Assembly: GCF_019063845.1 (NCBI RefSeq)
Contig: NZ_CP077683.1
Coordinates: forward strand, 248,001-312,000
Direction of reading: 5' to 3'
DNA from: Geomonas subterranea
GTDB lineage: Bacteria > Desulfobacterota > Desulfuromonadia > Geobacterales > Geobacteraceae
Length of the DNA stretch: 64,000 nt
In this document: piece by piece, positions 1 through 64,000 of the stretch
Numbering within the stretch: position 1 is the stretch's first letter
Layout: the number at the start of each line of letters is the position of its first letter
Made by a program: the position numbers and the translations under genes
The notes under the pieces: model-generated
Database searches by the model: none
Seen by the model: the letters and a program-made list of their open reading frames with translations, nothing else
Told to the model about the DNA's origin: nothing

Positions 1-1
1 C

Positions 2-598
2 CTGCTTTCGGTGGGACCTGACCGCGTCGTGGAAGCGATAAAGAAGGGGCTGGCCATGGGGGCGGACCGCGCGGTGCACGTGCAGGATCCGGCTTCCCAT
101 CTGAAGGACCCCTTCCAGATCGCCTCGATCATCGCGGCATATGCCAGGGGAGAGGGATTCGATCTCATCTTCACCGGTATGCAGTCCCTGGACCGCGGTT
201 CGAGCCAGGTGGGAGTGGCCCTCGCCGAGATGCTGGGATACCCCTGCGCCACGACCGTCGTTGGTTTCGAGTACGCCGACGGGACCGTGACCGTGAAGCG
301 CGAGCTCGAGGGGGGGGTGAAAGGGATGGTGCGGCTCACGGCGCCGGCCCTGGTGACCTGCCAGCTCGGCCTGAACCAGCCGCGCTACCCGACGCTTCCC
401 AACATCATGAAGGCGAAGAAGAAAGAGGTGAACGTGATCCCGGTTGAGCAGCTGTTAAAGCAGGAGGCGAGGCTGGTTTTGACCCGGTTTCGCGCCCCGG
501 CCAAGAAGGGGGGGGGCGTGGTCCTGGAAGGAGACGTTGCGGACCAGGTCGACCGGCTGATCGGGATACTAAAGGACAAGACCGCGGTGTTGCGCTAG
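2..598 (+). CDS. etfB: Electron transfer flavoprotein beta subunit, 5' end outside window
   Basis: This is the C-terminal part (about 198 residues) of the Etf beta subunit, which with the alpha subunit carries electrons from acyl-CoA dehydrogenases or similar flavoenzymes to a membrane quinone reductase. The frame is open from the window edge, so the true start lies upstream. The beta-subunit AMP-binding and recognition region is visible as GMQSLDRGSSQVG, followed by the family motif LNQPRYPTLPNIMKAKKK. It ends ten bases before etfA, with a ribosome site in the gap, so the two genes form an operon. A second, longer etfB lies at 25.1 kb and is clearly divergent. The electron donor of this copy cannot be told from what is in the window. 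Confidence 0.93.
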   Translation: MLSVGPDRVVEAIKKGLAMGADRAVHVQDPASHLKDPFQIASIIAAYARGEGFDLIFTGMQSLDRGSSQVGVALAEMLGYPCATTVVGFEYADGTVTVKRELEGGVKGMVRLTAPALVTCQLGLNQPRYPTLPNIMKAKKKEVNVIPVEQLLKQEARLVLTRFRAPAKKGGGVVLEGDVADQVDRLIGILKDKTAVLR

Positions 599-608
599 GG
601 AGGCGACC

Positions 609-1520
609 ATGAAAGCATTACTCGTCGGCGAATGCCGCGATGGCAAACTGTTGGAGCACAGCCATGAACTGTTCGGTTTCGCCTCGCAACTGGGAGCCGA
701 GACCGCCATGGTCTTGATCGGCAGCGAAGGGGCGCTGCCCAGTTACGGGGGGACCGTCTACCTGGCGGACGCCTCGAAATACGGGGAATACAACCCGGAC
801 CTGCACAAGCGGCTGGTGCAGGCGGCGGTGGAACGGGAGAAGCCGGACTACGTGGTTTTCATGCACACCTCGTACGGGTGGGATCTGGCGCCCCGGGTGG
901 CGGCCCTGCTCCAGGCGCCGCAGGTTTCCGAGGTGGTCGCCCTGGCCGAGGGAGGGTTCGAGCGTCCCTGCTGCAGCCAGAAGATGCGGCAGGTGGTGCA
1001 GGCGGTTGGAAGCCCGGTGGTTCTTACCCTGCAGGGGGGAGCCTTCCCCGCGGTGGTGCCGGGGGGGACGCCGCAGCAGCAGCCGCTGGACGTTGACGGT
1101 AAGGGGCGGGGTGAGTTCCTGGGGTATGAGGCTGCGGCGCGCAAGGGGGTCGATCTCAGCAGGGCGGAGATCATCGTCAGCGCCGGGCGGGGTGTCGGCA
1201 AGAAGGAGAACCTGCCGGTGATCGCGGAGCTGGCCAAGGTATTGGGCGGCGAGGTAGGGGCGAGCCGTCCTGTCGTGGACAGCGGTTGGATGGAGGCGGG
1301 GGCGCAGGTGGGGGTGACCGGTCAGACCGTGAGTCCCAAGCTGTACATCGCCTGCGGCATCAGCGGTGCGATTCAGCATCTGGCCGGGATGAAGAAATCG
1401 GGGTTCATCGTGGCCATCAACAAGGACAGGGATGCCCCCATCGGTGAGGTTGCCGACGTCTTGGTGGTTGCAGACGTGATGCAGTTTGTGCCGGCGCTGA
1501 CCGCCAAGCTGGCGAAGTAG
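609..1520 (+). CDS. etfA: Electron transfer flavoprotein alpha subunit
   Basis: A 303-residue Etf alpha subunit, the FAD-binding partner of the preceding EtfB. The FAD domain is in the C-terminal half: GRGVGKKEN near residue 195, GASRPVVDSGW near 218 and YIACGISGAIQH near 247, followed by AINKDRDAPI. Unlike the second EtfA at 26 kb it has no N-terminal ferredoxin domain and is of ordinary length. The start is set by a GGGAGG ribosome site seven bases upstream of ATG 609. It probably shuttles electrons from an acyl-CoA dehydrogenase encoded upstream of the window, which is inference. Family assignment is secure. Confidence 0.95.
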   Translation: MKALLVGECRDGKLLEHSHELFGFASQLGAETAMVLIGSEGALPSYGGTVYLADASKYGEYNPDLHKRLVQAAVEREKPDYVVFMHTSYGWDLAPRVAALLQAPQVSEVVALAEGGFERPCCSQKMRQVVQAVGSPVVLTLQGGAFPAVVPGGTPQQQPLDVDGKGRGEFLGYEAAARKGVDLSRAEIIVSAGRGVGKKENLPVIAELAKVLGGEVGASRPVVDSGWMEAGAQVGVTGQTVSPKLYIACGISGAIQHLAGMKKSGFIVAINKDRDAPIGEVADVLVVADVMQFVPALTAKLAK

Positions 1521-1565
1521 GACTTGGGTGAACGTGTGACAGTCTGACGGTTTTGGGAGGTTGCG

Positions 1566-2249
1566 ATGAACGGCTCGCACGACCTTATTCTGCCGCACGG
1601 AGGGTACCGGAGACTGCGGAGTTTTGCAGTTGCCCTGGCTGCCTACGACGGGACCGTCATCTTTTGCGAGCGTTTTGTTGACAAACGCTCGCGCACCCAT
1701 GACCAGATGGTGCAGGCTGCGCGCAGCGGCGTACAGAACATCGCCGAAGGTTCCTTGGCCTCAGGAACCTCGAAGAAGACCGAACTGAAGCTGACCGGGG
1801 TGGCGCGGGCAAGTCTTGGGGAACTGATCAGGGACTACGAGGACTTCCTGCGGCAAAACAACCTGCCGGTTTGGGACAAGGAGTCACCCAGGGTGCGGGC
1901 CATGCGGGCAAGGCTTGCAGGGAAGCTGACCAAGGCAGTCGGAGTGTCGGATGGGGCCGACAGGTCAGACAAGTCAGACAAGTCAGACAAGTCAGACAAG
2001 TCAGACAAGTCAGACAAGTCAGACAAGTCAGACAAGTCAGACCGGTCCGACGTCTTTGACGAGCCGCTGTTAGCGGCCCTTCGGGCGCTGCGCGTGAGTA
2101 CTGCGGAGGTGAGCGCCAACATAATGCTCTGCCTGTCCCACCAGGCAAGCTACCTGCTCAAACGCCAAATGGACCGCCTGGAGAGCGACTTCGTCCAAAA
2201 CGGCGGCTTCACCGAAAGGCTCTACAACTACCGCAAGGAACACCGCTGA
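1566..2249 (+). CDS. Four-helix-bundle protein with SDK-repeat linker and suffix domain
   Basis: A 227-residue protein. The N-terminal region (about 35-105, with MVQAARSGVQNIAEGS) matches the four-helix-bundle family first described from 23S rRNA intervening sequences. It is followed by a linker of eight SDK tripeptides plus SDR (residues about 134-160) and then a second helical segment ending LYNYRKEHR, consistent with the suffix domain known in this family. The biochemical role is unknown. A GGGAGG ribosome site precedes ATG 1566. It stands 45 bases after etfA and could be co-transcribed, though function does not suggest a link. The linker DNA is a nine-base tandem repeat, so it can change length without breaking the frame. 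Confidence 0.82.
   Translation: MNGSHDLILPHGGYRRLRSFAVALAAYDGTVIFCERFVDKRSRTHDQMVQAARSGVQNIAEGSLASGTSKKTELKLTGVARASLGELIRDYEDFLRQNNLPVWDKESPRVRAMRARLAGKLTKAVGVSDGADRSDKSDKSDKSDKSDKSDKSDKSDKSDRSDVFDEPLLAALRALRVSTAEVSANIMLCLSHQASYLLKRQMDRLESDFVQNGGFTERLYNYRKEHR
1965..2045 (+). repeat. Nine-base in-frame tandem repeat (SDK linker)
   Basis: The unit TCAGACAAG occurs eight times without a mismatch, followed by a ninth, changed copy (TCAGACCGG). It lies wholly inside the four-helix-bundle gene, and because the unit is a multiple of three each gain or loss adds or removes one Ser-Asp-Lys. The lack of any synonymous drift between copies shows recent slippage expansion. Confidence 0.97.
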
Positions 2250-2330
2250 CGAAAAACGGGCGCGGCAACCTTGATTGCCGCGCCCGTTGCTCATCTGCTT
2301 GCCTGCCGCCTGCTCTTCTGCTGCCGGCTT

Positions 2331-4532
<2,202 letters not shown>

Positions 4533-4545
4533 TTATGAGGAATTC

Positions 4546-6582
4546 ATGCTCGACCTGTCCCGTCTCAACCCCGAACAACTCGCCGCCGTGAAACATACGG
4601 AAGGGGCCCTGCTGGTCCTGGCCGGCGCCGGGTCCGGCAAGACCGGGGTGATCACCTACCGTATCGCGCACCTGATCCTGAACAAGCAGGTGCCGCCGGA
4701 CCGCATCCTCGCCGTGACCTTCACCAACAAGGCGGCCAAGGAGATGAAGGAGCGGGTCGAGCACCTGGTGGGGCGCAAGGACTCGAAGGGGATCGTCCTT
4801 TCCACCTTTCACTCACTGGGTGTCCGCGTGCTCAAGAGGGACATCGAGCGCCTGGGGTACAAGAAGAACTTCTCCATCTATTCCACCGCCGACCAGGTGG
4901 GGCTCGTGCGCCAGATCGTGCGCGAGGTGAACACCGACAGCAAGAAGTACGACGCGGAGAGCATCATCTGGCGCATCTCCGGCGCCAAGAACAAGCTGAT
5001 CCCCCCCGACCGCTTCGCCCCCAATCCACTGGACGACATCGACATGATGGCCGCGCTGGTCTACCCGCGCTACCAGTCCGCGCTGAAGGCGTTCAACGCC
5101 ATCGATTTCGACGACATCATCATGCTGACGGCGGAGCTGTTGCAGCACCACCCGCCGGTCCTCAAGCACTGGCAGGAGCGCTTCGGCTACATCATGGTGG
5201 ACGAGTACCAGGACACCAACTCGTCCCAGTACCTCCTGGTGAACCTCCTGGCGGCCGGCTGCAAGAACCTCTGCGTGGTGGGGGACGACGACCAGTCCAT
5301 CTACGGCTGGCGCGGCGCCGACGTCGGCAACATCCTCGACTTCGAGAAGGATTTCCACGGGTGCCGCACCATCAAGCTGGAGCAGAACTACCGCTCGACG
5401 GGCAACATCCTGGAAGCCGCCAACAGCGTCATCGGCAACAACAAGGTGAGAAAGGCGAAGAGGCTGTGGACCGCCTCGGGGCAGGGACCGCTCATCGACC
5501 TCTGCATCGTGCAGGACGACGAGGAGGAGGCGACGAGCGTGGTGGAGCGGATCCAGCTGGAGCGCTTCAAGAAGGACACCCCATACAGCGACTTCGCCAT
5601 CCTGTACCGCACCAACGCGCAGAGCCGCGCCTTTGAGGAGCAGCTCCGTTTCGAGGACATCCCCTACGTCCTGGTCGGCGGCACCCAGTTCTTCGAGCGC
5701 AAGGAGGTCAAGGATTCGCTCTCCTACCTGAAGGTGATCGCCAACCCCCTGGACGAGGTGGCGCTTTTGCGGATCGTCAACTTCCCCAGGCGCGGCATCG
5801 GCGACAGCACGGTGATCCGCATCAACCAGTGGTCGCTGGAAAAGGAGATCCCCCTTTTCGAGGCATTCAGCCGGGTGGGGGAGATCGAGGGGATCTCGGA
5901 GGCGATCCGGGACAAGGTGCTCGCCTTCCACCAGACCCTTCTCGATGCCGCCGAGGCCTTCCGGGCGGAAGGCGGGCTGGCGGAAAAGGGGAAGACCCTC
6001 TTCGAGAAACTGAAGATAGAAGAGGAAATCTTCCGGACCATCGACGATCAGAAGGCCGCACGCCGCAAGGTGGAAAACGTGGAGCAGATCATCAACTCCA
6101 TGGCCGCCTACGAGGAGCGGGTGCCGCAGGCAACGCTTGGGGGCTTCATCGAGAAGGTGTCGCTCATGGACGAGGACCGCTTCTCCGGCAAGGACAAGAA
6201 GGAGCATGGCAAGGACGCGGTGACGCTCATGTCGCTGCACTCCAGCAAGGGGCTCGAGTTCCCCTTCGTGTTCCTGGTCGGGATGGAGGATGAGATTCTG
6301 CCCCACAAGCGGGCCATCTACGAGGATGACAGCATCGACGAGGAGCGGCGCCTTTGCTACGTCGGCATCACGCGGGCCCGGCAGCAGCTGGTGATGACGC
6401 GGACGCTGTACCGGAAGAAGTACGGGAAACTCGAGGAGCGGGTTCCATCGCGCTTTCTGGAGGAGATACCGGGCACGGTGCTGAACGTGCAGCAAAGCGG
6501 GGTGGCCAAGGAAGTGACGCCGGAGGAGGCGGAAAAGAGCGCCGAGGATTTCTTCGCCAAGATGAAGGCGATGATGGGGTAG
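4546..6582 (+). CDS. UvrD/PcrA/Rep-family ATP-dependent DNA helicase
   Basis: A 678-residue superfamily 1A helicase. Visible motifs in order: Q motif (LNPEQLAAVKHTEG), Walker A AGAGSGKT (26-33), Ia (AVTFTNKAAKEMKERV), Walker B DEYQDTN, motif III GDDDQSIYGWRGA, motif IV QNYRST, motif V LMSLHSSKGLEF and motif VI VGITRA. The frame is open further upstream into ligA, but ATG 4546 has a GAGG ribosome site five bases away and starts where the family starts. It likely unwinds DNA in nucleotide-excision or mismatch repair or clears stalled forks; the sequence does not separate UvrD, PcrA and Rep roles. It is divergent from ligA with a 208-base gap. Confidence 0.94.
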   Translation: MLDLSRLNPEQLAAVKHTEGALLVLAGAGSGKTGVITYRIAHLILNKQVPPDRILAVTFTNKAAKEMKERVEHLVGRKDSKGIVLSTFHSLGVRVLKRDIERLGYKKNFSIYSTADQVGLVRQIVREVNTDSKKYDAESIIWRISGAKNKLIPPDRFAPNPLDDIDMMAALVYPRYQSALKAFNAIDFDDIIMLTAELLQHHPPVLKHWQERFGYIMVDEYQDTNSSQYLLVNLLAAGCKNLCVVGDDDQSIYGWRGADVGNILDFEKDFHGCRTIKLEQNYRSTGNILEAANSVIGNNKVRKAKRLWTASGQGPLIDLCIVQDDEEEATSVVERIQLERFKKDTPYSDFAILYRTNAQSRAFEEQLRFEDIPYVLVGGTQFFERKEVKDSLSYLKVIANPLDEVALLRIVNFPRRGIGDSTVIRINQWSLEKEIPLFEAFSRVGEIEGISEAIRDKVLAFHQTLLDAAEAFRAEGGLAEKGKTLFEKLKIEEEIFRTIDDQKAARRKVENVEQIINSMAAYEERVPQATLGGFIEKVSLMDEDRFSGKDKKEHGKDAVTLMSLHSSKGLEFPFVFLVGMEDEILPHKRAIYEDDSIDEERRLCYVGITRARQQLVMTRTLYRKKYGKLEERVPSRFLEEIPGTVLNVQQSGVAKEVTPEEAEKSAEDFFAKMKAMMG

Positions 6583-6616
6583 GGGCGGGGCCAGGCGCCA
6601 CATTTGATGGCGATGG

Positions 6617-6696
6617 CAGCTTAACCCACCCCTGCCCCCTCCCGCCTTCGCGGACCGAAGCGCTACGGCGCGCAGGCCCGTCAAGGGAGGGGGGGA
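6617..6696. repeat. Dispersed palindromic repeat, family B, with an insert in its hairpin loop
   Basis: CCCCCTCCCG is separated from CGTCAAGGGAGGGGG by about 34 bases that themselves fold (CTTCGCGGACCGAAG). The copy at 34078-34180 has the same two arms directly joined. The flank AGCTTAACCCACCCCTG also matches the body of the other family B copies at 21499, 29580 and 34078. It lies between two convergent genes. Confidence 0.6.
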
Positions 6697-6711
6697 GCAT
6701 GGCAGATGCGA

Positions 6712-7341
6712 TCAGGGTTTGCCGAGGGTCTTCTGGCCCGGCTTCCACCCCAGCGGGCAGAGCGAGCCGGTCTGCAGCGCCTCGAGGACGCGCAGGGTCT
6801 CCTCCACGCTGCGCCCCACGTCGAGGTTGTGCACCACCTGGTATTGGAGCACCCCGTCCGGGTCGATGATGAACAGGGCGCGCAGGGCGACACCTTCCTT
6901 CTCGTCCAGGCAGCCGTATTTCTGCGCTACCTCCTTCTTGATGTCGGAGAGCAGGGGGAGCTGCAGGTTGCCCAGGTCGCCGCGCTGCACCCAGGCGAGG
7001 TGGGAGTACTTGCTGTCGGTCGAGGCACCGAGGACGACGGTGTTCAGCTTCTCGAACTCGGGGAGCGCCTGGTTGAACCCCTTGATCTCGGTGGGGCAGA
7101 CGAAGGTGAAGTCCATGGGGTAGAAGAAGAGGAGCACCCACTTGCCGCGGTAGTCGTCGAGGGAGATCTGCTTGAACTCCTTGCCGGCGGTGGCGCCGAC
7201 CCAGGCATCCAGTTTGAAGTTCGGAGCCGGCTCCCCGACCTTGGCGATCTGCTGCAGGTCCGATGCGGCTGCCGCTGGGAGCGCGGTGGTGAAAACGGAG
7301 AGTGTCAGTGCCGCCAAGAGGGTAATGGTTGAAACTTTCAT
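6712..7341 (-). CDS. Exported 2-Cys peroxiredoxin (AhpC/TSA type)
   Basis: A 209-residue peroxiredoxin that reduces peroxides. The peroxidatic cysteine is Cys82 in FTFVCPTEIKGFN and the resolving cysteine is Cys195 in GSLCPLGWKPG, the typical 2-Cys layout. The first 26 residues (MKVSTITLLAALTLSVF, then TTALPAAAAS) form a clear Sec signal peptide with an Ala-rich cleavage site, so the mature enzyme should act in the periplasm. This is uncommon because most AhpC-type enzymes are cytoplasmic. The start has an AGGAGA ribosome site eight bases upstream. No dedicated reductase is adjacent. It is divergent from the cyclophilin gene. Confidence 0.93.
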   Translation of the reverse strand: MKVSTITLLAALTLSVFTTALPAAAASDLQQIAKVGEPAPNFKLDAWVGATAGKEFKQISLDDYRGKWVLLFFYPMDFTFVCPTEIKGFNQALPEFEKLNTVVLGASTDSKYSHLAWVQRGDLGNLQLPLLSDIKKEVAQKYGCLDEKEGVALRALFIIDPDGVLQYQVVHNLDVGRSVEETLRVLEALQTGSLCPLGWKPGQKTLGKP

Positions 7342-7535
7342 TTGGTGCTCTCCTGTGAATATTTTAATGCCATAGCTGCATCACAATGCTGGTTCTGGTA
7401 CAATCGCTGACTGTACATGATACCGTAGCAACGAGGCTGCAACCAGTAAAAACTTCCCAGGCAGTCCTTTGTGTGATATTGAAGACCGCTGCGACCCTAA
7501 AAGGTGCATCAAACCCAATATAAAGGAGCACTATA

Positions 7536-8051
7536 ATGACTGAAGAGAAAAATCCCGTGGTCGTCATGGAGACCTCGATGGGCACCGTTAAGATCGAGCT
7601 TTACAAGGACAAGGCTCCCATCTCCGTGCGCAACTTCCTCTCCTATGTCAAGGACGCCTACTACGACGGCACCATCTTCCACCGCGTCATCAAGAACTTC
7701 ATGGTCCAGGGGGGCGGGCTCGACGAGAACATGCAGCCGAAGAAGACCAAGTTCGCCATCAAGAACGAGGCGACCAACGGCCTGAAGAACGTGCGCGGCA
7801 CCCTCGCCATGGCCCGTACCTCCGTGGTCGACAGCGCCACCTCCCAGTTCTTCATCAACGTCGTCGACAACGCGTTCCTCGACCACGCCGGCAAGACCCC
7901 GGACCGTTTCGGCTATGCGGTGTTCGGGCAGGTGATCGAAGGGATGGACGTCGTCGACGCCATTCGCGATGTGAAAACCGGCAACAAGGGAGGACACCAG
8001 GACGTGCCGGTGGAGCCGGTCTTCATCAACTCCATCAAGCTGGCTGAGTAG
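7536..8051 (+). CDS. Peptidyl-prolyl cis-trans isomerase, cyclophilin type
   Basis: A 171-residue single-domain cyclophilin that speeds proline isomerisation during protein folding. Family motifs are seen in order: [38 protein letters not shown] with the catalytic Arg, [23 protein letters not shown] and [17 protein letters not shown]. There is no signal peptide, so it is probably cytoplasmic, like PpiB. An AAGGAG ribosome site precedes ATG 7536 by eight bases. It is followed by a strong hairpin shared with the convergent lipoprotein gene. Confidence 0.95.
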
Positions 8052-8088
8052 GAAAGGGTGGACACTCCCCCGCGGGGGAAGAGACAGG

Positions 8089-8120
8089 TGAGCGGTTGAC
8101 GGGGATCCGTCAGCCGCTCA
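8089..8120. terminator. Hairpin between convergent genes
   Basis: TGAGCGGTTGACGG pairs with CCGTCAGCCGCTCA over 14 base pairs with one G-T pair and a four-base loop. It sits between the cyclophilin stop and the lipoprotein stop and overlaps the latter. No strong T-run follows on either strand, so termination would be imperfect or Rho-assisted. Confidence 0.6.
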
Positions 8121-8627
8121 TTGCGTTTGCAGGGTGACCCTGGCGGTTATCCCCGGGATGACGGCGCCGTTAGCGTCGCGGGCGGAAAAGTTCTCCAGGG
8201 TGAAGGCATCGGCCGTGGGAACAACTCCCGCCGCGACCTGGCAGGTGAGGGTCGCCAGCGGACCGACGGTAACTCCGCCGGGATTGGCGATGTTCACCAA
8301 CAGCAGCGCCCCGGACCCGGCGCCGGCGGGCTGCAGGAAACTCGCGCCTGTGTAACTGCCGCTGACGGCAGGGACCAGCACCCCGTCAGGGAGGAGATTA
8401 CTGCCGGTACTGGTCGGGAGCGACACCCCGGCCGGGAGGCGCAAGGTGAATTGGGCGGCGTTGAGAACCGAACCGCCGGCAGGCCCCATGGTGGTGATGG
8501 TGACCCGCGCGGTACCCGCTACAGGTTCCGGCGTGAGCACGTTGCCATCGTCCCCGGCACCGTTCGAACCAGACCCACCGCATGCGGCCAGAAGCAGGCA
8601 GAGCATCACGAGCCAAAGCACTCTCAT
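8118..8627 (-). CDS. Lipoprotein with cohesin-like domain
   Basis: A 169-residue protein with a lipoprotein signal peptide; the lipobox LLAAC places the lipidated cysteine at residue 16, followed by a Gly/Ser/Asn-rich linker. The rest is beta-rich and reads like a cohesin-type domain: TARVTITTMGP, AAQFTLRLPAGVSLP, a LLPDGVLVPAVSG segment, then VGPLATLTCQVAAG. Cohesin-like domains in this lineage occur on exported proteins and may bind dockerins, but the match is from pattern only and no binding is shown. A GGGGAGG ribosome site precedes ATG 8627. A dockerin-bearing giant protein lies 36 kb away in this window. The function is otherwise unknown. Confidence 0.7.
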   Translation of the reverse strand: MRVLWLVMLCLLLAACGGSGSNGAGDDGNVLTPEPVAGTARVTITTMGPAGGSVLNAAQFTLRLPAGVSLPTSTGSNLLPDGVLVPAVSGSYTGASFLQPAGAGSGALLLVNIANPGGVTVGPLATLTCQVAAGVVPTADAFTLENFSARDANGAVIPGITARVTLQTQ

Positions 8628-8818
8628 TGTTTCCTCCCCTTGAAGAACATGGTGAATCCGCTTCAGGTGAGAGCGTGCGGGGGGGAATCATCGCCCGCGC
8701 GTATCGACGGAAATCATTGTATCCGGGATTTTGTTGGAATCAATTAATCACGAGTCAGCCGCTCTGGTATCGGGCTTATGACGGGACGGAACTCGTTGAT
8801 ATTGGTCGCATTTAATTA

Positions 8819-8847
8819 TTGACAAAGGTTTTCGCCAACTATACAAT
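8819..8847 (+). promoter_or_regulatory. Sigma-70 promoter of metK
   Basis: A consensus -35 TTGACA (8819-8824) and a -10 TACAAT (8842-8847) are separated by exactly 17 bases. The start of transcription should fall near 8854, giving a leader of about 45 bases. TTGATATT about 20 bases upstream resembles the half-site seen in the SahR-like operator at 14 kb, but only as a single half-site. No SAM riboswitch was recognised. Confidence 0.85.
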
Positions 8848-8898
8848 CTGCAGGCTTTACAGCTACCTGCTATACACTTCGTTAGGGGGTTTTACCTT

Positions 8899-10068
8899 AT
8901 GGAAATGAAGGACTTTATCTTTACCTCCGAGTCTGTTTCTGAGGGGCATCCGGACAAGGTTGCCGATCAGGTATCCGACGCGATTCTCGATGCGATCCTG
9001 GCCCAGGACCCCAAGTCCCGCGTCGCCTGTGAGACGCTGGTGACCACCGGTATGGCGGTCATCGCCGGAGAAATCACCACCAACGCCGTCATCGACTACC
9101 CGAAGATCGTTCGCGAGACCATAAAAGAGATCGGCTACAACGACTCCGCCATGGGCTTCGACTGGGAGACCTGCGCGGTACTCACCTCCATCGACAAGCA
9201 GTCCCCCGACATCGCCCAGGGCGTCACCGAAGGCGAGGGGATGTTCAAGGAGCAGGGTGCCGGCGACCAGGGGCTCATGTTCGGCTTCGCCTGCAACGAG
9301 ACCCCTGAGCTGATGCCGATGTCGATCCTCATGGCGCACAAGCTGGTTTCCAGGCTTGCCGACGTCAGGAAGACCGGCGTGCTGGACTTCCTCCGTCCTG
9401 ACTCCAAGTCCCAGGTTTCCATCCAATACATCGACGACAAGCCGGTCCACGTCGACACCGTGGTCATCTCCTCCCAGCACTCCCCCGAGGTCTCCTACGA
9501 GATGATCAAGGAAGGGATCATCGAGGAAGTCGTGAAGAAGATCATCCCTGCCAACCTGATGGACGCCAACACCAAGTTCCTGATCAACCCGACCGGGCGC
9601 TTCGTCATCGGCGGGCCGATGGGCGACTGCGGCCTCACCGGCCGCAAGATCATCGTCGACAGCTACGGCGGGCATGGCGCCCATGGCGGCGGCGCGTTCT
9701 CGGGCAAAGACCCCTCCAAGGTGGACCGTTCCGCCGCCTACATGGGGCGCTACGTGGCCAAGAACCTGGTTGCTTCCGGCGTCTGCGAGCGTTGTGAAGT
9801 TCAGGTCGCCTACGCCATCGGCGTCGCAGAACCGGTCTCCGTCATGGTCGACTGCAACGGCACCGGCAAGATCCCGTCCAAGCGCATCTCCGAGATCGTG
9901 CGTGAGGTGTTCGACCTCCGTCCGCGCGCCATCATCGAGCAGCTCGACCTGCTGCGTCCGATCTACAAGAAGACCGCCGCGTACGGCCACTTCGGCCGCG
10001 AGCTCCCCGAGTTCACCTGGGAGCGTACCGACAAGGCTGCGATCATCAGGGAGAAGGCGGGACTCTAA
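8899..10068 (+). CDS. metK: S-adenosylmethionine synthetase
   Basis: A 389-residue methionine adenosyltransferase that makes SAM from methionine and ATP. Signatures: [15 protein letters not shown] at the N terminus, the [15 protein letters not shown] loop near residue 118, [12 protein letters not shown] near 239 and [19 protein letters not shown] near 262. Length is as expected for the bacterial family. ATG 8899 follows an AGGGGG ribosome site. A near-consensus promoter lies upstream and a clear terminator downstream, so it is monocistronic. With ahcY and the SahR-like regulator at 14-16 kb it covers two steps of the activated methyl cycle. Confidence 0.97.
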
Positions 10069-10080
10069 GGAACACGTTCT

Positions 10081-10215
10081 ACGTTCTAAGTTCTACGTTA
10101 AAAACAAAAGGCCTTCCGGATTCCGGAGGGCCTTTTTGCGTAGGCTGCTGTTAGTGTCCAACGTGGACGTAAAACTGCCTTTAGGTTCAGGTCTTCAACG
10201 TAGAACATAGAACGG
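10081..10215. repeat. Small element bounded by 19-base inverted repeats
   Basis: ACGTTCTAAGTTCTACGTT (10081-10099) and AACGTAGAACATAGAACGG (10197-10215) match as inverted repeats at 17 of 19 positions. They enclose the metK terminator and about 60 bases of unassigned DNA. Related GAACGTAGAAC strings recur at 54535-54575. No coding sequence fits inside. It could be a miniature mobile element or a recurrent intergenic repeat. Confidence 0.5.
10109..10137 (+). terminator. Rho-independent terminator of metK
   Basis: AGGCCTTCCGG and CCGGAGGGCCT form an 11-base-pair stem with one G-T pair and an ATT loop, followed by a T-run. It is 40 bases after the metK stop. Confidence 0.9.
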
Positions 10216-10218
10216 TTG

Positions 10219-10923
10219 CTAGCTTTTCCTGCTGAACCTGTACCCCACCCCGCGCACGGTCTGGAAGAAAACGGGGCGCGAGGGCTCGGGCTCAAAGTAC
10301 TTCCGCAGCCGCACGATGAAGTTGTCCAGCGTCCTGGTCTCAGCGTCGGTGGCGTAGCCCCAGACGTTTTCCAGGATCTCGCCGCGTGGTATGGCCTCCC
10401 CCTCGCGATGAAAGAACAGCGACAACATGCGCACTTCCAGGTCGGTGAGATCGATCTCCCCCTGCCTGGTCCTGGCCCGGTAGGAGAGCAGGAACACCTC
10501 GTTGTCCCCGAAACGATACCCTTCCTCCACCGGTTCCGGCCGGTACCAGGCGCTGCGGCGCAGCATCCCCGAAACCCTGAGCAGGAACTCCTTAAGGTTG
10601 AAGGGCTTGACCAGGTAATCATCGGCGCCGGCGGCGAGCCCCGTGATACGGTCGCTCTCGGCGGAGCGGGCGGTGAGCATCAGCACCGGCACCCGCGAAT
10701 CCACCACGCGGATCTTCTGGCAGACCTCGAAACCGCCGATGCCCGGGAGCATCACGTCCAGGATGATCAGGTCGAACCTCTCCATGGTGACCTTCTCGAG
10801 CGCCTCCTCGCCGCTTTCGACGTGGCTCACCAGGTACCCTTCCTGCTCCAGGTTGAAGGTGATACCCCGCGCCAGGTGCATCTCGTCCTCGACCAGCAGT
10901 ATGTGCGGTTTTTCGCCGGACAT
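10219..10923 (-). CDS. OmpR-family response regulator
   Basis: A 234-residue response regulator. The receiver domain (5-118) has the acidic pair VEDE near residue 11, phospho-acceptor Asp56 in DLIILDVMLPG and KPF near 107. The C-terminal winged helix (about 140-230) contains LTDLEVRMLSLFF, NVWGYATDAETRTLDNFIVRLRKYFE and the closing VRGVGYRF typical of OmpR/PhoB DNA-binding domains. It follows its histidine kinase with a two-base gap, so the two are translated from one message. The signal sensed and the target genes are not evident; the nearest genes, metK and a flavoprotein, do not suggest a regulon. Confidence 0.94.
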   Translation of the reverse strand: MSGEKPHILLVEDEMHLARGITFNLEQEGYLVSHVESGEEALEKVTMERFDLIILDVMLPGIGGFEVCQKIRVVDSRVPVLMLTARSAESDRITGLAAGADDYLVKPFNLKEFLLRVSGMLRRSAWYRPEPVEEGYRFGDNEVFLLSYRARTRQGEIDLTDLEVRMLSLFFHREGEAIPRGEILENVWGYATDAETRTLDNFIVRLRKYFEPEPSRPVFFQTVRGVGYRFSRKS

Positions 10924-10925
10924 TC

Positions 10926-11885
10926 CTAACCTCGCTGCTGCCTGCCCTGGAGGGGCAGGGTGATGTGAAAGGTGCAGCCTTTGCCAAGCCCCGGGCTCTC
11001 GACGGAGATCTTGCCGCCGTGGGCGTTCACCACGGACCGGACGATGTAGAGCCCGAGCCCTGTGCCCCTTATGTTCTCACCGGGGGTACGCACCCGGTAG
11101 AACATGTCGAAGATCTTCTCCAGCTCGTTTTTCGTGAGCCCCTTGCCGTTGTCCTGGAAATCGAGCAGGCACTGCCGGCCGCTTACACTGCGCTTGAGCG
11201 TGACCCTGATCTCGGGCGATACCGGCGAGTAGAGCAGCGCGTTCTCGAAGAGGTTTCGAAGCGCCATCTCCATCCCCTCCACATCGATGGTCGCGTTGAT
11301 CCCCGGTTCCACTTCCAGGGTGAGCTTGCCTCCCTCGGGAAGTTCGCCGCTTTTTCCCTGCAGGTAGCCGGCGACGAATTCGGAGAAGTCGATTTTCTTC
11401 GCCTTGTCGCCCAACTGGCGGAACTCGATCCTGGTCGCCATGAGCAGGTTGCTGGTCAGGACGTTGAGACGATCGGTATCGGAGAGCATGGTGTCGATGA
11501 AGCCGTCGAGCTTGTCTTTGGGGAGATCCCTCATCTTCACCGTCTCCAGGTGCAACTGTATGGAGGCGAGCGGCGACTTGAGTTCGTGGGTCAGCTGCGA
11601 TATGTAGCTGCGCTGCTGCAGGTAGAGCTTGGCCTGCCGGCGCCAGTAAAGAAAGATGACGTAGACCCCCGCCAGGATGGCGATCGCCATCAGGAGACCT
11701 TCAACCAGGACGATCCACTCCATTCCCTGGGCCAGCAGTTCCGGCTTGTAGCGCAGAGCGAGGTTGCGGAACTCCTTGCTCCTGCCGATGAACCAGTAGA
11801 TCCAGGAGATGACCATGACCACCCAGATCAGCTGGATTCCTATCAGTGCTATCAACGGGTTGGATAGTTTCCGGTTCATTTTCAT
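10926..11885 (-). CDS. Sensor histidine kinase
   Basis: A 319-residue membrane histidine kinase. Two hydrophobic helices (about 10-33 and 58-80) bracket a short periplasmic loop of about 25 residues, so there is little room for a ligand-binding domain. The HisKA box is QLTHELKSPLASIQ with His100, followed by the N box ALRNLFENALLYS, G1 FQDNGKGL and G2 GTGLGLYIVRSVVNAHGG of the ATPase domain. It is the first gene of a two-gene operon with the OmpR-type regulator. ATG 11885 and ATG 11879 are both possible starts; GGGGC lies seven bases before the second. Confidence 0.93.
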   Translation of the reverse strand: MKMNRKLSNPLIALIGIQLIWVVMVISWIYWFIGRSKEFRNLALRYKPELLAQGMEWIVLVEGLLMAIAILAGVYVIFLYWRRQAKLYLQQRSYISQLTHELKSPLASIQLHLETVKMRDLPKDKLDGFIDTMLSDTDRLNVLTSNLLMATRIEFRQLGDKAKKIDFSEFVAGYLQGKSGELPEGGKLTLEVEPGINATIDVEGMEMALRNLFENALLYSPVSPEIRVTLKRSVSGRQCLLDFQDNGKGLTKNELEKIFDMFYRVRTPGENIRGTGLGLYIVRSVVNAHGGKISVESPGLGKGCTFHITLPLQGRQQRG

Positions 11886-12029
11886 GCCCCACTGGTAGCA
11901 TCGCTGCCGGGTTTTTGCAAGGGGTATCTGTGGGGGAAAGCCCCCTTTGTTTTACACTACTATTACAAAAGAATTTGAGCTTCTCTGGTAATGTGTTTAC
12001 GGTCCAGTCAGATAGTCAGGAGGATGTAT

Positions 12030-13121
12030 ATGTTTAAACCGTTGCGCATTGGCAAACACGAGGCACGTTACCCGCTGATCCAGGGCGGCATGGGCGTCAG
12101 GATTTCGGCAGGATCTCTCGCTGGGCACGTTGCCAAGTGCGGCGGAGTCGGGCTGGTGGCATCCCCCGGCATAACCTTGAACAGCGAATTTTTCGATGGC
12201 AAGAACTACCTGAAAACCAACTCTGTGGCGCTGAAGGATGAGATCCGCAAAGCCTACGAGATCGCACCGGACGGCATCATCGGGGTGAACGTGATGGTCG
12301 CGCTAACCGATTTCGAGGAGTTGGTCGTCGCCGCCGTGGAAGCGGGAGCCAAGGTGCTCGTCTGCGGCGCCGGACTCCCCATGACCCTGCCGGGGTTGAC
12401 CGCCCACGCGCCGGACGTGGCGCTTGTGCCGATCGTCTCTTCCGTGCGTGCGGCGCAGCTCATCGCCAAGAAATGGGACAAGGCTTACAACCGTCTGCCT
12501 GACGCAGTCGTGGTCGAGGACCCGGACACCGCTGGGGGGCACCTGGGCGAGAAGATGGAAAATATCGGCACCGGCGAGTACGACCAGTACGAAACCGTGC
12601 GCGGCGTGAAGGAGTTCTTCCGGAGCGAGTACGGGCTGGATATCCCGATAATCGCGGCCGGCGGCATCTGGGACCGCGCCGACGTCGTGCATGCTCTCGC
12701 CGAAGGTGCGGACGGCGTGCAGATGGCGAGCCGCTTCGTAACCACCGTGGAGTGCGACGCCGAGGATGCCTTCAAGCAGGCCTACCTCGACTGCAAGAAA
12801 GAGGACATCGGCCTGATCATGAGCCCCGCCGGACTTCCCGGCCGTGCCATCCTCACCAACCAGGAAGGCATCGTCTCCTACGACCGCGACCGCGGTTCGG
12901 TCTGCTCGTATGGCTGCCTCAAGAAGTGCTCCTACAAGGAGAGCGGCGAGCGTTTCTGCATCGTCAAGTCGCTGGACCGCGCCCAGCGCGGCGAGGTCGA
13001 CTCCGGCCTCATCTTCTGCGGCACCAACGCCTGGAAAGCGACCCGGATCGAAACCGTGCAGGAGATCTTCGACGAACTGTTCGCCGAGGCAGGCGCAGTC
13101 GCCGAGGACCAGGCAGCCTGA
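12030..13121 (+). CDS. Nitronate monooxygenase-like NAD(P)H/FMN oxidoreductase with C-terminal cysteine cluster
   Basis: A 363-residue TIM-barrel FMN enzyme of the 2-nitropropane dioxygenase/FabK-like group. It begins PLRIGKHEARYPLIQGGMGVRIS, and has the phosphate-binding segments VVEDPDTAGGHLGE and IIAAGGIWDRADVVHALAEGADGVQMASRF. The C-terminal part holds four cysteines in CSYGCLKKCSYKESGERFC, which are not part of classical nitronate monooxygenases and could bind an iron-sulfur cluster; that is inference. ATG 12030 is chosen since AGGAGG lies six bases before it, while ATG 12024 abuts the same site. The substrate is unknown. It is divergent from the two-component pair and ends at a terminator. 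Confidence 0.88.
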   Translation: MFKPLRIGKHEARYPLIQGGMGVRISAGSLAGHVAKCGGVGLVASPGITLNSEFFDGKNYLKTNSVALKDEIRKAYEIAPDGIIGVNVMVALTDFEELVVAAVEAGAKVLVCGAGLPMTLPGLTAHAPDVALVPIVSSVRAAQLIAKKWDKAYNRLPDAVVVEDPDTAGGHLGEKMENIGTGEYDQYETVRGVKEFFRSEYGLDIPIIAAGGIWDRADVVHALAEGADGVQMASRFVTTVECDAEDAFKQAYLDCKKEDIGLIMSPAGLPGRAILTNQEGIVSYDRDRGSVCSYGCLKKCSYKESGERFCIVKSLDRAQRGEVDSGLIFCGTNAWKATRIETVQEIFDELFAEAGAVAEDQAA

Positions 13122-13148
13122 TAGACAACTACTCCAAGTGACAAATAT

Positions 13149-13180
13149 CCCCCTGTGGCTCACGCTGCAGGGGGATTTTT
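13149..13180 (+). terminator. Rho-independent terminator after the flavoprotein gene
   Basis: CCCCCTG and CAGGGGG form a seven-base-pair stem with a 12-base loop, followed by ATTTTT, 28 bases after the stop. Confidence 0.8.
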
Positions 13181-13299
13181 AGTTTCCCACCCAAACCTTT
13201 TGCCACAGAGAAAATCTGAGGAAATCTGAGGATGCATGAAACCCATTGGGAGGTGAAATCGCTCACCCGCTGCTGCCTGGTTTCGCGGAGTGTTTCCAT

Positions 13300-13960
13300 A
13301 CCCTCTCCCTCTGGGAGAGGGGGGAACTCCTTCGGCGGGGGCGCCCGGCCAATGAGCGGTGACCGTCCCATCCCCTCTCCCTCTGGGAGAGGGTGCCCGA
13401 AGGGCGGGTGAGGGCGATGGCATCTCCTGCACCCTTGTCCTGCGGCGCCCTCACCCCCGACCCCTCTCCCGGTGGGCGAGGGGGGAACTCCTTCAGCGGA
13501 GGCGCCCGGCCAATGAGAGGTGAGCGTCCCATTCCCTCTCCCTCTGGGAGAGGGTGCCCGAAGGGCGGGTGAGGGCGATGGCATCTCCTGCATCCTTGTC
13601 CTGCGGCGCCCTCACCCCCGCCCCCTCTCCCGGTGGGCGAGGGGGCGGGAACTCCTTCAGCGGAGGCGCCCGGCCAATGAGAGGTGACCGTCCCATCCCC
13701 TCTCCCCGTGGGCGAGGGGGGAACTCCTTCAGCGGAGGCGCCCGGCCAATGAGAGGTGAGCGTCCCATCCCCTCTCCCTCTGGGAGAGGGTGCCCGAAGG
13801 GCGGGTGAGGGCGATGGCATCTCCTGCACCCTTGTCCTGCGGCGCCCTCACCCCCGACCCCTCTCCCGGTGGGCGAGGGGGGGAACTCCTTCAGCGGAGG
13901 TGCCCGGCCAATGAGAGGGGGAACTCCTGCGGCGGGGGCGCACGGCCAATGAGCGGTAAA
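13300..13960. repeat. Tandem array of ~162-bp GC-rich palindromic repeats (family A)
   Basis: The core GAACTCCTTCAGCGGAGGCG, followed by CCCGGCCAATGAG, starts near 13323, 13485, 13648, 13720, 13882 and 13920. Spacing is about 162 for three full units, with one shortened unit of about 72 and a final fragment. Each full unit also holds the hairpin CCCTCTCCCTCTGGGAGAGGG and the string GCCCGAAGGGCGGGTGAGGG. No credible gene is present; long open frames here are by-products of the repeat. A single related unit lies at 35022-35075 and partial relatives at 18240 and 27352. Confidence 0.85.
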
Positions 13961-13976
13961 TAATATGGGTTTCGCC

Positions 13977-14046
13977 TTGTCAGACGCGGCGCGTCATGCT
14001 ATATCAAGAAAACTTGATTTAAGAAAGACGCCAAGGTTGATATAGC
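13977..14046 (+). promoter_or_regulatory. Promoter and palindromic operator of the SahR-like gene
   Basis: A -35 TTGTCA (13977-13982) and -10 TATATC (14000-14005) are 17 bases apart. A perfect palindrome ATCAAG-AAAA-CTTGAT (14003-14018) overlaps the -10 and start site. A wider inverted pair, GCTATATCAA (13998-14007) and TTGATATAGC (14037-14046), frames the leader up to the start codon. This is the layout expected for autorepression by an ArsR-type dimer. Confidence 0.8.
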
Positions 14047-14047
14047 T

Positions 14048-14962
14048 ATGCTGGAACTTTTCAAGGCGCTGGCCGATCCGTGTCGATTGCGGTTGGTGGC
14101 GGTGCTGCTCAAATCGGAACTCACCGTCCAGGAACTGACCCAGATCCTGGGGATGGGGCAATCGCGGATCTCGCGGCACCTGAAGATCCTGGCCGAGGCG
14201 GGGGTGCTCACGGTGAAGCGTCAGGGGACCTGGAGCTACTACCGCGCCGGGGAGCAGAACCCCTTTTTCACCGCGATACGCCCGGAATTCGAACGGGCGC
14301 TGGAGCAGCTTCCGGAGCGACGCGGGGATCTCGCCGCCGTGGCACAGACCCTGGAGGCCCGCCGTAAAAGGAGCCTCGAGTTCTTCGATCAGCACGCTGC
14401 CCAGTGGGACGAGCTGTCGCGTACCCTGCTGCCGGTACCGGAGTACCAGGCGGGGGTGCTCGCGCTGATCCCCGAGGTTGCTGTGCTGCTTGAGATCGGG
14501 GTAGGCACCGGAACTCTCATGGCTGAGCTGGCGCGCAAGGCAAAACAGGTGATTGGTGTCGACCATTCACCTGCCATGCTGGTTGAGGCGCGGCGGCGCC
14601 TGGTCCAGGACGGTGTCCCGGGAGCCGAACTCCGGCTCGGAGAGATGACCCATCTTCCCATCGCCAATGGTGGCGTGGGGTGCGTTGTAGCCAACATGGT
14701 GCTGCATCACGCTCCCGACCCGCAGGCGGTGCTGGCGGAGATAGCGCGTGTGCTCCAGCCGCGGGGAACCGTGGTGCTTGCAGATCTGGCTCGCCACGAG
14801 CGGGAGTGGGCCCGAGAGCAGTTGGCCGATCAGTGGCTTGGGTTCGAAGAGGGTGAGCTCAAAGCATGGCTGGAAGGGGCGGGGCTTTTCGAGGTCACAA
14901 TCGAGCGCCTCGCCGCAAGCGGTGCGGAAGACGTGCTGCTGGTGAAGGCCGTGAAACATTAG
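14048..14962 (+). CDS. ArsR-family regulator fused to a SAM/SAH-binding methyltransferase domain, SahR-like
   Basis: A 304-residue two-domain protein. Residues 1-90 are an ArsR-type winged helix (FKALADPCRLRLVAVLL, then QSRISRHLKILAEAGVL). Residues about 120-300 are a class I methyltransferase fold with the SAM-binding glycine motif LLEIGVGTGTLMAEL, the acidic VIGVDHSPAMLVEA and the motif LPIANGGVGCVVANMVLHH. It is immediately upstream of ahcY. ArsR-type SahR regulators that respond to S-adenosylhomocysteine are known in Proteobacteria to control ahcY and other SAM-cycle genes, and the fold suits SAH sensing. Whether it methylates anything is unknown. A palindromic operator overlaps its own promoter. 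Confidence 0.88.
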   Translation: MLELFKALADPCRLRLVAVLLKSELTVQELTQILGMGQSRISRHLKILAEAGVLTVKRQGTWSYYRAGEQNPFFTAIRPEFERALEQLPERRGDLAAVAQTLEARRKRSLEFFDQHAAQWDELSRTLLPVPEYQAGVLALIPEVAVLLEIGVGTGTLMAELARKAKQVIGVDHSPAMLVEARRRLVQDGVPGAELRLGEMTHLPIANGGVGCVVANMVLHHAPDPQAVLAEIARVLQPRGTVVLADLARHEREWAREQLADQWLGFEEGELKAWLEGAGLFEVTIERLAASGAEDVLLVKAVKH

Positions 14963-15040
14963 TCACTCTCCCGGAGGGAGAGGGGAATCTCCAGGTACAA
15001 AACGAAGCGCAGAAGTTAACTCATCGAAAGGAGAAGTAAC

Positions 15041-16435
<1,395 letters not shown>

Positions 16436-16456
16436 CGGCAACGGCAACGGCAACGG
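16436..16456 (+). repeat. Six-base simple repeat directly after ahcY
   Basis: CGGCAA is repeated three times plus CGG, starting at the first base after the ahcY stop codon. It lies outside the coding region. Confidence 0.8.
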
Positions 16457-16480
16457 ACGAAGGGGGCGTCCCCTCGTCCG
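16454..16480 (+). terminator. Hairpin after ahcY
   Basis: CGGACGA and TCGTCCG pair, continued by a GGGG/CCCC block with one bulged base. It starts 19 bases after the ahcY stop; only a weak T-rich tail follows, so efficiency is uncertain. Confidence 0.55.
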
Positions 16481-16489
16481 TTGCTCGCT

Positions 16490-16513
16490 GTAGGGGCAAA
16501 TAAACATTTGCCC
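16490..16513. repeat. Short palindromic repeat, family C (variant arms)
   Basis: TAGGGGCAAAT and ATTTGCCC pair around the loop AAAC. The copies at 16569 and 21433 have GGGGCGAAT and ATTCGCCCC instead. The change in one arm is matched by a change in the other, so the hairpin is kept. Confidence 0.75.
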
Positions 16514-16568
16514 AGCCTTTGGTACCCCGACCTCTGCCGATGGCGAGAGAGACGCAGGTGCGGTAAGG

Positions 16569-16593
16569 GGGGCGAATGATTATTCGCCCCTAC
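16569..16593. repeat. Short palindromic repeat, family C
   Basis: GGGGCGAAT-GATT-ATTCGCCCC followed by TAC. The same 20-plus bases occur at 21433-21457, both outside genes. Confidence 0.8.
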
Positions 16594-16628
16594 GGTTGGT
16601 GCGAGGGGAAATATCATCACAACAAAAA

Positions 16629-16660
16629 GAAAGGGCGCCTGCTTCTAGCGGCGCCCTTTC
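16629..16660. terminator. Strong hairpin terminator, probably bidirectional
   Basis: GAAAGGGCGCC and GGCGCCCTTTC form a perfect 11-base-pair stem with a ten-base loop, flanked by an A-rich run upstream and TTCTT downstream. It separates ahcY from the small gene on the opposite strand. Confidence 0.8.
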
Positions 16661-16729
16661 TTATCCTTCCTGCTCTTTCTCTGCGTCCTTCTTCTTTTTA
16701 CCCCGGTCCCCGGAGCACGCGGGAGACAT

Positions 16730-16819
16730 TCACGTCTCGATCCCCATGCTGGGGAGGATAAAGCGCTGCAGCACGATCCAGCCCGCTACAATACCACCCA
16801 AAATCAACATTTCCTGCAT
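16730..16819 (-). CDS. Small single-pass membrane protein, 29 residues
   Basis: Reading the minus strand gives a 29-residue product, MQEMLILGGIVAG followed by WIVLQRFILPSMGIET. It is one hydrophobic helix with a short polar tail, so it is probably an inner-membrane peptide. A GGAGG ribosome site lies exactly six bases before ATG 16819, as good as any in the window. It starts 102 bases downstream of the moeA stop on the same strand and ends just before a strong terminator, so it may be the last gene of the moaD-hesA-moeA transcript. No function is known to me; the well-formed start, hydrophobic pattern and position argue that it is real. Confidence 0.65.
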   Translation of the reverse strand: MQEMLILGGIVAGWIVLQRFILPSMGIET

Positions 16820-16920
16820 ATTCCACCTCCCGAATCTTGGCATCTGCTTTATCGCATATTCGGGAAGGAAAATATACCAAATTAATTATTATTATGAACC
16901 GTTCAGCTTTTGGTTCTGCT

Positions 16921-18162
16921 TCAGGAGCAGCACCTGATGCCGACTTCCCCCTCGCTTAACAGGTCGACTTCCCTCATCAGCGCCAGGTCCACTTCACTCC
17001 CGGCCGGGATGAAGGTGGCGTCGCAGGGGAGGGCGGCCAGGGCATCGCACCGGGTCATGGTGCTCAGGATGGCGGTGTGCTGTTCGCCGGCGCAGTAGGC
17101 GACGTGTCTGCCGTGCCGCTTCTTCACCGTCACCCTGATGAAGTGCAGCTTGCCGGGTTTCTTGTGGGCGTCCTCGGCCAGGATCCCCTTCACGAACGGG
17201 GGCAGCACCCTCTTGTGCCCCATCATCTTCAGCAGGGCCGGCTTCACCAACAGCTCGAAGGTCACCATGGTCGATACCGGATTGCCCGGGAGCGAGAAGA
17301 TCGGCTTTCCCTGCCATACCGAGAAAGCGGTCGGACCGCCCGGTTTCATCCCGATCTTCCAGAACTGCTCCTCGGCGCCGAGGCTCGCGGCGACCTCCCG
17401 GACCAGGTCGCGGTCACCGGCGGAGACGCCGGCCGAGGTGATCAGGGCGTCGCAGCAAAGGCCTTCCCGCATCTTGTCACGGTGGCTCTCCACGTTGTCC
17501 CGCGCTATCCCGATGAGTACCGGTTCCGCTCCCGCCTCGCGAACGGCGGCGGCCAGCGACAGGGCATTGGAGTTGATCACCTTTCCGGCCGCGGGGCTCT
17601 CCCCCAGTTCGATCAGTTCGTCTCCGGTGGAGAGGATGGCCACCCGTGCCTTGCGATACACCGGCACCAGTGCCTGCCCCATGGCGGCCAGCATCCCAAC
17701 CTCGGCGGGACGGACCTGGCTCCCGGCAGGGAGGAACTGGGTTCCCGAGGCGACGTCGCTTCCCCTGACCCGGACGTGCTGCCTGGGGAGCACCTTCTGG
17801 TTGATCACCACCTGGTCATCTTCCTGTTCGGTTTCCTCGATGGGGACGACGGCGTTGCATCCGGGGGGGATGGGGGCACCGGTCATGATCCGCACCGCGC
17901 AGCCGACGGTTACCGCGGGGCACTGCTCGCCTCCGGCGGGTACGAAGCCGGTGATGATGAGGCGGGTGGGGACCGAGGTGCAATCGGCTGCATGCACGGC
18001 GTAGCCGTCCATGGCGGAATTGTCGTACTGCGGCAGATCCCACGGGGCGATGACGTCCCTGCTCACCACGCGCCCCAGCGCGTCGGACAGCGGTACGTTT
18101 TCCTCTCCCAGCGGGGCGACGTGGGCCAGTATGATGCCTCGCGCTTCTTCAAAGCTTGGCAT
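16921..18162 (-). CDS. moeA: Molybdopterin molybdenumtransferase
   Basis: A 413-residue MoeA, which inserts molybdate or tungstate into adenylylated molybdopterin. Motifs: PLSDALGRVVSRDV, LPQYDNSAMDGYAVHA, VRIMTGAPIPPGCNAVVPIEET and VAILSTGDELIELGE, then GGPTAFSVWQGKPIFSLPGNPVS and the C-terminal domain IV ending GIRCCS. Its neighbours on the same strand are a HesA/ThiF protein, a MoaD-like protein and a tungsten-type AOR, so this copy may be devoted to tungstopterin. The start ATG 18162 has a GAGGTG ribosome site. The domain order and length are complete. Confidence 0.94.
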   Translation of the reverse strand: MPSFEEARGIILAHVAPLGEENVPLSDALGRVVSRDVIAPWDLPQYDNSAMDGYAVHAADCTSVPTRLIITGFVPAGGEQCPAVTVGCAVRIMTGAPIPPGCNAVVPIEETEQEDDQVVINQKVLPRQHVRVRGSDVASGTQFLPAGSQVRPAEVGMLAAMGQALVPVYRKARVAILSTGDELIELGESPAAGKVINSNALSLAAAVREAGAEPVLIGIARDNVESHRDKMREGLCCDALITSAGVSAGDRDLVREVAASLGAEEQFWKIGMKPGGPTAFSVWQGKPIFSLPGNPVSTMVTFELLVKPALLKMMGHKRVLPPFVKGILAEDAHKKPGKLHFIRVTVKKRHGRHVAYCAGEQHTAILSTMTRCDALAALPCDATFIPAGSEVDLALMREVDLLSEGEVGIRCCS

Positions 18163-18239
18163 GATGCACCTCGGTGCTCTCTGCGGCGTCGTCGACGGCG
18201 TCGCTTGTTTTTTTTAGCGGCAGCGTTGCCGCTTTGATA

Positions 18240-18292
18240 TCTCCCTCACCCCCAGCCCCTCTCCCGATAGGCGAGGGGGGAGAGGCGCAACG
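18240..18292. repeat. Palindromic GC-rich repeat fragment
   Basis: CTCCCTCACCCCCAGCCCCTCTCCC is followed by GATAGGCGAGGGGGGAGAGG, which can fold back on it. The wording resembles the second half of the family A unit at 13.3-13.9 kb. Confidence 0.5.
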
Positions 18293-18293
18293 G

Positions 18294-19145
18294 TCAGGCG
18301 GCGTCCACCAGGGTCACCGGGACCGGAGCGTAGGAGATCTCCTGCATCTCCATTTCCAGAAGATCGATGGTGAGCTTGCGGTTCCTGAGCGGCTCACCCT
18401 TGCCGAGCAGGATCTTGCAGACTTCGGCGACCTCGAGACTCGCCACGACGGCCGGAGTGAAGCTCGGGTTGCCGAGCTGCTGCTCGATCCCCTTGCCGGC
18501 CACCCAGTGCCGGTAGATTTGCTGCACGGTGGTCTCGCCGGGGAACTGGGAGGCGACATGGCCGTACCACCCGCCGATGGCGCCGTGCACCATGGGGATC
18601 CCGGCCAGGTTGCAGAACTCGGCCAGCTGCAGCCGGTACGAGATGCTGTCGAGCGCATCCACCGCGACGTGCGTTCCCGCCAGGAGTTCGTGCCCGTTGG
18701 CAAGGCAGAAGTAGTCCTGGATGGCGGTGACCGTGACGGCGGGGTTCACCTGCGCCAGCCGCTCGGCCGCAACCGCCGCCTTGGGCTGTCCCAGCAACGC
18801 GGGGGAGGAGAGGATCTGCCGGTTCAGGTTGTGCTCCTCGAAGATGTCCGGGTCGATGGCGACGATCTGCCCGACGCCCAGCCGCGCGAGTTCCTCGAGG
18901 ACGTAGCCCCCCAGGCCGCCGCAGCCGATCACCGCGACGCGGCTTTGGAACAGGCGCAGTTGCTCGTCGATCTGGATCATGTTCCGGTTGCGCTGGTAGC
19001 GGGCCGGGAACAAACGGTTTTGCAGGGCGAGCAGTTCCACCGCCCCGTGGCTCAGGTTGAAGCGCTGCGCGGCCGCGTCCTGCGCGCTCCAGGGGAGCAG
19101 GCCTTCCTTGGTGTGCTCTTTCAGAAAAGTGATGACCTTGCGCAT
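18294..19145 (-). CDS. HesA/MoeB/ThiF-family adenylyltransferase
   Basis: A 283-residue E1-like protein that should adenylate the C-terminal glycine of a MoaD/ThiS-like partner. The nucleotide site is VAVIGCGGLGGYVLEELARLG near residues 68-88, followed by the IDPDIFEEHNLNRQIL loop, LGQPKAAVAAERLAQVNP and VDALDSISYRLQL. About 65 residues precede the Rossmann fold. The paired CxxC zinc sites of MoeB/ThiF are not visible, nor is a clear sulfur-carrying cysteine, so it resembles HesA-type proteins. It starts one base after the MoaD-like stop, with AGGAGG overlapping the end of that gene, a sign of coupled translation. It probably serves pterin cofactor synthesis for the nearby AOR. Confidence 0.85.
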   Translation of the reverse strand: MRKVITFLKEHTKEGLLPWSAQDAAAQRFNLSHGAVELLALQNRLFPARYQRNRNMIQIDEQLRLFQSRVAVIGCGGLGGYVLEELARLGVGQIVAIDPDIFEEHNLNRQILSSPALLGQPKAAVAAERLAQVNPAVTVTAIQDYFCLANGHELLAGTHVAVDALDSISYRLQLAEFCNLAGIPMVHGAIGGWYGHVASQFPGETTVQQIYRHWVAGKGIEQQLGNPSFTPAVVASLEVAEVCKILLGKGEPLRNRKLTIDLLEMEMQEISYAPVPVTLVDAA

Positions 19146-19146
19146 A

Positions 19147-19371
19147 TCAGCCTCCTCCTACCAGGGGAAAGAGCGATAGGGTATCGCCGTGGCTCAACGT
19201 GCTGTCCAGTTCACCGTGCCGGCCATTCAGCATGACGATGCCGATTTCCTCCTCGGTGAGCCCGAGGGAGAGTACCACCTGGCGCACGTCGGTCCCCTCG
19301 GCGAGTTCCTGCTCGGCGATCTTGAACCTGCCGTTTCTGAATGTGGCGAAAAGCTTGAGTGTTATCTTCAT
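19147..19371 (-). CDS. MoaD/ThiS-family ubiquitin-like sulfur carrier
   Basis: A 74-residue beta-grasp protein: MKITLKLFATFRNGRFKI at the start, LGLTEEEIGIVMLNGR in the middle and HGDTLSLFPLVGGG at the end. The C-terminal Gly-Gly is the site that is adenylated and thiocarboxylated in MoaD and ThiS. It is the first gene of the set MoaD-like, HesA-like, moeA. It lies just beyond the AOR terminator, in the arrangement known around tungsten-containing aldehyde oxidoreductases. It likely donates sulfur to the pterin dithiolene; ThiS-like use cannot be excluded from sequence alone. Confidence 0.88.
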   Translation of the reverse strand: MKITLKLFATFRNGRFKIAEQELAEGTDVRQVVLSLGLTEEEIGIVMLNGRHGELDSTLSHGDTLSLFPLVGGG

Positions 19372-19397
19372 GCGGCACCTGCGTGTTGGCTCAAACG

Positions 19398-19430
19398 GAA
19401 AAACCCGGCGTGACTTCCGTCACGCCGGGT
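19398..19430 (-). terminator. Rho-independent terminator of the AOR gene
   Basis: On the minus strand ACCCGGCGTGAC and GTCACGCCGGGT form a perfect 12-base-pair stem with a four-base loop, followed by TTTTT. It lies 12 bases after the AOR stop and ahead of the MoaD-like gene, so the latter is reached by read-through or by its own promoter. Confidence 0.92.
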
Positions 19431-19441
19431 AGAGGTGGTTC

Positions 19442-21172
19442 CTAGAAGTTCCAGAACTCGTCGATTTCCGCGTCGGTGAAGTCCCACACCGCGTTGTGCG
19501 GTGCGACCGGCTCGGTCTTGAAGAAGTCCGGCAGGCGGTCGTGGACGTTGGTGAGACCGGCCTTCTGGTTGAAGTCACGCTCCAGTTTCAGGATGTGCTT
19601 GCCGAGGTTGGTGACGTCGTCGCCGGTGAGGGCGATGCCGAAGCGGGCGTTGATCATGTCGATCAGGGCCGGCAGGCACTCCGGGATGTCCAGCGCCGGG
19701 AAGGCGACGAAGATGCACATACCGGTGGAGTCGACTGCTGCGGTCGCGATCTGCAGGTTACGGGAAAGCTCGACCTGGCCGTCCTTCTTGAGCGGATCGA
19801 CGTAGCCGCCGACGTTCAGGATGTTGGTGGCGATGGTGTAGCCGGAGGTGTGGTCGGCGCCCATGGTGCTGGTGGCGTAGGTGATGCCGATCCCCTTGAC
19901 GGAGCGCGGGTCGTACGCCGGGATGCCCTGGTTCTTGACGACCGGTACGCGTGTCACGCCGTAGGTGCGGCCGACGGAACCGGCGCCGCCGCCAAGAATG
20001 CGGCCAAGGGCGGTACCCTTGCCGATCTCGTCGGTCAGGAGGCGGAGCATTTCCTTGGAGTCGCCCCAGTTGAGGATGCCGGCTTCCATGGCGACGCCAA
20101 ACATGACGGCGGTCTCGATGGAGTCGATCCCGATGTCGTCCATCAGGTTGTCGGCGCGGGCGATGTCGTCGAGGTTGTCGATGCAGCAGTCAGCACCCAG
20201 GCCCCAGATGGTCTCGTACTCGAAACCGGAGGTGACGTATTTGCCGTCCTTGTCGTTGTAGACCTGCGAGCACTGGATGATGCAGCCTGCGTGGCAGCCA
20301 TGTTTGGGCTTGCCGCCGCGTGCCACGATGGTGTCGTGCATGGTTTCGCCGGAGATCTTGTCGTGCCCTTCGAACTGGCCGGTGGTGAAGTTCCTGGTCG
20401 GGAGGCCGCCGGCCTCGTTGAGGATGTTAACGAGGACGTTGGTGCCGTAGGTCGGGAGACCCTCGCCGGAGACGGGGTGCTCGAGAACCGCCTTGGAGAA
20501 CGCCTTGGCGGCAGCCTTGAATTTTTCGGGATCGGCGATCTTGACGCCCGGGGCGCCTTCGCCGTCGATGGAGATGAACTTGATCTGCTTGGAGCCCATG
20601 ACCGCGCCCAGGCCGCCGCGGCCGTGGCTGCGGATCTTGCTGTCCGGGTCCTTGACGGAGATGTTGGCTGCGGTCATCTTCAGCTCGCCCGCCGGGCCGA
20701 TGGTGAGGACGCCGGTCTTCTTGCCGAGGCGTGCCTCGACCGCGTCGATGACGGCGAAGTTACCCAGACCAAGCAGTTCCTTCTCCTCGCTGATGGTGAC
20801 GCCGTTCACGCCCACAGCCAGGTTGTACCAGGTGCCGTCTTTCGGTGCGCCCTCGATGATCAGGGCCTTGATGCCGAGTTTCGCCAGCATCTGTGCGGCG
20901 GTGCCGCCTGCGTTGGACTCCTTGATGCCGCCGGTCAGCGGGCTCTTGGCGCCTGCGGAGAGACGGCCGGAGTTGGCTGCGGCGGTACCGGTCAGAAGGC
21001 CCGGTGCGAAGCAGAGGACGTTCTGTGCGCTGAGCGCATGGCAGGTCGGCGGAACTTCGGCGGCCACGATGGTGGAGGTGAGGCCACGGCCACCCAGGCC
21101 TGCCCATGCTGCCGGAACTTCTTCGATCTTGGTGGTGAGGTCGGTCATGTTGACGCGAAAAATCTTATCCAT
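19442..21172 (-). CDS. aor: Aldehyde ferredoxin oxidoreductase, tungsten-pterin type
   Basis: A 576-residue AOR-family enzyme, expected to oxidise aldehydes to acids (or reduce acids) with ferredoxin through a tungsten bis-pterin and a [4Fe-4S] cluster. The N-terminal domain has AGLGGRGLTS and the pterin-binding stretch around SPLTGGIKESNAGG. The conserved segment SHGRGGLGAVMGSKQIK is typical of this family, and the cysteine motif CHAGCIIQC with a later CIFVAFPALD can ligate the cluster. A TTG nine bases upstream is in frame, but ATG 21172 is preferred, with GGGAG ten bases ahead. Its leader holds a probable Moco/Tuco riboswitch, and pterin-synthesis genes surround it. Confidence 0.93.
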   Translation of the reverse strand: MDKIFRVNMTDLTTKIEEVPAAWAGLGGRGLTSTIVAAEVPPTCHALSAQNVLCFAPGLLTGTAAANSGRLSAGAKSPLTGGIKESNAGGTAAQMLAKLGIKALIIEGAPKDGTWYNLAVGVNGVTISEEKELLGLGNFAVIDAVEARLGKKTGVLTIGPAGELKMTAANISVKDPDSKIRSHGRGGLGAVMGSKQIKFISIDGEGAPGVKIADPEKFKAAAKAFSKAVLEHPVSGEGLPTYGTNVLVNILNEAGGLPTRNFTTGQFEGHDKISGETMHDTIVARGGKPKHGCHAGCIIQCSQVYNDKDGKYVTSGFEYETIWGLGADCCIDNLDDIARADNLMDDIGIDSIETAVMFGVAMEAGILNWGDSKEMLRLLTDEIGKGTALGRILGGGAGSVGRTYGVTRVPVVKNQGIPAYDPRSVKGIGITYATSTMGADHTSGYTIATNILNVGGYVDPLKKDGQVELSRNLQIATAAVDSTGMCIFVAFPALDIPECLPALIDMINARFGIALTGDDVTNLGKHILKLERDFNQKAGLTNVHDRLPDFFKTEPVAPHNAVWDFTDAEIDEFWNF

Positions 21173-21226
21173 GCTTTTCAAGCTCCCTGTTTTTATTTAG
21201 TTCTACCGGCGCTACCTGCGACCGGG

Positions 21227-21323
21227 ACTCCTTTCCAAGAGGGAGGCTCCGCCGTTTCCAGCGAAACCCGTTGGCCTGGAGCCATGAGGGACGGTCCCTT
21301 TTAGGCTGCGACGGCTCGGAGAT
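21227..21323 (-). ncRNA. Probable Moco/Tuco (molybdenum or tungsten cofactor) riboswitch
   Basis: Read on the minus strand, the leader contains CTCCGAGCC, then AAAAGGGACCGTCCCTCATGG, then GGCCAACGGGTTTCGC, GGAAACGGCGGAGCCTCCC and GGAAAGGAGT. Visible pairings are CTCCG with CGGAG as an outer stem, AGGGAC/GTCCCT and GTTTC/GAAAC as inner hairpins. I recognise this order of conserved strings as that of the Moco RNA motif. It ends about 55 bases before the AOR start, where it could control translation or termination. Because AOR uses tungstopterin, a Tuco-type ligand is plausible. A covariance-model search was not possible here. Confidence 0.78.
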
Positions 21324-21432
21324 TTTTTGATGCGTGACTGACCCGACACCGCTTACGCATCTGTTGCATGTGTTCGGACCTGCGCGGCGGTTGGCCCGCA
21401 GGCGGGTTTGCCTATCCCACAGCGGGGAGTGC

Positions 21433-21457
21433 GGGGGCGAATGATTATTCGCCCCTA
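21433..21457. repeat. Short palindromic repeat, family C
   Basis: GGGGCGAAT-GATT-ATTCGCCCC plus TAC, identical in its core to the copy at 16569-16593. It is in the gap between the Fe-ADH stop and the AOR riboswitch. Confidence 0.8.
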
Positions 21458-21498
21458 CAGGTGTTACGGTATCTGCTGCCCCGTTTGCCGTTTGATTT

Positions 21499-21604
21499 CC
21501 CCCTCCCTTGACGGGAGGGGGTAAGGGGGTGGGTGAAGTTGCCATCAGTTATGCCGGTGGCGCCTTCCCCCTCACCCTGTCCCTCCCCCGCAAGGGGGGA
21601 GGGG
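21499..21604. repeat. Dispersed palindromic repeat, family B
   Basis: It begins with the hairpin CCCCCTCCC-TTGAC-GGGAGGGGG, has a body GGGTGAAGTTGCCATC ... GGCGCCTTCCCCCTCACCC, and ends with a second hairpin CCCTCCCCC-GCAA-GGGGGAGGGG. The same order is found at 29580-29679 and 34078-34180. It lies directly downstream of the Fe-ADH gene and may also act as its transcript end. Confidence 0.75.
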
Positions 21605-21623
21605 ACGTTGGGGCGAGTTCTTA

Positions 21624-22787
21624 CTACATTGCGTCCTTGAAGATCTGGATGACCTGCTCGAGGGTCGCTTTGCGCGGGTTGGTGAACTGGCAAGCGTCCT
21701 TCTTCGCGTTCTCCGCCATGATGGCCAGGTCCTCTTCCTTGACGTTGAGGGCCTTGAGGCCGGTCGGGATGCCGATGGAAGCGGAGAGGGTGCGGATCCT
21801 GTCGATCGCTTTCTGGCCGGCTTCGGTCACGGAGAGGCCGTCGACGTTCTCGCCCAGAGCCTTGGCGATGTCAGCGAAACGCTTCGGGCAGGCGATCAGG
21901 TTGTACTGGCTGACGGCCGGCAGCAGGATGGCGTTGCAGACGCCGTGCGGCAGGTTGTAGAAGCCGCCCAGCTGGTGAGCCATGGAGTGGACGTAGCCAA
22001 GCGATGCGTTGTTGAACGCCATGCCGGCCAGGTACTCGGCGTAAGCCATCCTGTCGCGTGCCTCGAGGTCTTCGCCGTTGGCGACAGCCTTGGAGAGGTA
22101 CTCGGCGATCAGCTCGATGGCCTTGATGGCACAGGCGTCGGTGATCGGGGTGGCGATGGTGGAGACGTATGCCTCGACCGCGTGGGTCAGGGCGTCCATA
22201 CCGGTGGCAGCGGTCAGAGCTGCCGGCTTGCCGACCATGAGCAGCGGGTCGTTGATGGCGATGTTCGGAGTGCAGCGCCAGTCGACGATGGCCATCTTCA
22301 CGTGGGTGTCGGTGTTGGTGATGATGCAGAAGCGGGTCATTTCGGAAGCGGTGCCGGCGGTGGTGTTGATGGCGACGAATGCCGGCATGGATTTGGTGGA
22401 CTTGTTCACGCCTTCGAAGTCGCGGATGTGGCCGCCGTTGCCGATGACCAGGCCGATGCCCTTACCGCAGTCGTGGGAGGAGCCGCCGCCCAGGGAGATG
22501 ATCGCGTCGCAACCGTTTTCCTGGTATACCTTCACGCCGTCGTGCACGTTGATGTCGGTCGGGTTCGGCTCGGCGCCGTCGAAGATGACGGCTTTAACGC
22601 CGGCAGCTTCCACCTGCTCCTTGATCTTGTCGGCAACGCCCATGGCCGAGAGGCCTTTGTCGGTGACGATCAGCGCCTTGGATGCGCCCAGTGCCTTGAC
22701 CTGCTCGCCGGTTTCCTTAGCGGAACCAACGCCCATCAGCGATACCGTCGGAATGAAGAAACCGTAAGTCTGCTCTCCTAATGCCAT
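21624..22787 (-). CDS. Iron-containing alcohol dehydrogenase
   Basis: A 387-residue group III alcohol dehydrogenase that interconverts alcohols and aldehydes with NAD(H). The nucleotide-binding motif is SLGGGSSHDCGKG, with the surrounding GAEPNPTDINVHDG. The metal site is seen in MDALTHAVEAYVS and SMAHQLGGFYNLPHGVCNA. ATG 22787 is chosen because AGGGGG lies eight bases ahead; ATG 22793 would be only two bases from it. It is followed on the same strand by the AOR gene after a 451-base gap, so the pair could oxidise an alcohol to an acid or work in reverse. Upstream is a sigma-54 promoter with palindromic activator sites. Confidence 0.94.
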   Translation of the reverse strand: MALGEQTYGFFIPTVSLMGVGSAKETGEQVKALGASKALIVTDKGLSAMGVADKIKEQVEAAGVKAVIFDGAEPNPTDINVHDGVKVYQENGCDAIISLGGGSSHDCGKGIGLVIGNGGHIRDFEGVNKSTKSMPAFVAINTTAGTASEMTRFCIITNTDTHVKMAIVDWRCTPNIAINDPLLMVGKPAALTAATGMDALTHAVEAYVSTIATPITDACAIKAIELIAEYLSKAVANGEDLEARDRMAYAEYLAGMAFNNASLGYVHSMAHQLGGFYNLPHGVCNAILLPAVSQYNLIACPKRFADIAKALGENVDGLSVTEAGQKAIDRIRTLSASIGIPTGLKALNVKEEDLAIMAENAKKDACQFTNPRKATLEQVIQIFKDAM

Positions 22788-22894
22788 TTTCATTTCCCCC
22801 TGTTGTTTTTCCGGGCTCTTCACCCGGTTCTTTTTGTTTTTAAGAAATGGTGCGGTGTTGCATACACTTTCCTAAAACGGTTTTCTACGTTATC

Positions 22895-22909
22895 GCAAAG
22901 GGCGTACCA
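22895..22909 (-). promoter_or_regulatory. Sigma-54 promoter (-24/-12) of the Fe-ADH gene
   Basis: The minus strand reads TGGTACGCCCTTTGC, which fits the consensus TGGCACG-N4-TTGC with one mismatch; the essential GG and GC are present at the correct 10-base separation. Transcription would start near 22884, about 97 bases before the start codon. Confidence 0.78.
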
Positions 22910-23040
22910 GAATTTGCCGTAAACACAATTTTTCGGGATATCGAATAATATTAACCAGATACCGTATACTTAACGGCCGCTATGTTTACCTTCGCAGTTT
23001 GTTCTCCCAAAGTTGCGTTCTGAAATCGAACAGTTGCGGC

Positions 23041-23075
23041 GTTCCACAATGGAACATTTGCTCTTTTGTGGAACG
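23041..23075. promoter_or_regulatory. Palindromic upstream activator sites
   Basis: GTTCCA-CAA-TGGAAC (23041-23055) is a perfect palindrome. A second arm, TTGTGGAACG (23066-23075), pairs with CGTTCCACAA (23040-23049). They lie about 155-190 bases upstream of the predicted sigma-54 start, the usual place for a bacterial enhancer-binding protein. They may alternatively serve moaA on the plus strand. Confidence 0.6.
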
Positions 23076-23279
23076 ACCGTTTTGAGCAGCGAACCGCTGG
23101 TGCCCGCCTCGCCCGCTTGTTGAATTCAAAAAGACAAAAATCGGTTCGTTTCCCATGTATTCACCAGCTTAGTTCCCCCCTCATTAGTACCTGATCCCGC
23201 TTTTTGCTCCGAATCGGGACAATTGGTATCGATATTGCCTTTGTATACAGGCGAGGCATGTTTCCGGAGGGATGAAGGC

Positions 23280-24260
23280 ATGGCACTGATCGATACCTAC
23301 GGCAGGCGGATCAACTACTTGAGACTCTCGGTCACCGACCGCTGCAACATGCGCTGCTGCTACTGCATGCCGGCGCAGGGGGTGGCGAAACTCGAGCATA
23401 AAGAGATGCTGAGCTACGAGGAGCTGTACCGCGTCTCCGCCGCCTGCGTGGCGCAGGGAATAGAGAAGATCAGGGTGACCGGCGGGGAACCGCTGGTGCG
23501 CAAGGGGCTGGTCGACTTCCTGGGGCGACTCTCGGCGCTGCCGGGATTGAAGGAGCTGGTACTGACCACGAACGGTCTGCTGCTCGAGGAACTGGCCCAG
23601 CCGCTCAAGGATGCGGGGGTGGCCAGGCTCAACATCAGCCTCGATTCGCTGCAGCCGGAGACCTTCGCGCGGATCACCCGGGGCGCCGATCTGCACCGGG
23701 TGCTGGCGGGGATAGAGGCGGCCACCAAGGCGGGCTTCGGGCCGCTCAAGATCAACATGGTGGTGATGCGCGGGGTGAACGATCATGAGATCCTGGACTT
23801 CGCCGCCCTCACCCTGGAAAAGCCGTACACGGTCCGTTTCATAGAATACATGCCGACCCTCAAGGACGAGGGGTGGGGCGCCCAGAGCATGCCGGGGAGC
23901 GAGATCCTCGCTGCCATCGCCGAGCGCTACCCCCTGCTGCCGCTGGTCAGTTCCGAGATGGCGGGGCCGGCCAGGAACTACAAGATACAGGGGGCGGCGG
24001 GCGCCATCGGGATCATCACCCCGGTTTCCGGTCACTTCTGCGAGAGCTGCAACAGGATAAGGATCACCGCTACCGGCCGGGTGCGCGGCTGCCTCTTCTC
24101 CGATCAGGGGACGGACCTGAAGCCGCTTCTCGCCTCGAATGACCCGGAGGCGCTGCGGCAGACCCTGAAGAGCATCGTGACCCAGAAGCCGGGAAGGCAC
24201 CACATCGCCGAGGAAGGGGCCGATCAGGCGGTGGTGAACATGTCGAGGATCGGCGGGTAA
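23280..24260 (+). CDS. moaA: GTP 3',8-cyclase (molybdenum cofactor biosynthesis protein A)
   Basis: A 326-residue radical SAM enzyme for the first step of pterin synthesis, making the cyclic intermediate from GTP. The N-terminal cluster site is DRCNMRCCYCMP, followed by VTGGEPLVRKGL and the SAM-binding segments. The C-terminal GTP-side cluster is GHFCESCNRIRITATGRVRGC, and the protein ends MSRIGG with the C-terminal Gly-Gly required in MoaA. ATG 23280 is preferred over upstream in-frame options because GGAGG lies nine bases before it. It points away from the Fe-ADH gene and is followed by a MOSC protein, consistent with a tungsten/molybdenum cofactor supply role. Confidence 0.96.
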   Translation: MALIDTYGRRINYLRLSVTDRCNMRCCYCMPAQGVAKLEHKEMLSYEELYRVSAACVAQGIEKIRVTGGEPLVRKGLVDFLGRLSALPGLKELVLTTNGLLLEELAQPLKDAGVARLNISLDSLQPETFARITRGADLHRVLAGIEAATKAGFGPLKINMVVMRGVNDHEILDFAALTLEKPYTVRFIEYMPTLKDEGWGAQSMPGSEILAAIAERYPLLPLVSSEMAGPARNYKIQGAAGAIGIITPVSGHFCESCNRIRITATGRVRGCLFSDQGTDLKPLLASNDPEALRQTLKSIVTQKPGRHHIAEEGADQAVVNMSRIGG

Positions 24261-24366
24261 GGCAGGGGCCAGGGGCTGGGGGGTGGAGACGGCGATTACC
24301 GGGGCTGGGGGACTGGCTCCTCAGGTGCCTGTCCCCCTGACAAACTCGGCCTACACGGAGGAAGTT

Positions 24367-24798
24367 ATGAGCGCATCGGTAGTGGCGGTCAACATAAGCC
24401 GCAACAAGGGCGAGAGAAAGAAGGCGGCGCCGGAGGTGCACCTGCGGGAGAACTTCGGCATCATCGGTGACGGTCATGCCGGCGACTGGCATCGGCAGGT
24501 GAGCCTCCTCGCCCAGGAGAGCATAGACAAGATGGTGCAGTTGGGCCTCGCGGTGGGCGCCGGGGACTTCGCGGAAAACATCACCACCCGCGGCATCGAC
24601 CTCATGCACCTCCCGATCGGCGCGCGGCTCGGGATAGGGCCGGTGGTGCTGGAGATCTCCCAGATCGGGAAGGTCTGCCATACCCGCTGCGCCATCTACT
24701 ACCAGGCCGGCGACTGCGTCATGCCCAAGGAAGGTATCTTCGCCACGGTAATCAGCGGCGGGGTGGTGCGCCCCGACGACAAGATCGAGCTGCTCTAG
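24367..24798 (+). CDS. MOSC domain protein
   Basis: A 143-residue stand-alone MOSC protein. It shows VVAVNISRNKGERKK at the start, IGDGHAGDWHRQVSLLAQESID, GDFAENITTRGIDL and the conserved cysteine region VCHTRCAIYYQAGDCVMP. MOSC domains carry sulfur or the molybdenum cofactor; short forms like this are often next to moaA, moaC or mog genes and are presumed to act in cofactor sulfuration or delivery. The frame is open for 28 more codons upstream, but ATG 24367 has GGAGG at the right distance. It is probably co-transcribed with moaA. Confidence 0.88.
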   Translation: MSASVVAVNISRNKGERKKAAPEVHLRENFGIIGDGHAGDWHRQVSLLAQESIDKMVQLGLAVGAGDFAENITTRGIDLMHLPIGARLGIGPVVLEISQIGKVCHTRCAIYYQAGDCVMPKEGIFATVISGGVVRPDDKIELL

Positions 24799-24837
24799 GG
24801 CAGCATATTTTAAGGAACAAAAAGAAGGGGAGAAGTC

Positions 24838-25011
24838 ATGAAGGACAGAAGCCAGAAAAAAGTGAACATCATTTCGATCCGCATGAGCGACGACGAGCGT
24901 GACGCAATCCAGAAGCTGATGGACAAGAGGGGGAAGAAGGCTTCCTTCATCATGCGCGAGGCGTTCGCACTGTTCCGCGAGCAGTGGGAGCTTTCCAGGG
25001 CCAGCCACTAA
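24838..25011 (+). CDS. Small ribbon-helix-helix-like protein, 57 residues
   Basis: The product is basic at the N terminus (MKDRSQKKVNIISIRMSDD), then has two predicted helices (ERDAIQKLMDKRG and SFIMREAFALFREQWELS). One short beta strand (VNIISIRM) followed by two helices is the pattern of ribbon-helix-helix (Arc/CopG) DNA-binding proteins. AGGGGAG lies seven bases before ATG 24838. It sits between the MOSC gene and the second etfB, 97 bases before the latter, so it might regulate either group. No toxin gene is adjacent, so a toxin-antitoxin role is not supported. Confidence 0.72.
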   Translation: MKDRSQKKVNIISIRMSDDERDAIQKLMDKRGKKASFIMREAFALFREQWELSRASH

Positions 25012-25108
25012 GACAAAGCCACCAAAACCCGTGGACATGGTGGCCCGGGTGGACCCGGTGGGGTGCGGCTGAAAGTCTGAAACTGCTTGTGCAAAGAAAG
25101 GATCTTAC

Positions 25109-25921
25109 ATGTACGTGGTGGCTTGCATTAAACAGGTGCCGGATACGACGCAGGTGCAGATTGACCCGGTCACCAACACGCTGGTGCGCGATGGCATTCC
25201 CTTCATCGTCAACCCTTACGACACCCACGCGCTCGAGGAAAGCCTGCGCATGAAGGCGCGCTACGGCTTCAAGGCTGCCGCACTTTCCATGGGGCCGCCC
25301 AACACTGAGGCGACCCTGAGAAAGGCCCTGGCCCTGGGGGTGGACGAGGCGATCCTCTGCTCCGACCGCGCCTTCGGCGGCGCGGACACGCTCTCCACCA
25401 GCAACGTGCTGGCCGCGGCGATCAGGAAGCTGGCACAGGAGGACGAGGTGGGCATCGTGTTCTGCGGCAAGCAGACCATCGACGGCGACACCGCGCAGGT
25501 AGGGCCGGGCATCGCCATACGCCTTGGCTTCTCCCAGCTCACGCTGGTGGACCGCATCGAACACCTCGACTTCCTGGCCAAGAAAATCCGGGTCCGGCGC
25601 AAGCTGGAGGGACGTTACGAGATCGTGGAGGCGAAGCTTCCGGCCATGATCACCGTGGTGCGCGAGCTGAACCGCCCGCGCTACCCGACAGTCCCCATGC
25701 GGCTCAAGGCCGCCAAGGCGGAGGTGAAGGTCTGGGACAACAAGGAACTCCAGCTGGACCCGAACAGCGTCGGCCTGAAAGGTTCGCCCACCTGGGTGAG
25801 CAGGATCTTCTCGCCGCAGCGTGCCGCGGGGGAGATCATCGGCGACGGCTTGGGCGACCCGGCGGGGACCGCACGGCTGCTGCTGGAAAAGCTGGTGGCC
25901 AGCGACATGCTGGCGGTGTAG
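25109..25921 (+). CDS. etfB: Electron transfer flavoprotein beta subunit, second copy
   Basis: A full-length 270-residue Etf beta subunit. It begins MYVVACIKQVPDTTQVQIDP and has the nucleotide-binding GKQTIDGDTAQVGPGIAIRLG and the family motif LNRPRYPTVPMRLKAAKA. The long C-terminal tail (about residues 215-270) is typical of Etf sets that work with ferredoxin-fused alpha subunits. AAAGGA lies before ATG 25109. It is followed by the fused etfA and a membrane Fe-S oxidoreductase, so this set likely delivers electrons from acyl-CoA oxidation to menaquinone. Confidence 0.95.
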   Translation: MYVVACIKQVPDTTQVQIDPVTNTLVRDGIPFIVNPYDTHALEESLRMKARYGFKAAALSMGPPNTEATLRKALALGVDEAILCSDRAFGGADTLSTSNVLAAAIRKLAQEDEVGIVFCGKQTIDGDTAQVGPGIAIRLGFSQLTLVDRIEHLDFLAKKIRVRRKLEGRYEIVEAKLPAMITVVRELNRPRYPTVPMRLKAAKAEVKVWDNKELQLDPNSVGLKGSPTWVSRIFSPQRAAGEIIGDGLGDPAGTARLLLEKLVASDMLAV

Positions 25922-25965
25922 TTCTGCCGGCGCTGTGCAATTCAATAACGAGAGGACTTGAGCGG

Positions 25966-27315
25966 ATGGCTGAAGCTACAACCAAACTGAAGAAGCCGCG
26001 GGGGAAGGTCAGGCTGATCGAGGGGAAGTGCATCGCCTGCGGCGCGCGCTGCCAGAGCAGCTGTCCGGTGGACGGCATCCAGATGAGCGAGGCGGGCGAG
26101 CCCCACATCGAACTCTCCAAGTGCATCGGCTGCCTGAAGTGCGTGAAGGCCTGCCCGGGCTCGGCCCTAGAGATCTTCTACACCCCCGAGGAACTGGAGA
26201 TCCTGGCGCAGCTGGCCGGACAGCAGGACCTGGCGGAAGAGGATGCCGACCCGGAGGAACTGGCGCGCCGCGAGCTGGTGGCGGCGTACCGCGGGGTCTG
26301 GGTCTTCGTCGAGCAGACCGAGGGGGAGGCGGCCCGCGTTTCCTGGGAACTCATGGGTAAGGGGAAGGAGCTGGCCGCCAAGCTGGGTGTCGAGCTCTGC
26401 GCGGTGGTCATGGGGGACCAGGTGGAGCACCTGTGTCACGAGGCTTTCGGCTACGGCGCGGACAAGGCGTACCTCATGGACCAGCCGGTGCTCAAGCACT
26501 ACCGCACCTACCCGTACCTGGACGCCCTGTGCCACCTGATCGACAAGTTCAAGCCGGAGATCGTGCTCATGGGCGCGACCGGCATGGGACGCGACCTGGC
26601 CGGCGCCGTGGCGACCCGCGTCAAGACCGGCCTCACCGCGGACTGCACCGGCCTGGACATCGACGCCAAACGGAACCTTATGCAGACCCGGCCGGCCTTC
26701 GGCGGCAACATCATGGCGACCATCATGTGCGACCGGTTCCGCCCCCAGATGGCGACGGTGCGCTCCCACGTGATGCCGATGCCGGCGCAGATGCCGGGCC
26801 GGACCGGCAAGATCGTCCCGGCCAGCCTCCCCATCTCCGAGGCGGACATCTTCACCAAGGTGCTCCAGGTGATCCGCGACAAGAAGGCCGGGGACGTCGA
26901 CATCGCCGGCGCCGAGTTCATCGTTTCGGGCGGACGCGGCATGATGGCCAAGGAGAACTTCGCCATCCTGCAGGAGCTGGCCGACGAGCTTGGCGGCGTG
27001 GTGGGCGCCTCGCGCAGCGCGGTGGACGCGGGGTGGATGCCCGGCGACCGCCAGGTCGGGCAGACCGGCAAGACCGTGCGACCCAAGATATACATCGCCT
27101 GCGGCATCTCCGGCGCCATCCAGCACCTGGTGGGGATGCAGGACTCCGACCTGATCGTCGCCATCAACCGCGACAAGGAGGCTCCCATCTTCGAGGTGGC
27201 CAACTACGGGATCGTGGGCGACCTGTTCGACGTGGTCCCGGCCCTTATCGCCGCCCTGCGCGAGATGAAGGCGAGCAAGGGGAGCGTCGAGGTCAAGGAC
27301 GTCAAGGCGGCGTAG
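25966..27315 (+). CDS. etfA: Electron transfer flavoprotein alpha subunit with N-terminal 2[4Fe-4S] ferredoxin domain
   Basis: A 449-residue fusion. Residues about 17-70 are a two-cluster ferredoxin (CIACGARCQSSCP and CIGCLKCVKACP). After an acidic linker, residues about 100-440 are the Etf alpha fold with [15 protein letters not shown], the FAD site GGRGMMAKENFAI, GASRSAVDAGWMPGDRQVGQT and YIACGISGAIQH. The extra clusters could relay electrons to the membrane Fe-S protein encoded next. This form is known in anaerobes that degrade aromatic and fatty acids, including Geobacter. It lies 44 bases after etfB in an evident operon. The partner dehydrogenases are not in the window. Confidence 0.95.
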   Translation: MAEATTKLKKPRGKVRLIEGKCIACGARCQSSCPVDGIQMSEAGEPHIELSKCIGCLKCVKACPGSALEIFYTPEELEILAQLAGQQDLAEEDADPEELARRELVAAYRGVWVFVEQTEGEAARVSWELMGKGKELAAKLGVELCAVVMGDQVEHLCHEAFGYGADKAYLMDQPVLKHYRTYPYLDALCHLIDKFKPEIVLMGATGMGRDLAGAVATRVKTGLTADCTGLDIDAKRNLMQTRPAFGGNIMATIMCDRFRPQMATVRSHVMPMPAQMPGRTGKIVPASLPISEADIFTKVLQVIRDKKAGDVDIAGAEFIVSGGRGMMAKENFAILQELADELGGVVGASRSAVDAGWMPGDRQVGQTGKTVRPKIYIACGISGAIQHLVGMQDSDLIVAINRDKEAPIFEVANYGIVGDLFDVVPALIAALREMKASKGSVEVKDVKAA

Positions 27316-27351
27316 GGGAAGTTCTCTTCCGTCTCTGCCAGCCTGCAAAAA

Positions 27352-27526
27352 CTCTCCCTCGCCCTTCGGGCCTTCGCCCGCCTTAGGGCTTCGACCGGCC
27401 GGGAGAGGGTAGGGGTGAGGGCACCGCTTGCCGGGGTAATGCGTCGACGTGGGGTTGAGGCACTGCCCTCACCCTGACCCTCTCCCACCTCCGGACGGCG
27501 CCCTACGGAGGGCGAAGGGAAGTGGG
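27352..27526. repeat. Composite GC-rich palindromic repeat with occupied hairpin loops
   Basis: CTCTCCC pairs with GGGAGAG around a 41-base insert that starts GCCCTTCGGGCCTTCGCCCG. This is followed by GGGGTGAGGGCA and, 45 bases on, TGCCCTCACCCTGACCCTCTCCC, then another insert CTCCGGACGGCGCCCTACGG. The outer strings match family A. No gene is present between etfA and the next gene (271 bases). Confidence 0.6.
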
Positions 27527-27586
27527 CGCAGTGCGACGGAGGCTGCCACCGCCACCGCTTACCAACACACTTACAAGGACACGTAA

Positions 27587-29557
27587 ATGCAACCTGATCC
27601 TGTCATCTTTACACCGCTTCTGGCAGCCGCCGGAGTGATCTTCGCCTGGAGCTGCTACCGCCGTTTCCGCCTGGTCGCCGTCGGCGCCTCAGAGGACCGT
27701 TTCTCGAGGCTGCCCGAAAGGCTGCAGGGTATGTTCACGTTCGCCTTTTTGCAGAAGAGGGTGGTGAGCCGTCCCTTCGGCATCAACCACCTCTTCATCT
27801 TCTGGTCCTTTCTGATCCTCGCGGTCGCCAACACCGAGTTCCTGGTGGCGGGCGTGTTCCCGGCGGCGAAGCTGTCGCGGATCCTGCCACAAGCGCTCTA
27901 TCACCCGCTGGTCCTGGTGTTCGACGTGGTTTCGCTCTGCGCCCTCACCGCGGTGTTGATCGCAATGGTGCGACGCGCGGTTGCGCCCCCGTACCAGGGT
28001 GCCCGCACCGGCGAAGCCTTCGGCATCCTCTCGTTGATCGCCACGCTGATGCTCGCCTATTTCGGCGTCCACGCGGCGGAAATCGCACTGGGAGCGGAGG
28101 ACGCGGCGCAGTACATGCCGGTCTCCCTGGCGCTCTCGTCGCTTCTCGCGGCTGAGGGGGGGACGACATTGTTGAGCGTCGCCGAGGTCTCCTGGTGGCT
28201 GCACGCCGGGGTGCTCCTCTTCTTCCTGAACTACCTTCCCTACAGCAAGCACATGCACATACTTGCGGCGATACCCAACTGCTTCTTCAAGGAACTGGAG
28301 ACGCCGAACACTCAGCCGCGCGAGGAATTCGAGGAGGGGAACGTCTACGGCACCGGGAGCATCGACCGGTTCACCTGGAAGGACCTCTTCGACTCCTTCT
28401 CCTGCACCGAGTGCGGCCGCTGCGAGAAATCGTGCCCGGCTGCCAGCACCGGCAAACCGCTCAACCCGCGGCTGGTGATGCACGACATCAAGGTCAACCT
28501 GCTGGCCAACGGCGATCTTTTGCAGCGCGGCGGCGAGCCCACCGTGCCGGTCATCGGCGACGCCGAAGGGAGTATCAAGCCCGACGCACTCTGGTCCTGC
28601 ACCAGCTGCGGCGCGTGCCTCGCGGCGTGCCCGGTCTTCATCGAACAGATGCCCAAGATCACCAAGATGCGCCGGCACCTGGTGCAGATGGAGGCCGATT
28701 TCCCGGAAGAACTCCTGAACCTTTTCGAGAACATGGAACAGCGCTCCAACCCCTGGGGGATAGCTCCGGGCGAGCGCGGCAAGTGGGCCGGCGGACGCGA
28801 CGTGCATCAGTTCGAGGCGGGCAAGACCGAGTACCTTTACTTCGTCGGTTGCGCGGGCTCCTTCGACTCGCGCAGCAAACAGGTGACCCTGGCCATGACC
28901 CGGATCATGGAGGCGGCCGGCGTCTCCTTCGGCATCCTCGGCAAGGAGGAGAAGTGCTGCGGCGACAGCCTGCGCCGCCTGGGGAACGAGTACCTCTTCG
29001 ACAAGATGGCGAAAGAGAATGTGGCGCTGTTCCAGGAGAAGGGGGTCCGCAAGATCGTCACCCAGTGCCCGCACTGCTTCACCACGCTCAAGAACGACTA
29101 CCGCCAGTACGGCCTGGAGCTGGAGGTGATCCCGCACGCCGAGTTCATCGAATCGCTGTTGGCCCAGGGGAAGCTGAAGCTCGACCACCACGCCAAGAAG
29201 GGGGGCAACATCGTGTTCCACGATTCCTGCTACCTGGGGCGCCACAACGGCGTCTACACGGCGCCCCGGACGGTCATCGCGCAGGCGACCGGCAGCGCGC
29301 CCGCCGAGATGGAGAGAAACCGCGAGAATTCGTTCTGCTGCGGTGCCGGCGGGGGACGCATGTGGATGGAGGAGCACCTCGGCGAGAGGATCAACCTGAA
29401 CCGGGTGAACGAGGCGCTGGCTGGCAAGCCCGGCACCATCTGCACCACCTGTCCCTACTGCATGACCATGATGGAAGACGGGCTGAAGGACCGCTCCAGC
29501 GGCGGCACCACGGTGAAGGACATCGCGGAGCTGGTGGCAGAAGGGCTTAAAGGGTAG
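27587..29557 (+). CDS. Membrane-bound Etf:menaquinone oxidoreductase (EMO-type, HdrD-like Fe-S protein)
   Basis: A 656-residue protein with an N-terminal membrane domain of about six helices (residues 5-230; histidines include NHLF and VHAAE) like cytochrome b of nitrate reductase. A ferredoxin-type region follows (CTECGRCEKSCPA near 274 and CTSCGACLAACPV near 338). Two CCG domains come last (CCGDSLRRLG, then DSCYLGRHNG and CCGAGGGRMWMEE), which bind a noncubane cluster as in HdrD. Proteins of this architecture next to etfAB have been characterised as Etf:menaquinone oxidoreductases in Geobacter metallireducens and syntrophs. Here it is the third gene of the etfB-etfA operon and should pass electrons from acyl-CoA oxidation into the quinone pool. 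Confidence 0.92.
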   Translation: MQPDPVIFTPLLAAAGVIFAWSCYRRFRLVAVGASEDRFSRLPERLQGMFTFAFLQKRVVSRPFGINHLFIFWSFLILAVANTEFLVAGVFPAAKLSRILPQALYHPLVLVFDVVSLCALTAVLIAMVRRAVAPPYQGARTGEAFGILSLIATLMLAYFGVHAAEIALGAEDAAQYMPVSLALSSLLAAEGGTTLLSVAEVSWWLHAGVLLFFLNYLPYSKHMHILAAIPNCFFKELETPNTQPREEFEEGNVYGTGSIDRFTWKDLFDSFSCTECGRCEKSCPAASTGKPLNPRLVMHDIKVNLLANGDLLQRGGEPTVPVIGDAEGSIKPDALWSCTSCGACLAACPVFIEQMPKITKMRRHLVQMEADFPEELLNLFENMEQRSNPWGIAPGERGKWAGGRDVHQFEAGKTEYLYFVGCAGSFDSRSKQVTLAMTRIMEAAGVSFGILGKEEKCCGDSLRRLGNEYLFDKMAKENVALFQEKGVRKIVTQCPHCFTTLKNDYRQYGLELEVIPHAEFIESLLAQGKLKLDHHAKKGGNIVFHDSCYLGRHNGVYTAPRTVIAQATGSAPAEMERNRENSFCCGAGGGRMWMEEHLGERINLNRVNEALAGKPGTICTTCPYCMTMMEDGLKDRSSGGTTVKDIAELVAEGLKG

Positions 29558-29579
29558 GGGCAAGCGGGCGGAATCTCCT

Positions 29580-29679
29580 CCCCCTCCCTTGACGGGAGGG
29601 GGACGGGGGGAAGCCGCAAGTTATGGCGCTGATGGCACCTTCCCCCACCCCCTAGCCCCCTCCCGCAAGGGGCGGGGGG
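29580..29679. repeat. Dispersed palindromic repeat, family B
   Basis: Same order as at 21499: hairpin CCCCCTCCC-TTGAC-GGGAGGGGG, a body containing GATGGCACCTTCCCCCACCCCC, and end hairpin CCCTCCCGC-AAG-GGGCGGGGGG. The remaining 200 bases before the next gene show no other feature I can support. Confidence 0.75.
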
Positions 29680-29882
29680 ACGCAAGTGGATTCGCAAAGG
29701 TTGAACGTGATGATGGGGCCAGTGGATGGCTCCTCACGAACTCTCCGCCTCCCGGGAATGGCCGGACGGGACGTCTTGATTGGGGCGGCACCTCCCCTGT
29801 CCGGTCGTCTCCCGGGGGGCGAGGGGGTAGTGAATCTCTGCCCGTGACGAAGGCACATCGTAACAACAAGAGGATTCATCAG

Positions 29883-31223
29883 ATGCAAAACAACGCGGCG
29901 GCACTGTCCGAGTTCATGCCGGCCAACGAGCCGGCCTTCCTGGAATACCCCTCCAAGCTGTTCGTGGAAACCACCAGCCGCTGCAACCTGAACTGCGTCA
30001 TGTGCATGAAGCAGAACGGTGACGGCAGCCGGGCCAAGGACGGCGACCTCGACCTTGCCACGTTCAGCGAGCTGGAGCCGGCCCTCCCCAACCTGGAGGC
30101 GCTGGTGTTAAACGGAGTGGGCGAGCCGCTGCTCAACACCCGCCTGGAGCACTTCATAAGCCGCGCCAAGAAGCTGATGCCGGCGGGGAGCTGGATCGGG
30201 TTCCAGAGTAACGGCCTGCTCCTCTCCCACTTGCGCGCCGTCTCGCTCCTGAACGCGGGCGTGGACCGGGTCTGCCTCTCCATGGACGGGGTCGATGCCA
30301 CCACCTTCAGTTCTATCCGCTCGGGAAGCCAGCTCGTCGACCTGGAGCATGCCCTGAACGCCCTGGGCGCCGCCAAGACCGCCTGTCATCGCCCCGACAT
30401 GGAGATCGGGGTCGAGTTCGTGGTCATGCGCGACAACCTGAGCCAGCTCCCGGCGGCTCTCTCCTGGGCCGCGGAATTCGGCGTCAGCTTCGCGCTCGTT
30501 TCCCACCTGCATCCGTTTGACGAACCGCACCTCAAGCAGTGCAGCTACGACATCTGCACCGACGAGGCGATCACCCTGTTCCAGAGCTGGAAGAGCAAGG
30601 CCGATCTCAAGGGGATCGACATCCGCCGTTATTTCGAAGTTCTCTGGAATTACCACAAGACGGAAAAGGACAGGCAGGTGATAGATTTCGTGGCTGCCAT
30701 GAAGTCGGATGCCCAGCAGCGCGGGGTAACACTCGACCTGAAGCGGCTTTTCGGGCTGGACATGACCAACATCCACCAGAGCCAGGATATCTTCGAGGAG
30801 GCGGCGCAGGTGGCGCGCCGGACCGGGATCGACCTACGGTTGCCGGAGATAGCGCGGCGCGAGAAGCGCGGCTGCAGCTTCGTCGAGAAGGGGAGCGCCT
30901 TCATCTCCTGGGACGGCGGGATGCATCCCTGCTACCACCTGTGGCACAACTGCCGCTCCTACGCCAACGGGTGGCTGCACCCGGTCAACCCGTGGGTGTT
31001 TGGCAACGTGAAGGAACGCGGCGTGCTCGATATCTGGAACAGCCCGGCGTTCCGGGGTTACCGGGAAAACGTGGTGCGTCACGACTACCCGTCCTGTGCC
31101 GAGTGCAACACCTCGCCCTGCGACCTGGTGCAGGCCGAGCGGTTCGACCAGGACTGCTACGTCAACACCGAGCCCTGCGGCAGCTGCCTGTGGAGCTCGG
31201 GGGTCTTCAGGTGTTTGGATTGA
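29883..31223 (+). CDS. Radical SAM/SPASM protein, putative metalloenzyme maturase
   Basis: A 446-residue radical SAM enzyme. The SAM-cluster motif is TSRCNLNCVMCMKQ near residue 33, followed by VLNGVGEPLLN and LSMDGVDATTF. The C-terminal SPASM region is cysteine-rich: CSFVEKGSAFISWDGGMHPC, a later CAECNTSPCDLV and CGSCLW. ATG 29883 with AGAGGA upstream is chosen; the long open frame before it runs through repeat DNA. Related proteins in Geobacter lie near tungsten AOR-family enzymes and have been proposed as maturases; that role is inference here. It follows the Etf/EMO genes after 325 bases of repeats, so the link to either system is unproven. Confidence 0.85.
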   Translation: MQNNAAALSEFMPANEPAFLEYPSKLFVETTSRCNLNCVMCMKQNGDGSRAKDGDLDLATFSELEPALPNLEALVLNGVGEPLLNTRLEHFISRAKKLMPAGSWIGFQSNGLLLSHLRAVSLLNAGVDRVCLSMDGVDATTFSSIRSGSQLVDLEHALNALGAAKTACHRPDMEIGVEFVVMRDNLSQLPAALSWAAEFGVSFALVSHLHPFDEPHLKQCSYDICTDEAITLFQSWKSKADLKGIDIRRYFEVLWNYHKTEKDRQVIDFVAAMKSDAQQRGVTLDLKRLFGLDMTNIHQSQDIFEEAAQVARRTGIDLRLPEIARREKRGCSFVEKGSAFISWDGGMHPCYHLWHNCRSYANGWLHPVNPWVFGNVKERGVLDIWNSPAFRGYRENVVRHDYPSCAECNTSPCDLVQAERFDQDCYVNTEPCGSCLWSSGVFRCLD

Positions 31224-31305
31224 AAAACAGGGGCTAGGGGACTAGGGGCTAGTAAACCTCTCGGATGTTTCCAGCCCCCAGCCCCTAGTCCCTAGTCCCT
31301 TGGTT
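31224..31305. terminator. Imperfect long hairpin between convergent genes
   Basis: GGGGCTAGGGGACTAGGGGCTAG is followed by about 20 bases and then CCCCCAGCCCCTAGTCCCTAG, a near-inverted repeat. It separates the radical SAM gene from the convergent unknown gene and could end transcription in both directions. The short unit GGGGCTAG is itself repeated. Confidence 0.5.
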
Positions 31306-31716
31306 TCACAGATCCCCGGTCATCTCCTGCAACAGGTAGAGCTTCGGGTTCACCTTGCGCACGCAGTCGATCACCTCGCGCAGCATCATCTCGTCCAGGC
31401 CGCACTCCTCGTCGATCCCCTGGAAATAGGGGAACCCCTTGGGGAGCGGGGTGAGCGCGCCGTCGCGCAACAGCATCACGTCGACCACGTCGTTGACCCG
31501 TCCCTCCGCCTCCCAGGGATCGCGGTAGTTGAACTGCCGCGCCACCACGTGCAGCGCCATCCCGTTGTCGAAGATCGCCTTCACCTCGAATGAGAACTCC
31601 CTCGGCGCGCTGTAGTTCTCGCTGCGTCCGGAGCGCACCATGACCTGGGCGCCCGCTTCCCTCAATATCTCTCCAACCGATTCGGCGGTCATCGGGACCG
31701 ACGTCGTCTCTTCCAT
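31306..31716 (-). CDS. Conserved-looking protein of unknown function in the AAA/VWA operon
   Basis: A 136-residue soluble protein that I do not recognise. It has no signal peptide or membrane helix. Features: TAESVGEILREAGAQVMVRSGR, a beta-rich middle (FSFEVKAIFDNGMALHVVARQF), VNDVVDVMLLRDGALTPL and an acidic helical end (LDEMMLREVIDCVRKVNPKLYLLQEM). ATG 31716 is chosen, with GGAGG ten bases upstream inside the end of the VWA gene; the gap after that gene's stop is five bases. It is therefore very likely co-translated with the AAA ATPase and VWA protein and may be their partner or substrate. Confidence 0.75.
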   Translation of the reverse strand: MEETTSVPMTAESVGEILREAGAQVMVRSGRSENYSAPREFSFEVKAIFDNGMALHVVARQFNYRDPWEAEGRVNDVVDVMLLRDGALTPLPKGFPYFQGIDEECGLDEMMLREVIDCVRKVNPKLYLLQEMTGDL

Positions 31717-31721
31717 ATCTT

Positions 31722-32894
31722 TCACACCTCCAGTCTCAGTTCGATTCCCCACGGTGCGGGTTTCTCACCATCTGCGGTCAGGACCCACAGGGTCGGCAGC
31801 TCCATCTGCTCCGGTACCGGGCCGATGCCGTCGGTGAGATAGATGACCGCGGCGGGGAGGGGATGCATGGTCTTCGCGTACTCGAAGACGGGTCGCAGGT
31901 CGGTGAAGCCGCCGCCGTCGTAGCGCTGCGGCACGAAGGCGCTCCCCTTGAACGCCTCCACCTGCTGGATCCTGCTGTTGGCGTAGAGCACGGTGATGGC
32001 GGCATCGCGGCCGCGGGCTATCTGCAGCAACTCCGTGGCGAACGCTTCCCTCAACTCCGCGATGTTGGTGGAGTCGCTTACGTCGATGCCGACCAAAAGC
32101 GTCAGGCGGTGCCGTTTGCGCGATCCCGGGGTGTCGTGCTCGAAGCGGCGGTGTTCCCGCATCCAGGTGCTCTTCTTGCCGACCCTGCCCGCGGTGGCCA
32201 CGAACTGCCGCAGCACCTGGCGCCAGGGGATGGGGGAGGGGCGCAGGATGGCGTCCACCACCCCCCTCACCTCGGCCGGGGCTTCGCCGTCGCTGCCGCG
32301 CAGGCTCTCCCGGGTCACCGCGCGCAGCATCTCCTCGGCCAGCGGCAGCGGCGTGCTGTCGGCGTCGCTCCAGATGGCGTGATCGTCGAGCGTCGAGGCC
32401 CCCGCGGGATCCTTGCCCCCCCCCGATGCGCCCTCGACCTCCTGTGCCTCGTCGCCGAAACCGCTCCCCGCGAGGTTGCCGACGTCGAAGGGACGCACCA
32501 GAAGGCGGTAATACTCCTCCGCGGCGAGGCCGTCGGGAAGGTCGAACTGGTTCGGGTAGATCGCGTCTTCGGGCAGCCCCGGGGTGCCCGGGTTGATGGC
32601 CAGGTCGCAGCAGAGGTCCCAGTCGTGCGAGTTCTTCCCCTTGCCACGCAGCATGTGCAGGTGCAAGAGGTGCTTCACCATGTGCTCGAGCAGCGCCTGT
32701 TGCTGAGGTGCGCTGAGGAGGGAAAAGGAGGCGGGATCGACGGCGAGCGTCGGGGTGCCGTTGCGGATGGTGACACCGGCGGCCTTCCCGTTGAGCGGTC
32801 GTTCCTCCCGGCGCAGGTTGAGCAGGAAATGGCCGTAGAAGGGGCGCTCCTTTAAAAGCCGCACGACGGCGTTTTGCAGAGTGCCCGGCGCCAT
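31722..32894 (-). CDS. VWA-like metallopeptidase-type protein (DUF2201 family)
   Basis: A 390-residue protein. The N-terminal half resembles the predicted metallopeptidase domain of the DUF2201/COG3864 group, with FYGHFLLNL and LLEHMVKHLLHLHMLR, where the histidines stand in for a zinc site, then DWDLCCDLAIN. The C-terminal half is a VWA-like fold with a modified metal site, LLVGIDVSDSTN, and YDGGGFTDLRPVFEYAK and VIYLTDGIGPVPE. This protein is usually encoded beside a MoxR-type AAA ATPase, as here (three-base gap), and the pair is thought to act as a chaperone or protein-remodelling machine. The substrate is unknown. Confidence 0.87.
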   Translation of the reverse strand: MAPGTLQNAVVRLLKERPFYGHFLLNLRREERPLNGKAAGVTIRNGTPTLAVDPASFSLLSAPQQQALLEHMVKHLLHLHMLRGKGKNSHDWDLCCDLAINPGTPGLPEDAIYPNQFDLPDGLAAEEYYRLLVRPFDVGNLAGSGFGDEAQEVEGASGGGKDPAGASTLDDHAIWSDADSTPLPLAEEMLRAVTRESLRGSDGEAPAEVRGVVDAILRPSPIPWRQVLRQFVATAGRVGKKSTWMREHRRFEHDTPGSRKRHRLTLLVGIDVSDSTNIAELREAFATELLQIARGRDAAITVLYANSRIQQVEAFKGSAFVPQRYDGGGFTDLRPVFEYAKTMHPLPAAVIYLTDGIGPVPEQMELPTLWVLTADGEKPAPWGIELRLEV

Positions 32895-32897
32895 GGG

Positions 32898-33959
32898 CTA
32901 CCCCGCCTGCTCGCTGATCGCCTGCATGGCGTCGAAGATGACGGCGTCGTGCTTGTCCTTCACCAAAAGCAGCGCCACTTCCGGGATCTTCAGGAGCGAT
33001 TTGACGAAGCCGAAGCGGAGGTCGCGCGGCAGGACGGCGATGTAGGAGACGAGGTTGTCCTCCTGCTCCTCGCTGAGTCCGGGGGCGACCTGGAGCAGGG
33101 CGGAAAGGTCGTTGATGGTGGCGGCCTGCACGTCGTCGCGCTGCGCCTCGGCCCGCCCTGCCACGTTCGGCCAGTCGTTCAGCACCTCGTCCGCGGTAAC
33201 CGGCCTTCCCTTGCGGTCGGAGAGCCAGCGCATGAAGGCGATGGCCGCCTCCTTGCCGACGATCCCGGAGTAGACCTCCATCTCCAGGTCGGCGGGGAAG
33301 CGGCAGTTCTTCTTGAGGACGCTGACCATCTCCCAGGCGCGCTCGCTCGGTTCCACCTGCATCTCCATCGGCATCCCCTGCTTGGCAAGAAAGCCGTGGT
33401 TGCCCGCCAGGAACTGGCGCACCTCGCCGGCGAACTCACGCTTTTGGGCGTAGCGGGCCCAGCACTGGTAATCGGTCTCGACGAAGAGCATCACCATGCG
33501 GTCGATGAGCGCGCGGTCCAGGGTCGCCACCTGGTAGCTCCCGTCGGGCGGGTTGATGCTGACCACCACCTTGTGGCGGCGGGAAAGGGTATGGGTGTGG
33601 ATGGCGCGCAGCATCCCCTCGGCGGGGGGCTCCACGAACTGGAAGATCGCCTGCAGGGTGTCCTCCTGCTGGGCGCGGTTCAGTTCGTCGCAGTGGATCA
33701 CCGTCGGGGCGTCCTCGTCCCCAGGCAGCCACGACGGGCGCGACCACTGCATCACGTCGCCGATTCTAAACGGGATGCCGACCAGGTCGCCCACCTCCAT
33801 CTGCCCCAGGCGCAGCGAGACGTATTGCCGGTCCAGCTCGCGGCAGGCCTGGAGAATCCCGGCGCTCTTACCCACGCCGCGGTGCCCCACCACGCAGGGG
33901 GTGAGGTCGGTCCTGGAGAGGATCTCCTTCACCACGATCTTCATCTGTTCCACGTTCAT
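32898..33959 (-). CDS. MoxR-type AAA ATPase
   Basis: A 353-residue AAA+ ATPase and first gene of a three-gene operon. Walker A is VVGHRGVGKSAG near residue 24, Walker B is TVIHCDELNRAQQEDT, sensor 1 is KVVVSINPPDGSY, and an arginine finger lies in TLDRALIDRM. The C-terminal helical part continues to residue 353. The family works with VWA proteins to insert cofactors or remodel complexes; the adjacent DUF2201 protein is the expected partner. What it acts on is not evident. The start has GGAAGGACGCGAC ahead, a fair ribosome site. Confidence 0.92.
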   Translation of the reverse strand: MNVEQMKIVVKEILSRTDLTPCVVGHRGVGKSAGILQACRELDRQYVSLRLGQMEVGDLVGIPFRIGDVMQWSRPSWLPGDEDAPTVIHCDELNRAQQEDTLQAIFQFVEPPAEGMLRAIHTHTLSRRHKVVVSINPPDGSYQVATLDRALIDRMVMLFVETDYQCWARYAQKREFAGEVRQFLAGNHGFLAKQGMPMEMQVEPSERAWEMVSVLKKNCRFPADLEMEVYSGIVGKEAAIAFMRWLSDRKGRPVTADEVLNDWPNVAGRAEAQRDDVQAATINDLSALLQVAPGLSEEQEDNLVSYIAVLPRDLRFGFVKSLLKIPEVALLLVKDKHDAVIFDAMQAISEQAG

Positions 33960-34077
33960 GTCGCGTCCTTCCCTTGCCGTCGTAACTCTGTCGATCCGCC
34001 ATCTTACACAAAATCAAAACCCTTGGCCACGGAGAAAATCTGAGAGAAACCAGAGAACGGCACGGTACCCGAGAGTC

Positions 34078-34180
34078 CCCCTCCCCTCGCGGGAGGGGGT
34101 AGGGGGTGGGGGTAGGTGCCACATTCGCGCTGTTGGCACGTTCACCCACCCCCCTGCCCCCTCCCGTCAAGGGAGGGGGG
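34078..34180. repeat. Dispersed palindromic repeat, family B
   Basis: Hairpin CCCTCCC-CTCGC-GGGAGGG, a body with GTAGGTGCCAC ... GTTGGCACGTTCACCCACCC, then CCCCCTCCCGTCAAGGGAGG as the closing hairpin. The rest of the 415-base gap (33960-34374) shows only AT-rich promoter-like DNA near 34310-34330 before the YtxH gene. Confidence 0.75.
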
Positions 34181-34374
34181 GGGGAACGGGAGGGGAGGAA
34201 AGCTGAAAACGGTCCGGTCTTGACGGTGAAAATACCAACCGGACCACGCCGGGGGGGAGGGGGAATCCGACTTTTGTCGGTCCAGCCCGGCCACGTTTTT
34301 GGTGGTTGGACGAAGTTAATTTATATTGGTAGTATTACCGCTGTTGTTCAAAACCTGTAGACGGAGGAGGCGGT

Positions 34375-34719
34375 ATGGGACACAAAGAGTGCTGCGAAGG
34401 GGGGTGCATGGTTAAGCTCGTGGTGGGCGGATTGATCGGAGCCGGGCTCGCGCTTTTGCTCGCTCCCCAGGCCGGGAAGAAGACGCGGAAGTACCTGGCG
34501 TCGCTGGCCGAAGAGGTGGGGGGTAAGGCCAACGAGACGGTCAGCGACTTTGCGGAGACGGTTTCCGACTTCGTTGACCGGGCCAGCGACCGCGCCTCCG
34601 AGTTCCTGAAAGAGAAGGAAGGTCTGACCAAGGAGTCCAAGAAGATGTTGTTGGCGGCTTTGGAGAAGGCACAGGAGAAACTGGAAGAGCAAAGGAAAAG
34701 GCTTGAGGATAGCATCTAG
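34375..34719 (+). CDS. YtxH-like small membrane protein
   Basis: A 114-residue protein. The N terminus MGHKECCEGGCMV is cysteine-rich, followed by one glycine-rich hydrophobic helix (LVVGGLIGAGLALLLAPQ) with the family motif LAPQAGKKTRK. The remaining 75 residues are a charged amphipathic helix or coiled coil (KEKEGLTKESKKMLLAALEK, then QEKLEEQRKRLE). YtxH proteins are general-stress membrane proteins of unknown mechanism. GGAGGCGGT lies just before the start. A ferredoxin gene follows 38 bases later on the same strand. Confidence 0.85.
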   Translation: MGHKECCEGGCMVKLVVGGLIGAGLALLLAPQAGKKTRKYLASLAEEVGGKANETVSDFAETVSDFVDRASDRASEFLKEKEGLTKESKKMLLAALEKAQEKLEEQRKRLEDSI

Positions 34720-34757
34720 AGGAGCATGGTCCACAATCAAAAAATGGAGGTACTACC

Positions 34758-34949
34758 ATGGCAAAAGAACCCTGGGTTGACCAAGACGTCTGTATCAGCT
34801 GTGGCCTTTGCACGGACAACGTGCCTGAAGTGTTCCGGTTTGCCGACAACGGCAAGGCCGAGGCCTATGATCCGGGCGGCGCTTCCGAGGATGAGATCCA
34901 GCGTAACGCCATCGACGTCTGCCCGGTGAGCTGCATTCATTGGCGCTGA
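34758..34949 (+). CDS. Ferredoxin, single [4Fe-4S]-type
   Basis: A 63-residue ferredoxin carrying one cluster: DQDVCISCGLCTDNVPEVF gives CxxCxxC with the third position replaced, and IDVCPVSCIHW supplies the remaining cysteines. The pattern Cys-x2-Cys-x2-Cys is seen as C-IS-C-GL-C, so one [4Fe-4S] is expected with the CP cysteine as fourth ligand. It is a small soluble electron carrier; possible partners in the window include AOR. GGAGG lies seven bases before ATG 34758. A strong terminator follows. Confidence 0.92.
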   Translation: MAKEPWVDQDVCISCGLCTDNVPEVFRFADNGKAEAYDPGGASEDEIQRNAIDVCPVSCIHWR

Positions 34950-34978
34950 TGTTGCGATAGCAGGAAAAGGACGCGGCG

Positions 34979-35012
34979 AAAAGGCCGCACCCGAGACGGG
35001 TGCGGCCTTTTC
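34979..35012 (+). terminator. Rho-independent terminator after ferredoxin
   Basis: AAAAGGCCGCACCCG and CGGGTGCGGCCTTTT form a perfect 15-base-pair stem with an AGA loop. It is 30 bases after the ferredoxin stop. Confidence 0.93.
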
Positions 35013-35021
35013 TGTTTGTTC

Positions 35022-35075
35022 GCTCTCCCTTTGGGAGAGGGTGCCCGGAGGACGGGTGAGGGGGGATGGCGGCTG
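35022..35075. repeat. Single family A repeat unit
   Basis: CTCTCCCTTTGGGAGAGG, then GTGCCCGGAGGACGGGTGAGGG and GATGGC. This matches the hairpin and following string of the 13.3-13.9 kb array with few changes. It lies between the ferredoxin terminator and the convergent hydrogenase operon. Confidence 0.7.
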
Positions 35076-35144
35076 CCAGCAACTGGGGGTGACGGCGCTG
35101 AGCATCGCCACGGAAGGGGCGCAGGGGGGGGGGAAGGTTCTGGG

Positions 35145-36365
35145 CTAGCCCCGCCGCGCTTCACGTGCTGCTTCGCCAGGCTCCGGCCGCTCCTCGCCGT
35201 CCTCGAACCGGGTCCCCTTGCGGCACCAGCGCCCGCCGCTCACGATGGAGGAGAGGGCGCCCTCGCGCTCGACGGTATCGGCGCGGACCGAAAGGTAGAC
35301 GTGGATCGGGATGAAGGCGAGGAATATCCACATGATGAGCTGGTGGGCCAGGCGCAGGTACTGCACCCCGATGACCTCGTCCAACCGGACCAGGTACCCG
35401 AAAAACCAGTTTTCCGGATCGTAGAGGGCGTACAGGGCAAAGCCGGTGATCAGGGCCAGCAGTCCCACGGCGAAGATGGCGGTGTAGGCGACCTGCTGCA
35501 GCGGGTTGTGCCCTATGTAGTGCGGCGGACGGTCGAAACGGCAGAAGAGATAATTCTGCGCCACCTGGAGCAGGTTCTTCAGGTCGCGAACGCGGACCGG
35601 GAAGAGGGCGTACCAGCGCTGGAACCGGTTCGAAGCGAGGAAGAGTCCGGCGATGCGCAGGATCGCCGCGCAGAGCAGGAGCCATCCCGCCACGAAGTGG
35701 GTGAGCCTCAGCCAGCTCAGGTAGTTGGAGTAACCGCCGGTCACCCCGTAGATGAACCGGCTGCTTCCCATCAAGAGGCCGGTAAGGGAGAGGACCACGA
35801 TCAGCAGTACCGCCAGCCAGTGCAGCACGCGCAGCTGCCAGTCCCACACCGGCACGTAGTAAAAGTCCCCCGGCTCGTCGCTGCGCCGGCTCTTCTCCCT
35901 GGTGGCCCGCACCGGGATGTACCCCAGGAACTCCCAGCTTTCCCCGCCGTCCGGGGCGATACGCCCTCTCCCCACACCAAGCGCCCGGAAGCCGTGCGTC
36001 ATCTGCATCTCCGCCTGGAGCTCGGCCCGGTAGCGGGTCGCCTCGTCCGGGTGGCAGAGGTAGAGGATGCTGTCCACCTCGCCCCGGGCGTAAAGCACCT
36101 CCTCACCCGAATCCACCCGGCGCACCCGGGCCACGCTCCTGGCCAGGCGCGGCTCCAGCGGCGTGAAGCCGGTCTGCTCGTAGTGGCGCAGGTCCTCCTT
36201 TTTCGACGCCGCGCTCAAGAGCGCCAGGTCCACCGGATCCCCGGTGCCAAAGGGGGCGCCCAGCGCGGCGGCGATGAGGAGGTCGCGCCGCTTCCTTCGG
36301 CCGAAGGGGACCGGGTCTCCCAGCTCGATGCGGATTTCGGATTCCGGTACCTGGTAGAGGCTCAT
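35145..36365 (-). CDS. Hydrogenase b-type cytochrome with N-terminal P-type-ATPase N-domain-like extension
   Basis: A 406-residue protein. The C-terminal half (residues 172-380) is the four-helix cytochrome b of membrane [NiFe] hydrogenases, with candidate haem histidines 182 (RVLHWL), 223 (LTHFV), 341 (RLAHQ) and 355 (PIHVYL); it passes electrons from H2 to the quinone pool. The first 160 residues are unusual and align by eye with the nucleotide-binding domain of proton-type P-type ATPases: DLLIAAALG, GDPVDLALLSAA, GFTPLEPRLARSVARV, GEEVLYARGEVDSILYLC, HGFRALGVG and WEFLGYIP. The catalytic DKTGT domain is absent. The start ATG overlaps the large-subunit stop by four bases (ATGA), so translation is coupled. 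Confidence 0.85.
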   Translation of the reverse strand: MSLYQVPESEIRIELGDPVPFGRRKRRDLLIAAALGAPFGTGDPVDLALLSAASKKEDLRHYEQTGFTPLEPRLARSVARVRRVDSGEEVLYARGEVDSILYLCHPDEATRYRAELQAEMQMTHGFRALGVGRGRIAPDGGESWEFLGYIPVRATREKSRRSDEPGDFYYVPVWDWQLRVLHWLAVLLIVVLSLTGLLMGSSRFIYGVTGGYSNYLSWLRLTHFVAGWLLLCAAILRIAGLFLASNRFQRWYALFPVRVRDLKNLLQVAQNYLFCRFDRPPHYIGHNPLQQVAYTAIFAVGLLALITGFALYALYDPENWFFGYLVRLDEVIGVQYLRLAHQLIMWIFLAFIPIHVYLSVRADTVEREGALSSIVSGGRWCRKGTRFEDGEERPEPGEAAREARRG

Positions 36366-38077
36366 TGCACCTTCACCTCCACGCCGCCGCCACCGGGGAC
36401 CAGCAGGTGCACGGCGCAGGACTCGCACGGGTCGAATGAGTGGATGGTGCGCAGCACCTCGATGGGACGTTTGGGGTCGGAGAGCGGGTGTGTGCCGCCG
36501 CCGGCCAGGGCCTGCTCGAAGGGACCCATCTGGCCGCCGGGGTCGCGGCCGGAACTGTTCCAGGTGCTGGGGACCACGGCCTGGTAGCGGGAGACGCGCC
36601 CGTTTTCGATCTCCACCCAGTGCGACAGGGTGCCGCGGGCCGCCTCCATGAAACCGACCCCCTGCGCCTGCCGGGGCCAGCTCGACGGTTCCCACAGCTC
36701 CGGGTTGAAGGTGGCGATGTCTCCCGAACGGATCCTTTCGTTCAGCTGGGCGAACCACTGGTCCATGCGCCGGGCGAGGAGCACGGATTCCAGCGCCCGG
36801 CAGTAGGTCCGTCCCAGCGTCGAGTTCATCGCCTCGACCCCGGCGTTGAGTTTTGCGAGCCCCTCCCGGGCCAGTTGCGCCGTCTCGGCGTGCCCCTGCG
36901 CCAAAGCGAGCAGGATGCGGGCGTTGGGCCCCACCTGCACGGCGCGCCCTTCGTAGCGCGGCGCCTTGCACCAGGTGTACTTGGGCTGGTCGGAGAGCTC
37001 CTTGAAGGGGGGCTTGGGCCCGGTGTAGTTCGGCTCGGTGCGCCCCTGCCAGGGGTGGAGTCCCTGCCGGTCCCCCTCGGGCTGGCTGTACCAGGCGGAG
37101 GAGATGAATTCGGCGACCTTCCTGGCATCGAAGGGGTGGGCGGTGCGGTAATCGCCGTCCATGATGAGACCTGCCGGGACCGCGCCACCCGCCGGGGCGC
37201 CCGGGCAGGAGTAGGCGCTCTCACCGGTGGCCAGGAGGGTGGTGGATGAGGCGCCGATGGCGGCGTACTCGGGATAGAAGGAGGCGATGGCGAGGACGTC
37301 GGGGTAGTAGACCTCCTGCACGAAGCGCCGCGCCTGGTCGATCATCCCCGCCATCTCGTCCAGCCGCACCCTGTTGATGGCGATCTGGTTGTCGAGGTTT
37401 ATGGAGCAGGCCATCCCCCCGACCAGGTAGTTCGGGTGCGGGTTTTTGCCGGCGAGGATGGTGTGCAGGCGGATGATCTCGCGCTGCCAGGAGAGCGCCT
37501 CCAGGTAGTGGGCGAGCGCCATCAGGTTCGCCTCGGGGGGGAGGCGGTAGGCGGGATGCCCCCAGTATCCGCCGGCGAAGATACCCAGTCCCCCGCCCGC
37601 CGAGTCGGCCACCCGCTTTTGCACCTCGCGGTACCAGGTGGCGGAGTTGTTGGGCCAGGGGGAAAGAGATGCGGCCAGGCGGGAGGTGGCGGCGGGGTCG
37701 GCCTTGAGCGCGCTCATCACGTCGACCCAGTCCAGGGCGTGCAGGTGGTAGAAGTGCATCACATGGTCCTGCAGGGTGGCCATCCCGGAGACCAGGCTGC
37801 GGATCAGCTCCGCGCAGGGAGGGATCTTGCACTTGATGGCGTCCTCGACCGCGCGGATGGAGGCGATGGCGTGCACGCCGGTGCAGACGCCGCAGATGCG
37901 CTGCGCGAAGGCCCAGGCGTCGCGCGGGTCGCGTCCCTGCAGCACCCGCTCGATACCCCTGAACTGGGTGGCGCAGGCCCAGGCGTTGCCGATCCTCCCC
38001 CCGTCCGTCTCCAGTTCGATGCGCAGGTGCCCCTCGATCCGGGTGATGGGGTCGATGACGATTCGCTCGCCGGCCAT
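36362..38077 (-). CDS. [NiFe] hydrogenase large subunit
   Basis: A 571-residue catalytic subunit that splits H2. Both nickel-binding pairs are present: RICGVCTGVHA near residue 61 and DPCESCAVH near the C terminus, followed by a 14-residue tail that a maturation protease must remove after the histidine. Start PITRIEGHLRIELETDGG is typical of group 1 uptake enzymes. It lies between the small-subunit gene (140 bases upstream) and the cytochrome b gene, which overlaps it by four bases. No maturation protease or hyp gene is in the window, so maturation is supplied from elsewhere. Confidence 0.96.
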   Translation of the reverse strand: MAGERIVIDPITRIEGHLRIELETDGGRIGNAWACATQFRGIERVLQGRDPRDAWAFAQRICGVCTGVHAIASIRAVEDAIKCKIPPCAELIRSLVSGMATLQDHVMHFYHLHALDWVDVMSALKADPAATSRLAASLSPWPNNSATWYREVQKRVADSAGGGLGIFAGGYWGHPAYRLPPEANLMALAHYLEALSWQREIIRLHTILAGKNPHPNYLVGGMACSINLDNQIAINRVRLDEMAGMIDQARRFVQEVYYPDVLAIASFYPEYAAIGASSTTLLATGESAYSCPGAPAGGAVPAGLIMDGDYRTAHPFDARKVAEFISSAWYSQPEGDRQGLHPWQGRTEPNYTGPKPPFKELSDQPKYTWCKAPRYEGRAVQVGPNARILLALAQGHAETAQLAREGLAKLNAGVEAMNSTLGRTYCRALESVLLARRMDQWFAQLNERIRSGDIATFNPELWEPSSWPRQAQGVGFMEAARGTLSHWVEIENGRVSRYQAVVPSTWNSSGRDPGGQMGPFEQALAGGGTHPLSDPKRPIEVLRTIHSFDPCESCAVHLLVPGGGGVEVKVQ

Positions 38078-38217
38078 GGCAACCTCCTTTGGTGGCTAAA
38101 AACCTCCAACGCGAAGGCGCGAAGGCGCGGAGACGCGAAGAAAGTAACAGGTGAAAAACCGCGAATGAGTTTTCCCTGCTGTCTCTCTTTGCGCCGTGGC
38201 GCCTGCGCGTTCTTGCG

Positions 38218-39405
38218 TCACGTCTTTTGATTTTCGTCCCGCGACGGCGGCTCCGCGTCCCCCAAAACCGCGAGCGGCAGGGTCTCCGGCTTGGCCTTTT
38301 TGGTCCGCTTCCGCGCGATCACGGTCGCGGCGGAATGGACCGCCACGCCACCCACCGAGGCGGCCACGGCGGCGACGCCGATGGTGTTGGCGGTCGCCTC
38401 GACGCCGAGCCCCGGGACGACGAATCCGGGGAGCCTGCGGTAAAAGGGTGTCATGCGGTCGTAGAAGTGGCGCTCGGTGCACCCAAGGCAGGGGTGCCCG
38501 GCCTTGATGGGGAAGCTCTGCCCCAGGTTCCACTCGACCGTTGCGCAGGGGGCGAAGGTGGCGGGACCCTTGCACCCCAGGCGGTACAGGCAGTACCCCC
38601 GGCGGGCGTTCTCGTCGTCGAAGCGCTCGGCGAACTGGCCGGCATCGAAACTCGCCCGGCGCGGGCACTTGTCGTGGATCCTCTGCCCGTAGGCGAACAG
38701 GGGGCGTCCCTGGCCGTCCAGCGGCGGCGGGTGCCCGTAGGCGAGGTAGTAGGTGAGGGTGGCGGTGATGGTTTCGGCGATGGGAGGGCAGCCGCTTATG
38801 TTGATCACGGGACGGTCGGTGATGATGTCGGCGACCCCTACGGCGCCGGTGAGGTTCGGGGATGCGGCCTGCACGCAGCCGTACTCGGCGCAGGCGCCCA
38901 CGGCCATGATGGCGTCCGCTTTTCGCGCCGCGCGGCGGAGCAGGTTCTCGGCCGAGTCGCCGCCGATGGTGCAGTAGGCGCCGCCGGCCCCCAGGGGCAC
39001 CGAGCCGTTCACCAGGAGGAGGTGGGGTCTCGCGGCGGCCTCCCGCAGCACCTCCTCTGCGGCGTCACCTGAGGGCGCCATCAGCAGCTCGTTGTAATCG
39101 AGCGATACCTGTTCCAGGATCAGCCTGTCGATGGGGCTGCTGCCCGAGCGAAGCAGGCTCTCCAGGCAGCCGGTGCATTCCTGCAACTGCAGGTAGATGA
39201 CGCCGGGGCGCCTGGCGCCGGAAAGCTTTTGCGCCATCTCCTCCGCCAGCGCCGGCGCCCCCCCCGGGAGCGCCGCGGCGGCGGCGAAGCAGGCCGCCAT
39301 CCTGCCGCAAAAGGTGAGAAACTCCCGCCTGCTGACGCCGCGCCGCGTGAGAAACTCCGCGAAGGTTTCGCCGCGCGACCAACCGCCTTCCATGGGGTCT
39401 TTCAT
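38218..39405 (-). CDS. [NiFe] hydrogenase small subunit with Tat signal
   Basis: A 395-residue Fe-S subunit. The twin-arginine signal is GVSRREFLTFCGRM near residue 25, followed by a hydrophobic stretch. Cluster ligands include LQECTGCLESLLR (proximal), GACAEYGCVQ, SGCPP, and the medial and distal set RLGCKGPATFAPC and GHPCLGCTE. A C-terminal hydrophobic helix (IGVAAVAASVGGVAV) anchors it to the membrane next to the cytochrome. The open frame extends 24 codons upstream, but ATG 39405 has GGAGA seven bases ahead. It is the first gene of the operon, behind a sigma-70-like promoter. The enzyme faces the periplasm. Confidence 0.95.
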   Translation of the reverse strand: MKDPMEGGWSRGETFAEFLTRRGVSRREFLTFCGRMAACFAAAAALPGGAPALAEEMAQKLSGARRPGVIYLQLQECTGCLESLLRSGSSPIDRLILEQVSLDYNELLMAPSGDAAEEVLREAAARPHLLLVNGSVPLGAGGAYCTIGGDSAENLLRRAARKADAIMAVGACAEYGCVQAASPNLTGAVGVADIITDRPVINISGCPPIAETITATLTYYLAYGHPPPLDGQGRPLFAYGQRIHDKCPRRASFDAGQFAERFDDENARRGYCLYRLGCKGPATFAPCATVEWNLGQSFPIKAGHPCLGCTERHFYDRMTPFYRRLPGFVVPGLGVEATANTIGVAAVAASVGGVAVHSAATVIARKRTKKAKPETLPLAVLGDAEPPSRDENQKT

Positions 39406-39407
39406 AG

Positions 39408-39436
39408 TCCGTTCTCCGGCTCCGGCTCCGGCTCCA
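39408..39436 (-). repeat. Six-base simple repeat next to the hydrogenase ribosome site
   Basis: On the minus strand, GGAGCC is repeated three times and then GGAGAA, the last of which forms the ribosome site of the small-subunit gene. Slippage here would move or multiply GGAG boxes. Confidence 0.6.
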
Positions 39437-39517
39437 CTCCCGGCCGGGAAGAAGGCGGGAAAGAACCGCCGGGCCAATGGGGAGTGGCGTCGCTTCGTTC
39501 CAATGAAATCACAAAAA

Positions 39518-39545
39518 AGATTAACGCTAAGGGAATCGATGTCAA
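39518..39545 (-). promoter_or_regulatory. Sigma-70-like promoter of the hydrogenase operon
   Basis: On the minus strand -35 TTGACA (39540-39545) and -10 TAATCT (39518-39523) are 16 bases apart. The leader would be about 105 bases. The 295-base gap to the divergent PilY1-like gene shows no other feature I can name. Confidence 0.7.
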
Positions 39546-39700
39546 TTAGAACCGGGGCGGGTTTGCAGCCCGGAACCCTTTAAAAGGAGGGAGGACTTTT
39601 TTTTCGCACCGTCGACGCTATACTTCTCTGATTTGAAAATTCTAATATTACGACCGCGTGAGGCATCTCCGCGCGGGACGTTAATGGGAGAGGTGGCGCG

Positions 39701-42700
39701 ATGGGAAAGGGTCGGGTGCCGGGCGCCCGGGCGTTGGTCCGGGGTGTGTTCTGCTTGTTGGTCGTGGTGGCGCTGCTGTCGCCGTCACGTCAGGCGCGGG
39801 GGGAGGAGGCGTCCGCCTCCATGCAGGCCTACTGCAGCGTGCCACCGTTGCCCGGCCTGGGCATCAAGCCAAACCTGCTCCTTTTGATCGACAACTCCGC
39901 CAGCATGTACGATCTCGCCTACACCGACCCCGGCACCTTCTGCGTCGACAACACCTTTTACCCCTCAAGAAGCTATCCCGGGTACTTCGAGGAATCCACC
40001 TTCTATAGCTACCTCGCCGCGAGCGACAGTTTCGCGGCGGCCTCCGTTACCGGCACGGGCGGCAGCGCCTGCAACCATGTGCGGACCGAGCAGCTGTGCC
40101 TCAACGTCACCTCCGGCAGCGTCGACAATTTTCTCGCCACCGGGAAGTTCCTGAACTGGCTCGCCACGAGCAAGCTGGACCTGGAGAAGCTGGCCCTCAC
40201 CGGCGGGCGCTACGACCCGTCCGGCAAACTGCTCCAGCCGGAGTCCCGCGGCTGCCAGGGGAGGCGGTTCGTCAAGACGGTCCACAACGTCCATCTGGAC
40301 AGCGACGGCAAGGAGCAACTAGGCGAGGTACTGCCGGTCACCTTCGCGGTGCGCGGTCCGATTCCCTCGGAGAGCGGCTATGTTTCCCAGGGAAACCACG
40401 GCGGACCCACGCGCATCGAGATCTATCCGGCGAACTACAACAAGGAGGCGTGCCTGGGGGCGATCAGCACCTGGCAGAACAGAAGGGGGGTGGCCTCGCT
40501 GACCAGCGCCGTGGTGCAGTGCATGGGGGCCCGCCTCACGGAAACCGACGGCATCACCCCCACCTCCGCCAAGGTCTACAGCGAGACGCTTGGGTATTGC
40601 TACGACTACCAGTCAGGTATCGACATCCTCTACTCCACCATCTCCAACACGCTGCTCAAGGATTGTTACCGGCGCTACAAGGCGTTCTACGAGGAGAACC
40701 CGGCGTTCATACTCAGGAACACGGGCGACGACGTCTGCGCGCAGGGGCTGTTTCACAACTTCATGCCACATTCATCGGGCGCCACCAGCATCGGCTACCT
40801 CGGGCAGTGTTACATCGGCCCCAACTTCCGGCCGCAGTGCTCCGTGGACCAGACCAAGGACTTCTGCGCGGATATCGAGAAACCCTGGCTTTCCGACCCC
40901 TCGACCAGCGTCAGCCAGACCGGGACCAACGCGAGCCTCCCCGGTTTCATCCTCGACGCCGGCATCACCGGTCTCGGCAAGCCGGGGCTCACCGCCCAGG
41001 CCCGTATTGCCGTGGCGGAACCCCCCTCCGGCCTGATTCAGACCTTCTCGGCCGACATCAACTTCGGCGCCATGGTCTTCAACGACGACGGCGCCGGCTC
41101 GGAATGCGGCGGTACCATTCCCTGCCTTTCGCACTGCAAGGATGGCAATCCCCCCTTCATGCACAAGGAGTGCTATGTCGCCACGGACTGCAACAAAAAC
41201 GGCCTGGTCGCCTGCGAGGCGGACCCCCGCAGCGACGGCGGCAGGATCATTTCCTATATCAACAGTTCACCGGTCGGAGACCACGGCTCAGGCCTGATCG
41301 CGGCCATAGACGGGATTCGCGCCACCTCCTGGACCCCTCTCGCGGAGTCTTTTTACGAGGCGATCGGATACTTCGCGAACCTTGCCCCCCTCAGGCTGCA
41401 AACAGCCGACTTCGACGCGGGCCTCCCCCCTTCAAAATACAGCTGCCAGCGAAACAGCGTCGTCATCCTGAGTGACGGCGCCTCCAGCGCGGACCGCGCC
41501 CCGGCGATGAACAGCTTCGTGGCGGCGGCGGTCGGCGCATGGGTCAACTCCACGGACGGTATGCCCGCCAGCCGGACCACCGCCAACGGCAGCGCCGCCA
41601 CGTCGCCTCCCGAAAACCAGGGGAGCTACAACCTGGACGACCTCGCCTGGGTCGCGAGAAACAAGAACATCTTCGATCCGTCGACCCCCATCACCAAACC
41701 AAACCAGTACCTGACCACCCACGTCGTCTATACCGGCTCTCCCTGCGGGGAGTACCTGGCCGACGGCAGCTGCGTGACCACCGACGAAGGGGTCCCGGAG
41801 AAGATGATGCAGCTCACCGCCGCCAAGGGAGGAGGGAGCATCACCCCGGTCAAGGACGCGGCAGGGGTACGGAACGCGCTGAAGGGGGTGTTCATGCAGG
41901 TAAGAGGGGGATCCAACGCCGGCAGCGGCAGTTCCATGCTCGCCACCGGTGAGGGGAACGGGGCCCTCTTCGTGCAGCCCCAGTTCTACCCGGACAAGAG
42001 CTTCGACAATGGCGGCAGCTTCGCGACCTGGATCGGCGAGCTGCAGAGCCTTTGGTACTACATCGACCCCTTCATCAACGGGAGCAGCGGAGGCGCCAGC
42101 GGCATCAGGGAGGACACCGGGGGGGGCAGGACCCTCGACCTGAAGCAGGACCGGGTGGTCCAGTTCGTGGTCGATCCTTCGCTGCAGGAGGCCCGGGCGA
42201 AACTCTCGGTCGACGCGGACGGTGACGGCTCTATCGACACGCCGCAGCCGGAGGGGTATCCCCGGATCAAGGTTCCCGAGGCGGTGCAGAGCCTGTGGCG
42301 CGCGGGACGCAAGCTCTGGCGGCGCTCCCCCGGCACCAGGACCCTCTACACCCAGACCGGCGGCACGTCACTCGTCCCGTTCCTGGACACCTCGGTCGCG
42401 GCGCACCGGGAACTCCTTCTGGCCCGGGACCAGAAGGAGGCGGACCAGATCGTGGCCTTCGTGAAGGGGGTGGACGACAGCTCCGGCACCAGCGGGGCTC
42501 CCACCAGGGACCGCACCGTCGCGGCCTACGGCACCACGGAGAAGGATGTCTGGAAACTCGGTGACATCATCTCCTCGGGGCCGGTACTGCAGTCGGGCGT
42601 CCCGCTGGGGAGCTATCACCTCCCCCCTCCGGCCGGTTACGGCGACACATCCTACAGCGCTTTTATCAGGACGTCCTACCCCGGCCGGGGCACCGTGTAC

Positions 42701-44359
42701 GTCGGCGCCAACGACGGGATGCTGCACGCGTTCAGGCTCGGCAGGCTCAAGGTGAGGCCTGAGCCGTCCGACAACTGGCCCGTCACCACGAAGGCGGAGC
42801 TCACCACCACATCCGGGGACGAGGACAAGCTCGGGGAGGAACAGTGGGCCTTCGTCCCCAACGGCGCGCTTCCCTATCTCAAGTACCTGAAGGAGCCGCT
42901 TTACCCGCATCTGTACTACGTGGACGGCACCAGCACCCTGGTGGACGCGAGCATCGGGGACCCGGGACGCTGCAGCCGCGACGACTACTGGAACTGCGCC
43001 AGGGACATGGCCGCCGGGAGCAACTGGCGCACCATCCTGATCGGCGGCATGGGGCTTGGAGGCGCGAGCCGCCCCTTCGGCGCCCCCTGTGCCGACCAGG
43101 AGGGTTCCGCCACCTGCGTCAAGGCCCCGGCCGGTGGCGGGGGGCTTTCCTCCTATTTCGCCCTCGACGTCACCGGCCAGACCGGGGATGGCACGGGGAG
43201 CGGACCGGGCTTTTTGTGGGAGTTTTCCCACCCGCAGCTGGGGTTCTCCACCTCGGGCGCCGCCATCCTGCGGGTCAAGGCGCGCAGCGTGGACGGGTTC
43301 AACAACGTGATCCACGACCCGAACAAGAACGGGCGCTGGTTCGCCGTCTTCGCCTCCGGCCCCACCGGCGCCGTCGACAGGGGCTCGCGCCAGTTCACGG
43401 CGGTCTCGGACCAGAACCTGAAGCTCTTCGTGGTCGACCTGAACGCCGTGCCGCCGCTCACCCAGGGGCGCAACTACTGGGTCATCGATACCGGCATAAC
43501 CAACGCCTTCGGCGGCAGCATGGCTGGCGCCGGGATCGACGCCGACAGGTGGAACGGCTCCTCGGAGGCGAGGGGGATGGGGAACTACGAGGATGACGCC
43601 CTCTACGTCGGCTACACGCGGGGGAGCGCCGGGGGAGGGTGGAGCGGCGGTGTGCTGCGGCTTTTCACCAACCAGGACCCCGACCCGTCCACCTGGAAGA
43701 CGAGCATCGTCATCGACGGCACCGGCCCGGTGACCGGTGCCGTCGGCAAGCTCCAGGACCGGCAGTACAAGCGTCTGTGGCTCTACTTCGGTGCCGGGAG
43801 GTACTTCCACAACCAGGACGACCTCGCCGCCGGGCGCGCGCTGTACGGGGTGAGCGAGCCGTGCTACGGCACCGGCGACTCGCTCGCCGACGGGAACTGC
43901 AGCAAGACCCCGGTGCGCGTCTCCGAGCTGACCGACGTCACCGACATCGCCCGGGTGGTCCAGCCCAAGGACCAGGGTGACGGCTACAAGGGGTGGCGGA
44001 TCACCCTGGACGCGGCCTCCGGCGCCCTGGGGAGCGAACGCGCCATAGACAGCCCGAGTTCCCTGACCGGCGGCGCCGTATTCTTCCCGACCTTCAAGCC
44101 CTCCCTGGAACCGTGCCTGGACGGGCTCTCCTACCTGTGGGGGGTGCACTACAGCACCGGGGGGGTGCCCCGGTCACTGTCCGCGCAGGCGCTGCTCCCC
44201 CTCTCCAACGGCAGCATGGCGAGCCTCGACACGGGCGGCTTCACCGACCGGGACAACCGGCGCAGCCCCCCCCAGCCCGGCAAGGGGATGAAGCCCCGGC
44301 TGGTCACCAACAGCGGGCTCAAGCCGTTGAAGAAGATCATCCACATCCAGGAGCGCTGA
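39701..44359 (+). CDS. PilY1-like secreted protein with VWA-type N terminus and beta-propeller
   Basis: A 1552-residue exported protein. A signal peptide (VRGVFCLLVVVALLSPSRQARG) is followed by a VWA-type metal site (LLLIDNSASMYDL near residue 64), a cysteine-rich insert of several hundred residues, and a C-terminal PilY-type beta-propeller recognised by GTVYVGANDGMLHAF near 1010. A calcium-loop-like DADGDGSID lies near 840. PilY1 proteins sit on type IV pili and regulate extension, adhesion and, in metal reducers, surface electron transfer structures. No minor pilin genes are adjacent, which is unusual for pilY1. ATG 39701 has AGAGG seven bases upstream. A large secreted-protein gene follows four bases later, so they are co-transcribed. 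Confidence 0.85.
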   Translation: MGKGRVPGARALVRGVFCLLVVVALLSPSRQARGEEASASMQAYCSVPPLPGLGIKPNLLLLIDNSASMYDLAYTDPGTFCVDNTFYPSRSYPGYFEESTFYSYLAASDSFAAASVTGTGGSACNHVRTEQLCLNVTSGSVDNFLATGKFLNWLATSKLDLEKLALTGGRYDPSGKLLQPESRGCQGRRFVKTVHNVHLDSDGKEQLGEVLPVTFAVRGPIPSESGYVSQGNHGGPTRIEIYPANYNKEACLGAISTWQNRRGVASLTSAVVQCMGARLTETDGITPTSAKVYSETLGYCYDYQSGIDILYSTISNTLLKDCYRRYKAFYEENPAFILRNTGDDVCAQGLFHNFMPHSSGATSIGYLGQCYIGPNFRPQCSVDQTKDFCADIEKPWLSDPSTSVSQTGTNASLPGFILDAGITGLGKPGLTAQARIAVAEPPSGLIQTFSADINFGAMVFNDDGAGSECGGTIPCLSHCKDGNPPFMHKECYVATDCNKNGLVACEADPRSDGGRIISYINSSPVGDHGSGLIAAIDGIRATSWTPLAESFYEAIGYFANLAPLRLQTADFDAGLPPSKYSCQRNSVVILSDGASSADRAPAMNSFVAAAVGAWVNSTDGMPASRTTANGSAATSPPENQGSYNLDDLAWVARNKNIFDPSTPITKPNQYLTTHVVYTGSPCGEYLADGSCVTTDEGVPEKMMQLTAAKGGGSITPVKDAAGVRNALKGVFMQVRGGSNAGSGSSMLATGEGNGALFVQPQFYPDKSFDNGGSFATWIGELQSLWYYIDPFINGSSGGASGIREDTGGGRTLDLKQDRVVQFVVDPSLQEARAKLSVDADGDGSIDTPQPEGYPRIKVPEAVQSLWRAGRKLWRRSPGTRTLYTQTGGTSLVPFLDTSVAAHRELLLARDQKEADQIVAFVKGVDDSSGTSGAPTRDRTVAAYGTTEKDVWKLGDIISSGPVLQSGVPLGSYHLPPPAGYGDTSYSAFIRTSYPGRGTVYVGANDGMLHAFRLGRLKVRPEPSDNWPVTTKAELTTTSGDEDKLGEEQWAFVPNGALPYLKYLKEPLYPHLYYVDGTSTLVDASIGDPGRCSRDDYWNCARDMAAGSNWRTILIGGMGLGGASRPFGAPCADQEGSATCVKAPAGGGGLSSYFALDVTGQTGDGTGSGPGFLWEFSHPQLGFSTSGAAILRVKARSVDGFNNVIHDPNKNGRWFAVFASGPTGAVDRGSRQFTAVSDQNLKLFVVDLNAVPPLTQGRNYWVIDTGITNAFGGSMAGAGIDADRWNGSSEARGMGNYEDDALYVGYTRGSAGGGWSGGVLRLFTNQDPDPSTWKTSIVIDGTGPVTGAVGKLQDRQYKRLWLYFGAGRYFHNQDDLAAGRALYGVSEPCYGTGDSLADGNCSKTPVRVSELTDVTDIARVVQPKDQGDGYKGWRITLDAASGALGSERAIDSPSSLTGGAVFFPTFKPSLEPCLDGLSYLWGVHYSTGGVPRSLSAQALLPLSNGSMASLDTGGFTDRDNRRSPPQPGKGMKPRLVTNSGLKPLKKIIHIQER

Positions 44360-44363
44360 GACC

Positions 44364-45234
44364 ATGGCATCGAGCACCCCGGTTACGGCAAGGATCGCGT
44401 CCCTGGCGGCAGCGGCACTCACGGTGGCGCTGCTTCTTTTGGCACCCCGCGCCCGGCGCGCGGGGAAGTGTGGACGCTGGACGGGTTCAACATAGGCGGC
44501 GCCGGCACGGTGGTCATAACCGGCGAGGTACGCGCCATCGCGCAGCAGCGACAGGACGGCAAGATCGTCATCGCAGGAGACTTCACCCTGACCGGCGGCG
44601 TCCCCCTCACCACCCGGGGGAACCTGGCCCGGCTGAACCCCGACGGCACCCTGGACCAGGGGTTCGCACCTCCCCCCCTGGACGGCCCGGTGAACGCGCT
44701 GCTCCTGCAGCCCAACCCCGCGGGCCCCGGCACCCCGGACCTGGTCATCGTCGGTGGGGGGTTCACCAAGGCGGGGGCGACCGGCCGTAAAGGGCTCGCC
44801 AGGCTTTCCGGCGGCGACGGCTCCCTGGACGGCTTCGACCCCGTCAGCAGCGCTTTCGCCGTGACGGTGAACGCCATGGCCCTCCTCCCGGGGGGGGAGA
44901 GCATCCTGGTCGGCGGGGAGTTCCGGGAGCTCAAGGGGGGGGTGCCGGCGAGGAACCTCGGCGGGCTCTCCGTGGCCGGCGCCACGAGCGGCCAAGTGAA
45001 CTGGAGTTACCAGGGGGGGCTCGCGCAGGACGCGGGGAACGTGGCGGTGCACGCCATACAGCTGCAGCAGGGAGCCGTGGTGGTGGGAGGGGAGTTCACC
45101 ACCCCGTTTTCGGACAACGTAGCCAGGTTCTCCGCGGCGGGGCTCTACGACGGCAGCTTCAGGCCGGTCTCCCCCGCCGGCGCGGTGCGTGCCCTCGCGC
45201 TGCAGGAGGACGGCAAGATCCTCATCGGGGGGAT
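44364..45234 (+). CDS. Giant delta-60/MBG/dockerin protein, segment 1 (two apparent frameshifts)
   Basis: N-terminal part of one large exported protein. ATG 44364 opens a signal peptide (MASSTPVTARIASLAAAAL, then TVALLLLAPRARRAG), which must change frame at a four-G run (44462-44465) to continue as EVWTLDGFNIGG. It then carries delta-60 repeats, each like VRAIAQQRQDGKIVIAGDF followed by RLNPDGTLDQGF. At a six-G run (45227-45232) the frame is lost again after GKILIGG; one more G would give DFAGGALPDYLARLNPDG and restore the repeat. Both breaks are single missing G bases. Delta-60 repeats are thought to form a beta-propeller on the cell surface or outside the cell. Confidence 0.75.
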
Positions 45235-48200
45235 TTCGCCGGGGGAGCGCTTCCGGACTACCTGGCGCGGCTCAACCCTGACGGCACTCCCGATCCCTTC
45301 GACCCGGGGCTGGACCTCGTCGCCGGCTCCAGGGTCTCTTCCATCTCCGTCCAGCCGGACGGCAGGATCCTCGCGGCCGGGCGCTTCACCGTCGGGGCTC
45401 TGCCGGTGAAGCGCAGCAACATGGCGCGCTTCAAGATCGGCGGCACCCTCGACGACGTCGTCTTTCCCCCCACCGACGCGGCGATCCGGGTGCTGGCCCG
45501 GCAGTGGGACGGCAAGATCCTCGCCGGGGGCGCCTTCGGCTTCGCCGGGGGGACCGTCCGCACATCGCTTGCCCGCTTCTACCCACACGGCACCCTGGAC
45601 GCCGACCTGCCGCAGCTCGTGGACGACAGCGGCATGGTGCTCAGGGCCTCGCTGCACGCCGACGGACACGTCACCGTCTCGGGGATGTTCCAGCAGGTGC
45701 TGGGGCAGGGGAGGCTTCATTTCGCGAGGTTCACCGGGAACTGGACCCTCGACCCCGACTTCGCGCCGCTCGCCGTCCCCCAGCGCGTCTACAGCATCCT
45801 GCCGGTCCCGGGAGAGGGGATGATCCTGGGTGGAAGCTTCCTCTCCATTAACGGTGCGCCGCAGCGCCTGCTGGTAAGGGTGGACGAGGGGGGGGTACCC
45901 GCGCCGCCTCTTTTCAACGCCACGGTCAACTCCTACCTCGGCATCGAGACGATTACCGCCACCATTCCCGTCCCCGACGGATCGTTTCCGGAGGACGGCA
46001 TGACCTACGTGGGGGGGGACACCGGCATCGTCTCCGAATACCAGTACCTGTTCCGAATGAAAAAAGACGGGACCCGCGACGGCTCGTTCGTACCGGCGGC
46101 CGAACTCGACGGCTTCGTGACCGCGATGGCGTTGCAGCCGGACGGAAAGCTCCTGGTGGGGACGGACACGGGGCGCATACTGAGGCTGCTGCCGACCGGC
46201 TCGCTCGACCCCGACTGGAACGGCGGGGTCCCCTTGCAGATGGAGCTCGCGGTGCACGGGATGGCCCTTCTCCCCGACGGCCGGGTGCTGGTCTCCGGTG
46301 ACCTCGGCTACCCCTGGCCGACCACCAACCCCGACACCGGTCTCCCGGAGCTCTTGTGGCGCAACCTGCTCCGGCTGGAGAGTGACGGCAGCATCGATGA
46401 CAGTTTCATCATCCACGCCCGCTACACCTTCGACGAGGGGTACGGCCACGACGTCCTCGGTTTCGCCCTGCAAAGCGACGGCACCATCCTCATCTTCGGT
46501 ATCTTCGACCGGGTCCGGGACGGCTTCGGCACCGTGCTGAACCGCCAGTACGTTGCGCGCATCCTGTCCGACGGTCACCTCGACGCCGGCTTCGACCTGG
46601 GCGTCTTCCCCTTCGACAACGAGACGCCGGCACGCCAGGTCAACAGCATCAACCTGCAGGGGGACGGCAAGTTCCTGCTGGCCGGCGACTTCATCAACGT
46701 GAACGGTAAAAGCAAGCTCGGGCGCTACGCCAACGGCTGGAGCTTCGAAGAGCTCTCCGTGTCGGCCGCCGGCGACGCCGTCACCTGGCTCAGGTCCGGG
46801 AGTTCGCCGGAACTTTGGGGGGTGAGCTTCGAGTACTGCGACGACCTCGATGCCCCCGTGCCGAACTGGGTGCGCCTGGGATACCCGCTGCGCATACCGG
46901 GGGGATGGCGCCTCGGAGGGGTGACCCCGGCGCAGCTCGGGGGGATGAGCCGGAACCGCTACCTGAGGGCCAGGGGGTACGCCGCCGCGGACCAGGGAGG
47001 TACCGGTTCACTCGTGGAGTCGGTGCGCCTGTACCACCTCAAGCCGCAAAAGACCACCGTCACGGTCACGGCGCTGCCGCAGCGCAAGGTCTACGGCCAG
47101 CCCGACCCGGAGCTGACCTACAGCTTCGCCCCGGCGCTCAACGGCGCTGACAGCTTCAGCGGGGCCCTGTCACGGGTAGCCGGCAGGGACGTGGGCTCCT
47201 ACGCCATCATGCAGGGGACCCTCGCCCTGGGCCCCGGCTACGACCTGGTCTTCGCGGGGGCGACCCTCACCATCGAGCAGGCCCCGCTCACCGTCACAGC
47301 CGACGACCAGACCAAGACCGCGAGCTTCGCCAATCCCCCCCTGACCGCGAGCCTCACCGGGCTCGCCCCCTGGGACACCCCGGCCTCCCTTGGGGGCGCC
47401 CCCGAACTCAGCACCGCGGTCGATGCCGCGACGCCCAGGGGGAGCTACCCCATCCACGCGGCCCAGGGGAGCATCACCAGCACCAACTACCGCTACAGTT
47501 TCGCCGACGGGATCATGGTGGTTCAGGGGAGGCCCCAGACCATCGCCCTGCAGGCGCCACCGCTGAAGAGCTACGGGGACGCCGACTTCCCCGCCGGCGC
47601 GAGCGCCGACAGCGGTCTCGCGGTGAGCTACGCCAGCTCGAAACCCGCCGTGGCCACCGTGGCCGGAGGTGAGGTGCGCATCGCCGGCGCCGGGGAGACC
47701 ACCCTCACGGCGACGCAGGGGGGGGACGGCATCTGGGATCCGGCTCCGCCGGTAACGGTTCCCCTCACCGTGCTGAAGGCGCCCCTCATGGTGGTGGCGG
47801 ACGACAAGACGCGGGCCTATCTGACGCCCAATCCGCAGCTCACGGCACATTACCTGGGATTCGTGAAGGGGGAGGGGGTGTCCGTCCTTTCCGGCGCGCC
47901 GTCGCTGATCACCGGCGCGACGCCGGAGAGCCCCGTCGGGAGCTACCCCATCATCGCCGGGACCGGCACCCTCCAGGCGGAAAACTACAGCTTTACCCCC
48001 CTACAGGGGACCCTCACCGTGTACAAGTCCTGCCAGGAGATCACCTTTCCCGCCATCCCGGAGCGGACCTACGGCGATCCCCCCTTCGGGATCGTCGCCT
48101 CCGCCTGCAGCGGCCTGCCGCTCAACTTCAGGAGCTCCAACCCCGATGTCGCCCGCGTCGACGGCGACGTCATCACCATCACCGGCGCGGGAACCGCGGT

Positions 48201-49527
48201 GATCACCGCAAGCCAGGCGGGAACCGGCGACCTGGAGACGGCGCCCGAGAAGTCGCAGCCCTTCGTCGTGCACCGAAGCGGGCAGCAGGTGAGCTTCTCC
48301 TCGCCGGCGCAGAAGGTGGTGGGGGACACCCCCTTCGACCTGGAGGGGAGTGCCACCAGCGGGCTGCCGGTCAGCTATTCGAGCTCCGACGCGGCCGTGG
48401 CGACGGTCGCCGGGAGCACGGTCACCGTCGTCGGCGCGGGGACCACGGTGATCAGCGCGCAGCAGGGGGGAAACGGCAACTACCTCCCCGCGCTGCCGGT
48501 TCCAAGGACGCTCGTCGTCTCCCAGGAGGGAACCCCGCCACAACTCCACCTCTCCACGCTCAATTCGGGGGCGAGCACCTCCAACCCGGTCATGAACCTC
48601 ATGGGGGGGGCGCAGGACGCCTCGGGGATCGCCGGGCTCACGGTGGCGGGGAGCGACAGGAGCGCCGACGCGCCCCTCTTCAGCTCCGCGGTCGTCCTCG
48701 CCGAGGGGGAGAACTCCATCGGCGTGACGGCGCGGGACGGCGCCGGCAACGTGACCACGCACACCTTCAGCATAACCCTCGACGCGCTGGCGCCGGCCCT
48801 GGCTGTGACGGCTCCGGCGGACAACAGCGTCGCCGGCGCGGCCGGGTGCGCCGTCACCGGGACGGTGACCCCGGGCGCCACGGTGACCATGGCGGTGAAC
48901 GGGGCCGCGCTGCGGCAGCTCCAGGTCGACGCCGGCGCCTTCACAGCGAGCGCGCTCCTCGCCGAGGGGGTGAACACCATCGAACTGAACGCGGAACTGG
49001 AGGGGCGGAGCTCGCGGGTCAAGCGGAGCGTCACCTTCACGCCGGGCGCCCCGGCGCTCGCCGTCACCGAACCGGTGCAGGACCTGAGGACGGAGGCGGA
49101 GTCGGTCACCATCCGGGGGACGGCGGGGAGCGAGGCGCAGGGGGGGGTGCAGGTCGAGGCGGGGGGGGCGGTATTCACACCCGGGGTCGATGCCGGAACG
49201 TTCCAGCAGCAGGTGGCGCTCGCCCTCGGGGAGAACCGGATCACGGTACGGGCCGTTTCCGGCGGCGGGGCGGCCAGCGTGGCCCACAGGAACCTCGTGC
49301 GCATCGAGCGGATCAGCGGCGACCTGGACGGCAACGGCAGCGTCGACATCCAGGATGCCATGCTGCTGTTGAGGATCTCGCTGGGAGCCGACCCCGCCAG
49401 CGCGGCGGCGCTCGCCCACGGGGACCTGGCCCCGCTGGTGAACGGGGTGCCCCGGCCGGACGGGGTCGTCGACGTGGGGGATCTCCTGGTACTCCTGAGG
49501 AGGATCGTGGGGCTTGTGCATCTCTAG
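45235..49527 (+). CDS. Giant delta-60/MBG/dockerin protein, segment 2
   Basis: Continuation of the previous segment, 1430 residues to the stop. Further delta-60 repeats (for example VLARQWDGKILAGGAFGFAG) run to about 46.7 kb. MBG-type domains follow (KTTVTVTALPQRKVYGQPDP and APLTVTADDQTKTASFANPP), then Ig-like repeats with the phrase SYSSSDAAVATVAGSTV and bacterial Ig domains. The C terminus is a dockerin-type pair of calcium loops, GDLDGNGSVDIQDAMLLLR and PDGVVDVGDLLVLLRR. It is a modular surface or secreted protein, perhaps tethered through a cohesin. On its own this frame offers only an internal ATG (45421) near 45406, so it would make a truncated, signal-less product. Confidence 0.8.
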   Translation, partial: FAGGALPDYLARLNPDGTPDPFDPGLDLVAGSRVSSISVQPDGRILAAGRFTVGALPVKRSNMARFKIGGTLDDVVFPPTDAAIRVLARQWDGKILAGGAFGFAGGTVRTSLARFYPHGTLDADLPQLVDDSGMVLRASLHADGHVTVSGMFQQVLGQGRLHFARFTGNWTLDPDFAPLAVPQRVYSILPVPGEGMILGGSFLSINGAPQRLLVRVDEGGVPAPPLFNATVNSYLGIETITATIPVPDGSFPEDGMTYVGGDTGIVSEYQYLFRMKKDGTRDGSFVPAAELDGFVTAMALQPDGKLLVGTDTGRILRLLPTGSLDPDWNGGVPLQMELAVHGMALLPDGRVLVSGDLGYPWPTTNPDTGLPELLWRNLLRLESDGSIDDSFIIHARYTFDEGYGHDVLGFALQSDGTILIFGIFDRVRDGFGTVLNRQYVARILSDGHLDAGFDLGVFPFDNETPARQVNSINLQGDGKFLLAGDFINVNGKSKLGRYANGWSFEELSVSAAGDAVTWLRSGSSPELWGVSFEYCDDLDAPVPNWVRLGYPLRIPGGWRLGGVTPAQLGGMSRNRYLRARGYAAADQGGTGSLVESVRLYHLKPQKTTVTVTALPQRKVYGQPDPELTYSFAPALNGADSFSGALSRVAGRDVGSYAIMQGTLALGPGYDLVFAGATLTIEQAPLTVTADDQTKTASFANPPLTASLTGLAPWDTPASLGGAPELSTAVDAATPRGSYPIHAAQGSITSTNYRYSFADGIMVVQGRPQTIALQAPPLKSYGDADFPAGASADSGLAVSYASSKPAVATVAGGEVRIAGAGETTLTATQGGDGIWDPAPPVTVPLTVLKAPLMVVADDKTRAYLTPNPQLTAHYLGFVKGEGVSVLSGAPSLITGATPESPVGSYPIIAGTGTLQAENYSFTPLQGTLTVYKSCQEITFPAIPERTYGDPPFGIVASACSGLPLNFRSSNPDVARVDGDVITITGAGTAVITASQAGTGDLETAPEKSQPFVVHRSGQQVSFSSPAQKVVGDTPFDLEGSATSGLPVSYSSSDAAVATVAGSTVTVVGAGTTVISAQQGGNGNYLPALPVPRTLVVSQEGTPPQLHLSTLNSGASTSNPVMNLMGGAQDASGIAGLTVAGSDRSADAPLFSSAVVLAEGENSIGVTARDGAGNVTTHTFSITLDALAPALAVTAPADNSVAGAAGCAVTGTVTPGATVTMAVNGAALRQLQVDAGAFTASALLAEGVNTIELNAELEGRSSRVKRSVTFTPGAPALAVTEPVQDLRTEAESVTIRGTAGSEAQGGVQVEAGGAVFTPGVDAGTFQQQVALALGENRITVRAVSGGGAASVAHRNLVRIERISGDLDGNGSVDIQDAMLLLRISLGADPASAAALAHGDLAPLVNGVPRPDGVVDVGDLLVLLRRIVGLVHL

Positions 49528-49596
49528 GAACTTTTCCTTGCCTTTCGCGCTCCAAAATCGTATAGAAGTCTCTAATCTCACGACCAGGAGCGGCGG

Positions 49597-51087
49597 ATGA
49601 AAAGGAATTGGCGATCCAACTTCGGCGGCTGTGCGCTCTTTGCCTTTGCTCTCCTCGCGGGGTGCGCCTCCGGCGGCGACCTGCCGCGGCGCATCGGCGA
49701 GAGCCTGGACGGCATCGCCCGGAACTCCGCAAGCGGCCAGTTCCTGTACGTCGATCCCGGCACCCCCGGGCTGCCGCAGCCGCTTCTCTACCCGGTGCGG
49801 CGCACCCTTTTGGGGTGGGAGCTCGCCTTCCCCCCGGTCGCGGTCAACCTGGGGAGAAGCGGCGTGGCGCCCCCCTTCGAGAAGCGGGAAGGGGACGGGC
49901 GCACCCCGTCGGGGATGTTCCCGCTGCGCACGGCCTTCGGCTATCCGGCCGCCGTCGCCGGCACCTTCCCCTACCGCCAGGTCGACAGTCACGACCTCTG
50001 GGTCGACGATCCCCAATCCCCCGACTACAACCGCTGGGTCTCGCGCGGCGAGACCCGGGCCACCTCGTTCGAGGAGCTGCTGCGTCCCGATCCGCTCTAC
50101 AAGTACGCGCTCGCGCTCGACTACAACAGCGAGCCGGTGGTGCGCGACCTGGGGAGCGCCATCTTCATCCACGTGGAGCGCGGCCCTGACACCGGCACCG
50201 CCGGCTGCGTGTCGCTGCCGGAAAAGGAGCTGGTGCAGCTGATCGGCTGGCTCGATCCCGAAAAACGGCCGCAGGTGGTGATCGGGGGCGCCTCCGCCGT
50301 GGCGGCCGCCTCCGCCGGCGTCGCCGGACAGCTTCCGGACGACCTCCCGTCCGTACTGAAGGGGAGGCTCTCGGGGGGAGAGCGTCTCCTGGCGCTGCGT
50401 CACGGTACCGGGGGATTCTTCGCCGCCGCGGTATCGCTCCCCCCGGAGGTCGGCGGGCTCATGCAGGCGAAAAAATCCTGGCGGCCGGAGTGCCCGGTCC
50501 CGCTGGACCAGCTCGCCTACCTGGTCACCTCCTTCTGGGGCTTCGACGGCAAGCCGCACTACGGCGAGCTGGTGGTGCACCGGGCCCTTGCCGCCTTCTT
50601 CATGGATTCCCTGCACCACGCCTACAACGGCCGCTTCCCGATCGAGCGGATGGAGCTCATCGACGCCTTCGACGCCGACGATTTCCGCTCCATGGAGGCG
50701 AACAACAGCTCCGCCTTCAACTGCCGGGAGGTCCCCGGCAGGCCCGGCGTCTTCTCGAGGCACAGCTACGGCGCCGCCATCGACGTCAACCCGCGCCAGA
50801 ACCCGTACCTGATGCTTGAGGAGGGGGGGCGGCAGCAGGGCGCCGGGATCACGGGCGCTGCTGCGGCGCGGGAATTCTGCCTGGGCAACCCGTCGCTGTG
50901 CCGCGTGCTCCCCGCCGCGTCGTTCGACCACCTCGACCGGCAGGAACAGCGTCCCGGCATGCTGCTGCCGGGTGACCCGCTCCTTACCCCCTTCCGCCAG
51001 CGCGGCTTCACCTGGGGGGGGAGCTGGCGTTTCCCGGACTACCAGCACCTCGAATACGACCTGGGGAAGCTTCTGCCGGGCGTCTGA
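49597..51087 (+). CDS. Lipoprotein with L,D-transpeptidase and M15 peptidase domains
   Basis: A 496-residue lipoprotein (signal FALLAGCASG, lipidated Cys near residue 23). Residues about 45-230 form a YkuD-type L,D-transpeptidase: DGRTPSGMFPLRTAFGYP, and the active-site region IFIHVERGPDTGTAGCVSLP with the catalytic cysteine. Residues about 295-496 resemble the VanY/M15 D-Ala-D-Ala carboxypeptidase fold: SRHSYGAAIDVNPRQNPY with zinc ligands His and Asp, and YQHLEYDL with the third His. One protein could thus trim and cross-link or anchor peptidoglycan stem peptides. ATG 49597 follows GGAGCGGCGG. It is 70 bases after the giant protein gene, so a role in anchoring that protein is possible but unproven. 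Confidence 0.83.
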   Translation: MKRNWRSNFGGCALFAFALLAGCASGGDLPRRIGESLDGIARNSASGQFLYVDPGTPGLPQPLLYPVRRTLLGWELAFPPVAVNLGRSGVAPPFEKREGDGRTPSGMFPLRTAFGYPAAVAGTFPYRQVDSHDLWVDDPQSPDYNRWVSRGETRATSFEELLRPDPLYKYALALDYNSEPVVRDLGSAIFIHVERGPDTGTAGCVSLPEKELVQLIGWLDPEKRPQVVIGGASAVAAASAGVAGQLPDDLPSVLKGRLSGGERLLALRHGTGGFFAAAVSLPPEVGGLMQAKKSWRPECPVPLDQLAYLVTSFWGFDGKPHYGELVVHRALAAFFMDSLHHAYNGRFPIERMELIDAFDADDFRSMEANNSSAFNCREVPGRPGVFSRHSYGAAIDVNPRQNPYLMLEEGGRQQGAGITGAAAAREFCLGNPSLCRVLPAASFDHLDRQEQRPGMLLPGDPLLTPFRQRGFTWGGSWRFPDYQHLEYDLGKLLPGV

Positions 51088-51327
51088 CGTCGCGCGCACA
51101 GGCTGCGACCCTGAACCTTGAGTTCGAGGAACCGGTAGCCCAGCAGAAGGAGCGGGGGAAAAAAGAGGGCACCGCCTGCCAGGGGGGCAGGAGAAGACGG
51201 TCAGTCAAACGGCGAGGTCAGGGAGCACCGATGGAGTTGCGGCAGATCGCGGAGGAGCTTTCCGGCATGGCGGCCTGATTCCGCCGCTGCTGCGGCTTTG
51301 CGGCAAAAGAAGGGGAGTCACAACGAC

Positions 51328-51362
51328 AACGGCGCGTCACCTTTCCAGGTGGCGCGCCGTTT
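51328..51362. terminator. Hairpin terminator between the peptidase and flgM
   Basis: AACGGCGCGTCACCT and AGGTGGCGCGCCGTT form a 15-base-pair stem with one mismatch and loop TTCC. It lies 22 bases beyond the flgM stop. The preceding 240 bases hold no supported gene. Confidence 0.7.
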
Positions 51363-51384
51363 GGGTTTCAAGGGGGAGGGATGG

Positions 51385-51669
51385 TCAGACGCCGCTGCCG
51401 GCGGAAAGCATCTTCTCCGCGACCTGCCGGGAATCCACCCGGTACTCTCCCGACTGTATCCGCGCCCTGATGGCGGCCACGCGCCGCGCCTGCTCCTGGT
51501 CCAGTTCGCGGGTCGAGATCCGGGAGAGGGACGAGGATAGCTCCACCACGTCCTCCTGTCGCTCGGGGCGGCCACCCGGTTGCTGCGCCCGGGTCCGCGG
51601 GGGTGTGTCCATTCTTCCCTCTACGGGAAGGGCAGGTTTGGCCTGCTCTATCTTATCGGTGATGTTCAT
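51385..51669 (-). CDS. flgM: Anti-sigma-28 factor FlgM
   Basis: A 94-residue FlgM, which holds the flagellar sigma factor FliA until the hook is complete and is then exported. The N terminus MNITDKIEQAKPALP is disordered in type; the C-terminal sigma-binding half is VVELSSSLSRIS followed by ARRVAAIRARIQSGEYRVDSRQVAEKML, the conserved family block. It stands alone: no flagellar genes are adjacent in this window, whereas flgM is often next to flgN and flgK. GAGATATGAAC gives a weak but acceptable start at 51669. Confidence 0.9.
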   Translation of the reverse strand: MNITDKIEQAKPALPVEGRMDTPPRTRAQQPGGRPERQEDVVELSSSLSRISTRELDQEQARRVAAIRARIQSGEYRVDSRQVAEKMLSAGSGV

Positions 51670-52065
51670 ATCTCCGGCTCTTTTTCCGTTGTTGGTGTGT
51701 GTGCAGGAACTATTTGAATGGTAATAGTTTTCTTCCGCAAAGCCCAGTGATATTTATTTCATTATCATCGAGGCGGATGACTGCCCCGAAAAGGGGATGA
51801 TCTCGATCCCGCCGCACCGCCACAGTCATTGACGTTATCCCTGAGCCCGGCGCCATCGCCGCTCTGCCGTCTCCCCTTCGATCACCTTTCTCTCCGCCTA
51901 TTCCCTGTCTGTCGCCCGCTTGTCCGGGTGCTCACCAGTCGACTCCTGCTCCAGTCGCGCCAAAAAAACAAACATAGTCGTATTGACATTAAAGGGCGCT
52001 AAGTTATTTTTGATGGGTGCCGCCCGCCGGGTAACAGCGAAGTGAACGGCTAAAAGGAGGACACC
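51670..52065. other. Gene-free stretch
   Basis: This 396-base gap between the divergent flgM and a small membrane protein gene shows no supported coding sequence. It contains a promoter for the plus-strand gene (51983-52010) and an AT-rich patch just before it. I see no repeat or RNA motif. Confidence 0.6.
51983..52010 (+). promoter_or_regulatory. Sigma-70-like promoter of the small membrane protein/rhodanese genes
   Basis: -35 TTGACA (51983-51988) and -10 TATTTT (52005-52010) with a 16-base spacer. The start codon is about 50 bases downstream of the predicted start. Confidence 0.6.
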
Positions 52066-52263
52066 ATGGCCACTGTGCAAACGCAAACCCAGGCTCCGTC
52101 CAATGTTCCCGTTCCGGTAGCCAAGCATTCCTTCGGCACCTTCGCCCTGAGTGTCACCCTCTTCATCGTGCTTGTCCTAGCCCTCTTCGTTTACCTCACC
52201 CTGAGGAGGAAGGTCAACGGCAGACACGTCGACCAGAAGGCGGGGGACGAGGGAGAAGACTGA
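52066..52263 (+). CDS. Small single-pass membrane protein
   Basis: A 65-residue protein of unknown function. A polar N-terminal tail (MATVQTQTQAPSNVPVPVAK) is followed by one hydrophobic helix (FALSVTLFIVLVLALFVYLT) and a basic then acidic C terminus (LRRKVNGRHVDQKAGDEGED). The positive charges after the helix suggest the N terminus faces the periplasm. AAGGAGG lies seven bases before ATG 52066, a strong site. The rhodanese gene follows 14 bases later, so the two are an operon and may work together. Confidence 0.78.
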   Translation: MATVQTQTQAPSNVPVPVAKHSFGTFALSVTLFIVLVLALFVYLTLRRKVNGRHVDQKAGDEGED

Positions 52264-52277
52264 ACGGGGAGGGGACC

Positions 52278-52649
52278 ATGCGGAGCGACCTGGCGGTATC
52301 GACGGAGTGGGTATGGGAGCGGATCAAGGAAGGGGAGCCGCTCTTTTTTATCGAGTTGAGGCATCCGGGCGATGCCGGCCACTTCGCCGTGCTGCGGGTG
52401 CGGGGGGGACTGCGTGTCGACTTCGATGACGCGAGGCGGCACCTCCCGGAACTGCCGCGCGACCGCCTGGTGGTGGTCTGTAGTGCCGCGCCCACCGACG
52501 AGCCCGCATTTGATTTGGCCGCCTTTCTCAAGGAGAACGGGGTCCGGGCGCGGGCGCTCGTGGGAGGGGTGGCGGGTTATTTCGAGGCGGGGCTCCCGGC
52601 GGAGGAGGTCAGGGCCGCCCGGGATATGACCCGCTTGCGCGGCGAGTGA
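52278..52649 (+). CDS. Rhodanese-like domain protein
   Basis: A 123-residue single rhodanese domain. It starts VSTEWVWERIKEGEPLFFIELRH, which replaces the usual 'DvR' with ELRHPGDAGHFA, and the active-site loop is VVCSAAPTDEPA with the candidate catalytic cysteine. The end, VRARALVGGVAGYFEAGLP, matches the closing LxGG-W motif. Such proteins move sulfane sulfur or sense redox state; the loop differs from classical CRxGxR, so activity is uncertain. It is preceded by a small membrane protein in the same operon. Confidence 0.85.
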   Translation: MRSDLAVSTEWVWERIKEGEPLFFIELRHPGDAGHFAVLRVRGGLRVDFDDARRHLPELPRDRLVVVCSAAPTDEPAFDLAAFLKENGVRARALVGGVAGYFEAGLPAEEVRAARDMTRLRGE

Positions 52650-52702
52650 GCCGCAACCTGTGCATCCTTTGCGCAGCGGCTTCCAGAGCGGCTTTTGGTG
52701 AG

Positions 52703-52730
52703 TTGACAGGGAGACGAATGACGTTATATT
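52703..52730 (+). promoter_or_regulatory. Sigma-70 promoter of the OmpA-family gene
   Basis: -35 TTGACA (52703-52708) and -10 TATATT (52725-52730) are 16 bases apart. Transcription would begin near 52737, giving a long leader of about 170 bases with foldable GC-rich segments. Confidence 0.78.
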
Positions 52731-52864
52731 GGTAAGCGTTAATTTTTCCGGCAGTGCCGAACCGGGCGCCGCCGGAATCGTATCAACGAGTTAGCGGGAT
52801 CTTTCACGCCGGCTAGGGCCGGGACTGGATGGGCCAGCCAGAGGCCGGCTCGAAAATTTTAGCG

Positions 52865-52900
52865 GGAGGATCTTCGAGATGATCCTCCTCAACAAGGAGG
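52865..52900 (+). promoter_or_regulatory. Mutually exclusive hairpins over the OmpA-gene ribosome site
   Basis: GGAGGATC (52865-52872) can pair with GATCCTCC (52881-52888). The same CCTCC (52884-52888) can instead pair with the ribosome site GGAGG (52896-52900) across a seven-base loop. The first fold frees the ribosome site and the second hides it. This is direct from the sequence; regulation is inference. Confidence 0.55.
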
Positions 52901-52908
52901 CTACCACG

Positions 52909-54330
52909 ATGAAAAAGATCACCGGCTTTATCTGCATCATGGTCATGGCCGTGATGGCGCTGGCCGCCACGGCGCACGCCGGAGAACGTGCGGGGGCGTT
53001 CTCCATCTCTCCCTTCGCCGGCGGGTACATCTTCGATGATTCGAAGCTGCCCCAGCGCAACTACAGGGAAAACCGGATCACAGGTGGTTTGAGGCTCGGC
53101 TACGACTGGACCGACAACTTCGCCACCGAACTTGTGGGGAGCTACCTGAGAGTGGAAGACCAAGCCACCGATCGCGAGAACGGCATGTACTCCTACCACC
53201 TGGACCTGATCTGGAACTTCATGCCCAGGTCGGCGTTCGTCCCCTACCTGGCCCTGGGCGGCGGCGGGTACACCATCCGGTATAAGGGGAAGGACCTCCA
53301 CGACGGTACGGCCAACGGCGGCGCCGGCTTCAAGCTCTTCCTGAACGACGACATCGCCTTCAGGGGCGACGCCCGCCGCATCATCGACTTCCAGAGCGAG
53401 CACGTCAAGGAAAACATCGCCAGGAACTGGGAATACAGCATCGGCCTCACCTTCGTCGTGGGCGGGCGGAGCATGAAAACGGCACCCGCCAAGGCTGCGG
53501 CAGCGGAACCCGGCGGGGCCGTCACCCAGACCCCGCCGCCGGCACAGCCCGAAGCGCAGCCGCAACCGCAACCGATAGCCGCGGAGCCGAGCCCGGGGCA
53601 CTACAAGTACTGCGTCACCCTGCAGGGTGAGTTCGACATCGACAAGGCGATCGTGCGCCAGGAACTGCGCGACCAGATCGCCCAGGTCGGCAATTTCATG
53701 AAGAAGTACCCGACCACCACCGCCGTGATCGAGGGGCACACCGATAACATCGGGTCCTACAACCACAACATGGATCTCTCCCAGCGCCGCGCCCAGGCTG
53801 TTGTCGATGTCCTCGCCGAGCAGTACGGCATCGAGCGTACCCGTCTCGCCGCCAAGGGATACGGCTTCACCCGTCCCATCGCCGACAACTCCACCAATGA
53901 AGGTAAGCAGAAGAACCGCCGCATCGAGGCGATCATCGACTGCGCCTTCGACGTGCAGCAGGTCACCCCGCCGGAGCGCCTGTGCATGGCCCTGGTACTG
54001 GACTTCGACACGGGGAAATCCGACATCAAGCCGCAGTACCGCGATGAGATCGCCAAGGTGGCCGATTACATGAAACGCTATACCACCACCACCGCCGTCA
54101 TCGAAGGTCACACCGACAACACCGGCGATGCCGCCCGCAACATGAAGCTCTCCCAGCAGCGCGCCCAGAACGTGGTGGATTACCTCGTGAAGAACTTCGG
54201 CATCGAACGCTCCCGTCTCTCCGCCAAGGGGTACGGCTCCACCCGTCCCATCGCCTACAACAACACCGCGGAAGGGCGGCAGCAAAACCGCAGGATCAAC
54301 GCCATCATCGACTGCGTCGTCAACAAGTAG
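52909..54330 (+). CDS. OmpA-family outer membrane protein with two tandem OmpA domains
   Basis: A 473-residue protein. A signal peptide (FICIMVMAVMALAATAHAGE) leads to an eight-strand beta-barrel-type domain (residues about 25-190; for example GLRLGYDWTDNFATELVGSY). A Pro/Gln/Ala-rich linker follows, then two OmpA peptidoglycan-binding domains in tandem, each with a VIEGHTDN motif (about residues 280 and 400), an LSQRRAQ-type helix and a KGYG.TRPIA segment. One OmpA domain is usual, so the duplication is notable. ATG 52909 follows AAGGAGG with eight bases between; an in-frame ATG ten codons earlier is less likely. It probably links the outer membrane to peptidoglycan. Confidence 0.92.
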   Translation: MKKITGFICIMVMAVMALAATAHAGERAGAFSISPFAGGYIFDDSKLPQRNYRENRITGGLRLGYDWTDNFATELVGSYLRVEDQATDRENGMYSYHLDLIWNFMPRSAFVPYLALGGGGYTIRYKGKDLHDGTANGGAGFKLFLNDDIAFRGDARRIIDFQSEHVKENIARNWEYSIGLTFVVGGRSMKTAPAKAAAAEPGGAVTQTPPPAQPEAQPQPQPIAAEPSPGHYKYCVTLQGEFDIDKAIVRQELRDQIAQVGNFMKKYPTTTAVIEGHTDNIGSYNHNMDLSQRRAQAVVDVLAEQYGIERTRLAAKGYGFTRPIADNSTNEGKQKNRRIEAIIDCAFDVQQVTPPERLCMALVLDFDTGKSDIKPQYRDEIAKVADYMKRYTTTTAVIEGHTDNTGDAARNMKLSQQRAQNVVDYLVKNFGIERSRLSAKGYGSTRPIAYNNTAEGRQQNRRINAIIDCVVNK

Positions 54331-54407
54331 CCATGACCGGCCAGGGCTCCAGCGCTCACCTCCGGCACCCTGGCCATCGGCACCCCTAACCACCGCCGCC
54401 GCGAAAG

Positions 54408-54436
54408 TAGCCCATATCGAGATATGGGCTATTTTT
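54408..54436 (+). terminator. Rho-independent terminator after the OmpA-family gene
   Basis: TAGCCCATAT pairs with ATATGGGCTA, followed by TTTTT, 77 bases after the stop. Downstream, GAACGCAGAACGTAGAACCTAG (54540-54561) repeats the AGAAC strings seen at 10.1-10.2 kb. Confidence 0.9.
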
Positions 54437-54605
54437 GTTGCCGCGCCCGCCGGAGAGGGGGAAGGGCCAGAACCCGTTCACGTTCGGTGTAGCGGGAAAC
54501 GAATTATATCGATGCAGATGAACCATAAACCTGGAGCGTCGAACGCAGAACGTAGAACCTAGAACCTGGCAGTAGTACTCAGAACCTGTCTTGAAGGAGG
54601 TTTCC

Positions 54606-55601
54606 ATGCACAAACGTAAGCTGGGGCAACAGGGGCTGGAGGTGTCGGCGCTGGGGCTTGGCTGCCGTAGTTTGACCTACAGTTACGGCAACCAGGACCT
54701 GGCCGAGTCGATCCGGGTGCTGCGCCGCGCCATCGAGCTGGGCATAACCTTCTGGGATACCGCAGAGGTCTACGGTCCCTTCTGCAACGAGGAACTCCTG
54801 GGACGGCTGCTGAAGGAGATCCCGCGCCAAAAGCTGGTGCTGGCCACCAAGTTCGCCTGGCGCTTCGGCCCGCACGGCAGACAGGTCGGGCTGGACAGCA
54901 GCCCGGCGCAGGTACGCCGCTCCATCGAGGGGTCGCTAAAGCGCCTGGGGACGGACTACATCGACCTCTATTACCAGCACCGTCTGGATCCCGCCGTCCC
55001 GGTCGAGGAGACGGTGGGCGCCCTGTCGGAACTGGTGCGGCAGGGTAAGGTGCGCTACATAGGCCTCTCCGAGGTGGGACCGCGAATCGTCCGTCGCGCC
55101 CATGCCGTGCACCCGCTTTCCGCGGTACAGTCCGAATACTCGCTGTGGGAGCGGGGGGTGGAGGACAAGCTCCTGCCGGTGCTGCGCGAACTCGGTATCG
55201 GCTTCGTGGCCTACAGCCCGATGGGACGGGGATTCCTGGCCGGCAAGATCAGGACGCCGGACGACCTGGAACCGTGCGACTGGCGCCGCAAGAACCCGCG
55301 CTTTCTCGCCGAGAACCTGCGCCACAACTTCACCCTGGTCTCCATGGTCAACGAGCTCGCCTGTACTCACGACGCGACGCCCGCCCAGGTGGCGCTCGCC
55401 TGGCTGCTGCGCCGCGGCAGCGATGTGGTCCCCATCCCGGGGACGAGGCATCTGCGCTACCTGGAGGAGAACGCCCAGGCCGTGGGGCTTAAGCTGTGCG
55501 ACGACGTCTGGTGCAGCCTCGACAAGTCGGTCTCCGGGTTCCAGGTGGCTGGCGCCCGCTCCCCGGAGGAGGGACTTTCTTTTTGCGACAGTTCAGATTA
55601 G
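54606..55601 (+). CDS. Aldo/keto reductase
   Basis: A 331-residue TIM-barrel oxidoreductase that reduces carbonyl compounds with NADPH. Catalytic tetrad positions: Asp in GITFWDTAEVYG with Tyr, Lys in LVLATKFAWRFG and His in DLYYQHRLDP. The phosphate-binding C-terminal part is PIPGTRHLRYLEENAQA. It is closest in pattern to the YakC/AKR13-like group (LGLGCRSLTYSYG start). ATG 54606 is chosen with AAGGAGG five bases upstream. The natural substrate cannot be told; it stands between repeats and a transketolase gene. Confidence 0.93.
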   Translation: MHKRKLGQQGLEVSALGLGCRSLTYSYGNQDLAESIRVLRRAIELGITFWDTAEVYGPFCNEELLGRLLKEIPRQKLVLATKFAWRFGPHGRQVGLDSSPAQVRRSIEGSLKRLGTDYIDLYYQHRLDPAVPVEETVGALSELVRQGKVRYIGLSEVGPRIVRRAHAVHPLSAVQSEYSLWERGVEDKLLPVLRELGIGFVAYSPMGRGFLAGKIRTPDDLEPCDWRRKNPRFLAENLRHNFTLVSMVNELACTHDATPAQVALAWLLRRGSDVVPIPGTRHLRYLEENAQAVGLKLCDDVWCSLDKSVSGFQVAGARSPEEGLSFCDSSD

Positions 55602-55832
55602 GCAGTCCCGATGGTGGCAGGGGCGGGGGGGGAAACTGTATCAGCAACAGCCGGCACAGTCATCGAGTTCCACTCATACAGTTTCTATTTGACCCATCAC
55701 TTGTTATAGTCATGGCAGGAAGCAGCGGAAAGTTCCTGTCACAGTTTCTACGGAGGCTTCTTGCGTAAAGAAAAGAAGCTTTTGTGAAACAGTGCCGATG
55801 CTCCCGGATCTCATGCTTGAAGGAGCAGCGCC

Positions 55833-57907
55833 ATGACCACGCATCCCGTTACCGCCCCCGCCACCGATCTGGACCAGCTCTGCATCAACACCCTGCGCTT
55901 TCTGGCCGTGGACGCCATTCAAAAGGCCAACAGCGGCCACCCCGGTATGCCGATGGGGGCCGCTCCCATGGCGTACCAGCTCTGGACCCGATTCCTGAAA
56001 CACAACCCCGCCGATCCCGGCTGGTTCGACCGGGACCGTTTCGTCCTCTCCGCAGGGCACGGCTCCATGCTGCTCTACTCCCTGCTGCATCTGACCGGTT
56101 ACGACCTGCCGCTGGAGGAGATCAGGCGCTTTCGCCAGTGGGGAGCCGCACCCCCGGTCACCCCGAGCGCGGCCTCACCCCCGGCGTCGAGGTGAGCACC
56201 GGACCTTTGGGGCAGGGGTTCGGCAACGCGGTGGGGATGGCCATGGCCGAGGCGCATCTGGCCGCCCGCTTCAACCGCCCCGGATTCCGCCTCATCGATC
56301 ATTACACGTACGTGATAGCGGGGGACGGGGACCTGATGGAGGGGGTGGTCTCGGAGGCCGCCTCCCTCGCGGGGCATCTGCGCCTCGGGAAACTCATCTG
56401 CCTCTACGACGACAACCGCATCACGCTGGCCGCCTCGACCTCCCTGAGCTTTTCCGAGGACCGCGCTGCGCGGTTCGCCGCCTTCGGCTGGCAGGTCCTC
56501 GAGGTCGGCGACGGCAACGACCTGGCGGCGATCGCGGCCGCGATCGAGGAGGCGCGCGCGGAGACGGGGCGTCCCTCGCTCATCATGGTGCGCACCCGCA
56601 TCGGTTTCGGTTCACCCGGCAAGGAAGACAGCTTCGAGGCGCACGGGGCGCCTCTTGGCGCGGACGAGGTGCTGCGCAGCAAGGAGCGCCTGGGGTGGCC
56701 CGCGGAGCCGGAGTTCCTCACACCGCAGCCGGCGCTGGAGCGTTTCCGGGAGGCGCTGGAGCGGGGGGAGTCGGCGCAGCGGGAGTGGGAGGCGTCGCGT
56801 GCCCGCTACGCCGTTGCATACCCCGACCTTGCCGCCGGATTCGCGCTTCTCCTCTCCGGGGAGCTGCCCGCGGGGTGGCTGGAGGCGCTGCCGCTGTTTC
56901 CCGCCGACGATAAGGGGATGGCCACCCGCGCCGCCTCGGGGAAGGTACTGAACGCGCTGGCGGGGCGCCTGCCGCAGCTCTTTGGCGGCTCGGCGGATTT
57001 GAACCCCTCCACCGTCACCGCGCTCGCCGGCCGGGGTGACTTCCAGGGGGACTCGTGGCAGCCGGAGGACCGCCAGGGGGCTGTGGGTGGGGAGTGGGGA
57101 GCGGCGGGCGCCAACGTCCACTTCGGCGTGCGCGAGCATGCCATGGCCGCCGCCTTGAACGGCATGGCCGCCCACGGCGGCACCATCCCCTTCGGCGCCA
57201 CCTTCCTCACCTTCTCGGACTACCTGCGCCCGTCGCTGCGCCTGGCCGCGCTTTCCCGGTTGAAGGTGGTGCACGTCTTCACCCACGATTCGATCGCGGT
57301 GGGGGAGGATGGCCCGACCCACCAGCCGGTGGAGCAGCTCGCCTCGCTGCGGGCCATACCGCGCCTCGTCGTGCTGCGCCCCTGCGACGCCAACGAGAGC
57401 GCCTTCGCCTGGCGCGCCGCCCTCTCCATCACCAACCGCCCGGTCGTCCTGGTGCTGTCGCGCCAGGCCGTCCCCACCCTGGACCGGGAGCGCTACGCGG
57501 CGGCGGACGGGGTGTTGCGCGGTGGGTACGTGCTGGCCGACTTCGAGGGAAGCGGGACCCGCCTCATCCTGATCGCCACCGGGACCGAGGTCTCCCTCGC
57601 GCTGAAAGCGCGCCTGCGGCTTCGGGAGGAGGGGCTCGCCGTACGCGTGGTCTCCCTCCCGAGCTGGGAGCTCTTCGACGAGCAGCCCGCCGCGTACCGG
57701 GAAGCGGTGCTCCCGCGGGAGGTCCCGCTCAGGCTCGCGCTGGAGGCGGGGAGCACCCTCGGGTGGCACCGCTATGTGGGTGATGCCGGAGAGGTTCTCG
57801 GTGTAAAAGATTACGGAGCCTCAGCCCCGGGGGAGCGGGTGCTGGAGGAATACGGGTTCACCGTGGCCAACGTCTGCGGCATCGCCCTGCGTATGGCGGG
57901 AAAGTGA
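55833..57907 (+). CDS. tkt: Transketolase, with an apparent single-base frameshift
   Basis: A transketolase of the pentose phosphate pathway, about 690 residues when repaired. It starts at ATG 55833 ([20 protein letters not shown]) and shows [21 protein letters not shown] and [17 protein letters not shown]. At the four-G run 56140-56143 the frame is lost after FRQWG; with one more G it would read [20 protein letters not shown], the family sequence, and go on to the thiamine site ([10 protein letters not shown]) and [18 protein letters not shown]. Everything downstream is intact to the stop. This makes a sequencing or assembly error at the homopolymer the simplest reading. GGAG lies at a normal distance before the start. 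Confidence 0.9.
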
Positions 57908-57961
57908 AGGGAGGCTCCGGCGCGGCGGGGCCGGGGTGACGGGGGAGCGGGAGAGAAAGGT

Positions 57962-58255
57962 ATGACCTACAAGGAGTTGCAGCTCGCACTGGCGGTATTT
58001 GGCCTCGAGGAGCGGGCGAGCCTCAGGCAGATCAAGAGCCGGCACCGGGAACTGGTGAAAAGACATCATCCCGACCTGGGGGCGCCGGCCGAAAACGAGG
58101 AGATGAGGAGGGTCAACGCGGCCTACCGGGTGCTGCTCGATTACCTCTCCGACTACCGCTTTTCCTTTGCCGAGGATGAATTCTACGAGCAGAACCCGGA
58201 CGAGCGTCTCAGGCGCCAGTATTTCGAGGATCCGCTCTGGGGTGGCGGGGGGTAA
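57962..58255 (+). CDS. J-domain mini-protein
   Basis: A 97-residue protein made almost only of a J domain: MTYKELQLALAVFGLEERAS, then KSRHRELVKRHHPDLGAPAE with the essential HPD, and MRRVNAAYRVLLDYLSDY. The tail (RLRRQYFEDPLWGGGG) has a short glycine end but lacks the zinc-finger and substrate domains of DnaJ. It should stimulate an Hsp70 such as DnaK for a specific client. It is 54 bases after transketolase with GGGAGAGAAAGG as the ribosome site. The 232 bases that follow hold no gene I can support. Confidence 0.88.
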   Translation: MTYKELQLALAVFGLEERASLRQIKSRHRELVKRHHPDLGAPAENEEMRRVNAAYRVLLDYLSDYRFSFAEDEFYEQNPDERLRRQYFEDPLWGGGG

Positions 58256-58487
58256 TTTTTAGCATTAGCGTTCGTCAATATAATGTCGAGGCTCCGCAAA
58301 ATGGCGTGAAAGTGCATAAAAACCGGCTCCCGGACCTAACTCCCTTATGGGAGCGGCTTCGCTGTACACAGTTTCGTGGAAAACGCTGTGGATAAGTTTC
58401 GGGATCGGGCCGGTTTCTCTCCGTAGTTCACGGTTTTTTACCCTTTTGCATAAAAAATGGGCACACTCTCCGCTCCTTTGCGACAGC

Positions 58488-58949
58488 TCAGGGGGGAAAG
58501 CCGAGCTCGCGGGCCAGGGCCGTGCGCCGGTACTCGAAGATGCCGCGCACGCGCTTAGCCACGAGCGGAGCGGCGACGCGCCCGAAGGGGCCGAAGGGGA
58601 GGACGTAGTGCACCAGGTCGGTCATCAGGGTTCCCCGCGGCGTCTCCCTGAATGTGTGCTGGTGGTGCCACATCCGGTACGGCCCGAAGCGCTGCTCGTC
58701 CACGAAGAAGTACGGCTCCCGCATCTGGGTGATCTCGGTTACCCAGTTGACCGCGAGCCCGAGGAAGGGGGTCACGGTGTAGGTGACGATCATCCCGGCG
58801 TGCATCTTCTCCGGCAGCTCCGCGGTGATCCTGAAGCCAAGGTCGGGCGGGGTGATGAGCGGCAGGTTGCCCGGGTGCACGAAAAACTCCCAGGCCCGCT
58901 CCAGGGATAAGGGGAGCAGCTGCTCCTGCTGCAACAGGTACATTTTCAT
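58488..58949 (-). CDS. SRPBCC-family (START-like) protein
   Basis: A 153-residue protein with the helix-grip fold pattern of the polyketide cyclase/SRPBCC group: QEQLLPLSLERAWEFFVHPG at the start, LITPPDLGFRI, GMIVTYTVTPFLGLAVNWVTE, the HHQHTFRETPRGTLMTDLVHY strand pair (shown in part) and a closing helix RVRGIFEYRRTALARELG. Such proteins bind hydrophobic ligands; this subgroup (cell-division-inhibitor-like annotations) has no settled role. It follows cheD on the same strand with 22 bases between, so they are probably co-transcribed. Confidence 0.85.
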   Translation of the reverse strand: MKMYLLQQEQLLPLSLERAWEFFVHPGNLPLITPPDLGFRITAELPEKMHAGMIVTYTVTPFLGLAVNWVTEITQMREPYFFVDEQRFGPYRMWHHQHTFRETPRGTLMTDLVHYVLPFGPFGRVAAPLVAKRVRGIFEYRRTALARELGFPP

Positions 58950-58971
58950 CTGGGGATGGTTCCTTTCCCGG

Positions 58972-59568
58972 TCACCAAAGGTCGACTTCCGTGAGGGCGG
59001 CCTGCTGCTGCTCGATCGCCTTTTGCCAGCAGTAGCGGTCGCGCTGGGCCAGTTTGCTGCTGCGGCTTGAATCCACCTTCCTGCGGTGCACCGCGAAATC
59101 CCCGTTGGAGAAGTGGATCACCCTCCCGAAATCGCCCCCGATGTCCATGGCGTCGATGGGGATCCGTTCCTGTTCCAGGTACTGCAGGATGAACCTGCAG
59201 TTGACCTGTCCCACGCAGAAGAAGTTGTCCGTGCTCCCGTCCGGGTTGATCATGGTGGCCCCCCCGAAGACCTTGGCCCTGATCCGGGAGCGGTCGGTCC
59301 CCTGGGCCATCATGGCGTTGATCAGCAGGTCCATGGCATGGACGCCGTAGCGTCCCGCCTCGGTGACGTTGAGAGGCAGTTCCCTGGAGTAGCGCGGGTT
59401 GCTCAGCATGAAGTGGTTCATCCCGATCAGGCGCCGCACCGGGTCGTACAGGCAGGCGGCGATGCAGGAGCCGAGCAGCGTGGTGATGACGCCGGGCTTG
59501 CCGGTGACGTAGAACTCGCCAGGCGCGATGGTGACCCGTTCACCGGTTTGGTACTTCTCTATCTTCAT
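58972..59568 (-). CDS. cheD: Chemoreceptor glutamine deamidase CheD
   Basis: A 198-residue CheD, which deamidates glutamines of chemoreceptors and can bind CheC. Motifs: TTLLGSCIAACLYDP with the catalytic cysteine, IGMNHFMLSNPRYS with the catalytic histidine, AKVFGGATM and the closing GGDFGRVIHFSNGDFAVHR. A C-terminal extension of about 35 residues (SSRSSKLAQRDRYCWQKAIE) goes beyond the core family. No cheC, cheA or receptor gene is adjacent in the window; upstream on the same strand is a hybrid histidine kinase, with 31 bases between. Sensing through that kinase is possible. Confidence 0.93.
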   Translation of the reverse strand: MKIEKYQTGERVTIAPGEFYVTGKPGVITTLLGSCIAACLYDPVRRLIGMNHFMLSNPRYSRELPLNVTEAGRYGVHAMDLLINAMMAQGTDRSRIRAKVFGGATMINPDGSTDNFFCVGQVNCRFILQYLEQERIPIDAMDIGGDFGRVIHFSNGDFAVHRRKVDSSRSSKLAQRDRYCWQKAIEQQQAALTEVDLW

Positions 59569-59599
59569 GCCGCCCGCCTGTGCGCCCGCCCCGGTGACA

Positions 59600-62128
59600 T
59601 CAACGCCGTTCCGCCAGCACTTCCCTGATCTTCCTGGAGAGCGTCTCCATCCCCAGTGGCTTTTCTATGAAATGCATCCCGTCTTCGATCACCCTGCGCT
59701 GGATGACGTTGTCCGAGGTGTGTCCCGACATGAACAGCACCTTGGGCTCGGGGAGGAACTCCCTGATGCGGTCCACCAGCTCCCTCCCGTTCATCTCCGG
59801 CATCACGACGTCGGTGAGGATGAGGTCGATCTCGCCGCCGCGCTGCCGGGTGATCTCCAGGGCCTGCAGCGGGTCCTGGGCCTGGATGACCTTGAGTCCC
59901 ATCTCCTCCAGCAGTTGCGTGGTCAGCCACAGGAGCATCTCCTCGTCCTCGACCAGGAGCACCGTCCCGCTAAGCCGGTCCTCGCTCGCCTGGGTCCCCT
60001 GCTGCGCCGGCATGCTCTCCTGCAGACGCGGCAGATAGATCCTGAAGGTCGATCCCTGCCCGGGTTCGCTGTAGACGTTGATGAAACCACCGTTTTGGGT
60101 GACGATGCCGTACACCGTCGAGAGACCGAGGCCGGTTCCTTTCCCCTGTGCCTTGGTGGTGAAGAAGGGTTCGAAGATGTGGGCGGCGGTCGCCTTGTCC
60201 ATGCCGTGCCCGGTGTCGCTCACCGACAGTTGCACGTATTCCCCCGGCCTCGCGTCAGGGTGCAAGTAGGCGTAGTGGCTGGAAATCTCGATGTTGGCGG
60301 TCGTGATGGTGAGACTCCCTCCGCCGGGCATGGCGTCCCGCGCGTTGACCGCGAGGTTCATAAGGATCTGGTCCACCTGCGAGGGGGCGATCAGCACGGT
60401 CCAAAGTTCCGCTGCCGGCTGGAAGGAGAGCTTCACGTCCTCGCTGATGAGCCGGGTCAGGATCCTGATGGCCTCCTCGATTTGCTGGTTCAACTGCACC
60501 GCCTTGGGCGAGATGACCTCCTTGCGGGAGAAGGCGAGCAACTGACGGGTGATGTCGCCTGAGCGCTTGGCCGCGTTGATGATCAGTTCCAGGTATTGCT
60601 CCGCCGGTTCCCCCTCTTCGAGCTTTCGTTTGCAGAGCTCGGCGGCGCCGGAGATGACGCTCAGCATGTTGTTGAAGTCGTGGGCAACCCCCCCGGCCAG
60701 CCGGCCGATGGACTCCATCTTCTGCGACTGGCGGAACTGTTCCTCCAGGTGCCTGCGTTCCGTGGTGTTGAGAAAGGCCACCACCGCGCCCACCACCTTC
60801 CCTTCTTTCACCTGGGGGTAGGACCAGTACTCCACCGGGAAGCTGCTCCCGTCCGAGCGCCAGAACACCTCGTCCTCCACGTGGGTTCCCTTTCCCTGCA
60901 GCATGGTGCTGTGGGCGCTGCACTCGTCCTGCGGCATGTGCCGGCCGTCGGGGTAGTTGTAGTGCATGATGTCGTGCATGTTTTTTCCCAACAAGTCGGT
61001 GTCGCTTTGGTAGCCGAGCATCCTCAGGCAGGCGCGGTTGCAGAAGGTGCAGTTTCCTTCGACGTCGATGCCGTAGATCGCTTCCCCGGTGGAATCGAGC
61101 AGCAGCCGCAGCCGCTCCTCGCTCTCCCTGAGCGCCTCCTCCGCCTGCCACCGTTCGGACACCTCCTCCTCCAAAAGTGTCGCCTGCTCCTGCAGCGATT
61201 CCTGGGCGGCCTGGCGCTCGCTGATCTCCTCCTCCAAAAGGGAGGCCTGCTTCTTGATCTCCTCCTCGGCGCGCTTGCGCTCATCGATCTCGAGCTTCAG
61301 GTTGTAGAGCGCGTATGAAACCCCCAGGACCAGCAAAATGGAGATCGCCTTCAACAGGTGCAGGCGCCAGTCGGCGCGCCCCTGGTAGCGGGTCACCCGG
61401 AGCATCACGCCACTTTCCGGCCCGGTGACCCCCATTTCCAGGGTGAAGTGCGGATCCACGGGCTCGGCCTGGGGCATGGTGGCCAGCAGGCGGCCGTTCT
61501 GGTCGCTGAGGCTCAGGTGGTAAAGGCGCGGCTGGGTATGCGCGACGAGTTGCTTGAGGAGTTCCTCGCAGGAATAGACCCCCCCGAAGAGGCCGAGGAA
61601 GGTCTCCCCCCTGAACACGGGGACCCATACCTCGAAGGAGGGCCTACCCTGGATGGCCTCGAAGGGGCGGGTGTAGACCGGCTGGCGCCGCTCACGGGCG
61701 AGGGCGGAGGCCCGCTTGGGCTCGGGAAGGTTCAGGTGGAGCCCGACGATTTGCCGGTTGGGGGCCAGCGGAGCGACATCGGTGATGAAGAAATCGGCAT
61801 CGACCCAGGTGATGTTGATCAGTTGGGGGTGCGCCTGCACGTACTGGCCGGCACGCTCCTGGAAAAGCGCCGCGTTGAGCTTGCCTGCGGCCCGGTCCAT
61901 GGCCAGCAGTCCCAGGTAGCTCGCGTCCCCTTCCAGGGTGAGCTGCAGCGACCCGCTGAAGGTCTTGGCCCTGCCGGCCAGGTCGTTTTGCTTCGCCTTG
62001 ATGTTGTTCCCTTCGGTGAACCAGACTATCAGCCCGAACACCACCAGGAAGGCGGCAAAAAGGATGGCGCTGGAGCGCAGTGCCGCCGAGCGGTTGCGGT
62101 GCGGATATTGGCCCTTGAGGTAAGACAC
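59600..62128 (-). CDS. Hybrid sensor histidine kinase with extracytoplasmic CHASE-like domain, PAS and receiver
   Basis: An 842-residue hybrid kinase from GTG 62128. Order: transmembrane helix (AILFAAFLVVFGLIVWF), CHASE-like periplasmic sensor (about 40-245, with ITWVDADFFITDVAPLAPN), second helix (AISILLVLGVSYAL), coiled coil built of repeats of ASLLEEEISERQAAQESL type, PAS (STGEAIYGIDVEGN), HisKA (LAGGVAHDFNNMLSVISG), ATPase (VNARDAMPGG, DTGHGMDKA, GKGTGLGLSTVYG) and receiver (LILTDVVMPEMNG). The frame stays open to ATG 62200, but that codon lacks a ribosome site whereas GGAGG lies four bases before the GTG. It heads the group kinase, cheD, SRPBCC. Confidence 0.9.
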   Translation of the reverse strand: MSYLKGQYPHRNRSAALRSSAILFAAFLVVFGLIVWFTEGNNIKAKQNDLAGRAKTFSGSLQLTLEGDASYLGLLAMDRAAGKLNAALFQERAGQYVQAHPQLINITWVDADFFITDVAPLAPNRQIVGLHLNLPEPKRASALARERRQPVYTRPFEAIQGRPSFEVWVPVFRGETFLGLFGGVYSCEELLKQLVAHTQPRLYHLSLSDQNGRLLATMPQAEPVDPHFTLEMGVTGPESGVMLRVTRYQGRADWRLHLLKAISILLVLGVSYALYNLKLEIDERKRAEEEIKKQASLLEEEISERQAAQESLQEQATLLEEEVSERWQAEEALRESEERLRLLLDSTGEAIYGIDVEGNCTFCNRACLRMLGYQSDTDLLGKNMHDIMHYNYPDGRHMPQDECSAHSTMLQGKGTHVEDEVFWRSDGSSFPVEYWSYPQVKEGKVVGAVVAFLNTTERRHLEEQFRQSQKMESIGRLAGGVAHDFNNMLSVISGAAELCKRKLEEGEPAEQYLELIINAAKRSGDITRQLLAFSRKEVISPKAVQLNQQIEEAIRILTRLISEDVKLSFQPAAELWTVLIAPSQVDQILMNLAVNARDAMPGGGSLTITTANIEISSHYAYLHPDARPGEYVQLSVSDTGHGMDKATAAHIFEPFFTTKAQGKGTGLGLSTVYGIVTQNGGFINVYSEPGQGSTFRIYLPRLQESMPAQQGTQASEDRLSGTVLLVEDEEMLLWLTTQLLEEMGLKVIQAQDPLQALEITRQRGGEIDLILTDVVMPEMNGRELVDRIREFLPEPKVLFMSGHTSDNVIQRRVIEDGMHFIEKPLGMETLSRKIREVLAERR

Positions 62129-62250
62129 TCTTCCTCCGACAGGATTGGTGGCGATGCGTTCCTCATCGGCAATGTGCCCGAAATGTTGAGCCCCGGTCAT
62201 TCCGGCCGGGGCAACTTCATGATAATACCAGCAAAGAACTCTTACTCAAA

Positions 62251-62284
62251 CAAATGAGCCCGCCGTTGCCGGCGGGCTCATTTG
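62251..62284. terminator. Strong bidirectional terminator
   Basis: CAAATGAGCCCGCCG and CGGCGGGCTCATTTG form a perfect 15-base-pair stem with loop TTGC; T-rich tails follow on both strands. It ends the glutamate dehydrogenase transcript on the minus strand. Confidence 0.9.
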
Positions 62285-62351
62285 TTTGTTGGATCAGCGC
62301 CTGTCCCTCACCTGCGCCCCTTTCCCGGAGGGGGAGGAAACGAGGATGGTG

Positions 62352-64000
62352 TCAGGCGGCGAAGTTGCGGTCGATGTGCAGCCTCAGGATGTCCTCGAAC
62401 TCGGTCTCCTGGTCGCCCCGGTACACCATGGAGGAGCCGAGTTCCGCGGCGAGGATGGCGCAGAGGTACTTCTGCGGGAGGGTGCCGATCCTGCGGCGGT
62501 AAAGCGCCTTTTCCGCCACCAGCGCCGGGAGGTGCGCCAGGATAACCCGGCGGAACGGGGCCTGTCCCAGGAGTTCCGGCCTCCCCTGGAAGAACCGGAA
62601 CAGGCGCGCGTAGTGTCCGTTGATCTCGGTGCTGATGGCGTCGGAGATCTCGGTGCAGGGGAGGGCCGGGTTCTCGCGGTGGCGCTTGAGGATGAGCCTT
62701 GCCTCGTCGGCCGCCCGTTTCTCCAGTATGGAGATGACGCCGGCGACGTACTCCTCCTTCTCGGCCAGGAACTCGCTGTCCTTCATGAGGAGGTTGGCGA
62801 TGATCTCGTAGGAGGAGGAGATCACGCCGCACTTGTTGGCGGAGGCGTCGCGCATGATGATGACGCCCCGTTTTTGCAGCGACATCCGCGCCTGCGGGGT
62901 GATGAAGGAGTTGGCCCCCTCGATGATGGCCCGCGCGGAGGGGGTGCCGTCGGGGAGGAAGAAGCGCTCCCAGTTGCCGGCGTCGATCGTCTCCGGGCGG
63001 CCGCCGCCGGGGATGAAGAGGTCGGCCTGCGTGGTGAAGACGAGGTCCCCGAACTCGCGCGAGAACTCGTCGATGGAGATCCACTGCTCGCTGAGGGCGC
63101 CGCTCCCCATGGTCACCTTGCGGTACAGGGTCTTCAGCCCCTCGGTCCTGCTGCCGCTTCTAAAGAGCATGAAGCCCCCTTCGTGCAGCGCCTGCGGGTT
63201 GAAGCCGTCCAGGTCCTCGCGCAACAGGATGCGCCCCAGTTCCTCGTGGCGCGCCCCCTGCGGGTCGAAAAGCGCCGCCGTCCCGTCGAGGATCAGGCGG
63301 ATCTGCATCCTCGGGTAGCGCTCCAGCATGATGCGCATGGCGTTCCCCGCCACGTCCCCGTTGGGGCCGCCGGTGAACTTCACGCTGAAGGGATCGTTCA
63401 CCATGTCGATGCCGAGGCCGGCCATGGTGATCTCCGCGAAGCGGACCACGCCGGTGGAGGTGACGCCGAACTCCTTGTGGTTGATCCCCACGTTCTTGCT
63501 GGACATGATGCCGATCCCGAGCAGGTAGCCGCGCTCCTTGGAGATGCGGGCGATGCTCTCGATCATGGCGTCATGCATGTTCTCGTCCGGCCCGAGCTCG
63601 ATCGGCTCGTCCTCGCGGTAGTAGTCCACCACCGCCGGGAGTTTCGCCACGCCGTTTCCGGTCACGAAGATGTCCAAAAAGGCGTTGGCGACGCCGTACT
63701 GCAGCTTGTACAGGCGCAGCACCTCCTGGTCGCGCTCCCCGCTTCGCTGCAGGTCCCCCGCGTCGAGGATCAGCACCAGCTTCGATCCCCCCTCGTAGAT
63801 GTCCTTGTTCTTCAGGTGCTGGGTGTGGGCGAGGACGAAGTTCTCCCGGAAGATGGTGTTGGCGTTGGTGATGAAGTCGTCGCCGTTTCTGGCGATGACG
63901 GTGCGCCAGCCGCCGCGGGCGATGTCCGAGAAGCCGATGTGGTAGCCGAAACCGAAGCGGCTGAAGAAGAAGGTGACCCGGAAGGGGAGGGCGGACGGGA
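62352..64000 (-). CDS. NAD-specific glutamate dehydrogenase, large type; 5' end outside window
   Basis: The C-terminal 549 residues of a large-type NAD-glutamate dehydrogenase, which deaminates glutamate to 2-oxoglutarate. The frame is open to the window edge. Visible blocks include GFSDIARGGWRTV, FVLAHTQHLKNKDIYEGGSK, VGINHKEFGVTSTG, FTGGPNGDVAGNAMRIM in the nucleotide-binding region, and IIEGANSFITPQAR. These match the catalytic part of the 115- and 180-kDa forms rather than the common 50-kDa enzyme. The C-terminal helical tail (about 150 residues) is complete to the stop. It is followed by a strong terminator. How long the N-terminal part is cannot be seen. Confidence 0.88.
   Translation of the reverse strand, partial: PSALPFRVTFFFSRFGFGYHIGFSDIARGGWRTVIARNGDDFITNANTIFRENFVLAHTQHLKNKDIYEGGSKLVLILDAGDLQRSGERDQEVLRLYKLQYGVANAFLDIFVTGNGVAKLPAVVDYYREDEPIELGPDENMHDAMIESIARISKERGYLLGIGIMSSKNVGINHKEFGVTSTGVVRFAEITMAGLGIDMVNDPFSVKFTGGPNGDVAGNAMRIMLERYPRMQIRLILDGTAALFDPQGARHEELGRILLREDLDGFNPQALHEGGFMLFRSGSRTEGLKTLYRKVTMGSGALSEQWISIDEFSREFGDLVFTTQADLFIPGGGRPETIDAGNWERFFLPDGTPSARAIIEGANSFITPQARMSLQKRGVIIMRDASANKCGVISSSYEIIANLLMKDSEFLAEKEEYVAGVISILEKRAADEARLILKRHRENPALPCTEISDAISTEINGHYARLFRFFQGRPELLGQAPFRRVILAHLPALVAEKALYRRRIGTLPQKYLCAILAAELGSSMVYRGDQETEFEDILRLHIDRNFAA

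Follow-up and report, generated by a model that had tools for sequence, protein, structure and literature searches.

The locus described here, from Geomonas subterranea, raises the question of what a domain that looks like part of a proton pump is doing at the N terminus of a hydrogenase cytochrome b. An earlier note on this DNA had read the first 160 residues of the protein as a remnant of the nucleotide-binding (N) domain of a P-type ATPase, and had proposed that such a domain would let energy state regulate H2 oxidation.

The fused cytochrome gene and its N-terminal domain

The gene for the fused protein occupies 35145..36365 on the minus strand of the window, by which we mean the whole stretch of 64,000 nucleotides that was analysed (positions 248,001 to 312,000 of contig NZ_CP077683.1). 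It encodes 406 amino acids plus a stop codon. The start codon shares the sequence ATGA with the stop codon of the gene for the large subunit and is preceded by the Shine-Dalgarno sequence GGAGGT at 36375..36380 (minus strand). The large subunit, recognised by NiFe large-subunit models, is encoded at 36362..38077 and the small subunit, which scored 403 bits with TIGR00391, at 38218..39405, both on the minus strand. A twin-arginine leader, SRREFL, was seen by eye in the small subunit; the start given for this gene is a candidate only, and the open frame extends to 39477. The order small subunit, large subunit, fusion was observed in 18 of the 19 loci fetched, while in the remaining one (L067) the contig starts within the large subunit.

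The C-terminal part of the protein, residues 173-379 (35229..35849, minus strand), is a cytochrome b561-type membrane domain. PF01292 (Ni_hydr_CYTB) matched residues 173-377 with an E-value of 2e-25 and a score of 90.1 bits (cut-off, 30.1). Four histidines (His182, His223, His341 and His355), which we take, from the HyaC family, to be heme ligands, were kept in the 19/19 fusions that no contig end truncates as well as in 18/18 plain hydrogenase cytochromes b. These histidines, the PF01292 score and the position of the gene after those for the small and large subunits are shared with the HyaC-type cytochromes b (PF01292, TIGR02125, 4gd3). The fusion differs from them in carrying an extra N-terminal domain of about 165 residues and in a score of 118.7 bits with TIGR02125 (hydrogenase cytochrome b), slightly below the cut-off of 121.5. 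The fusion is the subunit predicted to pass electrons from the H2-oxidising enzyme to quinone and the respiratory chain.

The same genome encodes a plain hydrogenase of the same enzyme type (large subunit at G000:C1:3331097-3332758, cytochrome b to 3333460), whose large subunit is 54% identical to that of the fused operon and whose cytochrome matches the fusion solely across residues 171-385. The large subunit at 36362-38077 has a C-terminal DPCxxCxxH tail, and no HycI-type maturation protease gene for the fused hydrogenase was found in the window. In contrast, one of the two HycI-type protease genes of the genome, at C1:3333793-3334176, lies about 330 bases behind the cytochrome gene of the plain hydrogenase.

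The N-terminal domain (residues 12-152; 35910..36332, minus strand) was compared with P-type ATPases by several kinds of search. TIGR01647, the model of the plasma-membrane H+-ATPase family, aligned its positions 306-439 of 755 with residues 1-162 (E 5.8e-12) and matched all 20 of the fusion members described below, with a best value of 1e-13. When the 20 fusions were compared by hhalign with the N domains of 19 type IIIA pumps, the probability was 99.8% and the E-value 7.7e-28. Among solved structures, the single sequence found the Pma1-type pump 1mhs at E 0.0014, UvrB at 0.0034 and the next pump at 0.0044; a profile of the 20 sequences found Pma1, AHA2 and 1mhs at 1.3e-4 to 6.8e-4, with the next match at 1.6. 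A search of this kind had been named beforehand as the one that could overturn the assignment; it gave the expected match and no better one to another fold. Pfam-A gave no match to the N-terminal piece of the window protein and, across the 20 members, yielded just two differing weak matches in one member each, so that the domain is not recognised by that collection. As to chance resemblance, the reversed profile reached a probability of 0.2% in hhalign and the best of 50 column-shuffled profiles 4.0% (E 0.01), and these controls rule it out.

The alignment starts directly past the DKTGTLTxN stretch of the pump and stops directly ahead of its DPPRED hinge; because its limits fall at the pump hinges, the unit corresponds to the N domain as bounded by that pair of hinges. 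Where the pump has the DPPRED hinge, the fusion has a linker (residues 153-172; 35850..35909, minus strand) with several Arg/Lys at its start. No DKTGT phosphorylation motif was present in the aligned first 170 residues of any of the 20 fusions, and the remainder of the window protein is the cytochrome b match, with no pump transport domain. The sequence blocks by which the resemblance was originally recognised are present in the translation, in the same order as in the type IIIA ATPase N domain. The interval first given for it, 35886-36293 (residues 25-160), overlaps the region of homology, although it starts 13 residues late and ends 8 residues too far.

We also modelled the whole protein with AlphaFold, template-free and with seven sequences as input. 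The model was modest (mean pLDDT 52, pTM 0.38); across residues 11-150, the values for blocks of ten residues were 56-83. Its best PDB match was Pma1 (7vh6; E 3.3e-7, with a query TM-score of 0.29 over the entire chain), and the 39 PDB matches at E<=1e-3 consisted of 38 P-type ATPases and one E. coli hydrogenase-1 cytochrome b (4gd3), so that the predicted fold is that of a type IIIA N domain. A model of the N domain alone, from seven sequences, was very poor (pLDDT 38). The N domain of the Mg transporter MgtA has been solved alone (PDB 3gwi, 170 residues), an indication that the N domains of P-type ATPases can fold independently; 3gwi is a piece cut from a pump, whereas the protein described here is a natural fusion.

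Sequence profiles, predicted fold and conservation in 20 genomes all support the fusion that the earlier note had proposed, and these comparisons confirm the N-terminal domain as a complete type IIIA (proton-pump) P-type ATPase N domain on a hydrogenase cytochrome b. It resembles the N domain of Pma1 and AHA2 (TIGR01647 306-439) in colinear sequence, boundaries and predicted fold. Unlike the pumps, the fusion has no P, A or membrane transport domains, its main ATP contacts are replaced, and a cytochrome b is attached to it.

The Shine-Dalgarno core GAGGT stands ahead of the N-domain ATG in 20/20 fusions, and a single open frame spans both parts in each of the 19 members without a contig-end cut. 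A split gene or a mis-called start is ruled out by the ribosome-binding core together with the one open frame. The dN/dS of the N domain was 0.08-0.19 in 10/10 pairs, in a set whose pairs share lineages and in which dS is near saturation in three comparisons. For the same ten pairs, the cytochrome part gave 0.03-0.26 and lay below the N-domain value in seven, indicating that the N domain is less constrained than its carrier. From the Shine-Dalgarno core and the dN/dS values, we conclude that the N domain is very probably translated and, as judged by these ratios, is kept by purifying selection. A dead remnant is ruled out by the dN/dS values and by the presence of the domain in three families; the term remnant, as first applied to it, therefore gives way to that of a complete domain under purifying selection.

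Distribution and origin of the fused hydrogenase

The same fusion had been suggested as something to look for in the hydrogenase operons of relatives, and it was found in 20 of 277 genomes of the class, distributed over three families of one order. Twelve of these are among the 19 genomes of the genus itself (the present one included), and the other eight belong to two further families of the order. The named relatives comprise Geomonas azotofigens, propionica, diazotrophica, oryzae and edaphica, and Citrifermentans bremense. The other N-domain matches in the class (E<=1e-6) sit in open frames of 586-972 residues, which are pumps or pump pieces. In a sample of the phylum (395 genomes), the fusion was seen, among the matches listed, only in the present genome and in one other (G144). 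Two other classes (46 and 63 genomes) yielded no fusion; a single match there, in G662, falls within a frame of 508 residues where a contig begins.

The presence of the domain follows the type of hydrogenase. Among the matches listed, 20 large subunits are at least 67% identical to that of the window and the next ones are at most 57% identical; in the 30 loci inspected, the N domain was present in 20/20 of the former group and 0/10 of the latter. In a tree of large subunits, the fusion needs one change (SH-aLRT 100). Judged by this tree and these counts, the fusion marks a single clade of membrane-bound [NiFe] hydrogenase. Inspection of 20 plain cytochrome loci showed, in every one, a frame that starts within 41 residues of the matched core. 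For the seven genomes of the genus that have no fusion, only the distant plain hydrogenase, with 54-55% identity, was seen among the matches listed; consequently, it appears to be this hydrogenase type that these genomes lack, and not merely its N domain that they have lost.

The clade is patchy, and two families (f2 and f3) are intermixed in the large-subunit tree, which makes transfer of the fused hydrogenase between lineages possible. In the eight members from other families, identity to the window protein was 52-68% for the N domain and 60-66% for the cytochrome part, the latter computed over just 41 residues for L098. In a tree of N domains, the fusions formed one group amid the type IIIA pumps (SH-aLRT 100), with a stem length of 2.59 changes per site. 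The pumps in this tree are those found by the query, and the tree program gave a warning of possible long-branch attraction; because of the long branches, the place of the fusion group among the pumps, and hence the donor, is unsure. No donor pump could be identified in the same genome: the best TIGR01647 match there scored 430 bits, below the cut-off of 615.5, and a search of that genome with the N domain at E<=10 recovered only the domain itself. We propose that a bacterial type IIIA (H+-pumping) P-type ATPase was the source of a complete N domain, taken over, most simply in a single event, with none of the P, A and transport domains. It would have been joined to the N terminus of the cytochrome b in one hydrogenase clade, and it is still found in every member seen.

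We know of no other P-type ATPase N domain that serves outside a pump, and a search of the open-licence literature found none. The same literature gave no description of an N domain fused to a hydrogenase cytochrome. The fusion is not mentioned in the hydrogenase passages of the Geobacter/Pelobacter genome papers PMC2996986, PMC2825233 and PMC3543383. Both parts of the protein are ordinary; the combination is new to us.

Changes in the ATP pocket

The register of the pocket was taken from alignments rather than from SERCA itself, and SERCA numbering is used here. At the position of the adenine-stacking Phe487, the fusions have Leu (13), Pro (6) or His (1), whereas 19/19 type IIIA pumps have Phe. 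Only 5 of the 20 fusions have Lys at the position of Lys492. In place of the KGA motif (Lys515, Gly516, Ala517), every fusion has R-G-(E/D/N): the Lys515 equivalent (Arg94) is always Arg, the position of Ala517 holds Glu, Asp or Asn, where all 19 pumps have Ala, and Gly alone (Gly95) is kept. Other positions are nearly fixed. The Glu442 equivalent is Asp (Asp46) throughout, and the Arg560 equivalent (Arg127) is Arg in 19 of the 20 and Lys once; of the positions in the old pocket, Asp46, Ser77, Arg94 and Gly95 are invariant in 20/20.

We compared the conservation of the pocket with that of the whole domain, using the SERCA residues as the pocket set. In the pumps, mean entropy was 0.19 bits for the pocket vs 1.38 bits for the whole domain; in the fusions it was 0.56 vs 0.84 bits, and 7.8% of 20,000 random draws were as low. 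The pocket set of the fusions no longer stands out clearly from the rest by its conservation, and it is still somewhat above average in this respect.

Passages of earlier work describe Phe487 and Arg560 as necessary for nucleotide binding (PMC3203174), Arg560 of SERCA as important for it (PMC11977196), and an N-domain ATP site that includes a conserved Lys, absent from P1B and P6 pumps (PMC10654040). The substitutions listed above point to a remodelled ATP pocket in which pump-like ATP binding is unlikely. Since the equivalents of Phe487, Lys515, Lys492 and Ala517 are altered, plain ATP sensing is the less likely version of a sensory role. The proposal that nucleotide binding lets energy state control H2 oxidation is likewise weakened, because the changes at Phe487 and at the Lys and Ala of KGA are found in 20/20 fusions. 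Some nucleotide binding may survive, the change from Lys to Arg being a mild one. A changed ligand in the remodelled pocket is also possible, given the constancy or near-constancy of Asp46, Ser77, Arg94, Gly95 and Arg127.

Possible roles of the domain and the surrounding genes

HyaC-type cytochromes have their N terminus in the cytoplasm, and the basic residues with which the linker begins, ahead of the first membrane helix, fit such an orientation. The N domain would then lie on the cytoplasmic face, adjoining the quinone-reducing side. We consider it most likely, with a probability of about 0.6, that it has been re-purposed as a module for regulation or docking on the quinone-reducing subunit. 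It would act as a binding module, most likely not for ATP in the manner of the pump, and would dock a ligand or a protein partner, thereby tuning or placing electron transfer from H2 to quinone. A more specific and rather doubtful version of this idea makes the domain a built-in cytoplasmic sensor, in which a nucleotide or nucleotide-like ligand in the Arg94/Gly95/Arg127/Asp46 pocket would gate the flow of electrons from H2 to quinone; if true, this would be a direct allosteric link of energy state to H2 respiration.

Two other functions were weighed against the regulatory or docking module. The domain might still bind ATP or ADP, with Arg94 standing in for the Lys and another contact for the adenine, and so report energy state and throttle H2 oxidation. 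The constancy of Asp46 and Gly95, the near-constancy of Arg127, a Lys515 equivalent that is always Arg, the predicted N-domain fold and purifying selection are all consistent with this. However, in every fusion the positions of Phe487 and Ala517 hold residues that the pumps do not use, and a conservation of the pocket that is extreme in pumps lies nearer to background in the fusions, so that we regard ATP/ADP sensing as unlikely. A V/A-type ATPase subunit-I gene near the hydrogenase in three loci (L078, L099 and L101) could be cited in its favour, and we do not lean on it; the gene is absent from the window, from 11 other loci of the genus and from 12 kb of L102/L103, in a survey in which the sequences of L067, L098 and L100 are too short to be informative. 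Alternatively, the domain could serve purely in structure or assembly, stabilising the cytochrome or docking the complex to another membrane protein, and have no small ligand. Loss of the main ATP contacts would fit such a role, as would the many invariant residues specific to the fusions that lie outside the pocket, among them the DLR(H)Y.Q stretch, Arg80, Arg82, Tyr102 (in the LYLC stretch) and Glu142. But five positions of the old pocket are almost invariant, and plain hydrogenase cytochromes b manage without such a domain in 20/20 plain loci, and we think a purely structural part improbable.

It is also conceivable that the resemblance is due to chance, or that the N domain is an artefact and is not translated with the cytochrome. 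Alternative in-frame GTG/ATG codons do occur near the start of the cytochrome part (e.g., codons 171, 173 and 199), and the silence of Pfam on this domain could be taken in the same sense. Nevertheless, the profile and fold matches with their negative controls, the Shine-Dalgarno core, the low dN/dS and the unbroken frame leave both versions with very little probability.

If the domain is regulatory, as the favoured reading allows, it would give metal-reducing bacteria of soil and sediment a new means of controlling H2 oxidation, and would illustrate how part of a pump can become a sensor or docking module in its own right. Species of Geomonas and Citrifermentans allow the fusion to be tested directly, and the plain hydrogenase of the present genome offers an internal control.

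Several features of the surrounding DNA were recorded as well. In family f2, the subunit-I genes lie at L099:10482-12000, L101:1-1441 and L078:1-1619, and in these three loci a B12-binding radical SAM gene stands between the hydrogenase and the subunit-I gene. The radical SAM gene is also present in L102, with no subunit I within 1.7 kb beyond it. In the window, positions 25109-29557 hold EtfB/EtfA-like genes with ferredoxin clusters (seen by eye) and the gene of a CCG-domain membrane Fe-S oxidoreductase, which are possibly an ETF:menaquinone route, encoded as a separate cluster near the hydrogenase. A G-rich inverted pair of 37 bases, 89% complementary, at 29574-29610 and 34149-34185, could be a dispersed intergenic repeat. 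Finally, 31722-33959 contains a DUF2201 (VWA-like) gene and a neighbour that resembles a MoxR-type ATPase by eye and had no Pfam or NCBIfam match at 0.001. Both genes were found near the fused hydrogenase in 11/11 other loci of the genus.
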